Positions 1-50,298 of a DNA stretch of 50,298 bases are shown here, in pieces. The position numbers were made by a program, and so were the translations under genes. Position 1 is the stretch's first letter. Each line of letters begins with the position of its first letter. This DNA comes from Butyrivibrio sp. (GTDB taxonomy: Bacteria; Bacillota; Clostridia; Lachnospirales; Lachnospiraceae), in the NCBI GenBank assembly GCA_017470505.1, contig JAFUYO010000030.1:1-50298 (forward strand), read 5' to 3'. The notes beneath the pieces were generated by a model that searched no databases, was not told the DNA's origin, and was given only the letters and a program-made list of their open reading frames with translations.

Positions 1-117
1 AAAATCCCGCTAAAAGCACCAAGGGGCAAGTGCGGCCTTTTTTAGGAGTTCATTCACCAACCTCGCAAGCCCATCATTCATCCACATCAGATTACGCCTG
101 CTTTATACCACTAAACA

Positions 118-384
118 CTACTGGGTTGTTAACATTGTAATAACAATTGTAGCCCGAGCAGGGCTATCAAGAAGTCCAGCCTTTTTAAGGTATGTTTTTG
201 CCCATCCAACTCTATTCTTAAATACTGTTTGTCTTCCACTTGGAAGCATCTCCGAAAGGTCATCCGAAGATAGCTTAAACCGCTGCGCTAACGTAGCAGC
301 GACATCTTTGATTTTGTACACCGCTCCATCCGCCACTGCACATAGTAAAGGCTTCATTAATTCATCATATTTTGGCACTGCCAT
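118..384 (-). pseudogene. Mrr restriction endonuclease, N-terminal fragment
   Basis: The 88-residue product matches the N-terminal winged-helix (Mrr_N) domain of Mrr-type methyl-directed restriction endonucleases: it opens MAVPKYDELMKPLL and carries the GRQTVFKNRVGWAKTYLKKAG segment. The reading frame breaks after TIVIT and ends five residues later, so no catalytic domain follows. Bases 137-232 are nearly the same as 3024-3119, where the missing middle and C-terminal parts of an Mrr lie. The start is secure: ATG with GGAGAAC about 8 bases upstream. By itself this fragment should have no nuclease activity. It is best read as the 5' remnant of a second mrr copy from a duplicated Rpn-Mrr unit. 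Confidence 0.8.
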
Positions 385-435
385 GTTTCTGTTCTCCTAT
401 CTGATACATTTTTGTGTGTTCTTTGGTTCTGTCAG

Positions 436-595
436 TTAGGAACTGTAGCGAAATAACTCGAACATTTTACTTGCCTGATTTCCCAAATGCTGCGTCAGAA
501 AGCCTCGACAATGCCCGCATTGTCTGCGTTTTCTTCCTTGCCTTTGAAAAATCATTCTGCGTAAAATGTTCAGTTAATTCTGCTACTGTTCCTTA
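436..595. mobile_element. MITE-like palindromic element with 33-bp terminal inverted repeats
   Basis: Bases 438-470 and 561-593 form an imperfect inverted repeat, 26 of 33 positions matching by hand alignment. Both arms read AGGAAC-N-GTAGC at the outer end and GAACATTTTAC at the inner end. The centre holds a perfect 8-bp hairpin (GACAATGC-cc-GCATTGTC). There is no transposase; the 60-codon open frame at 414-596 simply reads through the palindrome. A 45-bp element with the same two ends lies at 20685-20729, which supports a dispersed repeat family. No clear target-site duplication is visible. Confidence 0.6.
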
Positions 596-600
596 GTAGA

Positions 601-1122
601 AAATTATCATAGTTAACCGGCTCTCAGACTATTGATTACGGCAAAATCTGCTTTTATTGCCCATATTTCCGTAGCTCAATTTTGGATGCTTTCAAAATTA
701 CGGTACTGGCAAGTGTTTATTCGCATTCTTCCGTAAAAATCAGCTCTTCTACTGTCTCCAGCCAATAGAAATTACGGAAACAAGCAGCAAACAGCTTCTT
801 ATTCCCGTAAAAACAGCCAAATTATCTCATATGAAGCTCAAAAACAGCAAGCGTGAACGGTAAAAACTACGTGCGAATTGAGATAACACTTGATATTTTC
901 CGTAAATTTGAGAGACCACTAATTTGCTTACGGTAAAATACGCATAATTTCCATATTTCACGTAATTCTCGATATGAATTCTGGATGCACCCCGAGAGCA
1001 ACATCATTAAGACAAGATGACATAGTCCCGAAGACAGCCTTTTTCAATAATGTCAGCTTGCAATTGTCATGCTGCGATCACCCAGAATACATATACAAAT
1101 AGTCTGTTCTTAATTACAGCAT
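601..1122. other. Gene-free AT-rich spacer with a cluster of TTACGG/CCGTAA motifs
   Basis: I see no convincing gene here. Between 636 and 933 the hexamer TTACGG or its complement CCGTAA occurs seven times (636, 698, 731, 772, 805, 900, 928), with near copies at 669 (CCGTAG) and 857 (ACGGTAAAA). About 0.15 hits would be expected by chance in 300 bases. Both orientations occur and spacing is mostly 28-62 bases. The role is unknown; it could be an iterated protein-binding array or a decayed repeat. Confidence 0.4.
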
Positions 1123-1232
1123 TCATGCGTTCGTAAGAATCTTCTTCACTTCGTCAGTAGCTATTCCGCTCTTTTCCGCCATAGTTTTTATTGGCATCTG
1201 TCCCCGCATCAGACTTCTGCTTATTTTGCTAA
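1123..1232 (-). pseudogene. Rpn C-terminal helical tail displaced into the -1 frame
   Basis: Directly after the stop of the Rpn gene, the -1 frame reads on without a stop for about 35 codons (SKISRSLMRGQMPIKTMAEK, then SGIATDEVKKILTNA). This resembles the small helix-turn-helix-like tail that ends many Rpn-family proteins. The overlap bases are GCA AAA TAA, so one slip on A-AAA would join the two frames. The simplest reading is a frameshift mutation that shortened the protein; programmed slippage is a less likely alternative. Confidence 0.4.
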
Positions 1233-1421
1233 AGCCGCTCTCAGATTTTCAATTTCTTCACGAAGGCGTTCATTTTCTCGTTTCAATGACTCTCTTTCTT
1301 TCTTACCTTCGGCCAATCCTTCTTCTCTGCCTACTTTTCTTCCTTCTTCTCTCCCCTTCTTTTTATTTGCTCTTGCCACAAGATCCAATGCATTGATTTC
1401 ATGATATTCTGCTGTCAACAT
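1221..1421 (-). CDS. Candidate intragenic small protein of the Rpn gene (RpnS-like)
   Basis: The ATG at codon 235 of the Rpn gene (base 1421) is preceded by GGAGGTGA and a 5-base spacer, as good a ribosome binding site as any in the window. Translation from it would give the last 66 residues of Rpn, in frame: a helix starting MLTAEYHEINALDL followed by the charged coiled coil. The same signal, GGAGGTGA-GCAAT-ATG, is present in the second copy at 3303. In E. coli, Rpn genes are known to encode such in-frame C-terminal small proteins, which bind the long form and block its toxicity. Here the small product is predicted from sequence only. Confidence 0.55.
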   Translation of the reverse strand: MLTAEYHEINALDLVARANKKKGREEGRKVGREEGLAEGKKERESLKRENERLREEIENLRAALAK

Positions 1422-2123
1422 ATTACTCACCTCCGCCTGATTGCTCTTGAGAAATGCCCTGATTTCGAAATCTTCAGGCATCTCCACGATTGCTTTTCCT
1501 ACAGCCTGCTCAATCTCCATGCTCTTATTGTACTCGCGGACTCTATCTATAAACCATGAATACTCATAGAGCGGCCTGCACTTCTGCAAAAGCTCCGCAT
1601 TGTGCCCGTAATTGATATTGAGCATTCTCACTTTCACTTCGATATCTGACTTGCCACCATGTTCTGACTTAAAGGAATCGCTTAATCTGAGAATTGTCTC
1701 ATCCGGCGCATCCTTTTTGCCATTGTAGAAAACTACGAGCTTGGGAACCGGCAGTTCTAAAAGATCTTCTCCATAAACATCCAGATCGTTCTCGTCTACG
1801 TACTTACCATAGAGATTTCCAGCATACCTCATCATTCGTAGCGGCATATTGGGATTAAATGTAGACTGATGCTCGTACAAATTCATTGAATCAGCAATGA
1901 TAAATGAGACGTCATTCTTGATGCTCAGGTATAGATAATCCTGAAGCCCATTAAAGAGTATCTGCGATTCGTCCTCATAGTGCGAGTCATTTACTGCATT
2001 GTACAGCGACAATGTCCACTTGCGGTTTCTTTCGTTCCCGAAAATAAAGCAAAATACTTTGTCCTTGCCTTTTCTGTTAACTGCTGCTTTATGTCTTTTT
2101 CTTCTTCTCTTCTTTCTTGACAA
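1221..2123 (-). CDS. Rpn family recombination-promoting nuclease/putative transposase
   Basis: This 300-residue protein belongs to the Rpn (PDDEXK, transposase_31-like) family of DNA endonucleases that promote RecA-independent recombination and have been linked to phage defence. The nuclease core shows Asp71/Asp78 and the EHQS motif at residues 84-87. Residues 255-300 form a Lys/Glu-rich coiled coil with two GREEG units. The start is TTG at 2123 because AAGGAGG lies 8 bases upstream; an ATG touching that SD is in another frame. The first 20 residues are very basic. A -1 frame extension after the stop hints at loss of a short tail. A second, mosaic copy lies at 3120-3803 and mrr pieces lie on both sides. 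An internal start inside this gene is listed separately. Confidence 0.85.
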   Translation of the reverse strand: MSRKKRRRKRHKAAVNRKGKDKVFCFIFGNERNRKWTLSLYNAVNDSHYEDESQILFNGLQDYLYLSIKNDVSFIIADSMNLYEHQSTFNPNMPLRMMRYAGNLYGKYVDENDLDVYGEDLLELPVPKLVVFYNGKKDAPDETILRLSDSFKSEHGGKSDIEVKVRMLNINYGHNAELLQKCRPLYEYSWFIDRVREYNKSMEIEQAVGKAIVEMPEDFEIRAFLKSNQAEVSNMLTAEYHEINALDLVARANKKKGREEGRKVGREEGLAEGKKERESLKRENERLREEIENLRAALAK

Positions 2124-2357
2124 GCTGTCATCCTCCTTTATGTTCTTTCAAACAACCATAAAGGAAATAGATGAAACAAGGATAATAATAGATGATTTAT
2201 CTGTTTGTTACTCTAATTATAATACCCGGCCTGCTTAATAAAAAGAGGGGATTTGTGGACGATACGTCCCGAAACCTTTATGATTGTTCGACAGGAGACA
2301 TCGTACAGCAAATAAACAGATTCGTCAAGTACCTTCATAAGTCTGGATTACCTACCT

Positions 2358-3119
2358 CTATTCGTCTTGATACTCAGCCAGAGCGTCCGTATCAATTGCC
2401 TTAATTTCAAAAGTCTTACGAGTAGAAACGCAAAAGTTATGCTCAATCATCAGGTTAACCAGTCTCGTTCCATCAACGAGAATAATATGATGTGCATCTG
2501 CATAATTCCTGGCCTTCTGCGAGAACTTTGCTGTTGTAACAAACAATCCATCCCCGTGTTTTCCAGCGATTGCCCCGACAAAATTCTGAATTTCCGGCTG
2601 CCCAACAACTCTGTCCACTGCCCATTCCTTTGCCTGCATGTAGATCAGAGAGAAGCCAAGCTTGTCCTTGATAACTCCATCAATTCCATCATCTCCGGAT
2701 GCAACCGTCGCATGACTACCATATGCCACAGTTCCATAGCCCATCTTTGATAGCAGATCGACAACGAGTTTTTCAAAGGTGTATGGAGAAATTTTTAAAA
2801 CTTCACTCATCAAATCTGACGCAAGGCTTGCATTTATCTGCTCATATGCATCTTCAAGCTGGTCGTCCGGTGTGAGGTCTGTCTGCTTAAGATCTTCAGA
2901 TGTCGAATTATCATCACCTGATAATTCGCTCGCAGATGCAAAGTCTACAAAAGAAGGAAAACGCTCAAGATATCTCTTGTCTATCTTTTCAGGGTTCTCT
3001 GAAACAACCTGTTTCCCGGCTTCGGTGATTACAATAGTTGCACGAGCGGGGCTATCAAGAAGTCCAGCCTTTTTAAGGTATGTTTTTGCCCATCCAACTC
3101 TATTCTTAAATACTGTTTA
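2358..3119 (-). pseudogene. Mrr restriction endonuclease lacking its N-terminus
   Basis: An open frame runs from about 3119 to the stop at 2358. It begins inside the Mrr N-terminal winged helix (TVFKNRVGWAKTYLKKAG), passes through an acidic linker, and ends with a complete Mrr catalytic domain of the PD-(D/E)XK type: GDDGID and, 15 residues later, QAK, counted on the piece beginning MSEVLK at 2810. The first 50 or so residues are missing, and upstream sequence switches at 3117-3121 into the 3' end of an Rpn copy. An internal ATG at 2810 could still start a product of about 150 residues holding the whole catalytic domain without the target-recognition domain, so residual activity cannot be excluded. 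Confidence 0.75.
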
Positions 3120-3803
3120 TTTTGCTAAAGCCGCTCTCAGATTTTCAATTTCTTCACGAAGGCGCTCATTTTCTCGTTTCAATGATTCTCTTTCTCGCCT
3201 TTGGCGAATCCCTTTTTCTCGCCTTCTTCTAATCCCTTCTTTTTATTTGCTCTTGCCACAAGATCCAGCGCATTGATTTCATGATATTCTGCTGTCAACA
3301 TATTGCTCACCTCCGCCTGATTGCTCTTAAGAAATGCCCTGATTTCGAAATCTTCAGGCATCTCCACGATCGCTTTTCCAACAGACTGCTCAATTCCAGG
3401 CTGCACTCACTCTGAATACTTATGCAAATATTCAGTAGCTTTTTCTTTGGTAAGGTCAAATCTCTTCATGAGCTTTTCGATGATGACCTCTTTGGTAACA
3501 CCATCTTCGAGCTTATCCTCAATAAATGCTTTTATTCCTTCTTCTTTTCCACGATTGTACTCTTCATCCATGTGCTCTTTATACGTCATGTATTCTACCC
3601 TCCACAGCTGCTTCTCTATGGTTTCCCTAGGAACCGGCAGTTCTAAAAGATCTTCTCCATAAACATCCAGATCGTTCTCGTCTACGTACTTACCATAGAG
3701 ATTTCCAGCATACCTCATCATTCGTAGCGGCATGTTGGGATTGAATGTGGACTGATGCTCATACAAATTCATTGGATCAGTAATGATAAATGAGACGTCA
3801 TCT
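3120..3803 (-). pseudogene. Mosaic, decayed second copy of the Rpn nuclease gene
   Basis: Three blocks can be seen. Bases 3640-3800 match the Rpn core of 1221-2123 from the nuclease motif (MNLYEHQSTFNPN) to LPVP. Bases 3407-3636 encode an unrelated C-terminal segment (RETIEKQLWRVEYMTYKEH... KATEYLHKYSE) with its own stop, apparently from a different Rpn-type protein. Bases 3120-3393 again match the copy at 1221-2123, from about IEQ-VGKAIVEMPEDF to the final LRAALAK, but are frameshifted near 3180. The N-terminal 60-70 codons are missing. The 3' end is fused to mrr by a short microhomology at 3117-3121. The first block plus foreign tail remains open as a 121-codon frame (3407-3772). Confidence 0.75.
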
Positions 3804-3829
3804 TAGATAATCTCCCATATCAACACCAA

Positions 3830-4993
3830 TCAAAATCCGAGATACTTTTTTCTAAGTTCAACATTAGCCAGCAAAGCCAGGTATCTCCTCATATTCATCC
3901 TCCCGCTGTTACAGGTAACATTTTTACTTGAAAGATCCCAGCTCCCCTTAACCTTTTCGATAATTTTTCCCGCCTCTGCATTATCGTCATAAAGCTTTCT
4001 TAGTACTTCTACCGCTGCACGATACTCCTTTTTGCTACCATTAGCTATAAACTCATAAAACATATCCTGAAAAGCAAATACTCGCTTATATCTACTTTCC
4101 ACATCAAAAAGTAAATCAATTAGCTCCTTAACAAATTGCTGCGTATCACACTCATCCGGAGTACCCTTTAACGCTTCCTTATATTCCTCAACTCTTTTGT
4201 TAAGCCACTTTTCTGTTTCATCAGTTATTTCCACTTCGTCAGAGCCGTCCCACCAGAACAACCTATCTGCATCAGAAATGTAATAATTCGGATAACCCTT
4301 TAATTCATCAGGAGTCCCATAGAATGTAAAATAGCCATCATTCTTTAAAAACTCTGAAGTTTTTATCTTCCTTATCGGGCGTTCACGTCCCTCTTTTCTA
4401 TAGGACAATAATTCGTCTGAGACATATTTAGGCATCTTTTCATCGTTATACGCCTCATCTTTTACACTCTTCCATTCAACCCAAAAATGCTTATCAAGCA
4501 ATTCGCAGGTAAGATAAAGAATCGTCCTTGCATGTATGCTTAGCGAGCATTCTGCTAAAGCTTGAATGTATTCCTGACATCCACTTTCTCTCACACTATA
4601 TTTCTTTTTGAGCATTTCAAGAATCAAGGAATATGCTTCCTCAGCACCACATTTTTCAATAGCAACTTCAATAGCTTTTTTACACTTCAAAACATCCGCC
4701 GGATATGTTCCTACCATAACCTCCGTTTCACATAGAGCTTCTGTCCCATTATCTATATAGAGTAAATCAGTAAGGTCCACTCCTCCTGCATATTGCATTA
4801 GATAGCTTGGGATTATCCCCATCAAATGCCTTGCTTGTATAGGCTCGTCATTATATTCCAGATGTTCAAATGCATAGCCTTCAACCACTTCCCACAAGTT
4901 GAAACGTCTACTAATACGACAAGCTGCCAACATGCAAGGTTCTTGTGAATAAGAGCCCGTCTGTGCTAGGCGAGGCATGTACTCATAAGACAA
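3830..4993 (-). CDS. Hypothetical protein, possibly truncated at the N-terminus
   Basis: I do not recognise this 387-codon frame. The product is soluble and acidic with no signal peptide or membrane segment; it is rich in helices and charged residues, with several Trp and Tyr (FWWDGSDEVEITDETEKW). The frame opens at a TTG at 4993 with no ribosome binding site, and neither later ATG (4978, 4936) has one either, while protein-like sequence continues right up to the junction with the opposite-strand fragment at about 4990. I infer that the true 5' end was lost in a rearrangement. The codon use and AT-richness match the neighbouring accessory genes. Confidence 0.5.
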   Translation of the reverse strand: MSYEYMPRLAQTGSYSQEPCMLAACRISRRFNLWEVVEGYAFEHLEYNDEPIQARHLMGIIPSYLMQYAGGVDLTDLLYIDNGTEALCETEVMVGTYPADVLKCKKAIEVAIEKCGAEEAYSLILEMLKKKYSVRESGCQEYIQALAECSLSIHARTILYLTCELLDKHFWVEWKSVKDEAYNDEKMPKYVSDELLSYRKEGRERPIRKIKTSEFLKNDGYFTFYGTPDELKGYPNYYISDADRLFWWDGSDEVEITDETEKWLNKRVEEYKEALKGTPDECDTQQFVKELIDLLFDVESRYKRVFAFQDMFYEFIANGSKKEYRAAVEVLRKLYDDNAEAGKIIEKVKGSWDLSSKNVTCNSGRMNMRRYLALLANVELRKKYLGF

Positions 4994-5232
4994 ACAGGAA
5001 TATCAGAAACACACTGGGAGTAAAGATTTCCAGAGATATCAGTGAAATATATCTGGCAAAAGAAACACTGGATAACAGTTCTTTTTACAGCACTCTGCCT
5101 GTTTACATCCACGAGCTCCTTCATCAGTTCGGAGGGGACTCCAGCACAACATTTCACTCCATGCTTTTTGAGATGAACAGAATAATATTGGAAAACAGAA
5201 AGGAAATATGTGAATATGCAAAACAATGGTAA
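4990..5232 (+). pseudogene. C-terminal fragment of a GHKL-ATPase-like protein with HELLH motif
   Basis: The frame reads NRNIRNTLGVKISRDISEIY and then YIHELLHQFGGDSSTTFHSML, ending at TAA 5232. HELLH fits the zinc-metallopeptidase HExxH pattern, but the neighbouring fragment suggests this is the C-terminal domain of a large GHKL-type ATP-binding protein in which such a motif can sit. The 5' part is gone: the sequence abuts the start of an opposite-strand gene near 4990. Function cannot be assigned; it is a remnant. Confidence 0.5.
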
Positions 5233-5460
5233 AAACGGAGTGGATATCCCTTTGGAGCTGGTAGCTGACTATCCGATAAAATGGGATTTCCAGAAGGTTT
5301 TGAGGGATTTTATCCAAAATTTCTATGATGCTCTGGGCCCCGACAAATTTGGCTCGGAATTTTATTATGATTATGACACAGATGGGCTATTTTTCACTCT
5401 TGTTATGAGCGCTGAAGGTCAGCCTTTTTCACATGAACTATTGTCCTATAAAAGCCTTCC
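5216..5460 (+). pseudogene. N-terminal fragment of a GHKL ATPase-like protein
   Basis: The ATG at 5216 has AGGAAA about 10 bases upstream and overlaps the end of the preceding fragment. The product contains VLRDFIQNFYDALG, which looks like the N-box (Mg/ATP-binding helix) of the GHKL ATPase fold, followed by a beta-rich stretch ending FSHELLSY, just before the G1 box would be expected. There the sequence runs into the 3' end of the convergent carboxypeptidase gene and continues only as antisense frame to 5611. The C-terminus of one copy beside the N-terminus of the next suggests two tandem paralogues, both broken. Confidence 0.5.
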
Positions 5461-6474
5461 TCAAAATTGCCCCATAAAAATCGCGTATGCCACCCCGCCC
5501 CAGCTGTCTTTATTAGCGTTAAATATCTTTTTGAACTGGCTCATGGGAGTGGGAGTTACTGTTCCAATCTCCAAAGTTGCAGACGGACGGTCATATGTCT
5601 TCTGGACATAATCACCAAAAGAGCCGTAAACAGCGGTCTGAGATTCGCTGACCGTTTTGTAATTATTATAACCGGCCAGAAGGTTAGCAAGCGCCTTGGA
5701 TCTTTCTGCATTCTCAGGTGTATTTATACCGGCTCCGTAATAGATTATCTGCCCACTGCTGTGATAGTTTACAAACGCATAAAAACCTTTTGAAGAATAC
5801 TGAGCCAGCCCATGTGTCTCTGCCTGATCCATTGAGCTGCCGCCGGGATAGAATTCAAAACATGGAGCTGCACTTATTTTTTTCCCGTTTCCAAAACCGA
5901 TGGAGAAGTTTCTGTTCAGATCAACCCCATTGGCATTGGACTTGATCCTGGACATCTTCGCACCCGACGCAACCTGACTCTGAAGCCACATCCTGGTGGC
6001 TTCGGTGGCCGCGCCGTCATATCCTCTCTGTGCTATCTCAACTCCGTCAGGATTGACCATTGGTATTACATGGAAGCATACATTGTTCAGCAGGTCAGAA
6101 TACTTGATCCCATTCACTTCATTTGAATAATAGCTGTCGCATATGTACTCAATTATCTCCATCACAACGAGGGTACACATATACTCCCGCGCGTGAATCG
6201 TGGACTGTACCAGAACTTTCTTGGTGGCATTGGTATTTCCAATTATGACTACGGGAATATTCCTTCCATAAGAAGAAGTCCCCATACTCGAAACAGTGAT
6301 GATTCCCGGGTACTTGGCCGCCAAAAGAGAAATGTCCTCAATCATCTCTCCATATGAGTAAATCTGATGATCAGCCGCCACAACATCGGCAGGGATGTCC
6401 GTCGCACTAGCGTATCTTACATCACTTAAGGCAAGTAATATTATCAGGGCCGGTATTGTCAGGTATCTTCGCAT
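5461..6474 (-). CDS. Exported M14-family zinc carboxypeptidase
   Basis: The 337-residue protein is a complete M14 metallocarboxypeptidase. Zinc ligands are His94 and Glu97 (HARE) and His238 (NYHSS); the substrate-binding Asn-Arg pair is N187-R188 (DLNRNF) and the general base is Glu302 (ATLEIGT). A signal peptide of about 24 residues (MRRYLTIPALIILLALSDV, then YASA) indicates secretion. It probably trims peptides or cell-wall stem peptides outside the cell; the substrate cannot be told from sequence. The gene stands alone, convergent with a broken GHKL gene, and its stop codon marks the edge of that rearrangement. Confidence 0.9.
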   Translation of the reverse strand: MRRYLTIPALIILLALSDVRYASATDIPADVVAADHQIYSYGEMIEDISLLAAKYPGIITVSSMGTSSYGRNIPVVIIGNTNATKKVLVQSTIHAREYMCTLVVMEIIEYICDSYYSNEVNGIKYSDLLNNVCFHVIPMVNPDGVEIAQRGYDGAATEATRMWLQSQVASGAKMSRIKSNANGVDLNRNFSIGFGNGKKISAAPCFEFYPGGSSMDQAETHGLAQYSSKGFYAFVNYHSSGQIIYYGAGINTPENAERSKALANLLAGYNNYKTVSESQTAVYGSFGDYVQKTYDRPSATLEIGTVTPTPMSQFKKIFNANKDSWGGVAYAIFMGQF

Positions 6475-6560
6475 TTTACAAAATATCCTTTACACTTAGG
6501 AACTGTATTTGGCTCTGCCATTCACGATCACGGGCAACAGCCACGATAAGAGTCTCTCAA

Positions 6561-7871
6561 TTAAAAAGCATCGGACGAGGCCGCTCTCTTTAAAAGAGCT
6601 GTGTAGGCTTTGTACTTAATGCGGTAGACCGAGTCGGTGGTGAGCCTCAAAAGAGCCTCAACAGTCATGCCGGGGTTCTTGGTGATGAGCTTGGCGACAC
6701 GCCAGTCGTTGTCGCTTTTGAGGTTCATGAGGGCTTCGACCGGAGCACTGGGGTTCTTGGCGACATTTTCCCTCACGAGCCATTCACCGTCTGCGGCGAG
6801 GCGCATCAGGGACTCACTCGGGGTGTTTCTGTTGCTGGCAACCGCCTTTCTGATGTAGGTATCGTTGTAGCCCGCCAGGAACTCAAGGACGTTCTGCGGG
6901 GCATTGACATTCATGGCGACACTCTCGCGCACTCTCCAGTCGTCGTCCTTGGCAAGCCTTGTGAGGACTTGTATAGGGGTCTTCTCGTTACGCGCAGCAG
7001 CCTTTCTCACATAGCCGTCATCATCCTCTGACAGGCGCCTGAAAATATCGTCAGATGCATTGACATTTCCTGCGACAGCAGAACGTATTGACTGCTTCAC
7101 ATCCTTGGACAGACGCAGCAGGAGGTCTCCCGAAGTCCTTGGATTCTCCGCCACAGCGCCTCTTACGCCGGCATCCTCGTCATTCAAAAGAGCATTTAAT
7201 ATATTCAAAGGAGTGTTGAGATTTTTGGCCACATTCTCCCTTACTTCGCCTGATCTGTCGCGGGCAAGCACGGTGAATGCGCCCTCGGAAGCGTGCGTGT
7301 TTGATGCAACCGCCGCTCTTACGCTCTCATCCTTGTCCCTTACAAGTTTCTCCAGAACCGCTGCGGAGGATCCGGGATTCTCGGCAACAGCCAGCCTGAC
7401 ATCATCCTCAGGATCGTCAGAGAGTCTGCCCAGCATATCTATCGGTGTATTGGGGTTACCTGCAGCTCCGCTTCTCACAACCTGGCTCTGGTCCGCTGCG
7501 AGTTTACTTAAGGATCCGGAAGGGGTGTGAAGATTCTTGGCAACTCTGTATCTGATAACATCGCTCTCATCGACTGCGAGCCTCTGCAGCATATCAACAG
7601 GTGTGCAGGCATTCTCGGCAACTCCCCAGCGGACAGCATCGTTGAAATCCTTGGACAGCACCTCGAGCAGCTCTGTCGAAGCCTTGGGATGAGCTGAAAT
7701 TCCGCGCAGAACTGCAAGGTTGTTCTTGTCTATCTCGTACAGCTTGTTCAGAACCTCACTCGGAGTATCATCGTCCCTCAGTATATCCTCACTCACGACG
7801 CTCCACTCCGCATACCTGTAATCGTGCTCAAAAAGCTCCAGAACATCACTTATCAGTTTGTTGTAATCCAT
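6561..7871 (-). CDS. LRV (leucine-rich repeat variant) protein
   Basis: After a 40-residue N-terminal helix region, the 436-residue protein is made of about 16 repeats of 24 residues on the pattern L..LA.D....VR..VA.N..TP...L, typical of the LRV family of right-handed helical repeats. No signal peptide or membrane segment is present, so it should be cytoplasmic; it lacks the Cys-rich iron-sulfur module of the Azotobacter LRV protein. I chose the ATG at 7871 because GGAGGGG lies 4 bases before it; the longer frame from 7910 has no such site. The function is unknown; such repeats usually bind protein or nucleic acid. It is divergent from the RHH/HipA-like module. Confidence 0.8.
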   Translation of the reverse strand: MDYNKLISDVLELFEHDYRYAEWSVVSEDILRDDDTPSEVLNKLYEIDKNNLAVLRGISAHPKASTELLEVLSKDFNDAVRWGVAENACTPVDMLQRLAVDESDVIRYRVAKNLHTPSGSLSKLAADQSQVVRSGAAGNPNTPIDMLGRLSDDPEDDVRLAVAENPGSSAAVLEKLVRDKDESVRAAVASNTHASEGAFTVLARDRSGEVRENVAKNLNTPLNILNALLNDEDAGVRGAVAENPRTSGDLLLRLSKDVKQSIRSAVAGNVNASDDIFRRLSEDDDGYVRKAAARNEKTPIQVLTRLAKDDDWRVRESVAMNVNAPQNVLEFLAGYNDTYIRKAVASNRNTPSESLMRLAADGEWLVRENVAKNPSAPVEALMNLKSDNDWRVAKLITKNPGMTVEALLRLTTDSVYRIKYKAYTALLKRAASSDAF

Positions 7872-7912
7872 CGAACCCCTCCAAGTTTTTAATAATACCC
7901 ATATAAACAATA

Positions 7913-7941
7913 ATAATACATTTTAATAAATAACGCCACAA
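7913..7941 (-). promoter_or_regulatory. Possible promoter of the LRV gene
   Basis: On the minus strand TTGTGG and TATTAT are separated by 17 bases, about 40 bases upstream of the start codon. The -35 box is weak. It would lie back to back with the promoter of the RHH/kinase module. Confidence 0.3.
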
Positions 7942-7970
7942 TTGACAGTTTCAAAATATATAGTTACACT
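7942..7970 (+). promoter_or_regulatory. Promoter of the RHH/HipA-like module
   Basis: A consensus -35 TTGACA (7942-7947) and a -10 TACACT (7965-7970) are separated by exactly 17 bases, and the first gene starts 43 bases downstream. Confidence 0.6.
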
Positions 7971-7988
7971 ATAATAACAAATATAGTG
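7959..7988. promoter_or_regulatory. Three TATAGT half-sites: likely autorepressor operator
   Basis: TATAGT occurs at 7959-7964, inverted as ACTATA at 7968-7973, and again at 7983-7988 as part of TATAGTG. CACTATA (7967-7973) and TATAGTG (7982-7988) are perfect 7-bp inverted repeats. The array covers the -10 box and transcription start, as expected for autoregulation by an RHH antitoxin. Confidence 0.5.
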
Positions 7989-8012
7989 CATCTATACATA
8001 GAGGTATTTAAT

Positions 8013-8420
8013 ATGGGATCAACTTATACCAAAGCTCAAAAAGAAGCCACTAAACGATACATCAATTCAACCGACCAGATAAGAGTGCGAACCGAAAAAG
8101 GGAATATTGACTTCATCAAAGCCCACGCAAAGTCCATGGGAGAAACCATGGGCGAATTTGTTAACAGAGCAATATCAGAGGCAATATATCGTGATCGTGG
8201 AGAAATACTGATTGAAACAACCCACAGTGATGAGTATAACCTTTCAGGGAAACTTCTTTTATCATCAGATGAGCATTATGAAATAGATTATATTATGAAC
8301 GGAGTTAGGAAGATCAGGAAACTGGATAAGCAAAAAGATGTTCCGAGCGCTTTTATTTCTGACTATGCCTGGATGAAGCTTGAAGATGAGATTGAAAATA
8401 ATTTATTAGGTGGTGAATAA
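8013..8420 (+). CDS. Ribbon-helix-helix protein, probable antitoxin/autorepressor
   Basis: The 135-residue product has an RHH-type DNA-binding region at residues 21-58: a DQIRVRT strand followed by two helices with GETMGEFVNRAI. The rest is an extended domain that could neutralise the partner kinase. I chose ATG 8013, which has GAGGT 8 bases upstream, over the earlier GTG at 7986, which lies inside the operator. The stop is separated by one base from the start of the HipA-like kinase, so the genes form a two-gene operon. By position it takes the place of HipB in a HipBA module, although HipB is normally an HTH protein. The antitoxin role is inference. Confidence 0.7.
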   Translation: MGSTYTKAQKEATKRYINSTDQIRVRTEKGNIDFIKAHAKSMGETMGEFVNRAISEAIYRDRGEILIETTHSDEYNLSGKLLLSSDEHYEIDYIMNGVRKIRKLDKQKDVPSAFISDYAWMKLEDEIENNLLGGE

Positions 8421-8421
8421 T

Positions 8422-9591
8422 ATGCCAATGTTTAGTTTGATGAGAAAGAACGAAGAAATCATGATCCTCCAAATCGGTGCAGACGGGAATATCATCAAAA
8501 CCGGCAAGACCAAAAACACTGCAATCCTTCCACTGCAAAACCGAACCGGTCACAGAGGAGTCATAGAATGGTGGCGCGACCGGGCTATTCCGATAAAGCA
8601 GGGGAAAGTAGAACAGATGCTCAGAGAAAACGGCATTGAGACTACAGGTCTTTTTCTCATGCATAATCTTGGTCTTGGTCTCACCGATTACTATTGGATA
8701 AGACCACTGGGAGCAGACTTATCATGGGAAGATGTTAATTTATTTGATAATAATTTCAAAGAAAACCTCCTGCTTGGCAAAATCCGCTACAATGAAACTG
8801 ATGTCTGTGAATACCAACCCAACTCATCTCTGCAAGGCAATCTGGAAAAGACATGGATAATCGAGAATGGTATACGAAAGCTCGTAAAAGGCAACCACGA
8901 TGTTTATTCCGCCGAGAGTATAAACGAAGTCATTATAAGTGAGGCGATCAAATCCCAGGGAAGAGACGTCGTGCAATACTCTTTACTTCATATCGATGGA
9001 AAAAAATATGATTTTGGCTGCATTTCAACTCTGTTTACTTCGCAGCAAAAAGAACTGGTTTCCGCATATGCTGTTATAACAAGCGAACCAAAAGCCAATA
9101 ACATTTCTCAGTACGAGCATTTCATCAATGTATGCGAAAGAAATGGTTTGGACAGAAACACCGTCAGAAATCATCTTGAATTTGAGATTCTGATAGATTT
9201 TATCTTTAGCAACCGCGACAGGCATTTGACCAACATATCCGTATTGCGCGACGCAGACACTCTAAAATTTATATCGATGGCACCAATTTATGACAATGGC
9301 AAAAGCATGCTTGCAGGCAGGGACATTGTTCCTGTAACAGACAAGTATGTTCTATCTCAGGACGCAGCAGGATTTAAAGAAACAGAACTCGAACTTTTGA
9401 AGTTGGTTCAAGACAGAAAGCTTATAGACGTTCATTTATTGCCAGACACAGATTACATAAAGGAAATGTACTTAAAGGATTCTCAGGTAAGCGAATCCAG
9501 AATAGACTTCATACTGGAAATGTACAAAAGAAAAATAGATATGTACGAAAAATTCGCAAGAGGCGAAGACTTAAGGAATATCAGATTTTAA
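8422..9591 (+). CDS. HipA-like Ser/Thr kinase (putative toxin)
   Basis: The 389-residue protein has two parts. Residues 1-115 resemble the N-terminal HipA subdomain, with GLTDYYWIRP and LSWEDVNLF. Residues 140-389 are a kinase of the HipA/PI3K-like fold: the catalytic loop is N264-R-D-R-H-L-T-N271 and the metal-binding motif is D291-N-G. In HipA these residues bind ATP and magnesium, and HipA kinases phosphorylate targets such as glutamyl-tRNA synthetase to halt growth; the target here is unknown. ATG 8422 follows AGGTGGTGA with a 5-base spacer; a GTG at 8410 lies in the SD itself. Expression is probably controlled by the upstream RHH protein and ends at a strong terminator. Confidence 0.75.
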   Translation: MPMFSLMRKNEEIMILQIGADGNIIKTGKTKNTAILPLQNRTGHRGVIEWWRDRAIPIKQGKVEQMLRENGIETTGLFLMHNLGLGLTDYYWIRPLGADLSWEDVNLFDNNFKENLLLGKIRYNETDVCEYQPNSSLQGNLEKTWIIENGIRKLVKGNHDVYSAESINEVIISEAIKSQGRDVVQYSLLHIDGKKYDFGCISTLFTSQQKELVSAYAVITSEPKANNISQYEHFINVCERNGLDRNTVRNHLEFEILIDFIFSNRDRHLTNISVLRDADTLKFISMAPIYDNGKSMLAGRDIVPVTDKYVLSQDAAGFKETELELLKLVQDRKLIDVHLLPDTDYIKEMYLKDSQVSESRIDFILEMYKRKIDMYEKFARGEDLRNIRF

Positions 9592-9617
9592 CAGCAATTA
9601 TAGTATCTTAAAGATTT

Positions 9618-9652
9618 GGGAGCTGATAGCAAAATGCTATCAGCTCCCTTTT
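9618..9652 (+). terminator. Rho-independent terminator of the HipA-like module
   Basis: A perfect 14-bp stem (9618-9631 with 9635-9648) has a 3-base loop and is followed by TTTT. It lies between convergent genes and may also limit read-through from the minus strand. Confidence 0.85.
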
Positions 9653-9680
9653 ATGAGTGGTGTGAAATTGTATTATCTGA

Positions 9681-12600
9681 TTACTTGTTAACTGTTACTT
9701 TGAGTGAGAACTTGTTGCCGGTTGACTTCTCGGCCTGGTTCTCATAGGTTGTCTCAAAGTTGAGTGTATATGTCTTGTCCTGGGCAATTGCAGAAGGAGT
9801 GGTAAGTTTTAGCGTCATGATACCGTAACCCTCTTTCTCGTTCACCTCAAAGGCTGTGACTGTGAACGCCTTCTTAATCTCAGCAGATGTGCCCGATGCA
9901 AATATTGGTGCCTGAAGCTTAGCATTGATATTCTTGTTATTCTTAAGACTTATCTTGACCTTAACTTCTCTGTTTTCCTGATTAGCTCCTGCATAGATGA
10001 CTGCTTCCTTCTTGTCGGTTGTGATATCAGGAAGAACCTGCTTCGGTGTAACAGTAACCTTGGCTTTGTACTTCACAGCCTTAGTATCAGCTGAAAGAGT
10101 ATAAACAATTACGAGGTTATACTTTTTATTGTTTGTCAGGATCTCATCATCTGCTACCATCAGGTGTGAAACCATGCTGTCCTCATCGTCCTTCTCGATT
10201 GTGAAGTGCTTAGAGCAGTAATCTGAACCATCTTTGTAGTAACCGGTTCCTGAATCATTTGCTTCCCAGACATTTACAGTTGCAATTTCGCTCACTACAT
10301 TTGACACCGTCGCGATAAATTTCACTTCTGAAGTCGTGTCAACAGGGTTAATTGAACCGGTGCTCTTTATCTTGATAACAGGCTCCGCTTTATTGAGCTG
10401 TATCTTGATTGTAGCATCATCAACCTGTGCTGAGTCACTTCCACATGATGCCTGGAGACCGTGTACCTTGTAACTGAAGGTCTTACCGGCGTAGAGAGCC
10501 TTAACCTTGCTGTTGTCCTTGAGCTTGACTGTTGCCGAGTCGCTCTCAAACTCTATCTCCGCGATATCCTCAAACTTAGGTGCCGATCCAACTGCAATCA
10601 TATCAGGTGCTACTTTACTGTCGATTTCTCCCGCAACTCCTGTAGGAAGATTGCCTATGGTAAAGGCTCTCTCAACTTCTTCGGTCCCGGGCATCAGAGT
10701 GCTGAGCTTGAATGTACTGTTGCTGAACTTGAGTGTAGGAGTTGTCTTTTTAACCACAACCTTGAAGGTCTGCACTTTTGTGTTCGCAGTCTCTCCTGTG
10801 TCAAAAGAAACAACCGGGGCAAACTTGAAGCTGTAGGTTCCATCCGGAATATCGGCAGAAGGAAGCCCCATCTCCAGCAGCAGCTCTCCGCTATCAGGAT
10901 CAACCGAAGCATCCATCGTACTTGCAATCGCATCCCCCGCGTCAAACAGCTTACTGCTCCCGGAATAATAAATAGAATCGATATCATCTGTAAGCGCCGC
11001 CTCTTCCTGGTTTGAAGTGAATCTGATAACAGCTTTCTGACCAGGGTATGTCTTATTCAGAGTGGCGGTGCTGGAGTTTGGCTTAATTGTCGGAAGGGAA
11101 TTTGTCACATTGAGGCTGAACTTATAGGTAAGTGCCTTGCTCCATGTAGTCTTCTTAACATAAATAACAGCAGTCCCCTTGAAAGGCGTTCCGTCAACCT
11201 TAAGTGTTATGGTGTCGCTCGACATTGCATCTGCTATATCAAGTTCCTCAAAAAGTCCTTCTGTTGATGCAAGTGTGAGACCAAGTCCTACAGTGTTGTT
11301 ACTTTCGTCCAGATCATCGTCCAGATCATCGAGCGAAAGAACTTCTTTTGTCTTTTTATCAAGGAGCTGTAATTTATACTCCTGATCCTCTCCCCACGTA
11401 CTTGCTGTTGCAGAAGTCTTGCTGAGCACATAGGACGGTGTTGTAACAGCGGTAGGGATTGTGATTGCTTTCTTGATAACCGATGAATATCCCTTGCAGT
11501 AAATATATAAGTAACCCGATGTCACAGGCTTGCCGTTTACCTCAACAAGTTCATCATCAGTTCTCGTAACGATGAAATTCTGATTACTGCCATCAAGCTT
11601 ATCAATATTGAAGTTTGCAGCAAAACTGTCTTCATCTTCACTGTTTGCCTTCTTATAATTTGCTGCGGATACAAGCTCAACACTGTTGACTACAAGATTC
11701 TTGTCCGACTGGGTAATTATAACTGAACCAGTAAGATCCGATCCTGCCGTCTCATTGTAGAAGAGGTTGATCTTGCCGCTGGTCTTGATAGTCGGATTAA
11801 GTGCATTATTTGTCACGGTTATTTTTGAGATTGGTATCTCAAAAGAGCCTGCACCATCACCTTCAAAATCACCCTTCAGGTATAGCTTCGAGCCTTCTGT
11901 AAAGGTTTTGGAAAAAGGCGATCCACTGCAGTTTCTTATATAAAACTCTGAGCCACTCTCATATACCTCAAGCTCATTGCTCTTGGTATAAGTGACCTCA
12001 CCGCTCTTAGCAACTGATCTCGTGCAGAGCTCAAGGCTGTCCGTATTGATGGTATAGTCATAGACCGTAACGATACCGAGAGCTGTTCCAAGAGTTGAAT
12101 TAGAATCTACCGTATATGTGCTGCTTGCAAGTCTTGGTGTCGTATCAACAACCCTGACAATAAAGCTCTTTGTATTGTCATCAGATGCAGCCTTCTCGCC
12201 TTTATTGAGCACTGTCACCGTTATCATCGATTCACCGACAGAGCCTTTTACAACATTTACGATGTTCTTATTGGAAAGACTGCTCTTTGTAACCTTGGCA
12301 ACAGAAGTATCTGCACTCTTCCACGTAGACGTCACATACAGATTATCTCCCGTATCCACATCCGCATCAGCATCGGAAAAGGCTGCTATCTCCACATCAA
12401 AGCTCCTCGCCTGCGATGAAAGAGCAGACTTTACAAACGAAACAACCGGTATCACATCATCGCCATAATCTTCGTATGAAATGATTCCACGTGTAATAGC
12501 TTTGGGGAACTTAAGAGCAATCTTTTCAACGCTCTGTGTCTCAGTAACCCTGATAGGAATTGAAACAGTTTTCTCATTGTCAGTCTTTAATGTTGCCTTG

Positions 12601-14627
12601 ATTGTGGTTTTTCCTGCAGCAAGAGTTGTGATCTTACCTGTGTTTGTCACACTTGCAATAGACGCATTGGATGATGAATAATTCCATAGCCATTTGTTGG
12701 TAGTGCCGTTTTTGTCTGCGACATTCATCTGTGCAACACGACCGTTTGAGTCAAACAGATAGGTCTTTCCGTCTGTGTCCATGCCGACTGAATACCCTTC
12801 CAGTCCTGTAATTGATCCTTTGAGAGACCCTGATGTTGCATCTTCTTTTTTGGCTGCGGTGACCGTAAATGTCACGTTTCTCTCAGGCATTTCAAATGAG
12901 AATACCTGCTGGCTTTCTGTGGCCTCAACCAATGTAAAGATAAGCCCCGTTCCGGAAATAGACTTGAGAACATACCCTTCCGCAGGCTTCACAGTGACTT
13001 TGATCTCTGTTCCTTTATGCGCACTATCAGTTGAGAGCTTAACTGACAGCTGATCCTTGTTTTTATTGGTGCAGCTGATCGTGTACTTGCTTCCGAGGGA
13101 CTCGTACTTGTATCCCCTCTTCTCGGCATAATCCTGAACATTGCCGTCATATCCCTTCATTGTGATATTCTTGTTTTCGGGGAAGGCATCCGTAGCAATA
13201 GTCACTTCATCGGTATCCCTGTAGTTTATGATTATCTCTGTCAGGGCACTGCACCCGCCAAATGCCTTTGAAGCAAAGTCGTATACATTATAAAACTCAA
13301 GTCCGGTGATCGATGAACAGTTCTCGAAGGCGTTTTCCTTTATAACACTGATATCGCCGTAGCTTGTTCCAAAGACAATGTCTTTGAGCTTGCTGCATCC
13401 CGAAAATGCCTTTCTGGGAATGACGTACAGATCGTCAGGAAGCACAAGAGAAGTCATTTTGTTGTTGTTCTGGAAACATGAGTCTCCAAGTGTAAGTGTT
13501 GCGCATCCGCTCAGATCTACCACGCCCTCAATAGAGCATCCGAGGAACGAATTTGCTCCAATCGAAGTAAGAGACTTGGGGAATGACATCTGGGTAAGGT
13601 TTGTACATCCTGAAAAAGCGCTATCCCCAATTGTAACCAGATTTGTCATGGTAGCAGCAGTCAGTGAAGTACAGTTTCCAAAAGCCGACCTGCCGACCTC
13701 TGTCACATTTCTGGCTATAATATTTGTAATCGCCGAATCTCTGAAAGCGTTCTCACCGATCTTGGTAACCTTGCCCTTAAATGTAACTGTTGTCAGGCTG
13801 TCGCAGCTCTCGAATGTGCCGGCTGCAATCTCGGTCACCCCCGCAGGTATCTCAATCTTCTTGATATCACTGTCATAAAAAGCTTCTGCTTCAATAGTCT
13901 GAAGTTGGCTGCCCGCTGATGATTTAGTGACAAATTCGATATTCTTCACAGCCGAGTTGTTGTTAAAAATACCCTTAGGTATTACCTTGGCCTCTTCCGG
14001 AATGTACACGGTTGAGCTAAGGCTGGAACCGCTCTTGAGATGAAGGACTCCGTCCGCGTCAACTTCAAAGCACTCGCTCCCATCGTCCGATGACGCTTCA
14101 AGTACCAGCGGCTCTTCCGCAGAAACCGCCTCACCCTCAAGCGATAACACAGCAGCTGCTGCATCAGAGCCTGACGCGCCTTCTGCCGCTGCGTCTGTGC
14201 CATCTGCAGTTGCTACCTCGCCTGATGCGTCCTCTGCAGCTCCGTCAGTACCATCTGACGCTGCTCCATCTGCCTCGCCCTCAGAAGAAGTATCTCCTGC
14301 CGCGGCATCATCTGTGGACTTACCCTCTTCCGAGGTATCGCCTGCAGCTCCATCATCTGGCTTTGTCTCGTCCTCAGACTTTCCTTCTGCCTGCGAAGCA
14401 GCACCTGATGCGTCATCGCTGCTCTCACCGAACTTTGCAGTCTGATCTGCAGCATCATCATCGCCGTCTGCGCCCTCAACTGCTGCTCCTACAGCATCAT
14501 CACCGGCCACGAGCTCTGAAACCATCCCCGTCTCCTGTGCAGCTTCTGTGGCATAAGCAGTTGTATGATACCCGACAGGGCTCACGATAAGTGAAGCACA
14601 CAAAATACTAGCCAATAATCTCTTCAT
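9681..14627 (-). CDS. Giant secreted BspA-type LRR and Ig-like surface protein
   Basis: The 1648-residue protein begins with a signal peptide (MKRLLASILCASLIVSPVG, cut near AYA-TEA). Residues 32-175 are a low-complexity Asp/Ala/Glu/Gly/Ser region. Residues 200-510 are BspA-type (LRR_5) leucine-rich repeats with the usual IG..AF..C..L pattern. Next comes a beta domain of the YVLKSI...FEMPERNVTFTV type and at least two bacterial Ig-like (Big_2) domains (near 640-700 and 770-820), then several divergent Ig/cadherin-like domains to the C-terminus. No LPXTG motif, SLH domain or membrane anchor is seen, so it is either released or held non-covalently. BspA-type proteins bind host or plant surface proteins. 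An inverted repeat covers its ribosome binding site. Confidence 0.85.
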   Translation of the reverse strand: MKRLLASILCASLIVSPVGYHTTAYATEAAQETGMVSELVAGDDAVGAAVEGADGDDDAADQTAKFGESSDDASGAASQAEGKSEDETKPDDGAAGDTSEEGKSTDDAAAGDTSSEGEADGAASDGTDGAAEDASGEVATADGTDAAAEGASGSDAAAAVLSLEGEAVSAEEPLVLEASSDDGSECFEVDADGVLHLKSGSSLSSTVYIPEEAKVIPKGIFNNNSAVKNIEFVTKSSAGSQLQTIEAEAFYDSDIKKIEIPAGVTEIAAGTFESCDSLTTVTFKGKVTKIGENAFRDSAITNIIARNVTEVGRSAFGNCTSLTAATMTNLVTIGDSAFSGCTNLTQMSFPKSLTSIGANSFLGCSIEGVVDLSGCATLTLGDSCFQNNNKMTSLVLPDDLYVIPRKAFSGCSKLKDIVFGTSYGDISVIKENAFENCSSITGLEFYNVYDFASKAFGGCSALTEIIINYRDTDEVTIATDAFPENKNITMKGYDGNVQDYAEKRGYKYESLGSKYTISCTNKNKDQLSVKLSTDSAHKGTEIKVTVKPAEGYVLKSISGTGLIFTLVEATESQQVFSFEMPERNVTFTVTAAKKEDATSGSLKGSITGLEGYSVGMDTDGKTYLFDSNGRVAQMNVADKNGTTNKWLWNYSSSNASIASVTNTGKITTLAAGKTTIKATLKTDNEKTVSIPIRVTETQSVEKIALKFPKAITRGIISYEDYGDDVIPVVSFVKSALSSQARSFDVEIAAFSDADADVDTGDNLYVTSTWKSADTSVAKVTKSSLSNKNIVNVVKGSVGESMITVTVLNKGEKAASDDNTKSFIVRVVDTTPRLASSTYTVDSNSTLGTALGIVTVYDYTINTDSLELCTRSVAKSGEVTYTKSNELEVYESGSEFYIRNCSGSPFSKTFTEGSKLYLKGDFEGDGAGSFEIPISKITVTNNALNPTIKTSGKINLFYNETAGSDLTGSVIITQSDKNLVVNSVELVSAANYKKANSEDEDSFAANFNIDKLDGSNQNFIVTRTDDELVEVNGKPVTSGYLYIYCKGYSSVIKKAITIPTAVTTPSYVLSKTSATASTWGEDQEYKLQLLDKKTKEVLSLDDLDDDLDESNNTVGLGLTLASTEGLFEELDIADAMSSDTITLKVDGTPFKGTAVIYVKKTTWSKALTYKFSLNVTNSLPTIKPNSSTATLNKTYPGQKAVIRFTSNQEEAALTDDIDSIYYSGSSKLFDAGDAIASTMDASVDPDSGELLLEMGLPSADIPDGTYSFKFAPVVSFDTGETANTKVQTFKVVVKKTTPTLKFSNSTFKLSTLMPGTEEVERAFTIGNLPTGVAGEIDSKVAPDMIAVGSAPKFEDIAEIEFESDSATVKLKDNSKVKALYAGKTFSYKVHGLQASCGSDSAQVDDATIKIQLNKAEPVIKIKSTGSINPVDTTSEVKFIATVSNVVSEIATVNVWEANDSGTGYYKDGSDYCSKHFTIEKDDEDSMVSHLMVADDEILTNNKKYNLVIVYTLSADTKAVKYKAKVTVTPKQVLPDITTDKKEAVIYAGANQENREVKVKISLKNNKNINAKLQAPIFASGTSAEIKKAFTVTAFEVNEKEGYGIMTLKLTTPSAIAQDKTYTLNFETTYENQAEKSTGNKFSLKVTVNK

Positions 14628-14633
14628 ACAAAA

Positions 14634-14723
14634 TCACTCCCTCATTCTCATATACTACCACTAAATGTATTAACTATTTAAACTATTCTACATCATCTAG
14701 TGGTTTTATGGAAGAGGGAGTGA
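14634..14723 (-). promoter_or_regulatory. Inverted repeat that can hide the BspA-like gene's ribosome binding site
   Basis: In the mRNA sense (minus strand) GAGGGAGTGA, which contains the SD of the 14627 start, is perfectly complementary over 10 bp (14634-14643) to TCACTCCCTC at 14714-14723. A second nested pair, CCACTA at 14658-14663 and TAGTGG at 14698-14703, lies inside. If transcription starts upstream of 14725 the leader can fold and block translation. No clear promoter was found to fix the start. Confidence 0.45.
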
Positions 14724-14767
14724 TATTATTAATTTTATTTTAATAAGTCTGTTCGGGCCAGAAAGAG

Positions 14768-15385
14768 CTATTTTTCTGCACTGTCACTCTCTATGACCGT
14801 GGCTTCGACATCCACTGCCTGCGAGTCACGAATTGCCTGCTCAACTTTATGCACGTATTTTGTGACGCGGCTGAGTGTCCAGAGGTTTGATACCCCGTCA
14901 TACACGAGGAAAATGCCTATAAGGGTCACCGCAAACTCTTTTACTCCGGTAGGGTTAAACAGAAGCACCGCGCCGAGTGCAAGTGTGATAAACGAGAGGA
15001 CAAGAGCCACCCACCAAAAACTGTAGCCGTGCCTGAAAAGAGATATCGTCTGGACCACGTTCCTGATGCCGCTCGCGAGGATGAACACGCCAAAGAGCTT
15101 TGGAATGAAGTCTGTAAAGGTTCCCGGATTTACGAAGATCCAGGCGCCTATGGCTGCTATCAGAATCCCGACTACAAGGTAAAATGAGTCTGCAAGTTCC
15201 CTGTCAGTCTTCATAAAATAAGCGACAACAAAGATCGCGCCGACCAGGATGAGCAGAACTGCCAGCGCTCTCGCCATAAAGACAAGGCTGGCCCTGGTCC
15301 ATATGATAAGGACAAGGCCTATCACGATGACGATTGCCGCCTGTATGATGTAATCAAGTCTCATTTTCTTAAGTGCTTCTCTCAT
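14768..15385 (-). CDS. HdeD family (DUF308) membrane protein
   Basis: The 205-residue protein has six hydrophobic segments, arranged in pairs (for example near residues 13-31, 36-54, 67-85, 91-109, 123-142, 150-168), and a short charged cytoplasmic tail. This fits the HdeD/DUF308 family, first linked to acid resistance in E. coli; in Gram-positive bacteria its role is uncertain. The start is supported by GGGAGGTT 7 bases upstream. It sits between the BspA-like gene and engB as a probably separate transcription unit. Confidence 0.8.
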   Translation of the reverse strand: MREALKKMRLDYIIQAAIVIVIGLVLIIWTRASLVFMARALAVLLILVGAIFVVAYFMKTDRELADSFYLVVGILIAAIGAWIFVNPGTFTDFIPKLFGVFILASGIRNVVQTISLFRHGYSFWWVALVLSFITLALGAVLLFNPTGVKEFAVTLIGIFLVYDGVSNLWTLSRVTKYVHKVEQAIRDSQAVDVEATVIESDSAEK

Positions 15386-15452
15386 ATTACCAACCTCCCG
15401 ATTTTAATCTTGATTGTACCGCTTGCGATAATTCTGCATGGGAATGCCCCAT

Positions 15453-16055
15453 TTAGGGGATGGCTTCATCCTCTGCAAGGATCTCATCCATCAGCTCATA
15501 TATCTCATCCCGCCCGGTCTTTTTGAGTGCCGAGTACGGGTAGATTCTAACCTCTTCGGGAAGCCCCAGTCCTGCCCTTAAGATACCAAGGTGCTTCTCC
15601 ATCTGGGAGTTTTTGATCTTGTCGGCTTTGGTCGCGATTATGACCGGCTGAAAGCCCTGGTGCACGATCCACTTGTACATCTGAACGTCGTTTGCCGAAG
15701 GGTCATGCCTTATATCTATCAGCAGAAAGACTCTTTTCAGCATCCGCGATGTGTGGAGATAGTTCTCTATCATCCTGCCCCACTGCTCTTTTGTTTTCTC
15801 CGATACGCGGGCAAAGCCGTACCCCGGAAGGTCCACCAGATAAAACTCGTCATTAATATTGTAGTAATTGATGGTCTGTGTCTTGCCCGGCTCCTGAGAC
15901 GTCCTCGCGTAGTTCTTGCGGTTCATGAGCCCGTTTATGAGAGAACTCTTGCCGACGTTGGACTTACCCGCAAAGGCAAACTCAGGGAGCTGATTGTCCG
16001 GAAGCTTGCTGGTTATTCCGCACACCGTCTCGAGATTCACATTCTTTATGACCAT
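15453..16055 (-). CDS. engB: Ribosome biogenesis GTPase EngB (YsxC/YihA)
   Basis: The 200-residue protein has all G motifs of the EngB family: G1 GKSNVGKSS (residues 30-38), the switch-I T in GKTQTINYY, G3 DLPGYG, G4 TKAD and G5 SALKK. EngB is an essential GTPase in late assembly of the 50S ribosomal subunit. The start has AAGGAGC five to six bases upstream. It lies downstream of clpX, the usual Firmicutes neighbourhood, but the lon gene often found between them is not here; a terminator-like hairpin separates the two. Confidence 0.95.
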   Translation of the reverse strand: MVIKNVNLETVCGITSKLPDNQLPEFAFAGKSNVGKSSLINGLMNRKNYARTSQEPGKTQTINYYNINDEFYLVDLPGYGFARVSEKTKEQWGRMIENYLHTSRMLKRVFLLIDIRHDPSANDVQMYKWIVHQGFQPVIIATKADKIKNSQMEKHLGILRAGLGLPEEVRIYPYSALKKTGRDEIYELMDEILAEDEAIP

Positions 16056-16087
16056 AAAAGCTCCTTCTGATCCTTTCCTGTCAAGCC

Positions 16088-16151
16088 AAAAATCCGGTCT
16101 GCAGTCAGCGAAGCAAAATCTTATTTTGCCGGCATCGACCGCCTGACCGGA
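16088..16151 (-). terminator. Hairpin after clpX, possible terminator or attenuator
   Basis: On the minus strand TCCGGTC and GACCGGA (16145-16151 and 16093-16099) pair around a 45-base loop that can fold further, and are followed by TTTTT. A second pair, ATGATACC with GGTATCAT, lies just upstream at about 16168-16211. Read-through to engB remains possible because the loop is long. Confidence 0.5.
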
Positions 16152-16219
16152 CTTTCATCCAAGTATAAATGATACCGGTGCGAAGCACGGAACAATCCGC
16201 AGGTATCATTTTTCACTAT

Positions 16220-17488
16220 TTACCTTGCAGGCTTCAATTTCTTCTGCTCCTTGCCGCGCACGATAAGCGGCTGGCTTGCGCCGTCGACAGACGCCTCAGT
16301 GATAACACATTCACTGATCGACTCATCAGACGGGATCTGGTACATGACATCCATCATGGACTTCTCCATGATTGAGCGAAGTCCCCTTGCTCCTGTCTCT
16401 CTCTCATAAGCCATGGATGCGATCTTCTGTACAGCCTCATCCTCAAAGGTGAGCTTTACATCGTCGAAGTCAAAGAGCTTCTGATACTGCTTGACAAGCG
16501 CGTTCTTGGGCTCTGTGAGGATCCTCACAAGCGCCTCCTTCGAGAGTCCCTCAAGCGTAACCGTGATGGGCACACGTCCCACAAACTCGGGGATAAGCCC
16601 GAACTTGACGAGATCCTGCGGAGTCACCTCCTTCAGCACCTCTCCGATCTCCCTCTCGGACTTGTCAGCTATCTCAGCGTTAAAACCGATTGAGTTGCGG
16701 TCAAGTCTCGCCTCAACTATCTTGTCCAGACCGTCAAAAGCGCCTCCGCATATAAAGAGGATATTGCTGGTATCTATCTGGATGAGTTCCTGATGAGGGT
16801 GCTTCCTTCCTCCCTGGGGAGGAACACTCGCAACGGTTCCTTCAACGATCTTGAGCAGAGCCTGCTGAACGCCTTCGCCCGAAACATCGCGGGTGATCGA
16901 TACATTCTCGCTCTTTTTGGTGATCTTGTCTATCTCATCGATATATACGATGCCGTACTGGGCCCTGTCTATGTCATAGTCCGCATTCTGAATGAGCTTC
17001 AAAAGAATGTTCTCAACATCCTCGCCCACATAGCCGGCCTCTGTGAGAGTGGTTGCATCCGCAATCGCAAAAGGCACGTTGATGATCTTGGCAAGGGTCT
17101 GTGCAAGATAGGTCTTGCCGGAACCTGTGGGTCCTATCATGATGATGTTGCTCTTCTGAAGCTCAACATCATTCTTGTCATCACTTTTGGGAGCGAGCAC
17201 TCTCTTGTAGTGATTGTACACAGAGACAGCCAGTACCTTCTTGGCTTCCTCCTGGCCGATAACATACTCATCCAGGAAGTTCCTGATCTCAACAGGCTTT
17301 AAGAGATTGATCTCCTGACCCTCTCTCTCTTCGGGTTCATCCTCGAACTCCTCCTCGATGATGTCGGCACATATATCTACGCACTCATCACAGATGTAAA
17401 CCCCTGCGGGGCCCGCTATTAGTTTTTTTACCTGATCCTGTGTCTTGTTACAAAAAGAGCACCTGATCTCTCCGGAATTCTTTGCCAT
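16220..17488 (-). CDS. clpX: ATP-dependent Clp protease ATPase subunit ClpX
   Basis: The 422-residue protein has the N-terminal C4 zinc finger (CSFCNKTQ... CDECVDIC), Walker A GPTGSGKT, the pore loop GYVGED, Walker [10 protein letters not shown], the RKH loop GRKHPHQ and the C-terminal small domain with RGLRSIME. ClpX is an AAA+ unfoldase that feeds tagged or damaged proteins into the ClpP chamber. The length is normal for the family. The start has AAGGAGA close upstream and follows the clpP stop by 9 bases, so the two are co-transcribed. Confidence 0.97.
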
Positions 17489-17497
17489 CTTGTCTCC

Positions 17498-18100
17498 TTA
17501 CTTCTCTTCCTTCTCTCTCGGGCGATTCTCAACGATTGAATCGATAAGGCCGTAGTCCAGAGCCTCCTGTGCGCTCATCCAGTTGTCGCGCTCTGTGTCG
17601 GCTGCAACCTGCTCATAGGGTTTGCCCGAATTCTCAGCCAGCATCCTGTTGAGTTTCTCCTTGGTCTTCAGGATATGCTTAGCCGCGATCTCAATCTCTG
17701 TCGCCTGCCCCTGTGTTCCGCCGAGAGGCTGGTGGATCATGATTTCTGCGTTGGGAAGTGCCATGCGCTTGCCCTTGGCGCCGCCTGCGAGCAGGAATGC
17801 ACCCATGCTGGCAGCCATGCCGATGCAGATGGTTGACACATCGCACTTGATGTAGTGCATCGTGTCATAGATAGCCATTCCGGATGTGATCTCTCCTCCG
17901 GGGCTGTTGATGTACATATGGATGTCCTTATTGGGATCCTCAGCCTCAAGGAAAAGAAGCTGTGCAACAACTACGCTTGCTGATGTGGAATTGACTTCCT
18001 CACCAAGGAATACGATTCTCTCTTTTAACAGCCTGGAATAAATATCGTAAGACCTCTCTCCGCGGCTGGTCTGTTCAATGACGTAAGGTATTAAACTCAT
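17498..18100 (-). CDS. clpP: ATP-dependent Clp protease proteolytic subunit ClpP
   Basis: The 200-residue serine protease has the full catalytic triad: Ser98 in GMAASMG, His123 in MIHQPLGG and Asp172 in RDNWMSA. It forms the tetradecameric chamber that works with ClpX and other Clp ATPases. I chose ATG 18100 because AAGGAG lies 8 bases upstream; the frame could start six codons earlier but without an SD. The gene lies between a strong terminator for tig and clpX, with its own promoter. Confidence 0.97.
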
Positions 18101-18137
18101 TTTTTCTGCTCCTTTCAATTATACAAAGCCAATCTAT

Positions 18138-18165
18138 ATTATATAGCTAAATTCGGTTTTGTAAA
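18138..18165 (-). promoter_or_regulatory. Promoter of clpP-clpX
   Basis: On the minus strand TTTACA and TATAAT are separated by 16 bases, about 40 bases before the clpP start. Confidence 0.55.
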
Positions 18166-18172
18166 ACATTTT

Positions 18173-18209
18173 TTAAAAAAACACGGCGAAGATACACTCT
18201 CCGCCGTGT
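18173..18209 (-). terminator. Terminator of tig
   Basis: A perfect 8-bp stem (ACACGGCG with CGCCGTGT) and 13-base loop is followed on the minus strand by seven T. Confidence 0.85.
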
Positions 18210-18243
18210 CAGATAATCCGATGTTATAACCGGAAAAAGCTCA

Positions 18244-19632
18244 TTACTCAGCCTCTTCCTCGGTCTTCTTTTTCCTTGTTGTCTTCTTGGGCTTCTCCTC
18301 GCCCTCAGCCTCGTCAGCCTTCTTCTTTTTGGTTGTCTTTTTGGCGGCCTTTCCTTCCTTGGCGTTCTCTACAAGGAAGTCTGCTGCCTTCTGAACTGCG
18401 AGGTCGCTCTTAAGCTGCTTCATCTCGCCATCGCCCATGAGGTCTTTGAGCTTATCAACCTCCATTTTGTACTGATCGGCCATTCTCTCGAGCTCGTCAT
18501 TAACATCCTGCTCGGATGCCTCGAGGTTCTCTGCTGCCGCAACCGCCTCGAGAACAAGTCTTGACTTGATCCTGTCAATAGCCTGGGGCTTGACCTGAGC
18601 GAGCATCTGGTCAACAGATGTGCCTGTGTACTGAAGGTACTGATCCAGGTTCATGCCCTGCATCTGAAGTCTCTGAGCGAACTCGTTGACCATCTGTCTC
18701 TGCTGGGTCTCGATCATGGGTTCAGGAAGCTCCATCTCGGAATCATCGATGACTGCCCTTACTACCTCATCCTCACGCTTTGCCTTGGCATCAGCCTCTT
18801 TCTTCTCTGTGAGTTTCTTCTTTATATCCTCTTTGTACTCTGCAACGGTATCAAAGCCTGCATCTGAAGCGAAATCATCGTTGAGCTCGGGAAGCTCTTT
18901 GGCCCTGATTGAATTGATCCTGCACTTAAAGGTTGCATCCTTGCCTGCGAGATCCTCTGCCTGATAATCCTCGGGGAATTTGACATTTACATCGCCTTCC
19001 TGACCGATCTCAAAGCCGATGAGCTGCTCCTCAAAACCGGGGATGAATGATCCCGAACCGATCGTGAGAGGGTAATCCGTGCCCTTTCCGCCCTGGAATG
19101 CAACTCCGTCAACAAAGCCTTCGAAATCGAGGTTAACTGTGTCGCCGTCCTGAACTGCTCTGTCTGTAACGTCGATCGATCTCGCGTTCATGTTTCTTTG
19201 CCTGTCGATCTCTGCGTCAACTTCATCATCTGTAACCTCGAGGTCGATCTTCTCTACCTCGACACCCTTATATTTGCCAAGCTTAACCGGAGGCTTAAGT
19301 GCAACTTCTGCTGTGAAGACAAAGTCCTGACCGGCCTCAATCTGCTCAACATCGATCCTGGGTGAAGATACAACGTCCTCTCCGCACTCCTGTGCAGCCT
19401 TGGGATACTCCTCCTCGATAAGATCGTTGGCTGCATCCTCATAGAATACTCCCTTGCCATACATCTGCTCGATCATCTTGCGGGGTGCCTTGCCCTTACG
19501 GAAACCGGGAATCTGGATCCTGCCCTTGTTCTTGTTATAAGCCTTCTGAATTGCCTTCTCAAGCTGATCTGCAGAAACTGTGATCGTGAGTTTGGCCATG
19601 CTGTTCTCAAGCTTCTCTACTGTTACGCTCAT
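18244..19632 (-). CDS. tig: Trigger factor (ribosome-associated chaperone)
   Basis: The 462-residue protein has the ribosome-binding signature GFRKGKAPRK near residue 45, a central FKBP-type peptidyl-prolyl isomerase domain (about 150-245) and the helical C-terminal chaperone domain. It ends in a Lys/Glu/Thr-rich tail of about 40 residues (KKTTKKKKADEAEGEEKPKK) longer than in E. coli. Trigger factor binds nascent chains at the ribosome exit. ATG 19632 is preceded by AAGGAGATATACGAA; the upstream in-frame extension overlaps the promoter and is not coding. It heads the conserved tig-clpP-clpX order. Confidence 0.95.
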   Translation of the reverse strand: MSVTVEKLENSMAKLTITVSADQLEKAIQKAYNKNKGRIQIPGFRKGKAPRKMIEQMYGKGVFYEDAANDLIEEEYPKAAQECGEDVVSSPRIDVEQIEAGQDFVFTAEVALKPPVKLGKYKGVEVEKIDLEVTDDEVDAEIDRQRNMNARSIDVTDRAVQDGDTVNLDFEGFVDGVAFQGGKGTDYPLTIGSGSFIPGFEEQLIGFEIGQEGDVNVKFPEDYQAEDLAGKDATFKCRINSIRAKELPELNDDFASDAGFDTVAEYKEDIKKKLTEKKEADAKAKREDEVVRAVIDDSEMELPEPMIETQQRQMVNEFAQRLQMQGMNLDQYLQYTGTSVDQMLAQVKPQAIDRIKSRLVLEAVAAAENLEASEQDVNDELERMADQYKMEVDKLKDLMGDGEMKQLKSDLAVQKAADFLVENAKEGKAAKKTTKKKKADEAEGEEKPKKTTRKKKTEEEAE

Positions 19633-19699
19633 TTCGTATATCTCCTTCTGAAAAAAAATCCTGTGCCATGTGCATATGTTAAGGCACAATCGCCATTGC

Positions 19700-19728
19700 A
19701 TTATATCATGTGATTTAGAAAATATCTA
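19700..19728 (-). promoter_or_regulatory. Promoter of tig
   Basis: On the minus strand TAGATA and TATAAT are separated by 17 bases, about 70 bases before the start codon. Confidence 0.5.
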
Positions 19729-19762
19729 CACATTTATTAAAAAAGGATGCCCGATGAGCGCT

Positions 19763-20671
19763 TTACTTTTTAGTCATTATCGTGATTGCCTTGTCCACGA
19801 CTTCTATCCTGCTCTCTTTCGTGGCTCCGCCAAATTCCCCGTCCAGCGTCCACTCAACTTCGGTATCTGCAAAAAAGCTTGCATATCTCACCTGTTTGAA
19901 GGTGATATAGGGATTTCCCGCCTCTCTTGTCGCAAGCGCCGAGAGTACCGCGTTGAACTCCGCAAGATTTTTGGGTGCTCTTATCAGCATCAGCTCCATC
20001 TTACCGTCGTCCTGGTGGATATCTGTGTCGCCAAAGAGGTTCATCCCTCCGACAGAAGCCGAGTTAGAGACTGACCCGAAGAGGTAGTCGCCCTCCTCCG
20101 AGATGCCGTCCGCCTCGATCCTCATGTGCGTGCTGTAGCCGATGTTCTGCGGAAGCTCCGCGATCGCGCTTATCACATAGGCCGCATATCCCATGACATT
20201 TTTGAGTTCCTGGTCCGTCGCGTAGCTCACCTTGGAAAAAGCTCCGAATGCAGCCACATAATTAAAGTATCTGTCGTTCATCTTCCCGACATCATAGCAA
20301 AAAGGATCTCCCGCGACGGCAGCATCGATGGCTCCCGCTCTCGATGCGGGGATTCCGAGTCCCTTTGCAAAGTCGTTGGTACTCCCCGCAGGAACATAGG
20401 AAAGGAGAGGTTTCTTTTCAAGCTTCATCATCGCGCTCATCACATGGTTGAGCGTTCCGTCTCCGCCGCTGCACAAAATGAGGTCCACCCTCGGTGCGTA
20501 ATGTTCAATCAGCCTCTCCGATGTGAGATTCGTTCCCGGAATGATTGGATAAGCAACCGGCTCGTACCCCTTCTGCGCCAGCTTTGAAATTATGTCAAAA
20601 GTATCGCTTCCTGCCTTGCCTGTACCAGCCGTCTTGTTGATCAGAACAAGCGCTCTTTTCTTTCTAGCCAT
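19763..20671 (-). CDS. Diacylglycerol/lipid kinase family protein
   Basis: The 302-residue protein belongs to the DgkB/YegS lipid kinase family. The nucleotide-binding motif GGDGT is at residues 69-73, PAGSTNDFAKGLG follows near residue 94, and the conserved LDGEF lies near 277. Such enzymes phosphorylate diacylglycerol or related lipids at the membrane and recycle lipid from lipoteichoic acid synthesis; exact substrate is unknown. The start has AAAGG 7-8 bases upstream. It is the last gene of a minus-strand group with the nuclease, thyA and folA, with a 45-bp palindromic repeat between it and folA. Confidence 0.88.
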   Translation of the reverse strand: MARKKRALVLINKTAGTGKAGSDTFDIISKLAQKGYEPVAYPIIPGTNLTSERLIEHYAPRVDLILCSGGDGTLNHVMSAMMKLEKKPLLSYVPAGSTNDFAKGLGIPASRAGAIDAAVAGDPFCYDVGKMNDRYFNYVAAFGAFSKVSYATDQELKNVMGYAAYVISAIAELPQNIGYSTHMRIEADGISEEGDYLFGSVSNSASVGGMNLFGDTDIHQDDGKMELMLIRAPKNLAEFNAVLSALATREAGNPYITFKQVRYASFFADTEVEWTLDGEFGGATKESRIEVVDKAITIMTKK

Positions 20672-20684
20672 TTTTAGAACCTTT

Positions 20685-20729
20685 CGGAACTATAGCGAAT
20701 TAACCAAGTCTTTTTGCTGCAGTTCCTTA
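20685..20729. repeat. Short palindromic repeat related to the element at 436-595
   Basis: The left end reads GGAACTATAGCGAATTAAC and the right end TTGCTGCAGTTCCTTA, matching the two ends of the element at 436-595 (GGAACTGTAGCGAAATAAC and TGCTACTGTTCCTTA). It fills almost the whole gap between folA and the lipid kinase gene, and its last three bases form the folA stop codon. Confidence 0.5.
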
Positions 20730-21221
20730 TGCCTTCCTCTCGTAGATCCTGTAAGTATATGTCAGGTCAAAATATACCTGCTCGTCGCTCTCATCTGTCA
20801 TCTCCCAGTCATCCATCTCGTCGAGATTGGGAAAATAAGCATCTGCTTCATACGCCCTGTCTATGAAGGTTACGATGCACCTGTTGCAGTCAGGAAGAAA
20901 CTCCCTGTATACGCTCGCACCTCCGATGATGAAGACGTCGTCCGGGTCAACTCCATCAACGAGCCTTAACGCCTCATCCCTGCTGTGGGCGATTTCTGCG
21001 TTTCTGACTTCAAAGTCAGGCCTTGTTGATAGTATGATATTGCGCCTCTTCGGAAGGACTATTTTTTGTGGGAAGGTCTCAAGGGTCTTCCGCCCGTAGA
21101 TGATGGTCCTGTCAAGGGTCCGCTTCCTGAAATTGTCCTTCTGGTCCGCGGGGATGCTCACAAGGAGCTGCCCCTTATTTCCAATGGCCCAATTGCTGTC
21201 TACCGCAACTATTGCCTGCAT
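20727..21221 (-). CDS. folA: Dihydrofolate reductase
   Basis: The 164-residue protein fits DHFR: N-terminal IVAVDSNWAIGNKGQLL, the active-site acid in IPADQKDNF (Asp26), YGRKTLETF and the NADPH-binding IIGGASVYREFL. It reduces dihydrofolate to tetrahydrofolate, needed to regenerate the dihydrofolate made by ThyA, whose gene lies 174 bases upstream. The start has GGAGG 5-6 bases upstream. Confidence 0.93.
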   Translation of the reverse strand: MQAIVAVDSNWAIGNKGQLLVSIPADQKDNFRKRTLDRTIIYGRKTLETFPQKIVLPKRRNIILSTRPDFEVRNAEIAHSRDEALRLVDGVDPDDVFIIGGASVYREFLPDCNRCIVTFIDRAYEADAYFPNLDEMDDWEMTDESDEQVYFDLTYTYRIYERKA

Positions 21222-21344
21222 ATGTGCCTCCTTCGGTACTTGGAGCGATGCGGATTGCTCCGCTTCGCTCTCGCAATCCTACGGACATTCGGATTCCGTG
21301 CTATTCGCACTACATCCTCATGTCCGTTCGGTCTGCAAGGTCAC

Positions 21345-21372
21345 GCAGTGCCCTGTGCATGCACGGCACTGC
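21345..21372. other. Stable hairpin between thyA and folA
   Basis: GCAGTGCC and GGCACTGC pair around an inner GTGCATGCAC palindrome. No T-run follows on either strand, so it is not a simple terminator; it may stabilise or process the mRNA between the two genes. Confidence 0.4.
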
Positions 21373-21395
21373 ATGACTTTGCATCCCTTTATCGC

Positions 21396-22247
21396 TCACA
21401 CCGCAATCGGAATATCTTTTATCTGGTCGCCTGCGACCTCGTATCCTTCAAGGGATACGTCGTTTCGCATAAACTCGTAGAAGTCCTTTACATCCGGGTT
21501 TAGTATGAACTTCGGTGCCGGCTTTGGCTCCCTCTTTATCAGCTCTTTGATGAGGGGGATGTGCCTGTCGTAGATGTGGGCATCCGCGATGACGTGTACA
21601 AGTTCGCCCACGTGCATGTCGCAGACCTGAGCCAGCATGTGAACGAGTACCGCGTACTGTACCACGTTCCAGTTGTTGGCTGCCAGAACATCCTGCGAGC
21701 GCTGGTTCAGAATCGCATTCAGTGTCAGCCTGTCATCGCCCTTCTTCTGCGTCACGTTGTAGGTCATGCTGTATGCACAGGGGTACAGATGCATCTCGGA
21801 CAGATCCGCAAACACGTAGGTGTTTGTCATGATGCGCCTTGAAAAAGGGTTATTTTTGAGGTCGTATATGACCCTGTCCATCTGGTCGAACTCGCCCTCC
21901 TTGTATATGCTCTTCTGTGCGATCTGATAGCCGTATGCCTTCCCGATGGAGCCGGTCTCATCCGCCCACTCATCCCAGATTGCGCTGTGGAGGTCATGGA
22001 TGTTGTTACTCTTTTTCTGGTAGATCCAGAGCATCTCATCCGTGGCGCTCTTAAGTGCAGTCTTCCTGAGAGTCATAATAGGGAACTCTTTGGAGAGGTC
22101 GTATCTGTTGACAACGCCGAACCTCTTTATCGTGTAGGCAGGTGTCCCGTCGCTCCAGTGGGGTCTTACCTTCTCCCCTTCCGTCGATGTGCCGTTCTCC
22201 AGGATATCCCTGCACATATTTATGAAAATCTCATCCGCTCTGCTCAT
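21396..22247 (-). CDS. thyA: Thymidylate synthase
   Basis: The 283-residue protein is a ThyA-type enzyme that methylates dUMP to dTMP with methylene-tetrahydrofolate. The catalytic Cys is in LYPCAYSMTYNV, where PC(H/A)xxxQF is usual, followed by LNQRSQDVLAANNWNVVQY, the phosphate and dUMP-binding region, and HIYDRHIPLI near the C-terminus. The active-site context is somewhat divergent from E. coli. ATG 22247 has AGGAG 5 bases upstream, and the gene starts 8 bases after the nuclease stop, so translation is probably coupled. Confidence 0.92.
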   Translation of the reverse strand: MSRADEIFINMCRDILENGTSTEGEKVRPHWSDGTPAYTIKRFGVVNRYDLSKEFPIMTLRKTALKSATDEMLWIYQKKSNNIHDLHSAIWDEWADETGSIGKAYGYQIAQKSIYKEGEFDQMDRVIYDLKNNPFSRRIMTNTYVFADLSEMHLYPCAYSMTYNVTQKKGDDRLTLNAILNQRSQDVLAANNWNVVQYAVLVHMLAQVCDMHVGELVHVIADAHIYDRHIPLIKELIKREPKPAPKFILNPDVKDFYEFMRNDVSLEGYEVAGDQIKDIPIAV

Positions 22248-22255
22248 TATATCTC

Positions 22256-23857
22256 CTATCTGCTCCACTTCTCGCACAGTGAATTTATCTGGTCCGCAAA
22301 CTTCGCCTTGTCCTTGTTGGTCATGCCCTCCGCTCTTGCAATAAGGCCCATGAGACGGGCGCCTGCTGCCTTGAGACGCGCATAGACATCGGATACAAGC
22401 GTGGATTCCTTCTTCCTGATCGGGATCGGAACGCCTTCCCTGATAAAGTTCCCCGAAATAATGTCGTACTCGGTACCGCTGTAGGGCGCATACGCATTAA
22501 ATCCGTGCTCCTCTGAGAGGCACTTTGTAAAAGAAGTACATACGCTGTCCTCGCCGTGTACGACAAAGACCTTTTTGGGCCTTACCTTAAAGCCCTCTAT
22601 CCACTCTATAAGTCCTTCCTTGTCAGCGTGCCCCGAAAGCCCTGTCAGCTGCGTTATCTCAGCCTTTACATCTATTGTCTCGCCAAAGAGCCTGACCTCA
22701 GTCGCGCCGTCCGCGATGGCTCTTCCTGTCGTTCCGACCGACTGGTATCCCACGAACAAAATGGTGCTCTCCGGCCTCCAGAGATTGTGTTTTAAGTGGT
22801 GACGGACGCGCCCTGCGTCGCACATTCCCGACGCCGATATGATGACCTTGGGCTCGGGGTCCTCATTTATCGCCCTCGACTCCTCGGTCGTTATCGCCAA
22901 ATTGAGGTTTGGAAAGGTTATCGGGTTGATGTGCTTTTTTATCAGCTCCATAGCCTCATCATCGTAGCAGTCAAACTGGTTCTTCTGGAAAATCTCCGTC
23001 GCCTCAACCGCAAGAGGTGAGTCGACAAACACAGGGAAATTCGGGTTTATATGTACCAGTCTCTCCTTTTTTATCTTCCTGATAAAATACAGTATCTCCT
23101 GCGTCCTTCCGACTGCAAAAGACGGGATGACCACATTTCCGCCCCTTGCAAAGGTGCGCTCTAATATCCTTGCAAGCTCCGCCACATAGTCGGGGCGATC
23201 CTTGGTGTGCAGCCTGTCGCCGTAGGTCGACTCCATAATAACGACGTCCGCAGAGTCCGTCATCTGCGGGTCTTTTATGAGCGGCTGATCCTTGTTTCCT
23301 ATATCGCCGGAAAAGACAAGCTTCTTCTCGACGTTCTTTTCCCTGAGCCAGACCTCTATGCTGGCAGAGCCAAGAAGATGCCCTATATCCGTAAACCTGA
23401 TCCTGACTCCCTCGCAGACTGTGACCTCATCGCCGTATCTGCAGGGGATGATGCTCTTAATGGTGTTCTCCGCATCGCGCATCGTGTAGGAGGGCTCGAT
23501 CTGGGCAATGTCCTTGTTTCTCTTCCCCTTGCGGTTCCTCCACTCCGCCTCCTGCATCTGGATATGCGCGCAGTCGCGGAGCATTATGCTGCACAGATCG
23601 GCTGTTGCCTCTGTGGCAAAGATTTTGCCCCGAAAGCCCTTCGCATAGAGAAGCGGCAGATTCCCCGAGTGATCGACATGCGCATGTGTGAGAAAGACAT
23701 AGTCAATCTCGGGAGCAGATACCGGCAGGGGCACGTTCTCAAAGTAGTCCTTGCCCTGTTCCATTCCGTAATCTACGAGTATCTTTTTGCCGGCAGCCTC
23801 GATGTAGTGGCAGCTCCCTGTAACCTCATGGTCAGCACCTATAAAGATCAGCTTCAT
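22256..23857 (-). CDS. MBL-fold, beta-CASP RNA-processing nuclease
   Basis: The 533-residue protein has the metallo-beta-lactamase motif HAHVDH (residues 58-63), the metal ligands in GHLLGSA and SGDIGN, and beta-CASP motifs: ESTYGDR, SGMCDAGRVRHHL and GLSGHAD. It resembles the CPSF73-like/YsxA-type ribonucleases of bacteria. Substrate cannot be told. ATG 23857 follows GGAGG by 9 bases. Genes thyA, folA and the lipid kinase follow in the same direction. A strongly palindromic block lies immediately upstream. Confidence 0.88.
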   Translation of the reverse strand: MKLIFIGADHEVTGSCHYIEAAGKKILVDYGMEQGKDYFENVPLPVSAPEIDYVFLTHAHVDHSGNLPLLYAKGFRGKIFATEATADLCSIMLRDCAHIQMQEAEWRNRKGKRNKDIAQIEPSYTMRDAENTIKSIIPCRYGDEVTVCEGVRIRFTDIGHLLGSASIEVWLREKNVEKKLVFSGDIGNKDQPLIKDPQMTDSADVVIMESTYGDRLHTKDRPDYVAELARILERTFARGGNVVIPSFAVGRTQEILYFIRKIKKERLVHINPNFPVFVDSPLAVEATEIFQKNQFDCYDDEAMELIKKHINPITFPNLNLAITTEESRAINEDPEPKVIISASGMCDAGRVRHHLKHNLWRPESTILFVGYQSVGTTGRAIADGATEVRLFGETIDVKAEITQLTGLSGHADKEGLIEWIEGFKVRPKKVFVVHGEDSVCTSFTKCLSEEHGFNAYAPYSGTEYDIISGNFIREGVPIPIRKKESTLVSDVYARLKAAGARLMGLIARAEGMTNKDKAKFADQINSLCEKWSR

Positions 23858-23872
23858 GTATGCGCCCTCCGA

Positions 23873-24022
23873 AATATACATTCTTGAATCAGAGATTCAA
23901 GAATGCTGCAAACAGGCCATAAAAGTCGGCTTCGCCGAAGGGCCTGTTTGCCTGTTGAATCATGTTCTCACGAAATCCGCAGTACATGCGGATTTCTGAA
24001 ATATAATTCAAGAATATATACG
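23873..24022. repeat. 150-bp palindromic block with three hairpins and inverted ends
   Basis: Three perfect stems follow one another: 23881-23890 with 23894-23903 (10 bp), 23908-23918 with 23941-23951 (11 bp, with an inner TCGGC/GCCGA stem), and 23972-23980 with 23988-23996 (9 bp). The outer ends share ATTCTTGAAT in inverted orientation (about 23879 and 24007). It lies between divergent genes. It could be a small non-autonomous mobile element or a structured leader of the nuclease mRNA. Confidence 0.45.
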
Positions 24023-24142
24023 TTACTGAATAATCGTTATCAGTATATCATAACTTGCGCCATAATTAATATTGAAAAACGCATAGAAAAAACCTTTAGT
24101 CTTTGGTAAAATGTATATATTCTTTTTTACATCAAGGAGATT

Positions 24143-25303
24143 ATGAAAATGTTCAGGAGATACAGTAAGAGTATTGTATTGTCAATCGTCTGTGCCTCGT
24201 CCCTTTTTGCGATGACGGCCTGCGGCAGCTCATCAGATGAAACAGAAGCGGTGGGCGTCGAGATTGAGAATGTGACAGAACCCGGCGCCGCTTCTGAGGA
24301 GCCGTCCGAGACTCAGGAAGCTGAGCCCGAGCCCGATGAGGACTACGTTCTTCCCGAGGGCATGTACTACTCGGAGCTGACAGGTGAACCCATCAGCGAA
24401 GAGATCAAGGACCAGAGGCCCATCGCGGTAATGGTCGACAACGAGTCAATCGCACTTCCGCACTACGGCACGTCTGAAGCGGACGTCGTGTACGAGCTTA
24501 TGAACAGCACCAAGAACGACAGGATCACGAGACTTATGTGCGTGGTCAAGGACTGGGGCAAGATCGAGCAGATGGGCTCCATCAGGAGCACACGTCCCAC
24601 CAACATCATGCTGGCTGCTGAGTGGAACGCGGTCCTGTGCCACGACGGCGGCCCCTACTACAACGACCAGTACTTCTCACAGCCCTGGTCAGCGCACTTC
24701 TCGGGAACCTTCTCCCGCATCAACAACGGCAAGGCAAGCGAGTTTACTGAGTACATCGTAAGCGGCGACCTCGACAGCAACTTCTCGAGCTACTCGGGAA
24801 CAGCCGGGTACGAGACAACTTACAACGAATACGCCAACGAGGGGAGCCACTTCAACTTCGTTCCCTACGGCGAGGAGATAGACCTCTCCGAGAAGTATTC
24901 AAGGTCCTACACGGCAAACGCGATATCCCTCCCCTTCACTCATAATGGCTCACGCCTTGTCTACAACGACGAGACAGATGAATATGAGTATTACGAGTAC
25001 GGCGACAGACACGAGGATGCCGAGGACGACGAGCCGCTCAGCTTCAAAAATGTCCTTCTTCAGAAGTGCTCCTTCTCACAGCTCGATGACAACGGCTACC
25101 TCATCTACAACTGCATCGGCGCAGGTGAGTACGCCTGGTACATAACAGACGGCGTCGCCAAGGACGTGACCTGGGCCAAGACAAGCGAGACCGACGTCAC
25201 AAGGTTCTACGACGAGAACGGCGATGAACTTCAGATCAACACCGGCAAGACATATATAGGTCTCATTCCCGCAGACACCTGGGACAAAGTAATCTTTGAA
25301 TGA
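24143..25303 (+). CDS. DUF3048 (YerB-like) lipoprotein
   Basis: The product of 386 residues has a lipoprotein signal peptide ending MTAC-GSS, an acidic Glu/Pro-rich linker (residues 35-75), then the DUF3048 domain: RPIAVMVDN, ADVVYELMNSTKNDRITRLM, GSIRSTRP and the C-terminal half with DVTRFYDENG. YerB of Bacillus is the family type; the function is unknown. ATG 24143 is only 3-4 bases after AAGGAG; the second ATG at 24149 is better spaced, giving 384 residues. It precedes the TraX gene by 12 bases. Confidence 0.88.
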   Translation: MKMFRRYSKSIVLSIVCASSLFAMTACGSSSDETEAVGVEIENVTEPGAASEEPSETQEAEPEPDEDYVLPEGMYYSELTGEPISEEIKDQRPIAVMVDNESIALPHYGTSEADVVYELMNSTKNDRITRLMCVVKDWGKIEQMGSIRSTRPTNIMLAAEWNAVLCHDGGPYYNDQYFSQPWSAHFSGTFSRINNGKASEFTEYIVSGDLDSNFSSYSGTAGYETTYNEYANEGSHFNFVPYGEEIDLSEKYSRSYTANAISLPFTHNGSRLVYNDETDEYEYYEYGDRHEDAEDDEPLSFKNVLLQKCSFSQLDDNGYLIYNCIGAGEYAWYITDGVAKDVTWAKTSETDVTRFYDENGDELQINTGKTYIGLIPADTWDKVIFE

Positions 25304-25315
25304 TCGGGAGCACAT

Positions 25316-26140
25316 ATGCAGACACCTTTGGAGCGTTACAGGAAAATAAACGGAAACACCTTAAAGGTCATCGCCTGCGTTTTCATGTTCATAGATCACT
25401 TAACCGCCGGCATCATCCTGCCGGTCACAAGGGCAGGGCTCTACAAGGGCTATATTACCTTTGACAACTTAAAGCTCATATATCAGATCCTCCGCGGAGT
25501 CGGAAGGCAGGCCTTTCCCATCTTCTGTTTTCTTCTGGTAGAGGGCTTCATCCATACAAAAAGCAGGCTGAGATACGCTCTTAGCCTGTTAATTTTTGGC
25601 ATCATATCGGAGCCCTTTTTTGACCTGACCTTCTACGGGAGGAACGAGTCATTCAGCCTCGATATCATCTCGGCCCTGAAAGCCAACGCCGAGTATCTCC
25701 CGAAGCACTGCAACGTCTATTTCACGCTCTTTTTAGGGCTCCTTGTCATGTGGGGGCTCGAAGGGGCCTTCTCCCTATCCAAAAAGTTTGATATCCCAGT
25801 TTTTGTTTCGGCAATCCCCGCCGCCGCATCAGTTATTCCGGGTGTCCTTGTCGCAAACGCACTTCACACCGACTACCACGGGTGGGGCATCGCACTTATA
25901 GCAGTCCTCTACATCCTCCGGAGCATAGAGCCCGCCAATATACTTGGAGGGTACCTTTCAATCTGCAGCTACAGCACCGAGTATCTATCTTTACCCGGCT
26001 TCATACTGCTTCTTTTTTACAACAAAAAAAGAGGCAGAAAGCTCGGAAGACTCAAATACCTCTTCTACGCTTTCTACCCCGTTCATATCATGGCAATCTA
26101 CATTGCAAGATGCTTATTTTTTCCAGGTCCCGGGCTTTAG
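25316..26140 (+). CDS. TraX family membrane protein
   Basis: The 274-residue protein has about seven to eight hydrophobic segments and the TraX features LKVIACVFMFIDH near residue 17, RGVGRQAFPIFCFLLVEGF, and the C-terminal FYPVHIMAIY. TraX of the F plasmid acetylates pilin; chromosomal homologues in Firmicutes are probably membrane acyltransferases of unknown substrate. The start has GGGAG 5 bases upstream. The last 27 bases overlap the 3' end of convergent trkH, with no terminator between. Confidence 0.85.
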   Translation: MQTPLERYRKINGNTLKVIACVFMFIDHLTAGIILPVTRAGLYKGYITFDNLKLIYQILRGVGRQAFPIFCFLLVEGFIHTKSRLRYALSLLIFGIISEPFFDLTFYGRNESFSLDIISALKANAEYLPKHCNVYFTLFLGLLVMWGLEGAFSLSKKFDIPVFVSAIPAAASVIPGVLVANALHTDYHGWGIALIAVLYILRSIEPANILGGYLSICSYSTEYLSLPGFILLLFYNKKRGRKLGRLKYLFYAFYPVHIMAIYIARCLFFPGPGL

Positions 26141-27559
26141 CATGATGAACATCGGCAACAGCTCAAGCCTTCCGGCCAGCATATCAAACATCAGGACAAA
26201 TTTGGACAGATACGAAAACTGCGAGTAGTTTCCTGTAGGACCGACCATCGAAAGACCCGGTCCTATGTTGTTGAGCGTCGCAATTACACTGGTAACTGTC
26301 GTCGCATAGTCAAAGTTGTCAAGTGACACGACGAGGATCGATGCGACCATTGTAATGACATAGAGTCCGAGGTATGCCGATACAGACTTGACCGTTGTCC
26401 CGTCGAGTGTATGCCCGTCCATGAACACCCTCTTTACCGCCTTGGGGTGTACCAGGAAGTTCAGCTCATTTCTGGCGTTCCTCACAGCGATCAGAGCCCT
26501 CGAGAACTTGAAGCCGCCGCCCGTTGATCCTGCGCAGGCTCCCACAAGGGCAAGCCCCATGAGAAGCGTTTTGGAGAACATCGGCCACTTGTCAAAATCA
26601 AGTGTTCCAAACCCCGTCGTAGTCATGACAGAGGCAACCGTAAACAGCGCGTGGTGGAAGGACATACCCGGATTATTGACAATCCCCGCCATATAGACGT
26701 TGAGCCCTATAAGAAATGCCGACAAGAGCATCACTCCAAAGTAGAACTTAACCTCGTCAATCGCAAAGGCCTCCTTGGGCTTTCTCTGAATGAGGAAGTA
26801 GTAGACCGTAAAGTTCACGCCGCAGAGAGCCATGAAGACAGTGATAATGCCCTGTGTCAGGGTGGAATATCCACCTATACCGCTGTCAGTTATGGCAAAG
26901 CCGCCCGTACCAGCAGTTGAAAAAGATATTGTGACAGCCTCGTACAGACCCAGCCCCGATATCATGAGACAGACCGTCTCGACAACGGTAATGGCGAAGT
27001 ATATCAGATACAGTATCTTGGCGGTGTCCTTGACCTTGGGAACGATCTTGCCGACGACGGGTCCCGGGCTCTCCGCCCTCATGAGGTGCATGCTGTAGCC
27101 GTCAGCCATGGGTACAACAGCTATGAGGAACACCAAAACTCCCATTCCGCCGACCCAGTGGGTGAAGGTTCTCCAGAACTGGACGCTCTTTGCCATGGAG
27201 TCAACCGATGTGAGGATGGAGCCTCCGGTTGTCGTAAATCCCGAAACAGTCTCAAAAACGGCATCCACGAAATCAGGTATTGTTCCCGTCAGAAAAAACG
27301 GGACCGCACCTACTATACTCATGATTATCCAGGCCGCTGCAGTGATAAAAAAACCCTCCCTGGCGTAGATGACCTTGTTGAGAGGCTTTTTGTGCGCTCC
27401 CACAACTCCCAGCACCAGGCAGCTGATGGCTACCAGGAAAAAGATCTGCGCAGCGGTGTACTCCCTGTAGATTATCGCTACCAGAAGCGGCAGAATGAGC
27501 AATCCTCCCAGCACAGTCAGGAGTCTGAAAAGCACAAATCTGACCATTGAATAGTTCAT
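26114..27559 (-). CDS. trkH: Potassium uptake channel subunit TrkH
   Basis: The 481-residue membrane protein has four pore loops with selectivity-filter signatures: TTTGGS, AGTGGF, TTTGFGT and NNIGPG. This is the TrkH/KtrB superfamily of K+ uptake proteins. It starts 3 bases after the trkA stop, with its GGAG inside the trkA end, so the two subunits are translationally coupled. It should form a membrane complex gated by TrkA. Confidence 0.93.
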   Translation of the reverse strand: MNYSMVRFVLFRLLTVLGGLLILPLLVAIIYREYTAAQIFFLVAISCLVLGVVGAHKKPLNKVIYAREGFFITAAAWIIMSIVGAVPFFLTGTIPDFVDAVFETVSGFTTTGGSILTSVDSMAKSVQFWRTFTHWVGGMGVLVFLIAVVPMADGYSMHLMRAESPGPVVGKIVPKVKDTAKILYLIYFAITVVETVCLMISGLGLYEAVTISFSTAGTGGFAITDSGIGGYSTLTQGIITVFMALCGVNFTVYYFLIQRKPKEAFAIDEVKFYFGVMLLSAFLIGLNVYMAGIVNNPGMSFHHALFTVASVMTTTGFGTLDFDKWPMFSKTLLMGLALVGACAGSTGGGFKFSRALIAVRNARNELNFLVHPKAVKRVFMDGHTLDGTTVKSVSAYLGLYVITMVASILVVSLDNFDYATTVTSVIATLNNIGPGLSMVGPTGNYSQFSYLSKFVLMFDMLAGRLELLPMFIMLKPGTWKK

Positions 27560-27562
27560 TTT

Positions 27563-28924
27563 TTAATTCTCCAGTATATCATTTATATCCTTGAGTCCCG
27601 TGCGCGTTGTCACAACGATGACCGAGTCCCCGTCTCTGATGACGCTCTCACCGGAGGGAGATATTATCTCGCCGTAGTGACTGATGCAGGCAATAAGGAT
27701 TCCTTTTTTTAATTTGAGATCAACAAGGGGCTTTCCGACTACAGGGCTCCCCTGCCTTACGATAAACTCAAGAGCCTCAACGCGGTCGTCATTCATCTTG
27801 TACAGAGTCTCAATGTTGCTGTCCTGTGACGCGTTCTTGCCGCGGACGAACTGCACTATCCTGTCGGCCGTGATGTTCTTGGGATAGAGTACTGAGCCTA
27901 TGTTGAGGGAGCCTATTATCTCTCCGTAGTTGACCCTGTGGACCTTGGTTATGAGCTTGGCCTTGGGGTTGATGCTCTTTACGTACATGGAGAGCATGAT
28001 GTTCTCCTCATCGAGGTTAGTGAGCGCGACAAATGACTCCGTGCTCATGACGCCCTCCTCAAGGAGCATGTCCTTGTCAGTGCCGTCGCCGTTGATGATA
28101 AGAGCCTGTGGCAAAAGATCCGTAAGTTCCTTGCACCTTGATGAGTCCTTCTCAAAGATAGTGACCTTGATCCCCAGGGCGATGAGCTGCTTGGCCAGGT
28201 AGTATCCTGTCCCTCCTCCTCCTATTATGATAGAGGAGTGGACTTTTACAGCCGGGAGCCCCAGCTTTTTGAAAAAGCTCGTGGTGTTGCTGCTGGGTCC
28301 GATTATGGTTATCTCATCTCCCGAGCGGATTATAAAGTTACCGTCGGGGATAAAGACATCGTTTCCCCTCGATACAACCGCGATGATGACCTGCTTTTTG
28401 AGGTCGGAGGGGATATCCCTGAGCGCAAGGTCCCTGAGCCTTGAGTTGTCGTCTATGACGAGCCTCACAAGCTCTGCCCTTCCGCGCGCAAAGGTCTCAA
28501 TCTTGGTTGCTGACGGGAGCTTCAAGAGCCTTCCCGCCTCAACCGCCGCAGCTTCCTCGGGATTTATTACAAGCGACAGTCCCAGCTCCTCCTTGATAAA
28601 GTTGATTTCCTTCTTGTAGACAGGATTTCGCACTCTCGCAATGGTGTGGCAGTTACCTGCCTTCTTGGCGATCAGACAGCACAGGAGATTGAGCTCGTCA
28701 GAGTTCGTGACCGCGATCATCAGATCTGCGCTCTCTATCCCCGCATCCTTCATTATTGAATAACTGGCACCGTTGCCCACTATGCCCAAAACATCTAAAT
28801 TATTGACCACAGCCTGAACCACACTGCTCTTTTCCTCGATAACAGTGATGTTGTGGCCCTCCTTGCTAAGCTGCTGGGTCAGGGTCATGCCCACGTTTCC
28901 GCAGCCCACAACAATGATACGCAT
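27563..28924 (-). CDS. trkA: Trk system potassium regulatory subunit TrkA
   Basis: The 453-residue cytoplasmic protein has two RCK (TrkA_N/TrkA_C) repeats: the first nucleotide-binding motif is GCGNVG (residues 7-12) and the second begins IIIGGGGTGYYLA near residue 235. Each is followed by a C-terminal ligand domain. TrkA forms a gating ring and binds NAD(H) or ATP to control TrkH. The start has GGGAGGCG upstream. Confidence 0.93.
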   Translation of the reverse strand: MRIIVVGCGNVGMTLTQQLSKEGHNITVIEEKSSVVQAVVNNLDVLGIVGNGASYSIMKDAGIESADLMIAVTNSDELNLLCCLIAKKAGNCHTIARVRNPVYKKEINFIKEELGLSLVINPEEAAAVEAGRLLKLPSATKIETFARGRAELVRLVIDDNSRLRDLALRDIPSDLKKQVIIAVVSRGNDVFIPDGNFIIRSGDEITIIGPSSNTTSFFKKLGLPAVKVHSSIIIGGGGTGYYLAKQLIALGIKVTIFEKDSSRCKELTDLLPQALIINGDGTDKDMLLEEGVMSTESFVALTNLDEENIMLSMYVKSINPKAKLITKVHRVNYGEIIGSLNIGSVLYPKNITADRIVQFVRGKNASQDSNIETLYKMNDDRVEALEFIVRQGSPVVGKPLVDLKLKKGILIACISHYGEIISPSGESVIRDGDSVIVVTTRTGLKDINDILEN

Positions 28925-28951
28925 AAAATTCTGCGCCTCCCGCTTTACGTT

Positions 28952-29998
28952 TTATTCAGAATCCGCCTCAGCCTCAAGTTCCCTGGCCTCAAGTTCCCTG
29001 GCCTCGCGCTCATAGTCTCTTGCCTGCTCCTCATTGCCAAGCTTCCTGTAGCACTTTGCAATGGATAGCCTGGGAAGAGTAGTGTTCCTCTTTAAGTCGA
29101 TGATGCTCTGACACTCATAGGCAGCATTATAATACCAAACGATGGCTTCGTCTATGTCATCTTTTTTGAAATAAAAATCTCCGAGCTCATAGCACATCTC
29201 ACTGGACATCTCAGTTATCGCATCCTTCAGCGTGTATTTGAGGAGCATCGCAGGGTCATCCTCTATCACCGCGATGTGCGCCAGGATGCAGCTGGCCTCC
29301 TTGATCTCGTCAATGTCCCTTGTGTTGTCCATGACCGACTCGGTAAAAAACGCCTTGGCCTTTAAAAAGTCGTCGTCGCCGCCCGCCATGAACAGCTCCC
29401 TCACATACATTCCGTGGAGGCGCTTGGAGATATGCCTTCCCTCGTCGACCATCCGCCTGAAAGATGAGAGGTCTCTCTCCGTGTGGCTCCCCTTTGGCCT
29501 GTGGATGATATCGATCTCGCTGGCAACTATCATGGGCTCTATCCTGACCTGCTCATGGATGGGGTCCTCCCACACAAAGTACCTGATCCTCTTAAAGAGC
29601 TTCGGGCGCAGCTCTCTGTCAAAGTTGTATATGCTCCTGACCGCGAGCTGGTTGCAGTAATTCATCTGCACAATGTCTATGTCAAGACTGTCGAGATCCT
29701 CCTTGAGCTTTAAAAACCTCTCCTGATTCTCCTCATCTATCTCCTCGTCCGCATCGGCCGAGTATATGTAGTCGCATGTCGCGAGCGAAAAGGAGTAATT
29801 CCGCGCCTCACTGAAATCGCCGGTCCATTTAAACTCCTCTACCCTCGCTCCGTACCCACGCGCAATTTCAACGGTCCTGTCAGTGGAACCCGTGTCCACA
29901 ATTATCATCTCATCCACAATTCTGCTCAGGCAGTCAAGGCACTTTTTCAGATTGTCCTCTTCGTTCTTAACGATCATGCAAAGACTTATAGTTGCCAT
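28952..29998 (-). CDS. Family 2 glycosyltransferase with TPR-like C-terminus
   Basis: The 348-residue protein begins ISLCMIVKNEEDNLKKCL, has IIVDTGSTDRT and the metal-binding SADADEEID, as in the GT2 group with C-terminal TPR-like helices. Residues 190-330 are helical repeats. It probably transfers a sugar to a surface polymer or peptide; the acceptor is unknown. The C-terminal REARELEARELEAE reflects a 15-bp tandem repeat in the DNA (28971-29005), which could vary in number by slippage. The start has AGGAGG close upstream. Confidence 0.85.
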   Translation of the reverse strand: MATISLCMIVKNEEDNLKKCLDCLSRIVDEMIIVDTGSTDRTVEIARGYGARVEEFKWTGDFSEARNYSFSLATCDYIYSADADEEIDEENQERFLKLKEDLDSLDIDIVQMNYCNQLAVRSIYNFDRELRPKLFKRIRYFVWEDPIHEQVRIEPMIVASEIDIIHRPKGSHTERDLSSFRRMVDEGRHISKRLHGMYVRELFMAGGDDDFLKAKAFFTESVMDNTRDIDEIKEASCILAHIAVIEDDPAMLLKYTLKDAITEMSSEMCYELGDFYFKKDDIDEAIVWYYNAAYECQSIIDLKRNTTLPRLSIAKCYRKLGNEEQARDYEREARELEARELEAEADSE

Positions 29999-30038
29999 AA
30001 GGTTCCTCCTATAACGATGCGTTCAATTCCATAAATAT

Positions 30039-30067
30039 ATCCTAGCCTTTATGTGCTTTTTTTTCAA
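30039..30067 (-). promoter_or_regulatory. Promoter of the TPR glycosyltransferase gene
   Basis: On the minus strand TTGAAA and TAGGAT are separated by 17 bases, about 40 bases before the start codon. Confidence 0.5.
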
Positions 30068-30088
30068 CTTTTTAAAAAGTTCTGTTTC

Positions 30089-30117
30089 TTGACTGCGGTT
30101 CTAAAGTAAAGTACGAT
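30089..30117 (+). promoter_or_regulatory. Promoter of the DUF6020 gene
   Basis: TTGACT and TACGAT are separated by 17 bases. The -10 box ends only 7 bases before the ATG at 30125, so the transcript would have almost no leader. Confidence 0.45.
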
Positions 30118-30124
30118 TTTAGTT

Positions 30125-31903
30125 ATGAAAAACAAACGTATTTTTAGGATAATAGAGCTTATAATCATTGTTTTAGGACTTGGCTTTCTCCTTGAGACGG
30201 ATGCATATTTTACCCCTCACCTGCTGATAGGGGGCCTGTCGGTAGTCTGCATGTTTACGGCTCCTTCCGATGAAAAACCGCATATCCTTACATACATATC
30301 TCCTATTGTATTTGCACTTGCTGTGACAGGTGCAAATTATCCCATTTGGGCGGAGTTTTCGTACCCGGATGAGATTGGAGTGACAGGTCGCTTTGTCTTT
30401 GGCATCACCATGTTCCTGTCAGTGCTTGTGGGCTCCTACCTCATGGCCTTCCATATCCTTAAGGCGCTTACATCAGATGCCTTTAGGGACTGTATTCAGA
30501 GGATACACGCAAAGGAAAGCACCCTTCCCGCGCCGCATCCGGCCAAAGTCTTTCTCGTTACGTTTCTCAGTATCAGCGCGATAGACATTTCGGTCCTCTT
30601 TCTGTGCAGATATCCCGGCGTCGTCACCTCCGACAGTCTGACCCAGATCAAGATGTTCATGGAGGGCTGGTACAACAACCACCACCCCTTCTATCACACT
30701 CAGGTTATTCGCATTTTCATGGGCATTGGTCTCATGGTCTTTCACGATTTTAATGCCGCAATCGCCACCTACAGCGTGTTCCAGATACTCTTTATGGCGG
30801 CGTGCTTTTCCTCTGCAGTCATGACCCTCAGCCAGATGAAGCTTCCAAAGGCGTTTTACGTAATTCCTGCCATCATCTACGCCATCTTTCCGCACCACAT
30901 CAATTACTCCTTCTCCATGTGGAAGGACGTGATGTTCGGCGGTATAGTCCTTGGCTTTTGCGTGTACTATTTAAGGCTCTTTCTCGGAATCGGGAAAAAG
31001 ATCCCAAACTGCGTGCTGCTTGCTCTTTTCTCCCTCGGCGCATGCCTTTTCAGGAGCAACGGCTATATAATGTTTCTCATAGTTGTCATAATTCATCTTC
31101 TCATCTTCAGGAAAGAGATTTTTTCAAAAAAGTCGTCTCTCCCGAGGACGGGCGCGATCATCTTTGCCGGAACTCTTATAGCGGCCTTCATCCTGAAGCA
31201 CCCTGTGCTTCATGCACTCGACGTATCCCAGCCCGACACCGTGGAAATGCTCTGCATCCCGCTTCAGCAGATAAGCCGCACCATTATAGAAAACGATGAC
31301 CTTACTCAGAGAGAGACAGAGCTCATCGAAGAAGTCGTATCCCCCGACAGGATGAAGGAGGTCTATCACCCCCTTTACGCCGACCCGGAAAAAGACCTGA
31401 TACGCCACGAGGGTAATCAGATGGCAATAAAAGAAAACGTCGCAGACTACGCTTTTTTGTACATCACCCTGGGGCTCAAACACCCTGGCAGCTACTTAAA
31501 GGCGTGGGTCGATCAGACCAGGGGCTATTGGAACAGCGGCTACGACTACTGGAGATGGATTGATGACACCACGAGCGAGGAAGGGTACGACATCTACCGC
31601 ACCGTATTCTCTGACTTTTTTGCGAGGCACTTTTACGCGTATCAGTGGTTTTTTGAGAACAATCCCTTTCTTGTGTTATTCTTATGTATAGGGCTGAATG
31701 TCTGGATGGTATGGGTCCTGTTCCATGTGTCCTTTGTGAGAGGAAACCGCATCGGATGTGTCATCGCCATGCCCATTATCGCTCTTGTTTTCACCCTGCA
31801 GATTTCAGCTCCCGTCTATTCGGAGTTCAGATATGTATACTCGGTGTTCTGCGCCATTCCCTTCCTGATACCGGCTGTTGTTTTCTCCGGAAAGGATGAA
31901 TAA
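30125..31903 (+). CDS. DUF6020-like multi-spanning membrane protein
   Basis: The 592-residue protein has about 11-12 hydrophobic segments and a large extracytoplasmic loop at about residues 365-500. The RYPGVVTSDSLTQIKMF and NNHHPFYHTQ motifs in the first such loop are typical of DUF6020, which resembles GT-C fold glycosyltransferases. It may add sugars to a lipid-linked or surface substrate. No Shine-Dalgarno sequence precedes the ATG. The lipoprotein gene follows 22 bases downstream. Confidence 0.75.
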   Translation: MKNKRIFRIIELIIIVLGLGFLLETDAYFTPHLLIGGLSVVCMFTAPSDEKPHILTYISPIVFALAVTGANYPIWAEFSYPDEIGVTGRFVFGITMFLSVLVGSYLMAFHILKALTSDAFRDCIQRIHAKESTLPAPHPAKVFLVTFLSISAIDISVLFLCRYPGVVTSDSLTQIKMFMEGWYNNHHPFYHTQVIRIFMGIGLMVFHDFNAAIATYSVFQILFMAACFSSAVMTLSQMKLPKAFYVIPAIIYAIFPHHINYSFSMWKDVMFGGIVLGFCVYYLRLFLGIGKKIPNCVLLALFSLGACLFRSNGYIMFLIVVIIHLLIFRKEIFSKKSSLPRTGAIIFAGTLIAAFILKHPVLHALDVSQPDTVEMLCIPLQQISRTIIENDDLTQRETELIEEVVSPDRMKEVYHPLYADPEKDLIRHEGNQMAIKENVADYAFLYITLGLKHPGSYLKAWVDQTRGYWNSGYDYWRWIDDTTSEEGYDIYRTVFSDFFARHFYAYQWFFENNPFLVLFLCIGLNVWMVWVLFHVSFVRGNRIGCVIAMPIIALVFTLQISAPVYSEFRYVYSVFCAIPFLIPAVVFSGKDE

Positions 31904-31925
31904 AGATAACTGAAAGGTCCGTCAA

Positions 31926-32987
31926 ATGATAAAAAGATATATTATAGCAGCACTTCTCTCCCTCTTTGTGGGAGCCATGACAGTAACAGGCTGCTCTGAG
32001 TCTCATACCAAACAGACTCCTCCATACGATGGAAAAGAATATATAAAAGAGTCATCTCTTACCCCCGCTGGAGAGGATCCGCAGGCCGCGGCAGAGTCTT
32101 TTTCAAGGCTCATAAACAAGGATGTAACCTTAAGCGTTCCCACCTACGTAACCCTCATCGACAACAAGTGGTACATAGTTGACTGCTACCACGACAGGGT
32201 CCTCTACTCCGAATTTGACGACGGCATCACGCTTCCTCTCGATAACTGGTTTGTCATGGAGGGAGACCTCTCACACCCGCACACAATTGCAAGTGACGGA
32301 CAGGTCTACCTCGTTGACGACACCGAGAACAACAGGGTTCTCGTTTACGAAAAAATAGACTACAACCTGATAAACACCCAGGTCTTTGAAGACATTGGAG
32401 TACGCCCGCATTTTTCGGTTTATGATGAGAAAACCGATACCTTCTATGTGCTGAGTTCCGGCACGGGAGAGCTGTACTGCTTCAGGCACACCCCCGATTC
32501 GAGCAGGGTTTATTTAACAGACATAAAGAAGATCGAGCAGATCTCAGACGTCTATATACGCTCTTTTTCCATAATAGACGGAGACATCTATTTCCCGTCC
32601 GGGGTGTCAGGTGAGGGACACGCGCCACAGATTCTCCAGTGCGACCTTACGACCATGCAGATAAAAAAGAGCTATCCGGTGCCGGATGCTCTCGCAGGTA
32701 TGGTGCAGGTCACAAAGATCGGCGACTACTACTACATCACCGTTTCAACAGATATAACGGGCGACCAGAGCTACGCAACGCTCGTGCGGACGAGGTCTTT
32801 GTCTGACCTTGCGGAAAACGAATATGAAGATATATACGCCGATTATTTTGAGGGAGGCGGAACGCCTTATAACATATCCAGCGTCGGCGACACCTATTTT
32901 CTCACAGAGCACCGCCTGCCCGGCCATTCAATCTGGAGCTTCAAAGTCACAGACAACAATATAACAGACGTAAAGAGCCTTTACTAA
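31926..32987 (+). CDS. Lipoprotein with beta-propeller-like domain
   Basis: The 353-residue protein has a lipoprotein signal peptide ending MTVTGC-SES (Cys23). The rest is beta-rich with spaced motifs such as WYIVDCYHDRVLYS, VYLVDDTENNRVLVYE and DTFYVLSSGTGELYCF, which resemble blades of an NHL-type propeller. It is probably an extracellular partner of the preceding membrane protein. I cannot name a function. The start has GAAAGGTCC about 6 bases upstream, and a strong terminator follows. Confidence 0.65.
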   Translation: MIKRYIIAALLSLFVGAMTVTGCSESHTKQTPPYDGKEYIKESSLTPAGEDPQAAAESFSRLINKDVTLSVPTYVTLIDNKWYIVDCYHDRVLYSEFDDGITLPLDNWFVMEGDLSHPHTIASDGQVYLVDDTENNRVLVYEKIDYNLINTQVFEDIGVRPHFSVYDEKTDTFYVLSSGTGELYCFRHTPDSSRVYLTDIKKIEQISDVYIRSFSIIDGDIYFPSGVSGEGHAPQILQCDLTTMQIKKSYPVPDALAGMVQVTKIGDYYYITVSTDITGDQSYATLVRTRSLSDLAENEYEDIYADYFEGGGTPYNISSVGDTYFLTEHRLPGHSIWSFKVTDNNITDVKSLY

Positions 32988-32994
32988 AAAACTG

Positions 32995-33037
32995 AAAAAA
33001 GCCGTTGCCGGTCAGGTTAGTCCGGTAACGGCTTTTA
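32995..33037. terminator. Bidirectional terminator
   Basis: An 11-bp stem (33001-33011 with 33022-33032, one G-U pair) has an A-run before and a T-run after it, so it can end both the plus-strand lipoprotein transcript and the minus-strand prfB transcript. Confidence 0.85.
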
Positions 33038-33041
33038 TATT

Positions 33042-34184
33042 TTATTCCTCGGATGTGTCTCCGACAGGCTTTCCTCCTGTTGCCAGCCACTTGAGGTAGG
33101 CATTTATAAAGGGATCGAGGTCTCCGTCGAGAACTCCGTCAGCATTTGACGCCTTGTAGCCTGTCCTTGTGTCATTGACCATTGTGTAGGGCTGGAGCAC
33201 ATAGGACCTTATCTGGCTTCCCCAGGCGTTGTCCTTGACTTCTCCCCTGATACCTGAGAGCTTCTCTGCCTGTTCCTCCTGCTTCATGATAAAGAGCTTG
33301 GCCTTCAGCATCTGCATAGCCTTGTCCTTGTTCTGGAACTGGGATCTCTCATTCTGACAGGCAACAACAACTCCTGTCGGTATATGTGTGATACGCACGG
33401 CACTGGACGTCTTGTTGATGTGCTGGCCGCCGGCTCCGCTGGATCGGTAGGTATCGATCCTGAGGTCATCGGGATTGATGTCAATATCCACATCCTCCTC
33501 GATATCAGGCATTACGTCACAGGAGACAAAGGATGTCTGTCTCTTGGCCTGAGCGTTGAAGGGGCTGATGCGCACAAGCCTGTGGACGCCGTGTTCGGAC
33601 TTGAGAAGTCCGTACGCATTGGTTCCCGTTATCTGGAAGGTAACCGACTTGATTCCGGCTTCATCCCCGTCAAGATAGTCAAGAGTCTCCACTGCAAATC
33701 CTTTTCTCTCAGCCCATCTGGTATACATACGGTAAAGCATGCTGGCCCAGTCGCAGGCCTCTGTTCCGCCCGCTCCGGCGTTGAGACGCAGGATTACGTC
33801 ATTGTTATCATATGGCCCGTTTAAGAGATTGTTAATCCGGATGTTCTCAAGTGTCGCCTCAAAAGAATCCAGCTCCGACCTGATCTCAGAAGCCATGTCA
33901 TCGTCGTCGACACCCTCTGCATTCTGCATGTCGATGAGGTCGATTATGTCTGTGTACTGCGCATTGAGGTTCTCTATTGTAGCTACAAGGTCCTGCATGT
34001 TCTTGAGGTCCTTGGTCTTCTTGTTGGCCTTCTCTGCATTATCCCAGAAGGTCGGCTCCTCCATCTCCCTGCTGAGCTCCTCGATTATCTTCTTCTTGGA
34101 TTCCAGATCAAGGGAAGCCGTAACTTCTTTTAGTGTATCCTGAAGGTCCTGTATCTCGACCTTCATCTGATCAAGTATAACCAT
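33042..34184 (-). CDS. prfB: Peptide chain release factor 2
   Basis: The 380-residue protein has the class-1 release factor hallmarks: SPF (RISPFNAQAKR), which reads UGA and UAA in RF2, and GGQ (SSGAGGQHINKT), which triggers peptide release. Most bacteria make RF2 through a +1 programmed frameshift near codon 25; here the site reads TCC CTT GAT and the frame is continuous from ATG 34184, which has AAGGAGA 7-8 bases upstream. RF2 synthesis is therefore not self-regulated by frameshifting. It follows secA, as in Bacillus. Confidence 0.95.
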   Translation of the reverse strand: MVILDQMKVEIQDLQDTLKEVTASLDLESKKKIIEELSREMEEPTFWDNAEKANKKTKDLKNMQDLVATIENLNAQYTDIIDLIDMQNAEGVDDDDMASEIRSELDSFEATLENIRINNLLNGPYDNNDVILRLNAGAGGTEACDWASMLYRMYTRWAERKGFAVETLDYLDGDEAGIKSVTFQITGTNAYGLLKSEHGVHRLVRISPFNAQAKRQTSFVSCDVMPDIEEDVDIDINPDDLRIDTYRSSGAGGQHINKTSSAVRITHIPTGVVVACQNERSQFQNKDKAMQMLKAKLFIMKQEEQAEKLSGIRGEVKDNAWGSQIRSYVLQPYTMVNDTRTGYKASNADGVLDGDLDPFINAYLKWLATGGKPVGDTSEE

Positions 34185-34255
34185 TACGTGTCTCCTTACT
34201 GTTGGCTTAGTGGTACCGATTGCAGCGCAAAATTTGTATTTTCATCTGCTATCGC

Positions 34256-36820
34256 TCAGAGCCTGCCGTGGCAGTTCTTGTACTTCTTGCCGCTTCCGCA
34301 CGGGCACGGATCGTTGGGGTAAACCTTGGCCTCAACTCTCTTGATGGGAGCCTTGGCAACCGTGTCGTCCTTGTTGGTACCCGTGACCTTGGCAACCTGC
34401 TCACGCTCAACCTTCTCCTCGATGTGAACATGGAAGAGGAGTCTCACCGTATCCTCCTCGATGTTTCTGGTCATGTCATCGAACATCTCGTAGCCGGCCA
34501 GCTTGTACTCGAGCTTGGGATCCCTCTGACCATAGGCCTGAAGGCCGATTCCCTGCCTCAACTGATCCATATCGTCGATGTGGTCCATCCACTTTCTGTC
34601 TATGACTTTAAGGAGGATCACGCGCTCTATCTCACGGATTGTCTCCGGCTCAGGGAACTCTGCCTCCTTGGCCTCATAGAGCTTTACCGCCTCTTCTTTC
34701 AGCTGCTGCTTAAGTCCTGACTTGGTCAGGTTATCTATCCTGCCTCTTGTGATCTTCTTGAGAGGAACCGTGGGAAGAAGTATCTCGTTGAGCTCCTGAA
34801 TGTTCCAGTTGTCAGCATCATTCTCCTCGCCCACAACCGTCTCAACAGATGCCTCGACGATGTCTGTTATCATCTTGTAAATGGAGTCGCGCATGGAGTC
34901 ACCGTCAAGCACCCTCTTACGCTCGGCATAGATGATCTCCCTCTGCTCGTTGTTAACCTGGTCGTACTCTAAGAGGTTCTTACGGATTGCGTAGTTGTTG
35001 GACTCAATCTTTTTCTGTGCAGACTCAATGGCCTTGGAAAGAGATGAGTGCTCGATCTCCTGTCCATCCGGGATCTTGAGTGCATTGAACATGGAGATGA
35101 GTCTTTCTGATCCAAAGAGTCTCATCAGGTTGTCCTCCAGTGAGAGGTAGAACTTAGACTCACCGGGATCTCCCTGTCTTCCTGAACGGCCGCGGAGCTG
35201 GTTGTCGATACGCCTCGACTCGTGTCTCTCGGTTCCGATGATCTTAAGTCCGCCTGCTGCCCTGGACTCCTCGTCAAGCTTGATATCGGTACCACGGCCT
35301 GCCATGTTGGTCGCAATGGTCACGGCTCCGTGCTTACCCGCCTCGGCAACTATCTCAGCCTCCATCTCATGGAACTTGGCATTTAAGACCTGATGTCGGA
35401 TGCCTCTTTTTTTCAGCATCTTGGAGAGCTCCTCCGATGCCTCGATGGTGATGGTGCCGACAAGGACGGGCTGTCCCTTCTCGTGCGCCTGCGCCACCGC
35501 ATCACAGATGGCATTCAGCTTCTCTTTTCTTGTCTTGTATACAGCGTCCTGAAGATCCTTACGGATAACGGGCCTGTTGGTAGGGATCTCGATAACGTCC
35601 ATCCCGTATATATCGCGGAACTCTCGCTCCTCCGTGAGAGCTGTACCTGTCATTCCGCACTTCTTTTCAAACTTGTTAAAGAAATTCTGGAAGGTAATGG
35701 TCGCAAGTGTCTTGGACTCGCGCTTAACCTTGACGTGTTCCTTGGCTTCTATCGCCTGATGTAGTCCGTCTGAATATCGGCGGCCCGGCATTACACGGCC
35801 CGTGAACTCATCTACGATGAGGACCTCATCGTCCTTGACGATGTAGTCGTGGTCCTTCTGCATCAGGTTGTTGGCCCTCAGAGCCAGGATAATATTGTGC
35901 TGGATCTCGAGGTTCTCGGGATCAGCCAGGTTCTCTATGCGGAAAAATCTCTCAACCTTGGCAACGCCCTGCTCAGTGAGGTTGACGATCTTGTCCTTCT
36001 CGTTGACGATAAAGTCTCCGGTCTCCTCTCTCTCAACGCCCATGATGGCGTCCATCTTGGTGAGCTCCTCCTGGTCCTCGCCCCTTGTCATCTGCTTGGC
36101 GAGGATGTCGCAGGCCTCGTACAGCTTGGTCGACTTGTCCGACTGTCCTGAAATAATAAGAGGTGTTCTGGCCTCGTCGATGAGGATTGAGTCTATCTCG
36201 TCGATGATGCAGAAGTTAAGTCCCCTTAAAACACACTGCTCTTTATAAATAGCCATGTTGTCACGAAGATAATCGAACCCCAGCTCGTTGTTGGTTACAT
36301 AGGTGATATCACAGTTGTATGCCGCCCTTCTCTCCTCGCTGGTCATGCTGTTAAGGACAACTCCGACAGTCAGCCCCAGAAATTCGTGGATTCTTCCCAT
36401 CCACTCCGCGTCACGCTTTGCCAGATAATCGTTGACCGTGACAACATGTACTCCCTTGCCTGCAAGCGCATCGAGGTACGACGGAAGGGTCGCAACCAGT
36501 GTCTTACCTTCACCTGTTCTCATCTCGGCAATTCTGCCCTGATGAAGGATAACTCCACCTATGAGCTGCACCCTGAAATGCTCCATCCCGAGTACTCTCC
36601 TGCCTGCCTCTCTCACAACCGCATAGGCTTCAGGCATGATATCGTCAAGTGTCTCACCCTCTGAGAGCCTTCTTTTGAACTCATCCGTTTTGGCTCTGAG
36701 CTCCTCATCCGAGAGGGACTGCATCTGTGGCTGCATGGCTTCTATCCTGTCAACCGTCCCCTTTATCCTCTTAAGCTCTCTCTGAGAATGTGTTCCAATT
36801 ATCTTATCAAGTATGCTCAT
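34256..36820 (-). CDS. secA: Preprotein translocase ATPase SecA
   Basis: The 854-residue protein has Walker A RTGEGKT, the DEID Walker B box ([15 protein letters not shown]), the second nucleotide-binding domain with [13 protein letters not shown] and [10 protein letters not shown], and the C-terminal zinc-binding [13 protein letters not shown] that binds SecB-like partners or the ribosome. SecA drives protein export through SecYEG. The start has AGGAG close upstream. Transcription starts at the promoter listed next and runs into prfB. Confidence 0.97.
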
Positions 36821-36861
36821 AACTATCTCCTATGGCAAAAATAGGTAAAAATCCAAAGCAC

Positions 36862-36890
36862 ATTGTAGCAGATTTATAATCTATTTTCAA
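36862..36890 (-). promoter_or_regulatory. Promoter of secA
   Basis: On the minus strand TTGAAA and TACAAT are separated by 17 bases, about 40 bases before the start codon. Confidence 0.6.
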
Positions 36891-36928
36891 GAAAAGTGAA
36901 AGCCTTCGGAAACACTGATTCCGAAGGC
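36891..36928 (-). terminator. Terminator of buk
   Basis: A perfect 10-bp stem (36902-36911 with 36919-36928) has a 7-base loop and is followed on the minus strand by TTTCACTTTTC. Confidence 0.7.
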
Positions 36929-36961
36929 CTGAAGATCACATTATTTTTCTGTGTATTTGGC

Positions 36962-38026
36962 TTAGTAGTCTAAAGCCTTTTCCTCGCCGTTCATAACGCG
37001 GATCGCACCCTGGGCGAGAGCCAGCAGCTCATCCTCACCGGGATATACGGTAACAGGGCAGATCCACTCAACTCTCTCTTTGATGGCATCTGTGATAACC
37101 TGTCCGTACGCAATTCCGCCTGTCAGAATGATCTGGTCAACCTTGCCCTTTAAAACAGTTGCACAGGCTCCGATGTTCTTACAGATCTGATAGATAAAAG
37201 CATCGCGGACAAGAATAGCCTTCTCATTGCCCTCGTCGCACATCTTATTTACCTCTCTCATGTCATTGGTTTCAAGGTAGGCATTGAGTCCGCCGCCACC
37301 TACGATCTTCTTTTTCATCTCGTCGTAGCTGTACTTTCCTGAGAAGCACATGTCAACCAGTGCCTTTGCGGGGATGCCGTTTGCTCTCTCCGGGGAGAAA
37401 GCACCGTCGCCGTTCAAGGCAGCAAATACATCTATCATCTTGCCGTTTTTGTGAACACCTGTGGATGTGCCGCCGCCCATATGTACGACGATCACACTGA
37501 TCTCGTCATATCTCTTGCCGATCTCTTTGGCATATCTTCTGGCAACTGCCTTCTGATTTAAGGGGTGGTCGATAGACACACGCTCGATCTCCGGAACGCC
37601 GGAGATACGTGCAACAGGCTCCATCTCGTCAACTACAACAGGGTCAACTATATATGAAGGAACTGAAATCTCATCTCCGATCTCTCTGGCAAGTATGCCG
37701 CCGAGGTTAGATGCGTGCTGCCCCTGAACTCCCTTTTTGAGGTCATCCAGAAGAGCGTCCGTACACTCATAGGTGCCGCCGGGGATGGGACGAAGCAGTC
37801 CTCCTCTTCCAACAATTACATTGAATGACTTGATATCGATATTCTCTTTTTTGAGAAAATCGAGGATGATGTTCTTTCTGAAGTCCTTCTGGTCAATTAT
37901 CGACGCATAGCTGTTTATCTCCTCAGTGCTGTGGCGCAGCGTCTCTTCCTTTATAAGGGTCTCATCCTCAAAGATGCCTACCTTTGTGGATGTTGAACCG
38001 GGATTGATTATAAGACTCTTTATCAT
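36962..38026 (-). CDS. buk: Butyrate kinase
   Basis: The 354-residue protein is of the acetate/butyrate kinase family: N-terminal [49 protein letters not shown] and ILTGGIAYG. It converts butyryl phosphate and ADP to butyrate and ATP, the last step of the Ptb-Buk route. The length matches characterised butyrate kinases. The start has AAGGAGG upstream and the gene lies 30 bases after ptb. Confidence 0.93.
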
Positions 38027-38056
38027 GGTATAGCCTCCTTTTTATCAGCGTTTTCT

Positions 38057-38983
38057 TTAAAGAATGCCCTGCTTTTTGTCCTCTGCTACAACAGCTGCAA
38101 GTGCGATCGAATTGACCTTGACGTCAACAGAATCGGATCTTGAAGTGAGGATTACAGGTGCCTGTGTTCCGGTCAGGATATTGCCGTTCTTGACAGGAGC
38201 CAGCCTGACGATTGTCTTGTATGTGAGGTTACCTGCGTGGATATCAGGGAAAAGAAGTATGTCAGCATCGCCCACGATCTTTCTGTCAAGAGCGCCCGCC
38301 TTGTGCCTGGCTGCCTCCGGGTCGATGGCAAGGTCCATTGAAAGAGGTCCGTCAACTATGCAGTTCTTGATCTCGCCTTCCTCGCACATTCTGGTGAGCT
38401 CGGCTGCCTCAACGGTAACAGGCATCTTGGGATTAACTACTTCCACTGCTGCGAGAGGTGCAACCTTGGGGCACTCGACACCGCATGCCCTTGCAACTTC
38501 TACAGTGTATTCAATGATGACTTTTTTGTCCTCAAGAGTAGGATATGGCATGAAAGCGACGTCTGTAAGGAAGAGAAGTCTGTTCATGCCGGGAATCTCA
38601 AACACGCATACGTGAGAGAGAGGCTTGCCGGTCCTGAGTCCGACCTCCTTGTCGAGAACGCTCTTCAAAAAATCCCTGGTCTCAAGCGCGCCCTTCATAT
38701 AGATGTCTGCCTTGCCGTCGTGAACCAGTGAAACTGCCTTCCTTGCCGCTGCTGTGGTGTCCTTCTCATCAATGATCTCGAACCCTGTGAGGTCCATTCC
38801 TATCTCTTTTGCGATGGACTCAATCTTCTCCCTGTCACCTACGAGGATCGAATCAACAATCCCTCTGTCCTTAGCCTTCTTTACAGCCTCAAGTACAGGC
38901 GAGTCCTGAGCCACAGCAACTGACATCTTCTTCATGTCAGCGTTCTTAAGCCTGGCTATAATGTCATCAAAATTCTTGCTCAT
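38057..38983 (-). CDS. ptb: Phosphate butyryltransferase
   Basis: The 308-residue protein belongs to the phosphate acetyl/butyryltransferase family (VLEAVKKAKDRGIVDSILVG, DIYMKGALETRDFLKSVL, VDGPLSMDLAIDPEAA, LFPDIHAGNLTYK). It makes butyryl phosphate from butyryl-CoA for butyrate kinase. ATG 38983 has GGAGGGA upstream; the frame is open 59 codons further but that stretch overlaps the thioesterase gene and is not coding. Confidence 0.93.
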   Translation of the reverse strand: MSKNFDDIIARLKNADMKKMSVAVAQDSPVLEAVKKAKDRGIVDSILVGDREKIESIAKEIGMDLTGFEIIDEKDTTAAARKAVSLVHDGKADIYMKGALETRDFLKSVLDKEVGLRTGKPLSHVCVFEIPGMNRLLFLTDVAFMPYPTLEDKKVIIEYTVEVARACGVECPKVAPLAAVEVVNPKMPVTVEAAELTRMCEEGEIKNCIVDGPLSMDLAIDPEAARHKAGALDRKIVGDADILLFPDIHAGNLTYKTIVRLAPVKNGNILTGTQAPVILTSRSDSVDVKVNSIALAAVVAEDKKQGIL

Positions 38984-39032
38984 TTTAAAAATCCCTCCAT
39001 AAAAAATAGCATGATAAAAGTTTAACACTGTG

Positions 39033-39059
39033 CGCTGTTTATTGCAATCCAAAACAGCG
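39033..39059 (-). other. Hairpin in the thioesterase-ptb gap
   Basis: CGCTGTTT and AAACAGCG pair perfectly over 8 bp around an 11-base loop. No T-run follows in the minus (gene) direction, so it is more likely an mRNA processing or stability element than a terminator. Confidence 0.35.
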
Positions 39060-39062
39060 TTT

Positions 39063-39569
39063 TTAGAATCCTTCCATGCGGCGCTGTCTGCGTAATTCGC
39101 GGCGCCTCTCTGCGCCCTCCCACTCCGCTTTCTCGCTCTCAGTGCGGATGTTGAGTCCATAGGGAACGATGGCGGGAGTGTTGTCCTCGTCGATGCACAC
39201 CTCTGTGAGATATGCCCTGTTGAGGACGTGTCTCATGCCGTTTCGCCTGTCCTCCACATAGGTGTCGACCCTCACTTCCATTGATGTCCTTCCCACATGG
39301 GTCATCTTGCCGATGATGACAACAATATCATCGAGTTTGGCGCCCTGCTTGAACTGCATGTTGTCAATGGCTGCGGTCGTGACAGGGTTACCTGAGTGCC
39401 TCACGGCGACAGTACCTGCGACCTCGTCAATCCAGCTCATGAGCTGCCCTCCGAAGAGCCTCCCCTCTGAATTGATGTCGTTGTACCTGATCACCTTTGT
39501 CATCTCTGTGACGGAATCCTCCACATTTTTGTTCGCGATCTGTCGATCAACGTGGAAAACCTTACCCAT
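39063..39569 (-). CDS. Hotdog-fold acyl-CoA thioesterase
   Basis: The 168-residue protein is a YciA/ACOT-type hotdog thioesterase: RYNDINSEGRLFGGQLMSWIDEVAGTVA forms the central helix with the catalytic Asp region, and KMTHVGRTSMEVRVD the beta sheet. It ends in an Arg/Glu-rich tail. It hydrolyses acyl-CoA; its place just upstream of ptb-buk suggests short-chain acyl-CoA, but this is inference. The start has AAGGAGG 6 bases upstream. Confidence 0.85.
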   Translation of the reverse strand: MGKVFHVDRQIANKNVEDSVTEMTKVIRYNDINSEGRLFGGQLMSWIDEVAGTVAVRHSGNPVTTAAIDNMQFKQGAKLDDIVVIIGKMTHVGRTSMEVRVDTYVEDRRNGMRHVLNRAYLTEVCIDEDNTPAIVPYGLNIRTESEKAEWEGAERRRELRRQRRMEGF

Positions 39570-39584
39570 ACAAAACCTCCTTGC

Positions 39585-40625
39585 TTAATTTGTTCGCCTG
39601 TCATAGGCGTTTATTATCATTTTGGCGATGCCGACCGTTACGGCACCTGGATACTTCATCGTATAATAGATCAGCCTGTTTGACTTTCCTTTTATCTCTA
39701 CCTTTGTTCCAAGCACCTTCTGTCTTATATCTCTTCTAAGAAAAATTTCTTTTACAAGCCCTAATGTGTCCCTGTTATCTGCCCGCAGCACATTTCTCAT
39801 GACGACAAGCAGCATCATCACAAACTCCCTGTCGAGCTGCTCATCCGCTGTCGATATTTTCTTACTTTTCAGTATTTCGCGGAAGGTCAGATCTGTCAGC
39901 TCAAGGTTTTTAAGTAGCCCCGGATTGTAGGCGTGGGACATGGACTCGCGAAGGAGCCTGTAGTGGTAAAAGTACGCTCCATCCGCAATAACGAGCCGCT
40001 CACAGTCGCACAAACACGGCAGAGTTATGTTCACATCCTCCCCCATCACAATGGTTGGATCGCAGTATCTGATATTATCAAGAAGGAGTTTTCTGGATAT
40101 CAGCTTCATGCATCTGGACATTGTGACAGGCCTTATCTCGCACCCGAGAAGGTTTTCCTTCACCTTCTCAAGCTCCTGCCCTGTGTACTCACCGGGCGCA
40201 AGAGCCTGCGTCTCTTTTCTGCGCTCTCCCGCCTTCTCAACGATGTAGTTGCCGGAAATGATCTCTTTCCCTGCTCCGGCTCCGCCTTTGCCATTTCCTG
40301 CAAGCGTCAGCTTGTAGAGTTCGCCCATCATCTCAGTATCGATCCAGTCATCGCTGTCAATAAACGAGATATATTCGGATGTCGCCTGGATGAGTCCCGC
40401 TATCCACGCGGACTGAAGGCCTCCGTTTTCCTTGTGTATGACCCTCACGCGGTCATCCTTCCCCGCGTATTCATCGCACTTTTGGGGGCTGATGCCATCA
40501 GTCGAGCCATCATCGACAAGGATGATCTCCAGGTCGCGAAAAGTCTGGTCAAGCACAGGATTAATGCACTCATCCAGATATTTGGCTGTGTTGTAAACCG
40601 TTATGATTATGCTGATCCCTGCCAT
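39585..40625 (-). CDS. Family 2 glycosyltransferase
   Basis: The 346-residue protein has the GT2 fold features ISIIITVYNTAKYLDECI, EIILVDDGSTDG, and the metal-binding DSDDWID. It probably builds an exopolysaccharide or cell-wall glycan. It lacks membrane segments. GGGGAAG precedes the start. Confidence 0.88.
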   Translation of the reverse strand: MAGISIIITVYNTAKYLDECINPVLDQTFRDLEIILVDDGSTDGISPQKCDEYAGKDDRVRVIHKENGGLQSAWIAGLIQATSEYISFIDSDDWIDTEMMGELYKLTLAGNGKGGAGAGKEIISGNYIVEKAGERRKETQALAPGEYTGQELEKVKENLLGCEIRPVTMSRCMKLISRKLLLDNIRYCDPTIVMGEDVNITLPCLCDCERLVIADGAYFYHYRLLRESMSHAYNPGLLKNLELTDLTFREILKSKKISTADEQLDREFVMMLLVVMRNVLRADNRDTLGLVKEIFLRRDIRQKVLGTKVEIKGKSNRLIYYTMKYPGAVTVGIAKMIINAYDRRTN

Positions 40626-40646
40626 TATATCTTCCCCTGAACCTTT

Positions 40647-42113
40647 TTATCGGCGACGGCTGCGCCTGTCATGGGTCCTGTAGTATTCCTTCTTTCCCTC
40701 ATACAGTCTCTCGTCGGCGATCTTGGCTATCTGGTCTATTGTCATATCCGGGAATTCGCTTCTCTTTACAAAACTGCTGGTCACAGATACCTCTATATTC
40801 TGCTCCCTCGACTCTGTTCTGAGCGCCCTCTCAAAGTCGTTTCTGACCTCGTCAACATGTTCATCGTCGTCGAAAATGAGCGCTACGAACTCATCGCCGC
40901 CTATCCTGTAAACTCTGCCATATTTTCCAAAGCATTCTGACATGCACTTTGCAGCGGCGTCTATAAGCCTGTCTCCCATCTCATGTCCCATGGTATCATT
41001 GGTCGTTTTAAGCCCGTTTAAATCCATTGAAACGTAGACAAAGCGCTCTCCAGGCGGCGTCTCGCGGTACTTATCGAGCGCGGTCTCGTATGCTCTCCTT
41101 GAGTTAAGCCCTGTCATGGGATCAGTGTTTGCATTCTGCTGCTCCTCAATGATCTGTCCGGTGAGATACTTAAAGACATTGAACAATATGGCAGCCGCAA
41201 ACACCAGATAGGCAAAGCTGATCGCAATGGCAAGGGGGACGTTGGCGTTTATCTCCGCCCTGTCCTGCACTATGGCAATTATGTAGTCTTCATAGGCAGA
41301 CGCCGAGCAGATGTTTATCCCGTCGTCACCAAGATCCACGTAAAACTGCGTAACCCTGTCTGGAGCCACCTCAACATTTGCCGTCGTGGGCTCAAGCTTG
41401 CTCTGCCTTATTCCCCTGGTCGATGCGACTATACTCCAGTTGCCCCTGTCAGCCACGACAATGTCAAGCCCCTCACTCGAAGGCATATTCTGTACAACCT
41501 CAGAGATCTGGTTTGACCTGAGTTCTTCGAGAAGCCTTACGGGTTCTATTCCAACCTGTACCATCCTGGTGCCTGCAGTATTCCAGCAGATGGCATACAT
41601 CATTGACTTTCCCTCTGCTGTGTTCGGAGTCACATCCTGGCACATGCTGAGTGTCTTTCGATTCAGCATTGGCTTGAAATATGCCATCTGAACTCCCGAA
41701 TCAAAGCTGTAGCCAAAGTATTTTGGGACTGTCCCTGAATATATTGCCCCTTCCGGAGTAAGAACATGGATCTCATCGACAGATATAAGCTTTGCTATCC
41801 GCTGAAGTTCAAGTACATTGTTGCAGAGCCACTTGCTGTGATCCAGAAGATAGGACACGGCCTTAGCCCGTGTGATATAGTCCTCTTTGAGCGAGTCCGT
41901 GAGAGTCTTCTGCTTGCTCTCGTTGGTCTCCATTACATTTATGACCTGATCGATCAGAACTTCCGCGGTGCGTGCAGCCTGTTTTCTGTTCGACCATGTC
42001 TGGATAAAAAACTGCATAACAAGAAGAAGTACTATAATTGTTGCCGATAACAGCAACAGTAAATACTTACTTCTTCTGCTGAAATATATATTGTTATTCT
42101 TTTTCTTTAACAT
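40647..42113 (-). CDS. Membrane diguanylate cyclase (GGDEF) with extracellular sensor
   Basis: The 488-residue protein has a transmembrane helix at about 16-37, an extracytoplasmic sensor domain of about 250 residues (Cache-like in size and layout), a second helix at about 293-317, and a GGDEF domain with GGDEF near residue 405. The product should be cyclic di-GMP. The RxxD inhibitory site is absent (Gly at both key positions), so product feedback is unlikely. The start has only CAGGA abutting it, a poor SD. Confidence 0.87.
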   Translation of the reverse strand: MLKKKNNNIYFSRRSKYLLLLLSATIIVLLLVMQFFIQTWSNRKQAARTAEVLIDQVINVMETNESKQKTLTDSLKEDYITRAKAVSYLLDHSKWLCNNVLELQRIAKLISVDEIHVLTPEGAIYSGTVPKYFGYSFDSGVQMAYFKPMLNRKTLSMCQDVTPNTAEGKSMMYAICWNTAGTRMVQVGIEPVRLLEELRSNQISEVVQNMPSSEGLDIVVADRGNWSIVASTRGIRQSKLEPTTANVEVAPDRVTQFYVDLGDDGINICSASAYEDYIIAIVQDRAEINANVPLAIAISFAYLVFAAAILFNVFKYLTGQIIEEQQNANTDPMTGLNSRRAYETALDKYRETPPGERFVYVSMDLNGLKTTNDTMGHEMGDRLIDAAAKCMSECFGKYGRVYRIGGDEFVALIFDDDEHVDEVRNDFERALRTESREQNIEVSVTSSFVKRSEFPDMTIDQIAKIADERLYEGKKEYYRTHDRRSRRR

Positions 42114-42166
42114 TTCCTGATAACTTGTGCCTCATATGTCTCTTGTATAAACCCAATAGATTATAC

Positions 42167-42204
42167 CAAAAAAGAGAACCGCATTCCACCTGCGATTCTC
42201 TTTT
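42167..42204. terminator. Bidirectional terminator between the two GGDEF genes
   Basis: AAGAGAA-CGC and GCG-TTCTCTT pair with one mismatch each side, flanked by an A-run and T-runs, so it works best for the minus-strand transcript of the 42218 gene. Confidence 0.7.
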
Positions 42205-42217
42205 ATCTGCAATATTA

Positions 42218-43315
42218 TCAGATTCTGCTCACCACGCGGTTTTTGCCGTGTCGCTTTCCATAATAGAGCTTGTTGTCAACATCATCAAAGATTGACTGAA
42301 TGGTTGCGCCCTCTGTATAGGCTGATACGCCTATAGTAACGGTCACCGAAACCTTGACAGAGTCCTTGTAGTTCACAGGACAGTTCTCAATGCTTGACCT
42401 TATTCGCTCAGCAACCTGTACGGCCTGCTTCTCATCGGTCTTCAGAATGACAAATATCTCCTCTCCGCCCCATCTGAATACTATATCGCCGGGTTTCACT
42501 CCTGTGGAGACTTCAAGTGCAACCATCTTCAAAATTTCGTCGCCGCATTCGTGACCGTAGGTATCATTGACTTTTTTAAAATCATCTATATCCATAATCA
42601 TAACTGACAGAGGCTCGCCGCTTCTTTTCGCCTTCTTGCAGGCGTCCTGCATGTAGGTATTCAGGCATCTCCTGTTGAGGAGCTTGGTCAGAGGATCGAG
42701 ATTGGCGTATTTTTCAAGCTCATGGATCAGGTATTTCTCGCCAAGACGCACAATCGTGTATATAAATACCATAGACATGAACAGATGTGCAATTCTGAAT
42801 GTCACATCCGGAAGAAAATACTCGTCAGTCCTCGGAACAAACAGTGACGGCTTCAAAAAATAGGAAACAATTGTTGAAAGCGTAAGCCCCACAATAACAA
42901 AATGCGCCAGCTTTGAATCAAAGAAGAAGACTATAAACAGCGCAAAGAAAGGCCCCCACGCCCAAAACTCTTTAGCCGGGATCAGATACGCAGTAAAATT
43001 CCACTGTACCAGGATACCTATGCCCACGAAGATCTTGTGCAGCCTGAACTTCCTGCTGTCTATGAAGCCATCCTTGTCGCACCCGGTAAAAAGGAAATAC
43101 AGAGCTATCGCAAGATATATCAGGTTTGTGATGTCAAAAGCAACAAGTCCCACAAATGAGACTGATCTGTACGTGCCCACAAAATAAGAAATGGTATATG
43201 CAACCGCCGAATACATGGCGACAGCAGTAGGGGCTATCACCAGAAACCTGAACGCCCTGCTGAGATATACGTCAATCGCACTGGTCTGTCTATCGTTCAC
43301 TTTGTCTTTCTGCAT
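42218..43315 (-). CDS. Membrane diguanylate cyclase with multi-helix N-terminus
   Basis: The 365-residue protein has about six to seven membrane helices (residues 25-200), of MASE-like type, and a cytoplasmic GGDEF domain. The catalytic motif is GGEEI at about residue 283, where GGEEF is usual; the first four residues that matter most are kept. Upstream KPGD replaces the RxxD inhibitory site. It should make c-di-GMP in response to a membrane signal. The start has AAGGAG 7 bases upstream. Confidence 0.85.
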   Translation of the reverse strand: MQKDKVNDRQTSAIDVYLSRAFRFLVIAPTAVAMYSAVAYTISYFVGTYRSVSFVGLVAFDITNLIYLAIALYFLFTGCDKDGFIDSRKFRLHKIFVGIGILVQWNFTAYLIPAKEFWAWGPFFALFIVFFFDSKLAHFVIVGLTLSTIVSYFLKPSLFVPRTDEYFLPDVTFRIAHLFMSMVFIYTIVRLGEKYLIHELEKYANLDPLTKLLNRRCLNTYMQDACKKAKRSGEPLSVMIMDIDDFKKVNDTYGHECGDEILKMVALEVSTGVKPGDIVFRWGGEEIFVILKTDEKQAVQVAERIRSSIENCPVNYKDSVKVSVTVTIGVSAYTEGATIQSIFDDVDNKLYYGKRHGKNRVVSRI

Positions 43316-43385
43316 TGGCCACTCCTTTACCTATAAATTATAAACAAGAACGCGCTTCCACACAATGATGAAAAGAAATTAAGTG

Positions 43386-43414
43386 TTGCCAAACAAAACC
43401 TGTTCTGCTAAAGT
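43386..43414 (+). promoter_or_regulatory. Promoter of the rhodanese-TtcA-like gene
   Basis: TTGCCA and TAAAGT are separated by 17 bases, 40 bases before the start. Confidence 0.45.
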
Positions 43415-43453
43415 GGCTAAGTAACTGTTATTTGCTTAATTATAGAAGGAACT

Positions 43454-44599
43454 ATGAGAGAAATATCACAGGAAGAACTCAGACAACTTGATAGTGACAC
43501 CTATAAACTTATAGATATCAGGGATGAGGCTAAGAGAAACTATGGCATCATCCCCGGAGCAATGGCAGTTTCCATTGATGAGGATCCCGAGACAGTCAAA
43601 AGCATGCTTGATAAAATCCCTCGCGACAAAAAGCTGATCTTCTACTGCGACTTTGGCCGCAACACCAGGGAGCTTGACGACGGAGGAGTGCTCTCCGACC
43701 GGGAGTGCTACAGCTTAGCCGGCGGCTATACCGGATACGTGTGCTCTCAGATCTCAGAGTTTTCCGATGACAGTAAGAGGCAGGAAAAGGCCGAGCGGAG
43801 CATTATCAAGAAATATCACCGACAGCTCTTTTCCCCCTTTGCAAAAGCCTGCAAGATGTACCGCCTTATAAATGAGGGCGACAGGATCGCAGTCTGCATC
43901 TCGGGCGGCAAAGACTCTATGCTCATGGCCAAGCTCTTTCAGGAGATCCAAAAGCACAAGGAGTGCAATTTTGAGCTCACATTTTTGGTCATGGACCCAG
44001 GATACAACAAGGAAAACAGAAAGCTTATAGAAAGCAACGCAAAGGCCCTCGGTATTCCCATCACGATTTTCGAGAGCAGTATTTTTGATGCAGTAGACAA
44101 TATAGAGAAGAGCCCCTGCTACATCTGTGCCAGAATGAGAAGGGGCTATTTGTACAGAAAGGCCAAGGAACTTGGCTGCAACAAGATTGCTCTTGGGCAT
44201 CATTATGACGACGTCATCGAGACCATCCTCATGGGTATGCTCCACGCGGGACAGTTCCAGACCATGATGCCCAAGCTTCACAGCACCAATTTTGAAGGGA
44301 TGGAGCTGATAAGGCCCCTTTACTTTGTGCGGGAGAGCGATATCTGTGCATGGCGCGACTATAACGACCTGCACTTTCTGCAGTGCGCCTGTCACTTCAC
44401 GGACACCTGCACCACCTGCCACGAAGACGGGACAACCTCCTCCAAGAGGCTTGAGACCAAAAAGCTAATAGCGCAGCTCAAAAAGGATAACCCCTACGTT
44501 GAGGCAAACATATTCAAGAGCGCCGAAAACGTCAACCTCCGCACACTGATTGCCTACAAAGAAGACGGTGTAAAGCATCATTTCCTTGACAACTACTGA
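43454..44599 (+). CDS. Rhodanese fused to TtcA-like tRNA-thiolation ATPase
   Basis: The 381-residue protein joins two domains. Residues 1-105 are a rhodanese fold with active-site Cys65 in FYCDFGRNT. Residues 115-381 are a PP-loop ATPase of the TtcA family: SGGKDS at 150-155, C222-Y-I-C225, and a later Cys pair C311/C313. TtcA uses ATP and an iron-sulfur cluster to put sulfur on cytidine 32 of tRNA. The fused rhodanese could supply persulfide sulfur directly. The start follows AAGGAA. Separate TtcA orthologue status needs comparison, so no symbol is given. Confidence 0.85.
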   Translation: MREISQEELRQLDSDTYKLIDIRDEAKRNYGIIPGAMAVSIDEDPETVKSMLDKIPRDKKLIFYCDFGRNTRELDDGGVLSDRECYSLAGGYTGYVCSQISEFSDDSKRQEKAERSIIKKYHRQLFSPFAKACKMYRLINEGDRIAVCISGGKDSMLMAKLFQEIQKHKECNFELTFLVMDPGYNKENRKLIESNAKALGIPITIFESSIFDAVDNIEKSPCYICARMRRGYLYRKAKELGCNKIALGHHYDDVIETILMGMLHAGQFQTMMPKLHSTNFEGMELIRPLYFVRESDICAWRDYNDLHFLQCACHFTDTCTTCHEDGTTSSKRLETKKLIAQLKKDNPYVEANIFKSAENVNLRTLIAYKEDGVKHHFLDNY

Positions 44600-44714
44600 T
44601 AAAGGTCGCATATTTGCCCAAGACTGCTTATAGGTGGCCCCGCCAAATGCTACAGCCAAAAAGTTTGATGGTTGTCATTATTTTGTTTTAGTGACCAGAT
44701 TGCGGATGCTTACG

Positions 44715-44942
44715 TCAGTCCTCCAACATCTCTGCTGCTGACAGTATATGCGTGATGTTATAGTTTATATAAGAGTTTGCATTCAATGGCTCTGATGTCC
44801 GAGACTGCTCAGCAGTTACGCCATAGCTAAACCAATCTGATAATTCCAGACTTTCATTGGCATCAAAAAAGATACCACCTACAACAATGGTAAACAATAT
44901 AAGAAGCAATATTGAGTTTTTAGCAAACATCCCAAGCTTCAT
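44715..44942 (-). CDS. Small hypothetical membrane-anchored protein
   Basis: This 75-residue frame starts at an ATG preceded by GAGAGAG and has one hydrophobic segment (residues 8-25, ILLLILFTIVVGGIFF) followed by a polar tail. I do not recognise it. It could be a genuine small protein or the N-terminus of a decayed larger one. The rest of 44600-45145 holds only the terminator and the short remnant listed next. Confidence 0.35.
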   Translation of the reverse strand: MKLGMFAKNSILLLILFTIVVGGIFFDANESLELSDWFSYGVTAEQSRTSEPLNANSYINYNITHILSAAEMLED

Positions 44943-44986
44943 CTAAAACTCTCTCAAGCATTTCAAACTTCTTCCAATATATTAGC

Positions 44987-45034
44987 AAAAAAAGAAAACG
45001 GCTGCAAACTCAGCTAAACTCTAAGATCACAGCC
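44987..45034 (-). terminator. Possible terminator
   Basis: On the minus strand GGCTG and CAGCC, with an inner CTTAG/CTGAG pair, are followed by GTTTTC and seven T. Confidence 0.45.
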
Positions 45035-45115
45035 AATCTCATTACTGCCGGTCTCCTTCTTAAAAGAATCAAAGGCATGTAGAATGTTTTCTGAATCAAG
45101 GCTTCCTGTGATTAC
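45014..45115 (-). pseudogene. Short coding remnant
   Basis: A 33-codon open stretch begins right after a stop codon and reads ITGSLDSENILHAFDSFKK, then ETGSNEIGCDLRV. Its composition looks protein-coding but it has no start and no recognised family. It is probably the C-terminal scar of a deleted gene. Confidence 0.25.
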
Positions 45116-45145
45116 TTAATGGTAAGGGCTGCCCCAAGGGCAAGG

Positions 45146-45625
45146 TCAATACTTTTTTATAATCTTCCAAGCACTCAGAAGCTTTTCCATACTCCAGGCT
45201 GCATTTGCAGGGCTGGTTGATGGAAGACATATTGCAGACCTCTTAATTACAGGCTCTGTGTACTTTTTATAATATTTGTGTGCTGTTTTGCCGTTAACAT
45301 ATATTGCCTTAATATCTGCTGTACTTAAAATAATGCTTAAATCATTTGGCACCACATTACTGATACTGGAATCCGAGGATCCTACAATATCGCAGGATTG
45401 TATCACATCCCATAACGCTATCTTATTTCTTATCAAAAGAGATTTCTTTTCCTCTATTGACTCCGGCTCTTCCTCTTCAAATATTCCCGAAACCACCTTC
45501 CAGAATCTATTCTGCTTATGTCCGTAGAAGAACCCTTCTTCTCTGGATTTTACAGACGGAAAACTCCCAAGAATAAGAATTTTTGAATTTTTATCATAAA
45601 CAGGTTTTATCGGATGTATAACCAT
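45146..45625 (-). CDS. DNA-deoxyinosine/uracil-type DNA glycosylase
   Basis: The 159-residue protein belongs to the uracil-DNA glycosylase superfamily of the short hypoxanthine-DNA glycosylase type: LILGSFPSVKSREEGFFYGH and NRFW at the active site, and LPSTSPANA as the DNA-binding loop. It should remove deaminated bases from DNA to start base-excision repair. The SD is weak (GAGAGTG). Confidence 0.8.
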   Translation of the reverse strand: MVIHPIKPVYDKNSKILILGSFPSVKSREEGFFYGHKQNRFWKVVSGIFEEEEPESIEEKKSLLIRNKIALWDVIQSCDIVGSSDSSISNVVPNDLSIILSTADIKAIYVNGKTAHKYYKKYTEPVIKRSAICLPSTSPANAAWSMEKLLSAWKIIKKY

Positions 45626-45673
45626 TTTTCACACTCTCTTAATCATTAGAATAGCTTTGATCGTCTTTCTACT

Positions 45674-45702
45674 AAAAAAGCCCCGATCACCATCGTCGAG
45701 GC
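45674..45702 (-). terminator. Terminator of the DUF5674 pair
   Basis: A 7-bp stem (45680-45686 with 45696-45702, one G-U pair) is followed by six T on the minus strand. Confidence 0.7.
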
Positions 45703-45747
45703 CAAATTTGTGTTTTCTATTCTGTTAAACCTTATTTTATTCTGAAC

Positions 45748-46047
45748 TTACAGCAAATTAGTAAATGACAAATAATAATCCCTAATCTGCTCTTTGGTAC
45801 AATTCAGATAATGATTTCCAATATAATCTCTAAGCATCATGCTCCCTATTTCTAATTCAGGTCTGCAGCTAGAATTTTTAGGATCTCTAATAGAGAGTTC
45901 ATTATACTGAATAGCTTTTTCTATAAATGGCCTACGTTTTTCGATACTTTCATCAAATCTTACTGCTCTTTTAACCTCATTACCTATATTTACCATTTGT
46001 TCAGGTAAACTCAGTTTGAACCAATTATCCTTTAAATCTGAATCCAT
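45748..46047 (-). CDS. Small helical protein, partner of DUF5674
   Basis: The 99-residue protein opens with DNWFKLSLPEQMVNIGNEVKRAVRF, a pattern I recognise from small helical proteins found next to DUF5674 genes. It overlaps the end of the DUF5674 gene by 16 bases, with GGAGGT about 10 bases upstream, so the two are translated together. A toxin-antitoxin-like pair is possible but not shown. Confidence 0.6.
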   Translation of the reverse strand: MDSDLKDNWFKLSLPEQMVNIGNEVKRAVRFDESIEKRRPFIEKAIQYNELSIRDPKNSSCRPELEIGSMMLRDYIGNHYLNCTKEQIRDYYLSFTNLL

Positions 46048-46388
46048 TTCTTAATGACCTCCGTAGCTCTCTGCTCAATATTTGAATCTAAGATGCTCAT
46101 GCCACCTCTCGGAAAACCATGGATCTGATTGTTATGTATGTTAATCAAAGAATCATATTCAAGAATATCTTCAAAATTATCATTTTCCAGCCAAAGATTA
46201 AATCCCCAAAGATTTTCTTCTTTTGACTCACATTTTTCCTTCAAATAGTCAGCTAACTGATAATGCATATCTGCGTCCAGTGCAACAAGCTCCTCTTCAA
46301 TATCAACAACTCCCTTCACAAAGCCATTTTGAAATGTGTTTATTTCCAAAATATCATCTTTGTTATAAACATGCTCAAGAATAATCAT
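46032..46388 (-). CDS. DUF5674 family protein
   Basis: The 118-residue protein has the DUF5674 pattern: VVDIEEELVALDADMHYQLA in the first half, ENLWGFNLW in the middle and SLINIHNNQ after it. The function is unknown. AAGGGG precedes the start. It forms an overlapping pair with the following small gene. Confidence 0.65.
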   Translation of the reverse strand: MIILEHVYNKDDILEINTFQNGFVKGVVDIEEELVALDADMHYQLADYLKEKCESKEENLWGFNLWLENDNFEDILEYDSLINIHNNQIHGFPRGGMSILDSNIEQRATEVIKKWIQI

Positions 46389-46447
46389 CTTTTTCCCCTT
46401 ACTTTATATCGTAAAATCATAGCTATATTATACCTTACCGATATCGT

Positions 46448-46477
46448 AAAAAAAAGAGAAGCACCTTACGCTTCTCT
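46448..46477 (-). terminator. Terminator next to the tRNA remnant
   Basis: A perfect 8-bp stem (AGAGAAGC with GCTTCTCT, 7-base loop) is followed by eight T on the minus strand. It lies 5 bases beyond the tRNA 3' end, where a tRNA gene's own terminator would be. Confidence 0.85.
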
Positions 46478-46482
46478 CTTAC

Positions 46483-46503
46483 TGCCGGCGACCGGGATCG
46501 AAC
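46483..46503 (-). tRNA. Orphan tRNA 3' end (T-loop and acceptor strand), possible attachment site
   Basis: On the minus strand the sequence reads GTTCGATCCC then GGTCGCCGGCA, which fits a tRNA T-loop, T-stem 3' strand, seven acceptor bases and discriminator. The 5' T-stem strand, anticodon arm and D arm are missing: the upstream bases ACCACCAAAA do not pair. Together with the terminator it looks like the 3' part of a tRNA gene left at one end of an integrated element. Confidence 0.5.
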
Positions 46504-46572
46504 TTTTGGTGGTCTCGCAAAGTTGCAGAGAAAGGGGAGTTCTGGTCTCGTATTTTCTTTTGAACCACTTTG

Positions 46573-46911
46573 TCAAATGGGTAAATGCTCCATTACTAAT
46601 GAGTCAGCGACTGTTTCTCTATTTTCTTCATTTTCCAGCAGCTTTTTGAAAGATAGTGATTCTACTTTCTGGTATTTTTCTATTGAAAATAAAGCAATAT
46701 CTTTCATACGACTGTCAGGTTCATTATCAAGGATACGATGAATAAGATTGCTGCAGGATAGTATTTTTGAAGCAAGCTCTTCAGCTTTTCCCTCAGGTCC
46801 ACTTTCATCAATCTTGTACCAATAATTGCCTTTGTGGAATTTTATCTGTGAACCTCTTGAACTACCTGCGGTCAATATAGCTTCTTTTGCTGTCATCTTA
46901 TATTCAGCCAT
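46573..46911 (-). pseudogene. Truncated HipA/HipT-like kinase
   Basis: ATG 46911 has AAGGAGT 7 bases upstream. The first 55 residues look like the N-lobe of a HipA-type kinase: SRGSQIKFHKGNYWYKIDE with the likely ATP-binding Lys, and GPEGKAEELASKIL as the following helix. The catalytic NxDRHxxN and DNG motifs are absent because the frame ends at 112 residues, about 60 bases from the tRNA remnant. It cannot be an active kinase. The HipS-like gene lies 11 bases upstream. Confidence 0.5.
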
Positions 46912-46922
46912 ATTTAAACTCC

Positions 46923-47282
46923 TTATCTGATGTTTACGTCTTTCCATTGCAGGTTCTCGTCGTTTATTTTTACCCAGAAGAAATCTTCATAGGTTACCCC
47001 GTGGACTATCTTGACCCATTCATAGGGATTGTTTAACGAAAGACCTGCCTGCTTTAATATATTCTGTAAATCAACCCGATTATCTTCGTAACATCTGTCT
47101 TTTAAAAATACATAGAATCTGTCTGTGAGAGCCTGTCTGCTCATTTCGTCAGTGTTTCCCCAAAATGGCTGTTTGGGCGAATCAGGAACATATTTCTGAA
47201 TTTTTGATACGAGACCGTCGTTTTCTCGTATCACATCAGCAACAGGTGTATCCATATACATTACATGGTAAATCTCAGACAT
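46923..47282 (-). CDS. HipS-like (HipA N-terminal subdomain) protein
   Basis: The 119-residue protein aligns with residues 1-107 of the HipA-like kinase at 8422-9591; the shared core is GVTYEDFFWVKI and LQWKDVNI here, GLTDYYWIRP and LSWEDVNL there. A free-standing HipA N-terminal subdomain acts as the antitoxin HipS in HipBST systems. GGAGG precedes the start by about 9 bases. Its kinase partner is truncated, so its present role is unclear. Confidence 0.55.
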   Translation of the reverse strand: MSEIYHVMYMDTPVADVIRENDGLVSKIQKYVPDSPKQPFWGNTDEMSRQALTDRFYVFLKDRCYEDNRVDLQNILKQAGLSLNNPYEWVKIVHGVTYEDFFWVKINDENLQWKDVNIR

Positions 47283-47322
47283 GATACATTGCCTCCATAT
47301 TTATTGATATTATCTCAGTATG

Positions 47323-47378
47323 TACGGAGAATTTTCTTATGTTTTTTCATTATTTTAGCACAGCAAGTTATCTCCGTA
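47323..47378. promoter_or_regulatory. Inverted repeat upstream of the HipS-like gene
   Basis: TACGGAGA (47323-47330) and TCTCCGTA (47371-47378) are perfect 8-bp inverted repeats 40 bases apart, 41 bases before the start codon. They may be operator half-sites around the promoter. Confidence 0.35.
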
Positions 47379-47446
47379 TACACAGGGAAAGCAATGTTCC
47401 TTTTCTCTTTAATATATGAGCCTAATTTTCACAAGAGTTAAAAACG

Positions 47447-48766
47447 TTAAATAGTATTCATCCATTTTCTGCTTCGAAACATAAATACAGATATTACAAA
47501 TCTCACCAACTCTTCCTGAGAAAGAATAAAGTACACCGGCACAATGGGAAGCCTTAAGTACAGTCCTGTGAAAAGAGCCAGTGGCACCCCGACAAGCCAT
47601 GTTCCCAGTATATCTATTATCATGATATATTTGGTCCTGCCACCGCTCCTTATAATGCCGCCTCCAAGTATCATGTTCTGAACCTTGACAGGCATAAGTA
47701 CTGCAAAAGCCAGCAGAATTTCAGCTCCAATACGGCGCACATCACCACTCACATTAAAGATACCTACATATTGATAGCGTAGTATTACCAGCATCATAGA
47801 AAAGAAAACAGTGCCAATAAATCCATAAACACATAGTTTCTTGGACTCCTCATAGGCTTTTGTGTATTCTCTTTCACCAAGTCTTTTTCCGATCAGAATC
47901 CCTGCAGCCTGGGCAAGGCCACTCATAGCGCCGATAGTCAGCCCTTGAACAGAGCCTGTCAGAGACATACCCGCCAGTTCTTTTGTCCCAATATGTCCAT
48001 AGACAAAGGTATTGATGCTCTGGCCCACGGACCACAAAAACTCATTCACAACAACCGGCAGGAGCATGGCAAAATACTGAATATACCCATCTCTTCCAAG
48101 TCTTATTGATATGTGCATGTTTTTATAGAGCCTAAAAAACAGCAAAAGCGATATTAAAGCACCCACAAGCAAAGATATGACGCTTGCGATGGCCGCTCCT
48201 CTCACCCCCAGTTTGGGCATACCAAAATTGCCAAATATCAGGCAGTAGTTTAATAGAGTGTTTATGCCCGCAGACAGTGCTCCCACATATAACGGCCAGG
48301 AAGACTTTCCCCTGCATCTTATGGCAACACCGGAAATGTTACAGACGCCCAGCGGAATATATGTGAGTCCTATGAGCTGAAGATATTGTATTCCTTCAGT
48401 GATGACAAGACTATCCTCAGTAAAAAGTGAAATAAAGGGTCTGGCAAAAAGACCTGATATTGCCATGAATAATAATCCCACAATAAGCATAATAAGTGTA
48501 TTTACACAAATTGATTTCTCTTCTGCCGGGATATCCTTTTTTCCAATGTACTGAGAGATCATAATCCCGGCAATTGTCCCAATCGCGCCTATGACAAATG
48601 CATAGATAAAGCCTGGTTTACCGGCTATCTCCACAGCTGCTATGCTCTTTTCTCCCAGTTGGCCTACCATGATCTGATCAATCATCGAAAATGATGACTG
48701 TAGCATGGATTGTAGCGCTACCGGTATAGCTATTTTTGCAACTTCTCTTTGAAAAGACTTATCCAC
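47447..48766 (-). CDS. MATE family efflux transporter
   Basis: The 439-residue protein has about 12 membrane helices in two similar halves and the MATE patterns AIPVALQSMLQSSFSMIDQIMVGQLGE and GVRGAAIASVIS. It exports drugs, toxins or metabolites with Na+ or H+. I chose GTG 48766 because GGAGGAG lies 5 bases before it; a GTG at 48784 lies in front of that SD. It follows the LacI-type regulator by 30 bases, which probably controls it. Confidence 0.9.
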   Translation of the reverse strand: MDKSFQREVAKIAIPVALQSMLQSSFSMIDQIMVGQLGEKSIAAVEIAGKPGFIYAFVIGAIGTIAGIMISQYIGKKDIPAEEKSICVNTLIMLIVGLLFMAISGLFARPFISLFTEDSLVITEGIQYLQLIGLTYIPLGVCNISGVAIRCRGKSSWPLYVGALSAGINTLLNYCLIFGNFGMPKLGVRGAAIASVISLLVGALISLLLFFRLYKNMHISIRLGRDGYIQYFAMLLPVVVNEFLWSVGQSINTFVYGHIGTKELAGMSLTGSVQGLTIGAMSGLAQAAGILIGKRLGEREYTKAYEESKKLCVYGFIGTVFFSMMLVILRYQYVGIFNVSGDVRRIGAEILLAFAVLMPVKVQNMILGGGIIRSGGRTKYIMIIDILGTWLVGVPLALFTGLYLRLPIVPVYFILSQEELVRFVISVFMFRSRKWMNTI

Positions 48767-48796
48767 GAAAACTCCTCCGCTCACGTCATATTGATG

Positions 48797-49801
48797 TCAG
48801 ACTTTGCATGTACTGTCTCTTATCACCAGTTTCACCGGAACAGAAACACTCTCAAAAAAACTCGGGTCTTTGATCATTTTTACCAGCAGTTCCATAGCCA
48901 TCAAAGATCTGGCTTCATTGTTCTGATAAACAGATGTAAGAGCCGGCACCGTCATAAGACTGTCTCTGCCGCCATCAAATCCCACCACTGAAATATCGTC
49001 AGGAACCCTGATCCCATTCTCAAACAAAACCTTCATCATATCTATTGCGTAGTAATCAGACACTGCAAAGATTGCCGTATACCTGAGAATCGTCTTTAGT
49101 TTCTTTTGATAAAAAATCTTTCGCTTATCCTTATCCATCGGTATCAAAAGGAAGTCGGCTTTTTGCCCCAGCCCATCACAGAGGCCATTGTAACGGTCAA
49201 GATCCATACAGACACTATTGTCTGCAATGCACAACACCTTTTTATGTCCAAGACTCTTTAAATACTGCCCAACCTGCCTTCCTCCATCAAAATTTTCGAT
49301 ACTTATGTCACTTATCCCGGCATGCTGGTCCATATATCCGTCATAAACAACAAAAGGCACTCTCATGTGCTCTCTGAGATCGTAATAATCCTCTTCGCAA
49401 AATCCAATCACCACAAGGCCATCAATATTCCACATAGTCGAAAAACGGATAATGTCACTGATATCCTTTGTTTTTTTCAGCATCATGAAATAGCCATATG
49501 CTTCAATAGAATCAGAAAGTGCGTTGACAGAAGCACTGATAAACGAGTCTTCAAAAACATGTCCTTCATATTTCTCATGATCATTGACGACAACACCAAT
49601 TATCTTAGAGTTGTTCCTTGCAAGGAGTGTCGCCGCCATATTGGGTATATAGCCCATCTCCTCAAGCTTTTTCTCTACTCTTTTTACTGTTGCATCTGAA
49701 ATCTTTTTAGTTTTGCCGTGAAGCACATTGGAGACAGTTGCAGTACTAAGACCCAGTTCATTTGCTATATCTATTATCCTGACTTTATTCTCATCCCACA
49801 T
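48797..49801 (-). CDS. LacI family transcriptional regulator
   Basis: The 334-residue protein has a LacI-type HTH and hinge helix (RIIDIANELGLSTATVSNVL, residues 8-27) and a periplasmic-binding-protein-like effector domain ending DDISVVGFDGG. Inducer is unknown. AAGGAG precedes the start. It and the MATE gene form an operon; a palindrome with a central CG lies about 55 bases upstream and may be its operator. Confidence 0.92.
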   Translation of the reverse strand: MWDENKVRIIDIANELGLSTATVSNVLHGKTKKISDATVKRVEKKLEEMGYIPNMAATLLARNNSKIIGVVVNDHEKYEGHVFEDSFISASVNALSDSIEAYGYFMMLKKTKDISDIIRFSTMWNIDGLVVIGFCEEDYYDLREHMRVPFVVYDGYMDQHAGISDISIENFDGGRQVGQYLKSLGHKKVLCIADNSVCMDLDRYNGLCDGLGQKADFLLIPMDKDKRKIFYQKKLKTILRYTAIFAVSDYYAIDMMKVLFENGIRVPDDISVVGFDGGRDSLMTVPALTSVYQNNEARSLMAMELLVKMIKDPSFFESVSVPVKLVIRDSTCKV

Positions 49802-49825
49802 AATAAAGCGCTCCTTTTGAATTGA

Positions 49826-50056
49826 TTATTCAACAGAAGCGCCTGTTTTGCAATGGGTTAATCGCGTAACCCGTGTTAAAGAGTATCTCCACCCAAAAGC
49901 CTCTGAAATATAGTCAGCACCAAAACTGCTAATATACTCCTTTGCAATGGCAAAGCTATTATCTATGGTTATACTTCGATTGCCAAGCATTTTGCAAAAA
50001 TCATTATATATATCGGGAACTGCTGAACCGATATCTTCAAATAAAAATGGATTCAT
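49826..50056 (-). CDS. Small hypothetical protein, possibly truncated
   Basis: The 76-residue frame starts at an ATG with GGGAG 6 bases upstream. I do not recognise the sequence (ITIDNSFAIAKEYISSFGAD). Its end lies in the putative LacI-type operator and it may be the N-terminal remnant of a longer gene. Confidence 0.4.
   Translation of the reverse strand: MNPFLFEDIGSAVPDIYNDFCKMLGNRSITIDNSFAIAKEYISSFGADYISEAFGWRYSLTRVTRLTHCKTGASVE
49855..49872. promoter_or_regulatory. Palindrome with central CG, probable LacI-type operator
   Basis: GGGTTA-at-CG-cg-TAACCC is an 18-bp dyad whose centre is CG, the layout of LacI-family operators, placed just upstream of the regulator gene. Confidence 0.45.
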
Positions 50057-50146
50057 ACTATGCTCCCATCAATCATTCCTCATTTGCGTATTACTATTAT
50101 TGTTTATCTTTATCTCCTATTATCTAACGGATATAGATAAGTAATA

Positions 50147-50298
50147 TCAACGTGTGTTCTCAAACAACCCATCTAATGTAACCTGCCCTTGAACTATACT
50201 ACTATATGTATTTTCTTTAACACCATAAGTAGTGACAAACACAACCTGTATTGCCTTCCTAGTCCTAGTCATACGACGAAATGCTTCGATTTTATTCC
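50147..50298 (-). CDS. C-terminal end of an AAA-type ATP-binding protein (partial)
   Basis: Reading from the window edge with two leftover bases, the frame gives NKIEAFRRMTRTRKAIQVVF and then VTTYGVKENTYSSIVQGQV, ending TLDGLFENTR-stop at 50147. This matches the usual C-terminus of archaeal-type/DUF4143-like ATPases (TTYGxKxNxYSxxVQxxVxLDDLF). The body lies outside the window. Confidence 0.6.
   Translation of the reverse strand, partial: NKIEAFRRMTRTRKAIQVVFVTTYGVKENTYSSIVQGQVTLDGLFENTR

Follow-up and report, generated by a model that had tools for sequence, protein, structure and literature searches.

An Rpn-type nuclease gene of Butyrivibrio sp. carries an in-frame ATG at codon 235 behind a strong internal Shine-Dalgarno (SD) sequence, and in relatives of the gene both the SD and the start codon are under selection. 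The gene lies on the minus strand of the window, meaning the whole stretch of 50,298 nucleotides that was analysed. Given the site's strength and the selection on its SD and start codon in relatives, translation very likely initiates at codon 235. In the reading that we hold to be probable, this is a gene within a gene that encodes a nuclease, RpnL, together with its internally started 66-residue antitoxin, RpnS, as a defence pair. Ribosomes starting at the TTG (2123) would make the full nuclease, while those entering at the internal SD and ATG (1434-1419) would make RpnS, a long repeat-bearing helix. RpnS would then bind the tail of RpnL, whose sequence is the same as its own, and silence the nuclease for as long as no trigger, which is probably phage-linked, releases RpnL. 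We infer translation in the host, RpnS-RpnL binding, inhibition and a toxin-antitoxin role in defence by analogy; antitoxin action is the most likely role of this RpnS in the light of published work, in which RpnL cuts DNA and is toxic and RpnS, which is the tail of RpnL, binds and blocks it (PMC10327210).

The features of the locus are collected in Table 1. As the preliminary description had stated, GGAGGTGA, a 5-base spacer and an ATG stand in frame at codon 235 (1434-1419, minus strand), so that the gene has an internal ribosome binding site (RBS) and start for a predicted small C-terminal product, as Rpn genes of the gene-within-gene kind do. Computed SD pairing, with a 12-base anti-SD, is -13.8 kcal/mol at the internal ATG versus -12.5 at the gene's own TTG start. 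The value at codon 235 is the best among the 571 in-frame internal starts of the 35 non-overlapping window ORFs of at least 150 aa, and the only tie is TTG codon 236, with which it shares its SD. The perfect pattern of GGAGGTGA, 5 nt and ATG occurs twice in the window, at codon 235 and in the mosaic copy discussed below. When up to two mismatches are allowed there are 24 matches versus 16.3 expected, and since 6 of 100 shuffles also reach 24, the loose pattern alone is not significant. Our positive control, codon 244 of E. coli rpnA, at which internal initiation is proven, scores -8.5 with a 10-base E. coli anti-SD; the control was not clean, as TTG codon 121 of the same gene also scores -8.5, so it is conservation that singles out a start and not the pairing score alone.

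Table 1. Features of the Rpn locus and of its mosaic copy (positions in the window).
Feature	Position	Strand	Remarks
Rpn-type nuclease gene (RpnL)	1221..2123	-	300-codon open frame, TTG start
AAAGGAGG, RBS of the main TTG start	2132..2139	-	SD pairing -12.5 kcal/mol (computed)
Asp71 codon, presumed catalytic residue in the PD-(D/E)XK core	1911..1913	-	invariant in 53-sequence alignment
Codons of Glu84-x-Gln86 (EHQ), presumed catalytic motif	1866..1874	-	E84 invariant, Q86 at least 90% conserved (53 aligned sequences)
Internal SD, GGAGGTGA	1427..1434	-	pattern match; its codons GCG, GAG and GTG are strong synonymous outliers in homologues
Spacer GTAAT between internal SD and ATG	1426-1422	-	
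Internal start ATG, codon 235	1419..1421	-	in frame with 1221-2123; opens 66 codons
Predicted RpnS small protein, 66 aa	1221..1421	-	frame and stop shared with RpnL
Four-residue repeats KKKG REEG RKVG REEG LAEG	1305..1364	-	sequence; Gly spacing of 4 in homologues
Mosaic copy of the gene's 3' part	3113..3402	-	88.6% identity to 1217-1523; frameshift downstream of the internal start
Copied internal SD and ATG, 40-codon product	3299..3314	-	GGAGGTGA GCAAT ATG; ATG at 3301-3299
Different RpnS-like tail, 60 aa, own GGAGG and ATG	3407..3589	-	SD pairing -9.8 kcal/mol
Mosaic copy, Rpn nuclease domain fragment	3630..3808	-	95.6% identity to 1744-1922

Conservation was followed in the host's own family, in which 130 of 299 genomes hold homologue matches at E 1e-10. 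From at least 150 matches listed by this search about 133 were taken. The 148 loci (4, plus 29 new, 15 named and 100 fetched regions) gave 152 ORFs that were kept and 147 that aligned at the site. Removal of ORFs shorter than 200 aa or more than 80% identical to a kept one left a non-redundant set of 116, window gene included; the 147-row codon table includes one misaligned row (an ORF of locus L004). Each of the 116 homologues has an in-frame start codon (ATG, GTG or TTG) at the site, up to two codons before it or one after it, with pairing of -7 kcal/mol or better. Median pairing at the site is -12.5 kcal/mol. The other in-frame starts, 2562 in all, have a median of -2.8, and -7 is reached by 226 of them (8.8%). 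The aligned start column holds ATG in 64 genes, GTG in 37, TTG in 4 and another codon in 11, and in those 11 a start lies at most two codons upstream or one downstream. When starts at -8 or better were counted in four-codon bins, the site's bin drew 115 genes and the best of 291 others 32; the latter, at alignment column 189, probably collects the homologues' main starts, because it falls ahead of the first residue of the window protein.

Codon choice at the site goes well beyond what its residues require. Relative to an expectation drawn from each gene's codon usage, the SD's Glu codon is GAG in 111 of 113 cases (41.8 expected, z 13.9), and the Ala, Ser or Thr before it is spelled GCG, TCG or ACG in 81 of 97 (22.4 expected, z 14.7). 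These two columns rank second and first, respectively, in synonymous bias among all 316, for which the mean z is 2.2 (sd 2.1). Where the start position holds Val, all 37 cases use GTG (13.3 expected, z 8.4). Strong bias of this kind is found elsewhere too, and third place goes to an N-terminal Asp column (z 9.6). N-terminal columns (window residues about 16-25 and 56-63) are often biased towards codons ending in C (AAC, GAC, TTC or ATC), with z of about 5-9.6. Rank four (z 9.2) belongs to the Ser directly after the internal start (column 577), which is AGT in 38 of 49 genes versus 8.1 expected, possibly a second-codon preference for initiation.

The history of the codons points in the same direction. 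On a FastTree tree of the N-terminal domain, without support values and with changes counted by parsimony, the site's Glu switched between GAA and GAG once, versus 14, 21, 21, 35 and 43 switches at five other Glu columns, the last being the invariant Glu84. Over the same tree, at least 20 changes between ATG, GTG and TTG were counted at the start codon among the 105 genes that have one of them at the column. The GAG bias, the exclusive use of GTG for Val, the scarcity of Glu switches and the swapping of start codons therefore indicate selection on initiation and not on the protein. The homologue comparison that the preliminary description had proposed, of whether SD and start are kept beyond what the codons require, thus came out in its favour, as did its reading of the site as an internal RBS and start for a 66-residue helical C-terminal product in an Rpn-type gene.

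The window gene is predicted to encode a PD-(D/E)XK nuclease domain of the Rpn type (COG5464 / TIGR01784), at some distance from the models that define it. The match to PF04754 is marginal (21.6 bits against a cut-off of 21), and at E 0.001 TIGR01784 does not match the window protein. TIGR01784 matches 20 of 53 aligned sequences at this threshold, the window protein not among them, while PF04754 matches 2 and PF12784 matches 3. Asp71 and Glu84-x-Gln86 are presumably catalytic, as family knowledge suggests.

The small protein's composition also fits the family. Four-residue repeats of variable number follow soon after the internal start, as in E. coli Rpn proteins, in which repeat number affects the specificity of RpnS (PMC10327210). 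Across the 116 homologues the frequency of Gly-Gly pairs is 0.093 at a spacing of 4 and 0.075 at 8, versus at most 0.0023 at spacings of 2, 3, 5, 6 and 7, and one repeat unit (12 nt) present in the window gene is deleted in the mosaic copy. A leucine-zipper-like stretch follows the repeats (seen by eye, with a sub-threshold HALZ match), and a single-chain structure model renders the tail as one long helix (residues 242-299). The compact three-helix bundle published for RpnAS, the mark of a subtype and no defining trait of Rpn, was not found in this single-chain model of the tail.

Like E. coli RpnA-E and RpnP2, the window gene is predicted to combine a long PD-(D/E)XK-type protein with an in-frame C-terminal product that has its own internal RBS and start (PMC10327210), although the window protein is a distant relative of these. 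The register of the SD differs too, with GAG GTG x x ATG in the window gene and AAG GAG x x ATG in rpnA. An internal promoter, which is not given as a defining trait, has been reported in E. coli rpn genes (PMC10327210), whereas a consensus scan, which could miss one, found no sigma-70-like minus-strand promoter from 2051 to 1421 (about codon 25 to the site); both products may therefore share one mRNA. RpnS is made from five E. coli rpn genes and from one rpn gene of C. difficile, also Gram-positive and compared here by its published description. The C. difficile RpnS was expressed in E. coli and was abolished by mutating the predicted RBS and start (PMC10327210). The suggestion in the preliminary description that the arrangement may be undescribed in Gram-positive relatives of Rpn is thus superseded: it is already described in one of them, C. 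difficile, and the window gene is a further member. In the literature searched, part of which was available only in portions, we found no study that had tested conservation codon by codon across a large set of rpn genes.

Small C-terminal products that start within a larger frame can also assist their large partner. Cas10d/Cas11d and the phage endolysin CTP1L belong to protein families unrelated to Rpn; Cas11d supports activity or assembly, and the small product of CTP1L is a cell-wall-binding domain. Both resemble what is predicted for the window gene, a single frame with two starts from which a small C-terminal product arises and associates with its large partner (Cas10d/Cas11d, PMC10327210; CTP1L, in the portion of PMC4777826 available). 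The small protein could accordingly be a structural subunit that assembles with the full-length nuclease and on which activity depends, much like Cas11 within CRISPR effector complexes, and the conservation data, which say that the product matters, are silent on what it does. Published experiments make such a role unlikely: RpnAS blocks cleavage by RpnAL in vitro, and SOS induction by the long forms is blocked by RpnAS and RpnBS (PMC10327210). Free-standing small copies beside a full gene fit an inhibitor at least equally well. On one Lachnospiraceae MAG contig (L035), two tandem short ORFs (3317-3953, plus strand) follow the full gene and encode the small protein alone, with one four-residue unit more than the parent. 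DNA similarity runs on for 98-99 bases upstream of their starts but is out of frame there, a single base being missing. Because this upstream stretch is common to both, the two copies count as one event. On one of three faecal phage-labelled scaffolds (L212), a second tail with SD and ATG kept stands behind the full gene. The small copies in both places resemble the free-standing rpnES of E. coli (PMC10327210).

About as doubtful as the subunit role, and if anything slightly more so, is that the locus is decaying in this genome and that the signal survives as a remnant with no function today. The adjoining mosaic Rpn copy is indeed broken and two Mrr pieces are truncated, but the window gene has a good RBS and an uninterrupted frame down to its stop, and it retains D71 and E84, both invariant across the 53 sequences. 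The mosaic copy itself cannot serve as independent support for the internal start, being too similar to the window gene and broken. The preliminary description had counted conservation of the site in two copies in its favour; it was right that SD and ATG persist in the second and that the spacer changed from GTAAT to GCAAT (the ATG is at 3301, not 3303). Since the copied segments are about 89-92% identical, this retention is uninformative: one or two changes are expected in the 16-base site and one is seen. The tail of the copy has 12-nt and 4-nt deletions, the latter of which shifts the frame, and the copy is a recent broken duplicate that proves little.

SD-like motifs within genes can affect elongation, and the conserved motif might accordingly serve ribosome pausing, frameshifting or an RNA element and not initiation. 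We consider this very improbable, given that an ATG, GTG or TTG at the spacing proper to an SD has been kept along with it. The 41-nt stretch around the site, moreover, has slightly weaker structure than the remainder of the gene (mean -4.00 versus -5.05 kcal/mol), and in 82 of 116 homologues its structure is weaker than the average for that gene. In the L035 copies the upstream Rpn frame is lost, yet the start and its frame are kept and the SD, now GGGAGGA, still pairs at -11.9. Even less credible is that the bases are conserved for the protein, an E-V-x-x-M motif that happens to spell an SD and an ATG: E231 and V232 are conserved in at least 90% of the sequences, but protein need alone as the cause is rejected by the synonymous bias and the tree counts given above, the residue at the start position may be M, V or L, yet its codon remains a start codon, and a paralogue in the window's own genome (G000:C30) builds an SD from other residues at the aligned place (GGAGGGCAATAATTATG / AGGAGGGCAATAATTATG, -16.1). 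A chance SD match is ruled out by the presence of the site in 116 of 116 homologues and by its top rank among the 571 window starts.

Beyond the family, Rpn genes were sampled by TIGR01784 in the class (23 of 30 loci analysed; 22 genes of at least 250 aa, 2 of them from the window's own family) and in the phylum (27 of 29 new loci; 25 of at least 250 aa). In 15 of the 22 class genes the stretch 45-125 codons ahead of the stop contains a start with an SD of -8 or better, versus 3 of 22 for a control stretch at 130-210 codons; in the phylum sample this holds for 24 of the 25 genes, versus 2 of 25 for the control. The residues at these sites vary (SEVIDM, WEVLAM, KGGWNM and EGEGLKM, for example), so that one function is served by different codons. 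The arrangement is not universal, since 5 of the 22 class genes have no internal start at -8 or better anywhere scanned. In the class sample, loci L149, L178, L150 and L151, all from family f41, were seen to be without a strong SD-led internal start; the Rpn genes of this family may have another way of making or replacing RpnS.

We lean towards seeing the internal start as an ancestral, near-obligatory landmark of most of the phylum's Rpn genes, a fixed boundary at or near which the antitoxin module downstream can be replaced or set free as a separate gene. Selection would then hold the start codon and SD and not the amino acids or codons, while the tails could be a coiled coil, other helices or repeat arrays. 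The conservation test would mark the boundary past which the antitoxin tail varies, and it turns a published mechanism into a base-exact prediction for more than 100 Rpn genes. Its signature, a constant GAG where Glu codons elsewhere drift and ATG, GTG and TTG replacing one another, needs only sequences and could reveal other genes within genes.

Further copies of the site stretch occur in the flanks of 9 of 140 genes, the window gene included, and the case of L035 is the clear one. Several of the nine are tails of adjoining larger Rpn copies, and a downstream tail copy at one locus (L059) has a weak SD (-7.2). The different RpnS-like tail inside the mosaic copy (3407-3589), between its two copied segments, has matches at E 1e-5 in 12 of the 100 family genomes searched, its own included; in other genomes its relatives occur in full Rpn-length frames (288-334 aa) as well as in short ones (53-180 aa).

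Two Mrr-type restriction gene pieces, an Mrr_N fragment and part of Mrr_cat, lie on the minus strand at 118-384 and 2358-3117, and the upstream end of the Mrr_cat part runs into the copied Rpn stop codon. The 94-base stretch at 137-230 is 93.6% identical to that at 3025-3118, which looks like the outcome of joint duplication and recombination of the Rpn and Mrr pieces. Further along, a gene at 8410-9591 (plus strand) has a HipA_C domain (30.8 bits against a cut-off of 30.5), a possible toxin-type kinase near the Rpn locus.
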